10,023 nucleotides of DNA. Source: Marinagarivorans sp. UBA5870. GTDB taxonomy: Bacteria > Pseudomonadota > Gammaproteobacteria > Pseudomonadales > Cellvibrionaceae. Where the stretch lies: the NCBI GenBank assembly GCA_002432555.1, contig DJFO01000203.1, positions 3,660 through 13,682 on the forward strand. The letters run 5' to 3'. The notes under the pieces were generated by a model. That model saw only the letters and a program-made list of their open reading frames with translations. It searched no databases and was not told where the DNA came from. How positions within the stretch are numbered: the stretch's first letter is position 1; each line of letters begins with the position of its first letter. A program made the position numbers and the translations under genes. Positions 1 through 10,023 of the stretch are shown one piece after another.

Positions 1-733
1 GCCATAAACCCACCCGCCATTTCTCCGCGGCAATCTTGGGCAGCGACACGCGATATTCGAGCTGGCTGTCCTGCCGCGTGAAACGCTGCTGCGGATCCAA
101 TACCACTAGCGGAATATCCGGCTGACGCTCGTGGCTCGGTAGACTGAGCTGCATCAAAAATGCGCCCTGGTCCCGGTCCCAGGCGTCGGCCGCGAGCCCT
201 ATGCTCGTGAGATTGTGAAACCGTACCGTCAACTCACAATTGGCCGGATCGATGCGAGCCGTGTGGACCGCTATGTCCGGCTGGGTATCGGGGATTTTTT
301 CCCCGGCAATCTGCCCTTTGCCGGGCACGCAGTCCATGCTCTCCCGCAAGGCATCATTCGCGGCACCGTAGTCGAGAAATTCCCCTTCGAGTTGTATTTT
401 TACTCCCATAGGTTTGGGGTTGGAGGCGAAGGATTTGCGCGATTGAATTTTAAGCGTTCCGCCGGTCGGCTGGAGTGCTCGTTTTTTATCCAGTGCGCGC
501 AGGGAATTCATCTCCTCCTGCTCGCCGCCTTTTTCCAAGACCACATAGGCCGGGCGCACCGACAGGTAAAACGCCTCCGGCAATTCCCGGCCGTAATTCT
601 TCAGTGTGATCTGAGCGCGGCAGCGGCGGTCCAGTTCCACCGCGGCTATGCCTAGATCCAGGTCCTCGTGCGCTGCGGCCTGCTGGCTTAGCGCCAGCAA
701 ACCGAAAGCGCGTAACATCGATTTAAAATTCAT
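1..733 (-). CDS. Exported protein with two CARDB-like Ig repeats, partial (3' end beyond left edge)
   Basis: The open frame starts at the ATG 733-731 and is still open at base 1 (244 residues visible). Residues 1-21 form a signal peptide with a likely cleavage after Ala-Ala-Ala21 and no lipobox, so the product should be periplasmic or exported. Two segments resemble each other: about residues 24-118, beginning DLGIAAVELD with Cys38, and residues 152 onward, beginning PDIAVHTARID with Cys166. Each has a D-hydrophobic start, a Cys at the same place and then a strand ending in N-Y-G or N-L-T. This is the look of tandem Ig-like CARDB domains, which is a weak family call. The start codon lies inside the end of the receptor gene (11-base overlap), so it is probably translated by coupling. 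It is likely an accessory or binding partner of the receptor; the substrate is unknown. Existence of the gene is much surer than its fold. Confidence 0.8.
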   Translation of the reverse strand, partial: MNFKSMLRAFGLLALSQQAAAHEDLDLGIAAVELDRRCRAQITLKNYGRELPEAFYLSVRPAYVVLEKGGEQEEMNSLRALDKKRALQPTGGTLKIQSRKSFASNPKPMGVKIQLEGEFLDYGAANDALRESMDCVPGKGQIAGEKIPDTQPDIAVHTARIDPANCELTVRFHNLTSIGLAADAWDRDQGAFLMQLSLPSHERQPDIPLVVLDPQQRFTRQDSQLEYRVSLPKIAAEKWRVGLW

Positions 734-2804
734 AGGCAATTTTTATCCGCGCCGTGCGCGGCACAAAGCTGTGGACGTGATGGTCGGCCACGGGTGCGGA
801 CTCGCCCTGCAGCTGAGACTCATAAAAGTATTCAATGTCGTAGCCTCCGGAATCGAACAGGTTCAGCACACTCAGGTCGGCGCGCCAGGCTCCATCGCTG
901 GCATAACCGATTTTTAAGTCCGCCTTAACGGAACCGGCGGCGCGTTGACCCTCGTCCAGAGCATAGTCGCCCAAATACCGCCAGGCGAACGAAGCCTGCC
1001 AGGCATCGCCCCAGGCATAGGCGGTGCGCAGGCTGATCACTCGGTCCAGAGCACCGGCGATCTCCCGGTGCTGCAGATTTTTATCTTGCAGTCTACTGCG
1101 GGAGCGGGATACGTCTAAAGAAATCTGCCAGTTGTCCTGCAGATGATAAGCCACGCCCAACTCGGCACCGAAGCGGCGGCTCTCGGCTCCGGAATCTTCC
1201 GTGGTGCCCGCGTCGCCGACAAAAAGCAATTCCGAATCCACCTGCAACGCCCAGATCGACGCCGATAACTGCCAGCGCTCGTCCGCCGAACGCCAGTCGC
1301 CGCCAACCTCGGTGCCATCGACAGGCACCAGGGGATCGGCGGGCTCAATCGTCTCTCCGCTGACGGGATCCAAAGTGGCGAGCACTCCGCGGGCATCGTT
1401 ACTGTGGTAGCTGCGCCCTAAATTCCAATAGAGTTCGCTGCGGTCCGACAGGGCGAACCGGTTGCGCAGGGCGCCGGTGAACAGCTGATCGCTGCGCTCA
1501 CCACCGTTGGCGACGAGGGTCTGGGCAGCGGCGGCGGACAAGGGCTGCACGTCGAAGTGGTGGTAATTCCAGCGAAGGTTAAAGGTACTGGTCCATGGCG
1601 GCAGCACCTGCACCGCCATCTGCCAGTAAAGTGCGTTGCTCCATTGGTTTACCTCATCCTGGCGGACTGTTCCGGTGGTGACACGGGCACTGGAGCGCAG
1701 GAGGCCCACGGGATCGACAGCGTCGAATCGCCCGTTCCAGCCAAAGGTATGAGAAGCCTTGAGGCCGAAAATGTAACTTTGCGCGTGAGTCCAGGCAGCG
1801 TCGCCCCCCACCAAGGTGCGCTCGTCCTGCTGCTGGAATTGGTCCCCCGCCGGATCGGTGAAATAGGAAAAATTCGACCAAAGATCCATGCCGTAACGCA
1901 CCGCATAGGCCGTGGCAAACCAGGCGCTCTCGCTCAGGTGCACCCGTTTCTGTAACGCGAGGCTGTAACGATAAGACTCGCCGCCGCTCGAGGGGTCCAC
2001 CGTGGAGAGCCGGGAGAGCGCGCCGCTCGCGATGGCGCGGGCGGGTATTTGGTCGGCGGAATTCCAACGATTGTCGTACGCCATCAGGCTGACATCGAGG
2101 CCGCTTTCCAGACCGCCACTGGCGTACTTCAACCACACGTTGGTTTTGCGTACGTCCTCATCGAGGTTTTCCCAGGGACCGTCGTAACCTTGAAATTCTC
2201 CGGCGAGCAACCAGTTGCCGGCACCGGCCGCTCGCTGACCGGCGAGCAGCGCCCGGTGGTAACCAAAACCACCGGCTTCCACGGAAAACAAATTGCCAGG
2301 TAAAAACGCGGCGGTTTTGAGGTGCGCCTCTCCGGTGCCGGAAAAATCTCCGAGGTCGCTGTAGAAAGGGCCCTTGCGGTAGTCGATGGTCTGCACCAGC
2401 TCCGGAATTAAAAAATTGAGATCGGTGTAACCCTGACCGTGGCCGTGGCTGACCATGTTCACCGGCATGTAATCCACGCGGGTCGCAAAGTCGGTGCCGT
2501 GATCGAGATTGAAGCCGCGCAAAAAATATTGGTTGGCCTTTCCGGACCCCGAATGCTGAGTCGCCACCAATCCCGGCACCAGCTCGAGCACATCGCCCGG
2601 GCGCTCGAGGGCAAGATTGTCGAGATATTGCCGGTCGACAAAGCCGGCGTTGGTGCCGCGCACGGCACTACTGCTTTGGGTTTTTCGACCGACCACCAAA
2701 ACTTCTTCGATGATGCCCGTGTGGGCGTAAATCTGCGGGCTTATACCGGCGGGAATGACACCTAGCAAAAAAGGCCAAAATCGGTAGCGCCTGTCATTTG
2801 TCAC
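723..2804 (-). CDS. TonB-dependent outer-membrane receptor
   Basis: A 693-residue protein of normal length for the family, importing an unidentified ligand across the outer membrane with energy from TonB-ExbBD. Residues 1-27 are a signal peptide (cleavage near IYA|H). A TonB box follows at about 31-38 (IIEEVLVVG). The plug covers about 45-165 and contains FLRGFNLDHGTDFA (94-107) and the histidine-rich SHGHGQGYTDLNF (119-131). The remainder is a barrel ending in ARIKIAYEF, with the terminal Phe expected for outer-membrane insertion. The GTG start is supported by AGAGG eight bases upstream; there is no in-frame ATG nearby. The downstream exported gene overlaps it by 11 bases. No FecA-type N-terminal signalling domain is present, so control is probably at transcription, perhaps through the paired dyads upstream. 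The ligand cannot be read from the sequence; a metal, a siderophore or a saccharide are all possible. Confidence 0.93.
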   Translation of the reverse strand: MTNDRRYRFWPFLLGVIPAGISPQIYAHTGIIEEVLVVGRKTQSSSAVRGTNAGFVDRQYLDNLALERPGDVLELVPGLVATQHSGSGKANQYFLRGFNLDHGTDFATRVDYMPVNMVSHGHGQGYTDLNFLIPELVQTIDYRKGPFYSDLGDFSGTGEAHLKTAAFLPGNLFSVEAGGFGYHRALLAGQRAAGAGNWLLAGEFQGYDGPWENLDEDVRKTNVWLKYASGGLESGLDVSLMAYDNRWNSADQIPARAIASGALSRLSTVDPSSGGESYRYSLALQKRVHLSESAWFATAYAVRYGMDLWSNFSYFTDPAGDQFQQQDERTLVGGDAAWTHAQSYIFGLKASHTFGWNGRFDAVDPVGLLRSSARVTTGTVRQDEVNQWSNALYWQMAVQVLPPWTSTFNLRWNYHHFDVQPLSAAAAQTLVANGGERSDQLFTGALRNRFALSDRSELYWNLGRSYHSNDARGVLATLDPVSGETIEPADPLVPVDGTEVGGDWRSADERWQLSASIWALQVDSELLFVGDAGTTEDSGAESRRFGAELGVAYHLQDNWQISLDVSRSRSRLQDKNLQHREIAGALDRVISLRTAYAWGDAWQASFAWRYLGDYALDEGQRAAGSVKADLKIGYASDGAWRADLSVLNLFDSGGYDIEYFYESQLQGESAPVADHHVHSFVPRTARIKIAYEF

Positions 2805-2834
2805 TTTATTTTCCTCTTATTCCGGTAGCGCCTG
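2782..2834. repeat. 12-bp direct repeat around the receptor start codon
   Basis: CGGTAGCGCCTG occurs at 2782-2793, inside codons 4-8 of the receptor gene, and again at 2823-2834 in its leader, 41 bases apart. The two copies flank the Shine-Dalgarno sequence and start codon. It may be a chance or slippage duplication. Confidence 0.5.
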
Positions 2835-2878
2835 CGGTTGCTTCACCCACTACGGTTGGGAATGGAGTTTATTGTGTC

Positions 2879-2898
2879 CTCTCCCGGCCGCGGGAGAG
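2879..2898 (-). promoter_or_regulatory. Perfect hairpin in the probable receptor leader
   Basis: CTCTCCC at 2879-2885 and GGGAGAG at 2892-2898 form a perfect 7-bp stem with a GGCCGC loop. It has no U-tract, so it is not an intrinsic terminator. If the receptor transcript begins near the dyads at 3035-3106, this hairpin lies about 75 bases ahead of the start codon and could affect leader stability. It could also be a dispersed intergenic repeat of the CTCTCCC...GGGAGAG type. Confidence 0.4.
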
Positions 2899-3034
2899 GC
2901 GACCCGCGTAGGGCGGCCCGCGCACGGCAGCCGATTTTGCCAGAGCCAAGTCCACACCAGCAACTCATCCACGCTTCGAATTCCTCCGCTTTGCCTGCCA
3001 GCGCCGCACGAAAATCCCCGCAAATAAGGGTCTC

Positions 3035-3055
3035 TTATTCTCACAATGAGAATAT
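3035..3055. promoter_or_regulatory. Candidate operator 1 (ATTCTC-N5-GAGAAT dyad)
   Basis: ATTCTC (3037-3042), ACAAT and GAGAAT (3048-3053) form a perfect dyad that extends to A-CAA-T inside (7-3-7). Outer bases TT and AT are shared with the second copy. The half GAGAAT resembles a Fur half-site variant, but the halves face away from each other compared with a classical Fur box, so the regulator is not identified. It lies about 230 bases upstream of the receptor start and about 215 upstream of the cytochrome start. Confidence 0.6.
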
Positions 3056-3085
3056 CAAGAAAAATTAAAAAAATCAGAAAACTGG

Positions 3086-3106
3086 TTATTCTCTAACCGA
3101 GAATAT
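3086..3106. promoter_or_regulatory. Candidate operator 2 (ATTCTC-N5-GAGAAT dyad)
   Basis: ATTCTC (3088-3093), TAACC and GAGAAT (3099-3104), with the same TT and AT flanks as operator 1. Only the five central bases differ between the two. Centres are 51 bp apart, close to five helical turns, so both sites face the same side of the DNA. A second overlapping dyad, GGTTA-TTCTC-TAACC (3084-3098), is superimposed on this copy. Confidence 0.6.
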
Positions 3107-3271
3107 GCAAGCTTATGTGAATAAATTCCGCTTGGGGTCAAATGCAACTCGCAAATACCAAAAAATCATCCTGTTGGGCGAAACCACAAATCATTAGGAT
3201 TTGCGCGGGTGCGTCAATGTAGAAAGCTGTCTTTGCCGCGAATAAAAAAATGATGTGCCAAGGTGCCGCCT

Positions 3272-5668
3272 ATGCTCAGTCTCCGGAAGTTTATTCCCAT
3301 ATTTACGGTGTTGTGCGCCGTCGGCTGCGGTGGAGGTGAAGAATCCAGTTCTTCGTCTTCCAGCAGCTCATCGAGCTCGACCAGTTCATCGAGCTCGTCC
3401 AGTTCTTCAAGCTCGACCAGCTCATCGAGCTCGTCCGGTTCCACGACCAGTTCATCCTCTTCATCGAGCTCCTCATCTTCATCGAGTTCCGGCGCGGCGA
3501 CGAGCGAGGTGATCATCCGCGGCCGCGCGCCGGGATTTTGTAAGGTCGACGGCGTAACTGAAACAGTTAACGCAGGCTTTTCCGGAGCCGAATATATCAA
3601 TGCCAACAACCAGGCCGGGGCCGGCGTGGACTGGCAAGTAGTCGCGGGCGAAGCCAAAACCTTTAGCATCCAAGTCCGCTACGCCAACGGTGGAGGCGCC
3701 GCGCGCAACGGGGACCTATCGGTAAACGGTACTCGCATAGCGGCACTCGGATTTCCCGCCACCGGCGCCTGGACAACCTGGCAGATGGCGAATATGCAAG
3801 TCCCGCTGGTCGCGGGCAAAAACACCATTCGAATCCAAGGCACAACGGCGGATGGACTCGCGAACATCGATTATATTCGGGTCGCCGACGGCGGCGTGTC
3901 CCCGGGGGATTGCACTACAGGACCAGGACCAGGACCGGATCCGGTTGATCCGCTGGCGACCGGCAGAGCCATTTACGGTGAGCAGTGCGCCGCCTGTCAC
4001 GGTCCCATGGGCCTCGGCGGAGCGGTGAATCGGCCGCTGGTGAAATGCAATTTGTGCGAAGAATCCGGCGCACTGGAGGATTACATCGCCGTCGCTATGC
4101 CACCTTCTAACCCGGCGGCCTGTGACGAAACCTGCGCAAAGAATGTAGCCCGGTTTATTCTCGAAGAATTTAACAAGGATGAGCCCACGACCGGGGCGAT
4201 GGTCACTGACGTGCGCGTCTGGCGTTTAACCATTCAGGAATATCGCAATACCCTGGCTCAGCTGTTCAAGCTCAATGCCAATTATGCTTGGCAGGAAGGC
4301 CCCACCGATCGGGATTCCGAGGATTCTTTTCATACCGCGTCCGATTTCTTGCAGACCAATGTGACGGTGGCGCGTTATTTCAGTGAACAGAGCGAGCAGA
4401 TCGTTTGGGGATTGAGCGACGCGCAGTTTACGGCTCTCATGAATTGCGCGCCCACCACGGCCACCTGCCTGCGGGATTTCACGCGGGATTTCGCCACGCG
4501 CGCCTTCCGCCGACCGGTCAGCGCCGAAGATGCCGCTTTATACGAAGGCATAGCAACGGGCGCGGAAGGGCTGGAGCGCTATAGACGCATCGCCTACGGC
4601 ATAGTGAACTCGCCGTTTTTCATCTATCGTACGGAAATGGGCAGCGAAGCGAATATCGCCGCAAGCGAAGTGCGTTTGACCGATCACGAGATCGCGAACT
4701 TATTGTCTTACACGCTGCTCGGGGAACCGCCGTCCGCCCAGTTGCTGGCAGCCGCAGCCGCTGGGACCCTCCGCACCGTAGAAAGCTTGCGCACCGTTAT
4801 TGATGAGATGCTTCTGCAACCGCAGGCAACCGCCCGACTGCACCGGTTTCTGCGCGGTTGGCTGCTGATCGACGAAGACAACTGGAAAGATGTGTCGCGC
4901 GATCCGGATGCCTGCGAAGCCTTCGATGACGCGAAAGACGCGCTCAAAGGCGAATTCCAAGGGTTTCTCAACAGCAATGCCACCATGGCGGACGGTTTCT
5001 CGAAGCTGCTGACGGCCTATTTCCCCGAACCCACCGGCGCCCTGCGGGATTTTTACGAATCCGGCAATGATCCGGCGGGCATTGGTCCGCAGCGCCAGGG
5101 TGTGCTCGCCAGCGGTATGTTTGCCGCCTATCACGCGCGCGACGTACGTCCGTCACCCGTGCGCCGAGGTGTGTTCATTCGCGAGCGGCTCCTTTGTCAG
5201 AATTTCGACGTGCCGGACGATGTTCCGCCGCTGAATGAGACCCCTAACGATCCCGCTATAGTGACCAACCGCGATATTTATGAGGACCACGTGAAAAATC
5301 CTGCGTGTTCCACCTGTCACCAGTTCTTCGATCCGCTCGGCTTTACCATGGAAAGCCTGGACGCCTGCGGTCGCTGGCGCAGCATCGACAATGGGCAAGT
5401 GGCCGATACCAGCGGCGAAATTCTCGGTACCGAGTTTAATACGCAGGTCGCGGATATCGACGAACTCAGCACCATGCTCGCCGACCAGAAGCAGGTGCGG
5501 GAATGTTTTATTGGACATGTCTTCCAGTTTTATCGGGGATTACCTTTGAGCGAGGAGCCGAAGGAGTTGATTCAGCAAATTGCTGAAGGATTGCAGGAAA
5601 AAGACCAGTATCGGGAGATTTTGATTCAACTGCTCGCCAACGAGCAGCTACTGGTTCGCAAACGTTAA
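3272..5668 (+). CDS. Polyserine-linked CBM-like, diheme PSD-type cytochrome c lipoprotein (DUF1592/DUF1588 family)
   Basis: I chose the ATG at 3272 (798 residues) because AAGG lies eight bases upstream; a GTG at 3263 would add three residues. Order: lipoprotein signal ending AVG-Cys19, with Gly at +2 (outer-membrane sorting expected); polyserine linker 25-73; CBM6/35-like beta-sandwich about 79-206, ending NIDYIRV; cytochrome c domain from 228 with CAACH (239-243) and a probable Met276 ligand in VAMPPSNP, plus Cys pairs 259/262 and 284/288. Next come PSD3-like (about 315 on, LTIQEYRNTL), PSD5-like (about 400-430, FRRPVS), PSD4-like (about 466-590), PSCyt3-like (about 594-710) with a second heme motif CSTCH (679-683) and FDPLGF, and PSD2-like (725-798). 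These domains are known together in planctomycetes, myxobacteria and some gammaproteobacteria, without a firm biochemical role. A surface redox protein that binds polysaccharide is my inference. Confidence 0.9.
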   Translation: MLSLRKFIPIFTVLCAVGCGGGEESSSSSSSSSSSSTSSSSSSSSSSSTSSSSSSGSTTSSSSSSSSSSSSSSGAATSEVIIRGRAPGFCKVDGVTETVNAGFSGAEYINANNQAGAGVDWQVVAGEAKTFSIQVRYANGGGAARNGDLSVNGTRIAALGFPATGAWTTWQMANMQVPLVAGKNTIRIQGTTADGLANIDYIRVADGGVSPGDCTTGPGPGPDPVDPLATGRAIYGEQCAACHGPMGLGGAVNRPLVKCNLCEESGALEDYIAVAMPPSNPAACDETCAKNVARFILEEFNKDEPTTGAMVTDVRVWRLTIQEYRNTLAQLFKLNANYAWQEGPTDRDSEDSFHTASDFLQTNVTVARYFSEQSEQIVWGLSDAQFTALMNCAPTTATCLRDFTRDFATRAFRRPVSAEDAALYEGIATGAEGLERYRRIAYGIVNSPFFIYRTEMGSEANIAASEVRLTDHEIANLLSYTLLGEPPSAQLLAAAAAGTLRTVESLRTVIDEMLLQPQATARLHRFLRGWLLIDEDNWKDVSRDPDACEAFDDAKDALKGEFQGFLNSNATMADGFSKLLTAYFPEPTGALRDFYESGNDPAGIGPQRQGVLASGMFAAYHARDVRPSPVRRGVFIRERLLCQNFDVPDDVPPLNETPNDPAIVTNRDIYEDHVKNPACSTCHQFFDPLGFTMESLDACGRWRSIDNGQVADTSGEILGTEFNTQVADIDELSTMLADQKQVRECFIGHVFQFYRGLPLSEEPKELIQQIAEGLQEKDQYREILIQLLANEQLLVRKR
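3344..3490 (+). repeat. Polyserine tract with 18-bp tandem repeats
   Basis: Codons 25-73 of the cytochrome gene encode 49 residues, nearly all Ser with a few Thr and one Gly. At 3365-3436 the DNA holds four 18-bp units in register (starting 3365, 3383, 3401 and 3419) with the pattern AG[CT]TC[AT]TC[GA]AGCTCG[AT]CC. They encode SSSSST and SSSSSS alternately. The register and similarity point to growth by slippage or unequal recombination. Polyserine linkers of this kind are characteristic of secreted enzymes of Cellvibrio, Saccharophagus and Teredinibacter. Confidence 0.9.
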
Positions 5669-5695
5669 TCATCCCCTATTCACTTTGCAGACAGT

Positions 5696-5721
5696 GGCGC
5701 GCCAGCTGCGAGCGGCGCGCC
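5696..5721 (+). promoter_or_regulatory. Strong intercistronic hairpin
   Basis: Two copies of GGCGCGCC (5696-5703 and 5714-5721), each self-complementary, pair as an 8-bp GC stem. Inside, GCT/AGC adds three pairs around a GCG triloop with one bulged A. No U-tract follows (CGTAACAAAAAA), so it is not an ordinary terminator. It sits in the 76-base gap between the cytochrome and DUF1552 genes, 23 bases before the second start, and probably acts on mRNA processing or stability, or on relative expression. Confidence 0.65.
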
Positions 5722-5744
5722 CGTAACAAAAAATGAGGCATGAC

Positions 5745-7073
5745 ATGTACAAAAATCCACGCAGAGCACTTTTGAAATCGGCCATGGGCGGGTTGTTGCT
5801 CGCCCCTTTTATGCGCGTTCGTCAATTGGAGGCACAAAACACCCAGCCAAAACGCCTGATTCTGTTCAATGGCGCAGGGTCCCATGTACCGGAATACTTT
5901 CCCACGGGAATGGGGGCGACCTACGCACTGCAGGACGCGCTGGCCCCCTTGCGCGGTCTGGAGCGCGACATGTTGTTTATGCGCGAACTGCACCACGTTG
6001 CCACCCGCGGTAACCACCACGAAGTCGGGATGGTGACCGCCTATAGTGGCGCCGATCCGGGTCCGAACAACGGCCTCGGTCTGCAACCCACGGTGGACCA
6101 ACTGATCGCTCGGCATCTGGCAACAACCTCCCCTACCCCCATTACTTCGGTGGCGCACGGGCTCTACACGGAATTCAACAATCCGCAGCGCTCCTATATG
6201 ACCTATAACGGTCCCAATCAGGCGATCATTCCAGAGCGCAATCCGCTGCGTACCTACACCCGTCTCTTTGATGGTGTCACCAACAATCCCAACCCCACCA
6301 ATCCGACCGGTGTTAGCCGCGATGCGGCGCGATTGAAAGCTTTCGATGTTGCACGCGCCGAACTGGCGGAAATCAAGCGTTATCTGGGTGCCGAGGAAAA
6401 GAATAAGTTGGATTTCCATATCACCTCCCTGCAGGACTTATCGCGCGAACTCGCTATCGACGTGCCCCCGCCATCGGTGAGTTGCCCGGCGGTGACGGTG
6501 GATTCGAATTATGCCAACACTCTGCGCGTTGAAGCAGAGATCGAACGCGGCGTGAAATTGTTGATGGATCTCACCTCCGCCGCGCTGCAATGCGACCGCA
6601 CCCGAGTCGTTACCATTCAAGTGGGCTTCTCCGGCGAGCATTACGTGGGCTTGCGCGGTTTTCGCAAGGGCAATCGCAGCTGGCACGACGAAATTCACCA
6701 CAAAGCGTCCCAGCGCTCGCATCCAGATTATCCGGAATGGTTTTGGATGACCCAACTGTGGGCCCGCCATCTCGCCTATTTAGCGAAAAGCCTCAAGGCG
6801 GTACCGGAAGGCAATGGCACCATGCTGGACAATACGCTCATTTTGTGGGGTTGCGAGATGGGTATTGCGCACAGCCACAGCCCGCGCGACGTGCCCTACA
6901 CCATTATCGGCGGCCGCGGCATGGGGGTGAATACGGGACAGTATCTGCGGTTTGCCCGCTCGGAACCGCACGCCAAATTGCTGACCAGCGTTCAGCGCGC
7001 GTTCGGCATCCAAGCGGCCGGCACGGGTAACCAGCCCAACTGCGGGCCGCTCAATGGTGTGTTGACGACCTGA
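5745..7073 (+). CDS. Tat-exported DUF1552 (HXXSHH family) protein
   Basis: I chose the ATG at 5745 (442 residues) because GAGG lies six bases upstream; an ATG at 5733 in frame would add four residues but has no ribosome binding site. The N-terminus has a twin-arginine signal (Arg6-Arg7 in NPRRALLKSAMGG, then LLLAP), so it should be exported folded, perhaps with a cofactor. The body matches DUF1552: an early RLILFNGAGSHVPEYF segment, GNHHEVGMVTAYSG, and a central H-D-E-I-H-H (314-319) in the place of the HxxSHH motif with Ile for Ser. Near the C-terminus is DNTLILWGCEMG followed by HSHSPRDVPY. The family is distantly related to DUF1501 and to alkaline-phosphatase-like folds; its activity is not established. 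DUF1552 genes are repeatedly found next to DUF1592/DUF1588 cytochromes, as here, which suggests the two act together. Expression is probably from the cytochrome promoter. Confidence 0.92.
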   Translation: MYKNPRRALLKSAMGGLLLAPFMRVRQLEAQNTQPKRLILFNGAGSHVPEYFPTGMGATYALQDALAPLRGLERDMLFMRELHHVATRGNHHEVGMVTAYSGADPGPNNGLGLQPTVDQLIARHLATTSPTPITSVAHGLYTEFNNPQRSYMTYNGPNQAIIPERNPLRTYTRLFDGVTNNPNPTNPTGVSRDAARLKAFDVARAELAEIKRYLGAEEKNKLDFHITSLQDLSRELAIDVPPPSVSCPAVTVDSNYANTLRVEAEIERGVKLLMDLTSAALQCDRTRVVTIQVGFSGEHYVGLRGFRKGNRSWHDEIHHKASQRSHPDYPEWFWMTQLWARHLAYLAKSLKAVPEGNGTMLDNTLILWGCEMGIAHSHSPRDVPYTIIGGRGMGVNTGQYLRFARSEPHAKLLTSVQRAFGIQAAGTGNQPNCGPLNGVLTT

Positions 7074-7093
7074 GGCGATGGTCACTTCCTTTT

Positions 7094-7117
7094 AGGGCCG
7101 CAAGGCCCTTTTTTTTT
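7094..7117 (+). terminator. Intrinsic terminator of the cytochrome-DUF1552 unit
   Basis: AGGGCC (7094-7099), GCAA tetraloop and GGCCCT (7104-7109) form a perfect 6-bp stem, followed by an unbroken run of T to 7117. It lies 20 bases after the DUF1552 stop codon. Confidence 0.92.
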
Positions 7118-7159
7118 GGAGAAAATTGATAAACATACCTATGAGGCGCAGCTTTCTTT

Positions 7160-7479
7160 ATGGTCCCCACCTGCGCGGGAATGGGCGACCTAAAAGAATG
7201 CGAAGAGGAAATTCCGCGGTCCTCGCGCAGGCGGGGACCTAGGAAACCGCGCTCCGATGCTCTGGATTCCCGCCTGCGCGGGAACGACGGCTCGAAGAGT
7301 GCGGAGGTGTAACACCGTTGTCCTCTCGCAGGCGGCGACCCAGGGGAATCGCGCTTTGATGTTATGGATTTCCGCCTGCGCGGGAATGACGGCTCAGAGG
7401 GTGTGGATATGAAACTGCATGGTCCCCGCCTTAACGGGAACGGGGGTGAGAGGTGGCCAGTTTGCAGCGAGGACCATGC
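7160..7479. repeat. REP-like array of GC-rich inverted repeats between convergent genes
   Basis: At least six copies of a roughly 25-base imperfect palindrome with core GCCTGCGCGGGAA occur near 7160-7190, 7218-7240, 7264-7290, 7317-7340, 7366-7392 and 7417-7441. Copies 2 and 4 are in the opposite orientation to the others. Copies 2+3 and 4+5 form a larger direct repeat with a period of 101-102 bases. The last copy belongs to a 13-bp inverted repeat with one mismatch (7417-7429 with 7467-7479). The core of copy 3, ATTCCC-N8-GGGAAC, resembles intergenic REP or dRS3-type elements of gammaproteobacteria and Neisseria. It fills the gap between two convergent transcription units, the usual place for such elements. 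No gene is visible here. Confidence 0.85.
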
Positions 7480-7491
7480 TGAACCGGTTAT

Positions 7492-8214
7492 TTACAGCGA
7501 AAAAGAAAATCCCTGCTCGCGAAAGCGCTGGTAGGCGAGCTCATCAAAGGTATAAAGCTCCGCCGCCCGGTGCGCAACGCCCTGCTGCTTTTCCCGGCAA
7601 GGCACAATAAAATTCATTTTCCCCAGTTTGCGGCGAAAGTTGCCCTTGTTATATCGGACATTCAAAATGGCTTCGAAGATCTGCTGCAACTGCAGGAGAG
7701 TAAATTTTTTGGGCATTAAGTGAAATGCGAGGGATTCCCGCGTCAAACGAGAGCGCAACCGATTTAAAGCAAACAACCGAATGTGCTGATAATCCAAAAT
7801 GAAATTCAGCGGCTCGTCCGCATCCCGCCACTGCGCGCCTGCACCGTCCGCTGCCGCGCCCGGCCAAAACACTTCGGGCGGCACCAGGGCGAAGTAACCG
7901 ATGGTCAGCGGCAAGTAATCGTAGATACCGAACACTTTGAGCTGCTCACAATATACCGCGCCCTCCCCTACCAAGTTACGCAGGTGCCGCTGGGCGGAAT
8001 CGTCCACGCTGAGCCCAGGGTGTAGCGGGCCGCCCGGAAGCGTCCACTGGATCTCTTCCTGGACAAACGGCTGGTATTGACGGCAGAGCACCTTCAGGCG
8101 CTGTTCGTGAAATGTGAGAACAACGAAGCGAATTGAAATCGTTTCGGCGGCCGGCCGGACGGACGTGAAGTCCGCCGCAGATCCGTGTACACCTGGGTGA
8201 ATGTCCGAGGTCAT
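7492..8214 (-). CDS. NrtR-like Nudix-winged-helix transcriptional regulator, catalytically dead
   Basis: A 240-residue protein of NrtR-like layout. A Nudix fold spans about 25-135, with Nudix box positions 62-83. A winged-helix DNA-binding domain spans about 155-235 (SLAFHLMPKKFTLLQLQQIF, then YNKGNFRRKL). Aligned to the Nudix consensus GX5EX7REUXEEXG, Gly62, Arg76 and Gly83 are kept, but all catalytic or metal-binding Glu are changed: Leu68, His77, Asn80 and Leu81. Hydrolysis is therefore not expected; in this family the domain senses a nucleotide or sugar-type ligand and controls DNA binding. Family members regulate NAD synthesis (NrtR) or sugar use. No NAD or sugar catabolic gene adjoins it here, so the regulon cannot be named. 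The ATG at 8214 is the only good Met and lacks a strong Shine-Dalgarno. An inverted octamer repeat just upstream may be its own operator. Confidence 0.87.
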   Translation of the reverse strand: MTSDIHPGVHGSAADFTSVRPAAETISIRFVVLTFHEQRLKVLCRQYQPFVQEEIQWTLPGGPLHPGLSVDDSAQRHLRNLVGEGAVYCEQLKVFGIYDYLPLTIGYFALVPPEVFWPGAAADGAGAQWRDADEPLNFILDYQHIRLFALNRLRSRLTRESLAFHLMPKKFTLLQLQQIFEAILNVRYNKGNFRRKLGKMNFIVPCREKQQGVAHRAAELYTFDELAYQRFREQGFSFSL

Positions 8215-8220
8215 TTTATT

Positions 8221-8259
8221 ATCTGCATAATCCTAATATTTATGGCGGCGGATGCAGAT
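8221..8259. promoter_or_regulatory. Inverted octamer repeat upstream of the Nudix regulator
   Basis: ATCTGCAT (8221-8228) and ATGCAGAT (8252-8259) are perfect inverted copies separated by 23 bases, so their centres are 31 bp apart, about three helical turns. They begin seven bases upstream of the regulator start codon, where an autoregulatory site would be expected. A third copy of the octamer is at 8468-8475. Confidence 0.45.
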
Positions 8260-8385
8260 GTCTTCGATAAAACCCCTGGAGAACACCATTGAACCGTCAG
8301 CTCGGCGGCATGGAACAACCATAACCCGGGTGCTGCTCAAGGGAATCTGCCCGCTTTACCTCCGAAGCGCGGCGGCTGGAGGTGC

Positions 8386-8402
8386 GACCCACTATAGGGG
8401 TC
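8386..8402. promoter_or_regulatory. GACCC-N7-GGGTC dyad in the regulator intergenic region
   Basis: GACCC (8386-8390), ACTATAG and GGGTC (8398-8402) form a 5-bp inverted repeat. The minus strand reads CTATAGT across the centre, a possible -10 element, but I see no -35 partner at 16-18 bases. The rest of 8215-8478 shows no gene; the short plus-strand frame there has no recognisable product. Confidence 0.25.
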
Positions 8403-8462
8403 CGGTGGGCGCGGGTTGTGAAATTTTAACCGCGATCTATACCAAATCTGGGTCAGTGAAAT

Positions 8463-8480
8463 AAAAAATGCAGATTTTTT
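8463..8480. terminator. Possible weak A/T-only hairpin at the AraC gene end
   Basis: AAAAAAT (8463-8469), GCAG and ATTTTTT (8474-8480) form a perfect 7-bp stem of A-T pairs on either strand, overlapping the stop codon of the AraC-type gene. The stem is too weak for a typical intrinsic terminator. It contains the third ATGCAGAT octamer, so a regulatory role is also possible. Confidence 0.25.
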
Positions 8481-9657
8481 AAGTTTCGGGAGGACCGTTT
8501 TTTCCTTCCGTGCCGTCCATATGCTTCTTGAAGGCCTTTGGTGTGCAGCCATATTCCTTTTTAAAGACGGTGGTGAAGTAAGAGGCGTTGCTGTAACCGA
8601 CCGCATAAGCGATCTCCGCAACACCAAGGTTCGATTCCGACAACAAGCGTGCCGCCTCGGCCAAGCGCAATTTTGTGAGATAAGAACTGAAGGTCAGCTC
8701 TAACTCATCCTTTAAGATCTCGTTGATCTTGGTGCGGTTGATGCCAAGCGCGGCGACGGCGCCCTCCAGACTGAGTTCAGGGTCGGCGAATTCCGTGGTC
8801 ATATAACGTAACAGCGCGACCCGCTCCCGATCCTGCGCCGGTGCCGCCGGCACCTGTTGATAGGCGATCACCGGCCGATCTTGCTGCATTTTTTGCACTA
8901 TATCCTCGATCATCAAGGCGGTGCGCCGCTGGACATACCAATACCCGAAAATCGTCCACATCAAACAAACCAGTCCCGCCGCCAGATACACATAGAGCCA
9001 AATGCGCCCATGCAGGCGCGCCGAACTGAGGGTCACGGCGGAGGGAGTCTCGCGTGGGCTTTGCATCGAATTAATCAGGGCGAACCCGAGCATCCTGTCG
9101 AGCTGGTAGGAGCGGTCCGAGAATTCCGCCCCATTCGCTAACAGCCACCATTCCTGAACTTCCAGGTTCCTCAGATCGACCACCACCTCCCGTTGGTCCG
9201 AATCGCAGGGAAAATAGGCCCGCGAAACTCGATAGGTACCAAAATCGCCCGGCTTGGTAATGGCCGCGTCGTAGGAGTAGAACTCCAGTGTCATGATATT
9301 GTGCGGCACGCAGGTGACGGCCACGGAGAGCGAATGGTAACGCGAAAAATCCACGAGGGTTTCCGGTCGGGAGCGGTCGCTGAACTCGAAGAGAAAGGAG
9401 ACGTAGGGATAGGGAATCGTTTTGCCCAAACGAAAATTAAAGACGAGCTGCTCCTTTTGAATGGCGACCGATATCTCGGATGAGCCCCCGGCCTTGATAT
9501 CGGAGGACAGCTCGGATTGCCAAGGAATGGCACTGGCCGCTTGCGGCAACAGAGGATCGTCGATCTCCGCCAGCCGCCACGTCGTCCCCATCAAAAGACT
9601 GGTCACAGCGGCGAGGATCAACGCCACCAGCGCGGCATATCGACGAAACCTGGGCAT
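8479..9657 (-). CDS. Membrane-anchored AraC-family one-component regulator with periplasmic sensor
   Basis: A 392-residue protein. A first transmembrane helix (about 8-24) is preceded by basic residues (RFRRY). A periplasmic domain follows (about 25-218), of beta-rich character and without a family I can name with certainty; it loosely resembles CIA30 or jelly-roll domains. A second transmembrane helix spans about 220-242, then a cytoplasmic linker, then an AraC DNA-binding domain (about 283-390) with two helix-turn-helices. The first runs over LSLEGAVAALGINRTKINEI; the second begins GVAEIAYAVGYSNASYF and ends with the family signature ending CTPKAFKKH. This layout senses a signal outside the cytoplasmic membrane and binds DNA directly, as in many polysaccharide-degrading gammaproteobacteria. 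The start is supported by GAGGTGG nine bases upstream. Its target genes are not shown by the sequence. Confidence 0.93.
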   Translation of the reverse strand: MPRFRRYAALVALILAAVTSLLMGTTWRLAEIDDPLLPQAASAIPWQSELSSDIKAGGSSEISVAIQKEQLVFNFRLGKTIPYPYVSFLFEFSDRSRPETLVDFSRYHSLSVAVTCVPHNIMTLEFYSYDAAITKPGDFGTYRVSRAYFPCDSDQREVVVDLRNLEVQEWWLLANGAEFSDRSYQLDRMLGFALINSMQSPRETPSAVTLSSARLHGRIWLYVYLAAGLVCLMWTIFGYWYVQRRTALMIEDIVQKMQQDRPVIAYQQVPAAPAQDRERVALLRYMTTEFADPELSLEGAVAALGINRTKINEILKDELELTFSSYLTKLRLAEAARLLSESNLGVAEIAYAVGYSNASYFTTVFKKEYGCTPKAFKKHMDGTEGKNGPPET

Positions 9658-9757
9658 TCTTTTAAACCACCTCGATGGCCGCGACTACCGCTGACCTTTA
9701 ACCAAAATGCAACCGCCGCAGGCGCTGGCGATCGCTGTGCTTCCACTGCCAGGGAGA

Positions 9758-9786
9758 ATTATAGTCACCTCCCCCGTTCGCACCAA
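9758..9786 (-). promoter_or_regulatory. Sigma-70-type promoter of the AraC-type regulator
   Basis: On the minus strand a perfect TATAAT (9763-9758) is separated by exactly 17 bases from TTGGTG (9786-9781), which keeps the TTG of the -35 consensus. The start point would be near 9751, leaving a leader of about 94 bases before the ATG at 9657. The -35 element directly abuts the U-tract of the upstream terminator. Confidence 0.7.
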
Positions 9787-9807
9787 AAAAAACCAGCCGA
9801 AGCTGGT
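9784..9807 (-). terminator. Second of two tandem intrinsic terminators (UUCG loop)
   Basis: Read on the minus strand, ACCAGC, a TTCG tetraloop and GCTGGT form a perfect 6-bp stem (9807-9792) followed by a run of T to about 9785. It follows the first terminator directly and insulates the AraC regulator promoter from the gene on the right. Confidence 0.9.
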
Positions 9808-9808
9808 C

Positions 9809-9844
9809 AAAAAAGAGGGCCGGCGCGGCTTGCGCCACACCGGC
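9809..9844 (-). terminator. First of two tandem intrinsic terminators (GCAA loop)
   Basis: On the minus strand an 11-bp GC-rich stem (9844-9834 with 9829-9819, including two G-U pairs) closes a GCAA tetraloop and is followed by CCTC and six T. It lies about 60 bases after the stop codon of the gene entering from the right edge. A further perfect 8-bp hairpin without U-tract (GCGCCGCC-GGTC-GGCGGCGC, 9865-9884) stands between it and that stop codon. Confidence 0.85.
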
Positions 9845-9903
9845 TGCGCTCTGGAGCAGATGCCGCGCCGCCGGTCGGCGGCGCTTGGGCGACTTACCGC
9901 CGG

Positions 9904-10023
9904 TTAGCGAGCACGCGGAGTCTGAATCGCCGTGCGCGGTGGCGCGCTCATACCGTTACCCAGGAAAAAGCCGGGGTGTGGTGGCTGATTGTAGGAGGTG
10001 TTTTGCCAAGCAATCGCCACCCG
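9904..10023 (-). CDS. C-terminal fragment of an unidentified protein
   Basis: The minus-strand frame is open from the right edge to a TAA at 9906-9904, giving the last 39 residues. These begin RVAIAWQNTSYNQPPHPGFF and end in a basic TPRAR. The presence of two strong terminators just downstream supports a real gene end here. The fragment is rich in Pro, Gly and Asn, with no transmembrane segment; I do not recognise the family. Confidence 0.6.
   Translation of the reverse strand, partial: RVAIAWQNTSYNQPPHPGFFLGNGMSAPPRTAIQTPRAR

Follow-up and report, generated by a model that had tools for sequence, protein, structure and literature searches.

The closest described relatives of the locus reported here are the CBM-bearing cytochrome Cbp2D of Cellvibrio japonicus and the X183/X132 proteins TERTU_2913 and TERTU_3803 of Teredinibacter turnerae. 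Mutant work in C. japonicus shows that Cbp2D and Cbp2E have a part in growth on insoluble cellulose that goes beyond any support of the LPMO, and its authors propose that both proteins cut cellulose by a novel mechanism (PMC12542752). For TtX183A of T. turnerae the His22/Met55 ligation of the heme has been solved, and in 2024 X132 was stated to have no characterised homologue (PMC10916295). More distantly, the PSCyt3/PSD (DUF1587-1595-1592-1588-1585) genes of Planctomycetota, Verrucomicrobia and others encode the same Pfam domains as the cytochrome described below. In Verrucomicrobia CBM_6 is occasionally fused to PSCyt proteins and an uncharacterised gene family lies beside PSCyt3 genes (PMC5615132). 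An analogous pairing, built of different Pfam families, is that of DUF1800 and DUF1501 genes, in which one DUF1501 partner bears a twin-arginine motif (PMC5122149).

The window analysed here is a stretch of 10,023 nucleotides from Marinagarivorans sp. UBA5870, in which two ORFs, located on one strand and separated by a gap of 64 nt, encode a cytochrome (P0001) and a DUF1552 protein (P0002). Both are present where a preliminary description had placed them, and the features of the pair and its surroundings are the following:

3272..5668, plus strand: diheme cytochrome P0001, putative lipoprotein of 798 aa with signal peptide, poly-Ser linker, CBM35, X183 and X132 block
3326..3328, plus strand: Cys19, predicted lipidation site in lipobox AVGC (standard lipoboxes in the relatives P0008-P0010)
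3344..3490, plus strand: Ser-rich linker of 49 residues (25-73), composed of 44 Ser, 4 Thr and 1 Gly
3524..3916, plus strand: CBM35 module, residues 85-215
3944..4189, plus strand: X183-type cytochrome c domain, residues 225-306, with CAACH at 239-243 and predicted axial Met276
4205..5665, plus strand: X132 block PSD3-PSD5-PSD4-PSCyt3-PSD2, residues 312-798, with the second heme motif CSTCH at 679-683
5733..7073, plus strand: DUF1552 (HXXSHH) protein P0002, 446 aa, with twin arginine R10-R11 and predicted alkaline phosphatase/sulfatase-type fold
8479..9657, minus strand: AraC-type regulator, one gene from the pair, whose long N-terminal part is predicted to resemble a membrane-bound sensor

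The analysis supports the earlier reading of these genes as an envelope redox pair. In P0001, the polyserine linker was counted at the 49 residues claimed, its DNA being a tandem repeat at 3364-3441, and both CXXCH motifs were found. The proposed lipobox stood in part: Cys19 is present within AVGC, but Ala at position -3 is atypical and a strict pattern missed it. Lipidation of P0001 is nevertheless likely, because the predicted lipoboxes of its relatives P0008, P0009 and P0010 read VAGC, LSGC and IAGC. Above the Pfam cut-off P0001 matches CBM_6 (3e-11), CBM_35 (1.5e-7), Cytochrome_CBB3, PSD4, PSCyt3 and PSD2, and slightly below it PSD5 (33.8 vs 34.2 bits) and PSD3 (20.4 vs 23), so that the PSD/PSCyt series described before was recovered. 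The first heme domain matches the T. turnerae X183 structure 8q1v (1.6e-12; 4.1e-14 in the X183 alignment), and its putative ligand Met276 aligns with Met55 of TtX183A. X132, a CAZy designation, can be equated with the widespread set of Pfam domains DUF1587/1595/1592/1588. Its CXXCH motif is in register in 59 of 61 X132 proteins, and a near-invariant second His or Met ligand of this heme appears to be absent from their alignment. When the cytochrome model was compared with PDB folds, CBM matches filled the lists, which therefore say little on the fold of X132.

The module between linker and X183 domain, formerly described as CBM6/35-like, can be refined to CBM35-like, with uronate-binding members as its nearest relatives. 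A carbohydrate-binding fold for residues 79-206 was found by both sequence and fold matches to CBM35. Solved CBM35s are matched, with 2w3j at 2e-33, and the window module shares its fold and 36-44% identity with the uronate-binding CBM35s of a pectate lyase (2w3j), of C. japonicus (2w46/2w87) and of C. thermocellum (2w47). The Trp, Asn and Arg signature positions of these modules are kept, whereas Asn seems to replace the His of region D2 in P0001 (signatures A-E as given in PMC9843283). The uronate-binding CBM35s compared are joined to a hydrolase, esterase or lyase, that of P0001 to a cytochrome. Among relatives the module comes and goes: P0007 carries a CBM35, P0008 is equally close (62-63% identical) but has no CBM, and no CBM match was obtained for the relative in region L104. 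In a Pfam survey of 53 of the 61 X132 proteins, from which eight were omitted as the longest ones, near-duplicates or fragments, the window protein was the only one with a CBM_6/CBM_35 match; a shorter X132 ORF outside this set (L142, 12716-14830) gave weak CBM35-like matches. The CBM35 is thus not a fixed part of the module, and it therefore assigns no firm glycan substrate to the X132/DUF1552 core.

P0002 matches DUF1552/HXXSHH (PF07586) with 156 bits against a cut-off of 30 (2.2e-45) and carries the twin arginine expected of the Tat-exported partner that had been described; RR ahead of a hydrophobic stretch is found in 61 of 61 DUF1552 partners. The eponymous motif held with regard to its His residues but reads HDEIHH in P0002, Ser being replaced by Ile. 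Across the partners H318 (61/61) and H322 (60/61) are conserved, and with Ser at position 321 in only 25 of 61, the literal HXXSHH is a poor guide to these proteins. A sequence profile search of the PDB with DUF1552 gave nothing convincing, the best hit being an unrelated oxidoreductase (E 0.0067). The structural model suggests a fold of the alkaline phosphatase/NPP/sulfatase type, at Foldseek TM-scores of only 0.3-0.4, and such a resemblance does not in itself disclose what the protein does. With this predicted fold, DUF1552 might act on glycan esters as a phosphatase, phosphodiesterase or sulfatase-like enzyme that the cytochrome mainly docks. Asp or Glu at position 375 in 54 of 61 partners leaves room for a partly retained metal site, and sulfatase genes often adjoin PSCyt genes in Verrucomicrobia (PMC5615132). 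Two heme domains are left unexplained by such a hydrolase, and the alignment of the 61 partners argues against it as well. The alkaline phosphatase superfamily usually carries a metal-binding Asp after strand 1. By sequence comparison only, no conserved Asp is present there in DUF1552: the residues at 46-49 vary, with Pro, Gly/Asn and Gly prevailing, and Asp occupies position 48 in only 10 of 61. The strictly conserved residues are His-rich. We consider an ester hydrolase to be improbable.

The two genes are adjacent in nearly all sampled loci of related genomes. Among loci chosen from the top listed matches rather than at random, those selected by an X132/X183 match have an adjacent DUF1552 gene in 38 of 38 cases (two 2-kb stretches, L156 and L162, were not picked for X132 and are excluded from this number), and an X132 gene is adjacent in 20 of 20 loci selected by DUF1552, one further DUF1552 being unpaired. 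An ORF survey gave an adjacent same-strand DUF1552 for 45 of 47 X132 ORFs; of the two exceptions, the partner in L108 was missed by the ORF filter but is visible in direct translation, and the ORF in L133 is cut by the region edge. Conversely, 45 of 47 DUF1552 ORFs adjoin X132, the exceptions being the edge-cut L122 and L129, where the DUF1552 at 3421-4713 is truly without an X132 neighbour; in L141 the X132 is split across two ORFs. Beyond these loci, DUF1552 lies near DUF1592 in one planctomycete and one Polyangiaceae genome, and one of seven DUF1552 places in G003 has no DUF1592 on the contig among the matches listed. In the phylum of G002, DUF1552 occurs in 22 of 59 genomes, which is a count of presence, not of pairing. 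A genome scan with P0001 alone retrieved no relatives, and one with alignment A1 retrieved four distant loci. When the neighbouring genes of the window and of 40 regions were clustered, no further universal partner emerged; Cbp2E-like genes and another family were each found in 6 genomes, and the first gene of the window, its TonB receptor and its NrtR-like gene clustered with nothing. The AraC-type regulator was rejected as a part of the module, its family being widespread (48 of 144 genomes) and found at the pair in only four fetched regions: it is directly beside the pair in L104, L155 and L169 and one gene away in the window, a link to the pair being no more than probable.

The link to CBM-bearing cytochromes of Cellvibrio drawn before holds at the sequence level, since C. 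japonicus Cbp2D contains the same X183 domain and DUF1587/1595/1592/1588 block. The Cbp2D match (region L106) has 89 of 91 residues in the alignment, and cbp2D is followed after 47 bp by a DUF1552 gene. Cbp2D and P0001 share X183 followed by PSD3/PSD5/PSD4/PSCyt3, one CBM, Ser-rich linkers and a DUF1552 gene directly downstream. Cbp2D differs by its CBM2, YceI/X158 and FN3 domains (the last from PMC8981238) and by the adjoining Cbp2E gene, P0001 by its predicted lipid anchor, its CBM35 and the lack of YceI. As Pfam detected neither CBM2, YceI/X158 nor Cbp2E in P0001 and five other window ORFs scanned, P0001 is a relative and not an orthologue of Cbp2D. In T. turnerae a DUF1552 gene likewise adjoins TERTU_2913 and, judged by its domains, TERTU_3803. 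TERTU_2913 resembles P0001 as a Ser-rich putative lipoprotein with X183 and X132 but has three X183 domains, X122 and no CBMs, and in TERTU_3803 there are CBM10, CBM2 and dehydrogenase-like domains (PMC10916295). PSCyt3/PSD proteins were predicted to be periplasmic or cytoplasmic (PMC5615132), in contrast to P0001 with its CBM35, Ser stalk and putative lipobox. A DUF1800 match was found in 2 of the 53 X132 proteins.

The preliminary description had offered electron supply to oxidative enzymes as an example of function, and P0001 might accordingly reduce copper LPMOs working on the same polysaccharide. Isolated C. japonicus X183 activates LPMOs slowly (PMC8981238), and lpmo10B, like cbp2D and cbp2E, belongs to a set of six genes without which cellulose is not used (PMC12542752). 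Moreover, in a phylogenetic profile of 144 genomes LPMO_10 is commoner with DUF1552 (62 of 75 DUF1552-positive vs 28 of 69 other genomes), an association confounded by lifestyle and kinship. However, no LPMO catalytic domain was found in the 783 ORFs of 61 regions, including the window, and of the four genomes richest in DUF1552 one (G351) has no LPMO match and three (G356, G355, G358) have weak ones; among the four that follow, LPMOs are present in G440, G304 and G442 (12-16 candidates) and absent from G357. Furthermore, the LPMO of T. turnerae received no electrons from X183 domains of this species (PMC10916295), the lpmo10B single mutant grows as wild type whereas cbp2D and cbp2E mutants do not, and loss of cbp2D/E abolishes growth of a strain already devoid of lpmo10B (PMC12542752). 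Taken as the main role, electron donation to LPMOs is therefore not favoured and appears unlikely.

Alternatively, the module could serve extracellular electron transfer or quinone-linked redox reactions, with glycan docking only positioning the cell. A YceI (X158) domain is present in 14 of the 53 X132 proteins, this domain type has been found with ubiquinone-8 (PMC8981238), and long-distance electron transfer has been suggested (PMC10916295). We give this proposal little credence, as it explains neither the constant DUF1552 partner nor the cellulose growth phenotype of cbp2D.

We favour, with slightly better than even confidence, that the window encodes an X183-X132 cytochrome and DUF1552 module of the kind that includes Cbp2D, namely a redox unit acting at a glycan surface with DUF1552 as its partner. 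The cytochrome would be lipid-anchored in the outer membrane and extended on its Ser stalk, and the CBM35 would dock it on a plant-wall glycan bearing uronic acids. DUF1552 would fold in the cytoplasm, be exported by Tat and assemble with X132; redox or cofactor-dependent glycan chemistry may then occur at the X132 heme, at the His cluster of DUF1552 or at both, while electrons would pass to or from the outside through the His/Met heme of X183, probably with no LPMO as direct partner. The non-significant correlation of eight pairs in G356 (r 0.22, 406/2000) counts against this reading, as do the DUF1552 genes without an X132 or DUF1592 neighbour, the variable presence of CBM35, the apparent Asn in region D2, the co-occurrence of LPMO and pair across genomes and the low TM-scores of DUF1552. 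Going further, X132 and DUF1552 could form a new class of LPMO-independent oxidative glycan-active enzymes, with an open-site catalytic X132 heme, a His-rich repurposed AlkP-type site in DUF1552, X183 feeding or draining electrons and a swappable CBM as aiming unit (CBM2 in Cbp2D, CBM35 for a uronate-bearing glycan here), a proposal that is speculative and rather doubtful at present.

The DUF1552 neighbours of Cbp2D, TERTU_2913 and TERTU_3803, with their predicted hydrolase-type fold, are apparently not mentioned in the papers on these proteins. The DUF1552 neighbour is likely the missing partner of Cbp2D, and its absence might explain the weak or lacking activity of X183 domains tested alone. 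If the oxidative-enzyme reading is true, the C. japonicus DUF1552 would complete, as a missing third subunit, the cellulose-cutting complex proposed for Cbp2D and Cbp2E.

Both genes of the pair lie where the preliminary description had placed them, and the window carries the following genes:

2-739, minus strand: gene without Pfam match, overlapping the end of the TonB-receptor gene
723-2804, minus strand: TonB-dependent receptor; weak matches to siderophore, B12 and copper types
3272-5668, plus strand: cytochrome P0001, 798 residues, with signal peptide to A-V-G-C19, linker, CBM35, cytochrome c domain and long C-terminal block
5733-7073, plus strand: DUF1552 protein P0002, 446 residues, 64 nt downstream of the cytochrome gene
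7492-8214, minus strand: NUDIX regulator of the NrtR/AraR type, separating the pair from an AraC-type gene

The Ser-rich linker of P0001 comprises 49 residues (25-73), and its two heme motifs are CAACH (239-243) in the small cytochrome c domain (X183) and CSTCH (679-683) in the C-terminal PSD3-PSD5-PSD4-PSCyt3-PSD2 block (X132), of which PSD5 and PSD3 score slightly under the Pfam cut-offs. These domain assignments are not due to chance, with E-values of 2e-33 for the CBM against a solved CBM35 (which bears out the CBM6/35-like module described earlier), 1.6e-12 for the first heme domain against the crystallised Teredinibacter turnerae X183A, and 2.2e-45 for P0002 against the DUF1552 profile. 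P0002 had been described as an HXXSHH protein; its family membership stands, but the literal signature does not, as it reads HDEIHH. The proposed lipobox reads A-V-G-C, with Ala at -3, and is missed by a strict lipobox pattern; relatives at 42-62% identity carry VAGC, LSGC and IAGC, and lipidation is likely. Between the divergent TonB-receptor and cytochrome genes two perfect ATTCTC-N5-GAGAAT palindromes (3037-3053 and 3088-3104) occur 51 bp apart, possibly forming the operator pair of a regulator; exact copies were absent from 143 loci searched. The TonB-receptor gene and the 2-739 gene did not cluster with genes of other regions.

A set of 299 genomes, sampled evenly within a single phylum, that of a Novosphingobium MAG, was searched with the family alignment A1. 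Matches of any strength occurred in 89 of 299 genomes and at E < 1e-20 in only five, the remainder being short and mostly cytochrome-like. Through G189, one of the five strong genomes, a family of 144 genomes was reached, of which 82 are A1-positive at 1e-15. Within this family, locus L106 contains a 1122-residue ORF that includes the X183 sequence of PDB entry 7b21, which bears the label cbp2D (identical at 89 of 91 residues, with differences at the final two), preceded by a 368-residue Cbp2E-like ORF. The C-terminal part of Cbp2D consists of DUF1587, DUF1595, DUF1592 and DUF1588 by Pfam, and the kinship with CBM-bearing cytochromes of Cellvibrio, previously inferred, is therefore real. As the same part is annotated as DUF1587 and X132 in PMC8981238, X132 is the CAZy counterpart of the Pfam PSD5/PSD4/PSCyt3 series.

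A DUF1552 gene (402 aa, 3e-30) follows cbp2D in the same orientation after 47 bases, and the order Cbp2E-like, Cbp2D-like, DUF1552 recurs in L107, L152, L153, L154, L155 and L163, the Cbp2D-like ORF of L163 being without X183 match. In genome G436, a 1431-residue ORF with three X183 domains, a Cip1-like domain and X132 is TERTU_2913, with 100% identity to 8q1v over an X183 stretch (the same identity is found in G435), while an ORF with CBM10, SGL, GSDH, CBM2, X183 and X132 fits TERTU_3803; DUF1552 follows these ORFs directly at 8 and 77 nt, respectively. In the covered parts of the Cbp2D literature DUF1552 was not found mentioned, and no paper joining both terms was found (Gardner 2014 lies outside this coverage).

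Absence of co-occurrence in related genomes had been named as counter-evidence; the two genes are adjacent in nearly all sampled loci. A same-strand adjacent DUF1552 gene was present in 38 of 38 loci chosen by X132 or X183 match (sets of 20 and 18) and an adjacent X132 in 20 of 20 chosen by DUF1552; in L141 this X132 is divided between two ORFs. DUF1552 is the downstream partner in 44/45 pairs; a DUF1552 gene without adjacent X132 (L129 3421-4713) was met outside the locus selection. At 1e-10, DUF1552 occurs in 75 of the 144 family genomes, all within the 82 A1-positive ones, and the seven A1-positive genomes without it have weaker A1 matches (4e-16 to 5e-21). Outside the family, it is found in 6/6 genomes with a strong match and absent from 30/30 others; in the six, both matches lie close by listed coordinates, except for one of seven DUF1552 places in G003. 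Across 16 pairs of G351, partner divergences are correlated (r 0.55, above all 2000 shuffles), which is beyond explanation by species phylogeny; for eight pairs of G356 the correlation was not significant (r 0.22, 406 of 2000 shuffles). In G351 (L124-L136) the pair is greatly expanded, with 55 first-look DUF1552 candidates and no LPMO match. In G356, the X132 gene at L141 5730-8132 reads as two separate ORFs with the DUF1552 gene adjoining. A second small family occurs near the pair in one to two copies in six genomes (L109, e.g., 11091-11963, L113, L114, L119, L120, L121).

The carbohydrate-binding module varies. Among 53 X132 proteins, CBM_2 was found in 16, YceI in 14 and malectin in eight, and a CBM_6/CBM_35 match in the window protein only; P0007 shares the CBM35-like module with P0001, while P0008, equally close, is without CBM. 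The core is therefore X132 plus DUF1552, with the CBM as a swappable adaptor. The window CBM35 most closely resembles uronate-binding CBM35s; the signature Trp, Asn and Arg positions appear kept, and Asn apparently replaces the D2 His. A short X132 ORF (L142 12716-14830) gave weak CBM35-like matches, and in L104 (68-6888 and 16702-19741; genome taken as Marinagarivorans cellulosilyticus) the neighbourhood of the pair includes several ORFs that carry CBM35-like modules; one of these encodes a GDSL esterase with CBM10. DUF1800 was matched by 2 of the 53 X132 proteins (alignment A4), hinting at a relationship between the DUF1592 and DUF1800 blocks; according to PMC5122149, DUF1800 genes pair with DUF1501 genes, whose product has a twin-arginine motif.

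Both heme ligands of solved X183 domains, His and Met, are conserved in the X183 domain of P0001. In X132, CXXCH is in register in 59/61 proteins, and because no second His or Met is near-invariant among the aligned proteins (best, H673 in 35/59 and a Met column in 38/59, where the window has Leu), its heme may be open or variably ligated, like a catalytic heme. Two conserved cysteines, Cys642 (58/59) and Cys745 (53/59), may form a disulfide.

Electron supply to oxidative enzymes had been suggested. In a phylogenetic profile against LPMO genes, LPMO_10 occurs in 62/75 DUF1552-positive versus 28/69 negative genomes (p 2e-7, uncorrected for kinship), or 58/75 versus 28/69 with four weak matches set aside, but the four genomes richest in DUF1552 candidates, G351 (55), G356 (30), G355 (26) and G358 (22), have no or only weak LPMO matches, and G357 (12) has no match, whereas LPMOs are present in G440 (16), G304 (14) and G442 (12). 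Searching 61 regions (783 ORFs) with five LPMO queries gave only a few matches, all in the queries' C-terminal parts and none in the catalytic part. As reported in PMC12542752, a C. japonicus lpmo10B mutant grows like wild type and lpmo10B removal has no added effect in a triple mutant, while that lpmo10B-lacking strain no longer grows once cbp2D or cbp2E is also removed; yet the abstract of that paper has lpmo10B among six required genes.

The CBM-cytochrome fusion is not the new part, as relatives are already reported in PMC5615132 and PMC6004670. What is new is the connection of the window with Cbp2D, together with DUF1552 as the constant, so far overlooked candidate partner of Cbp2D.
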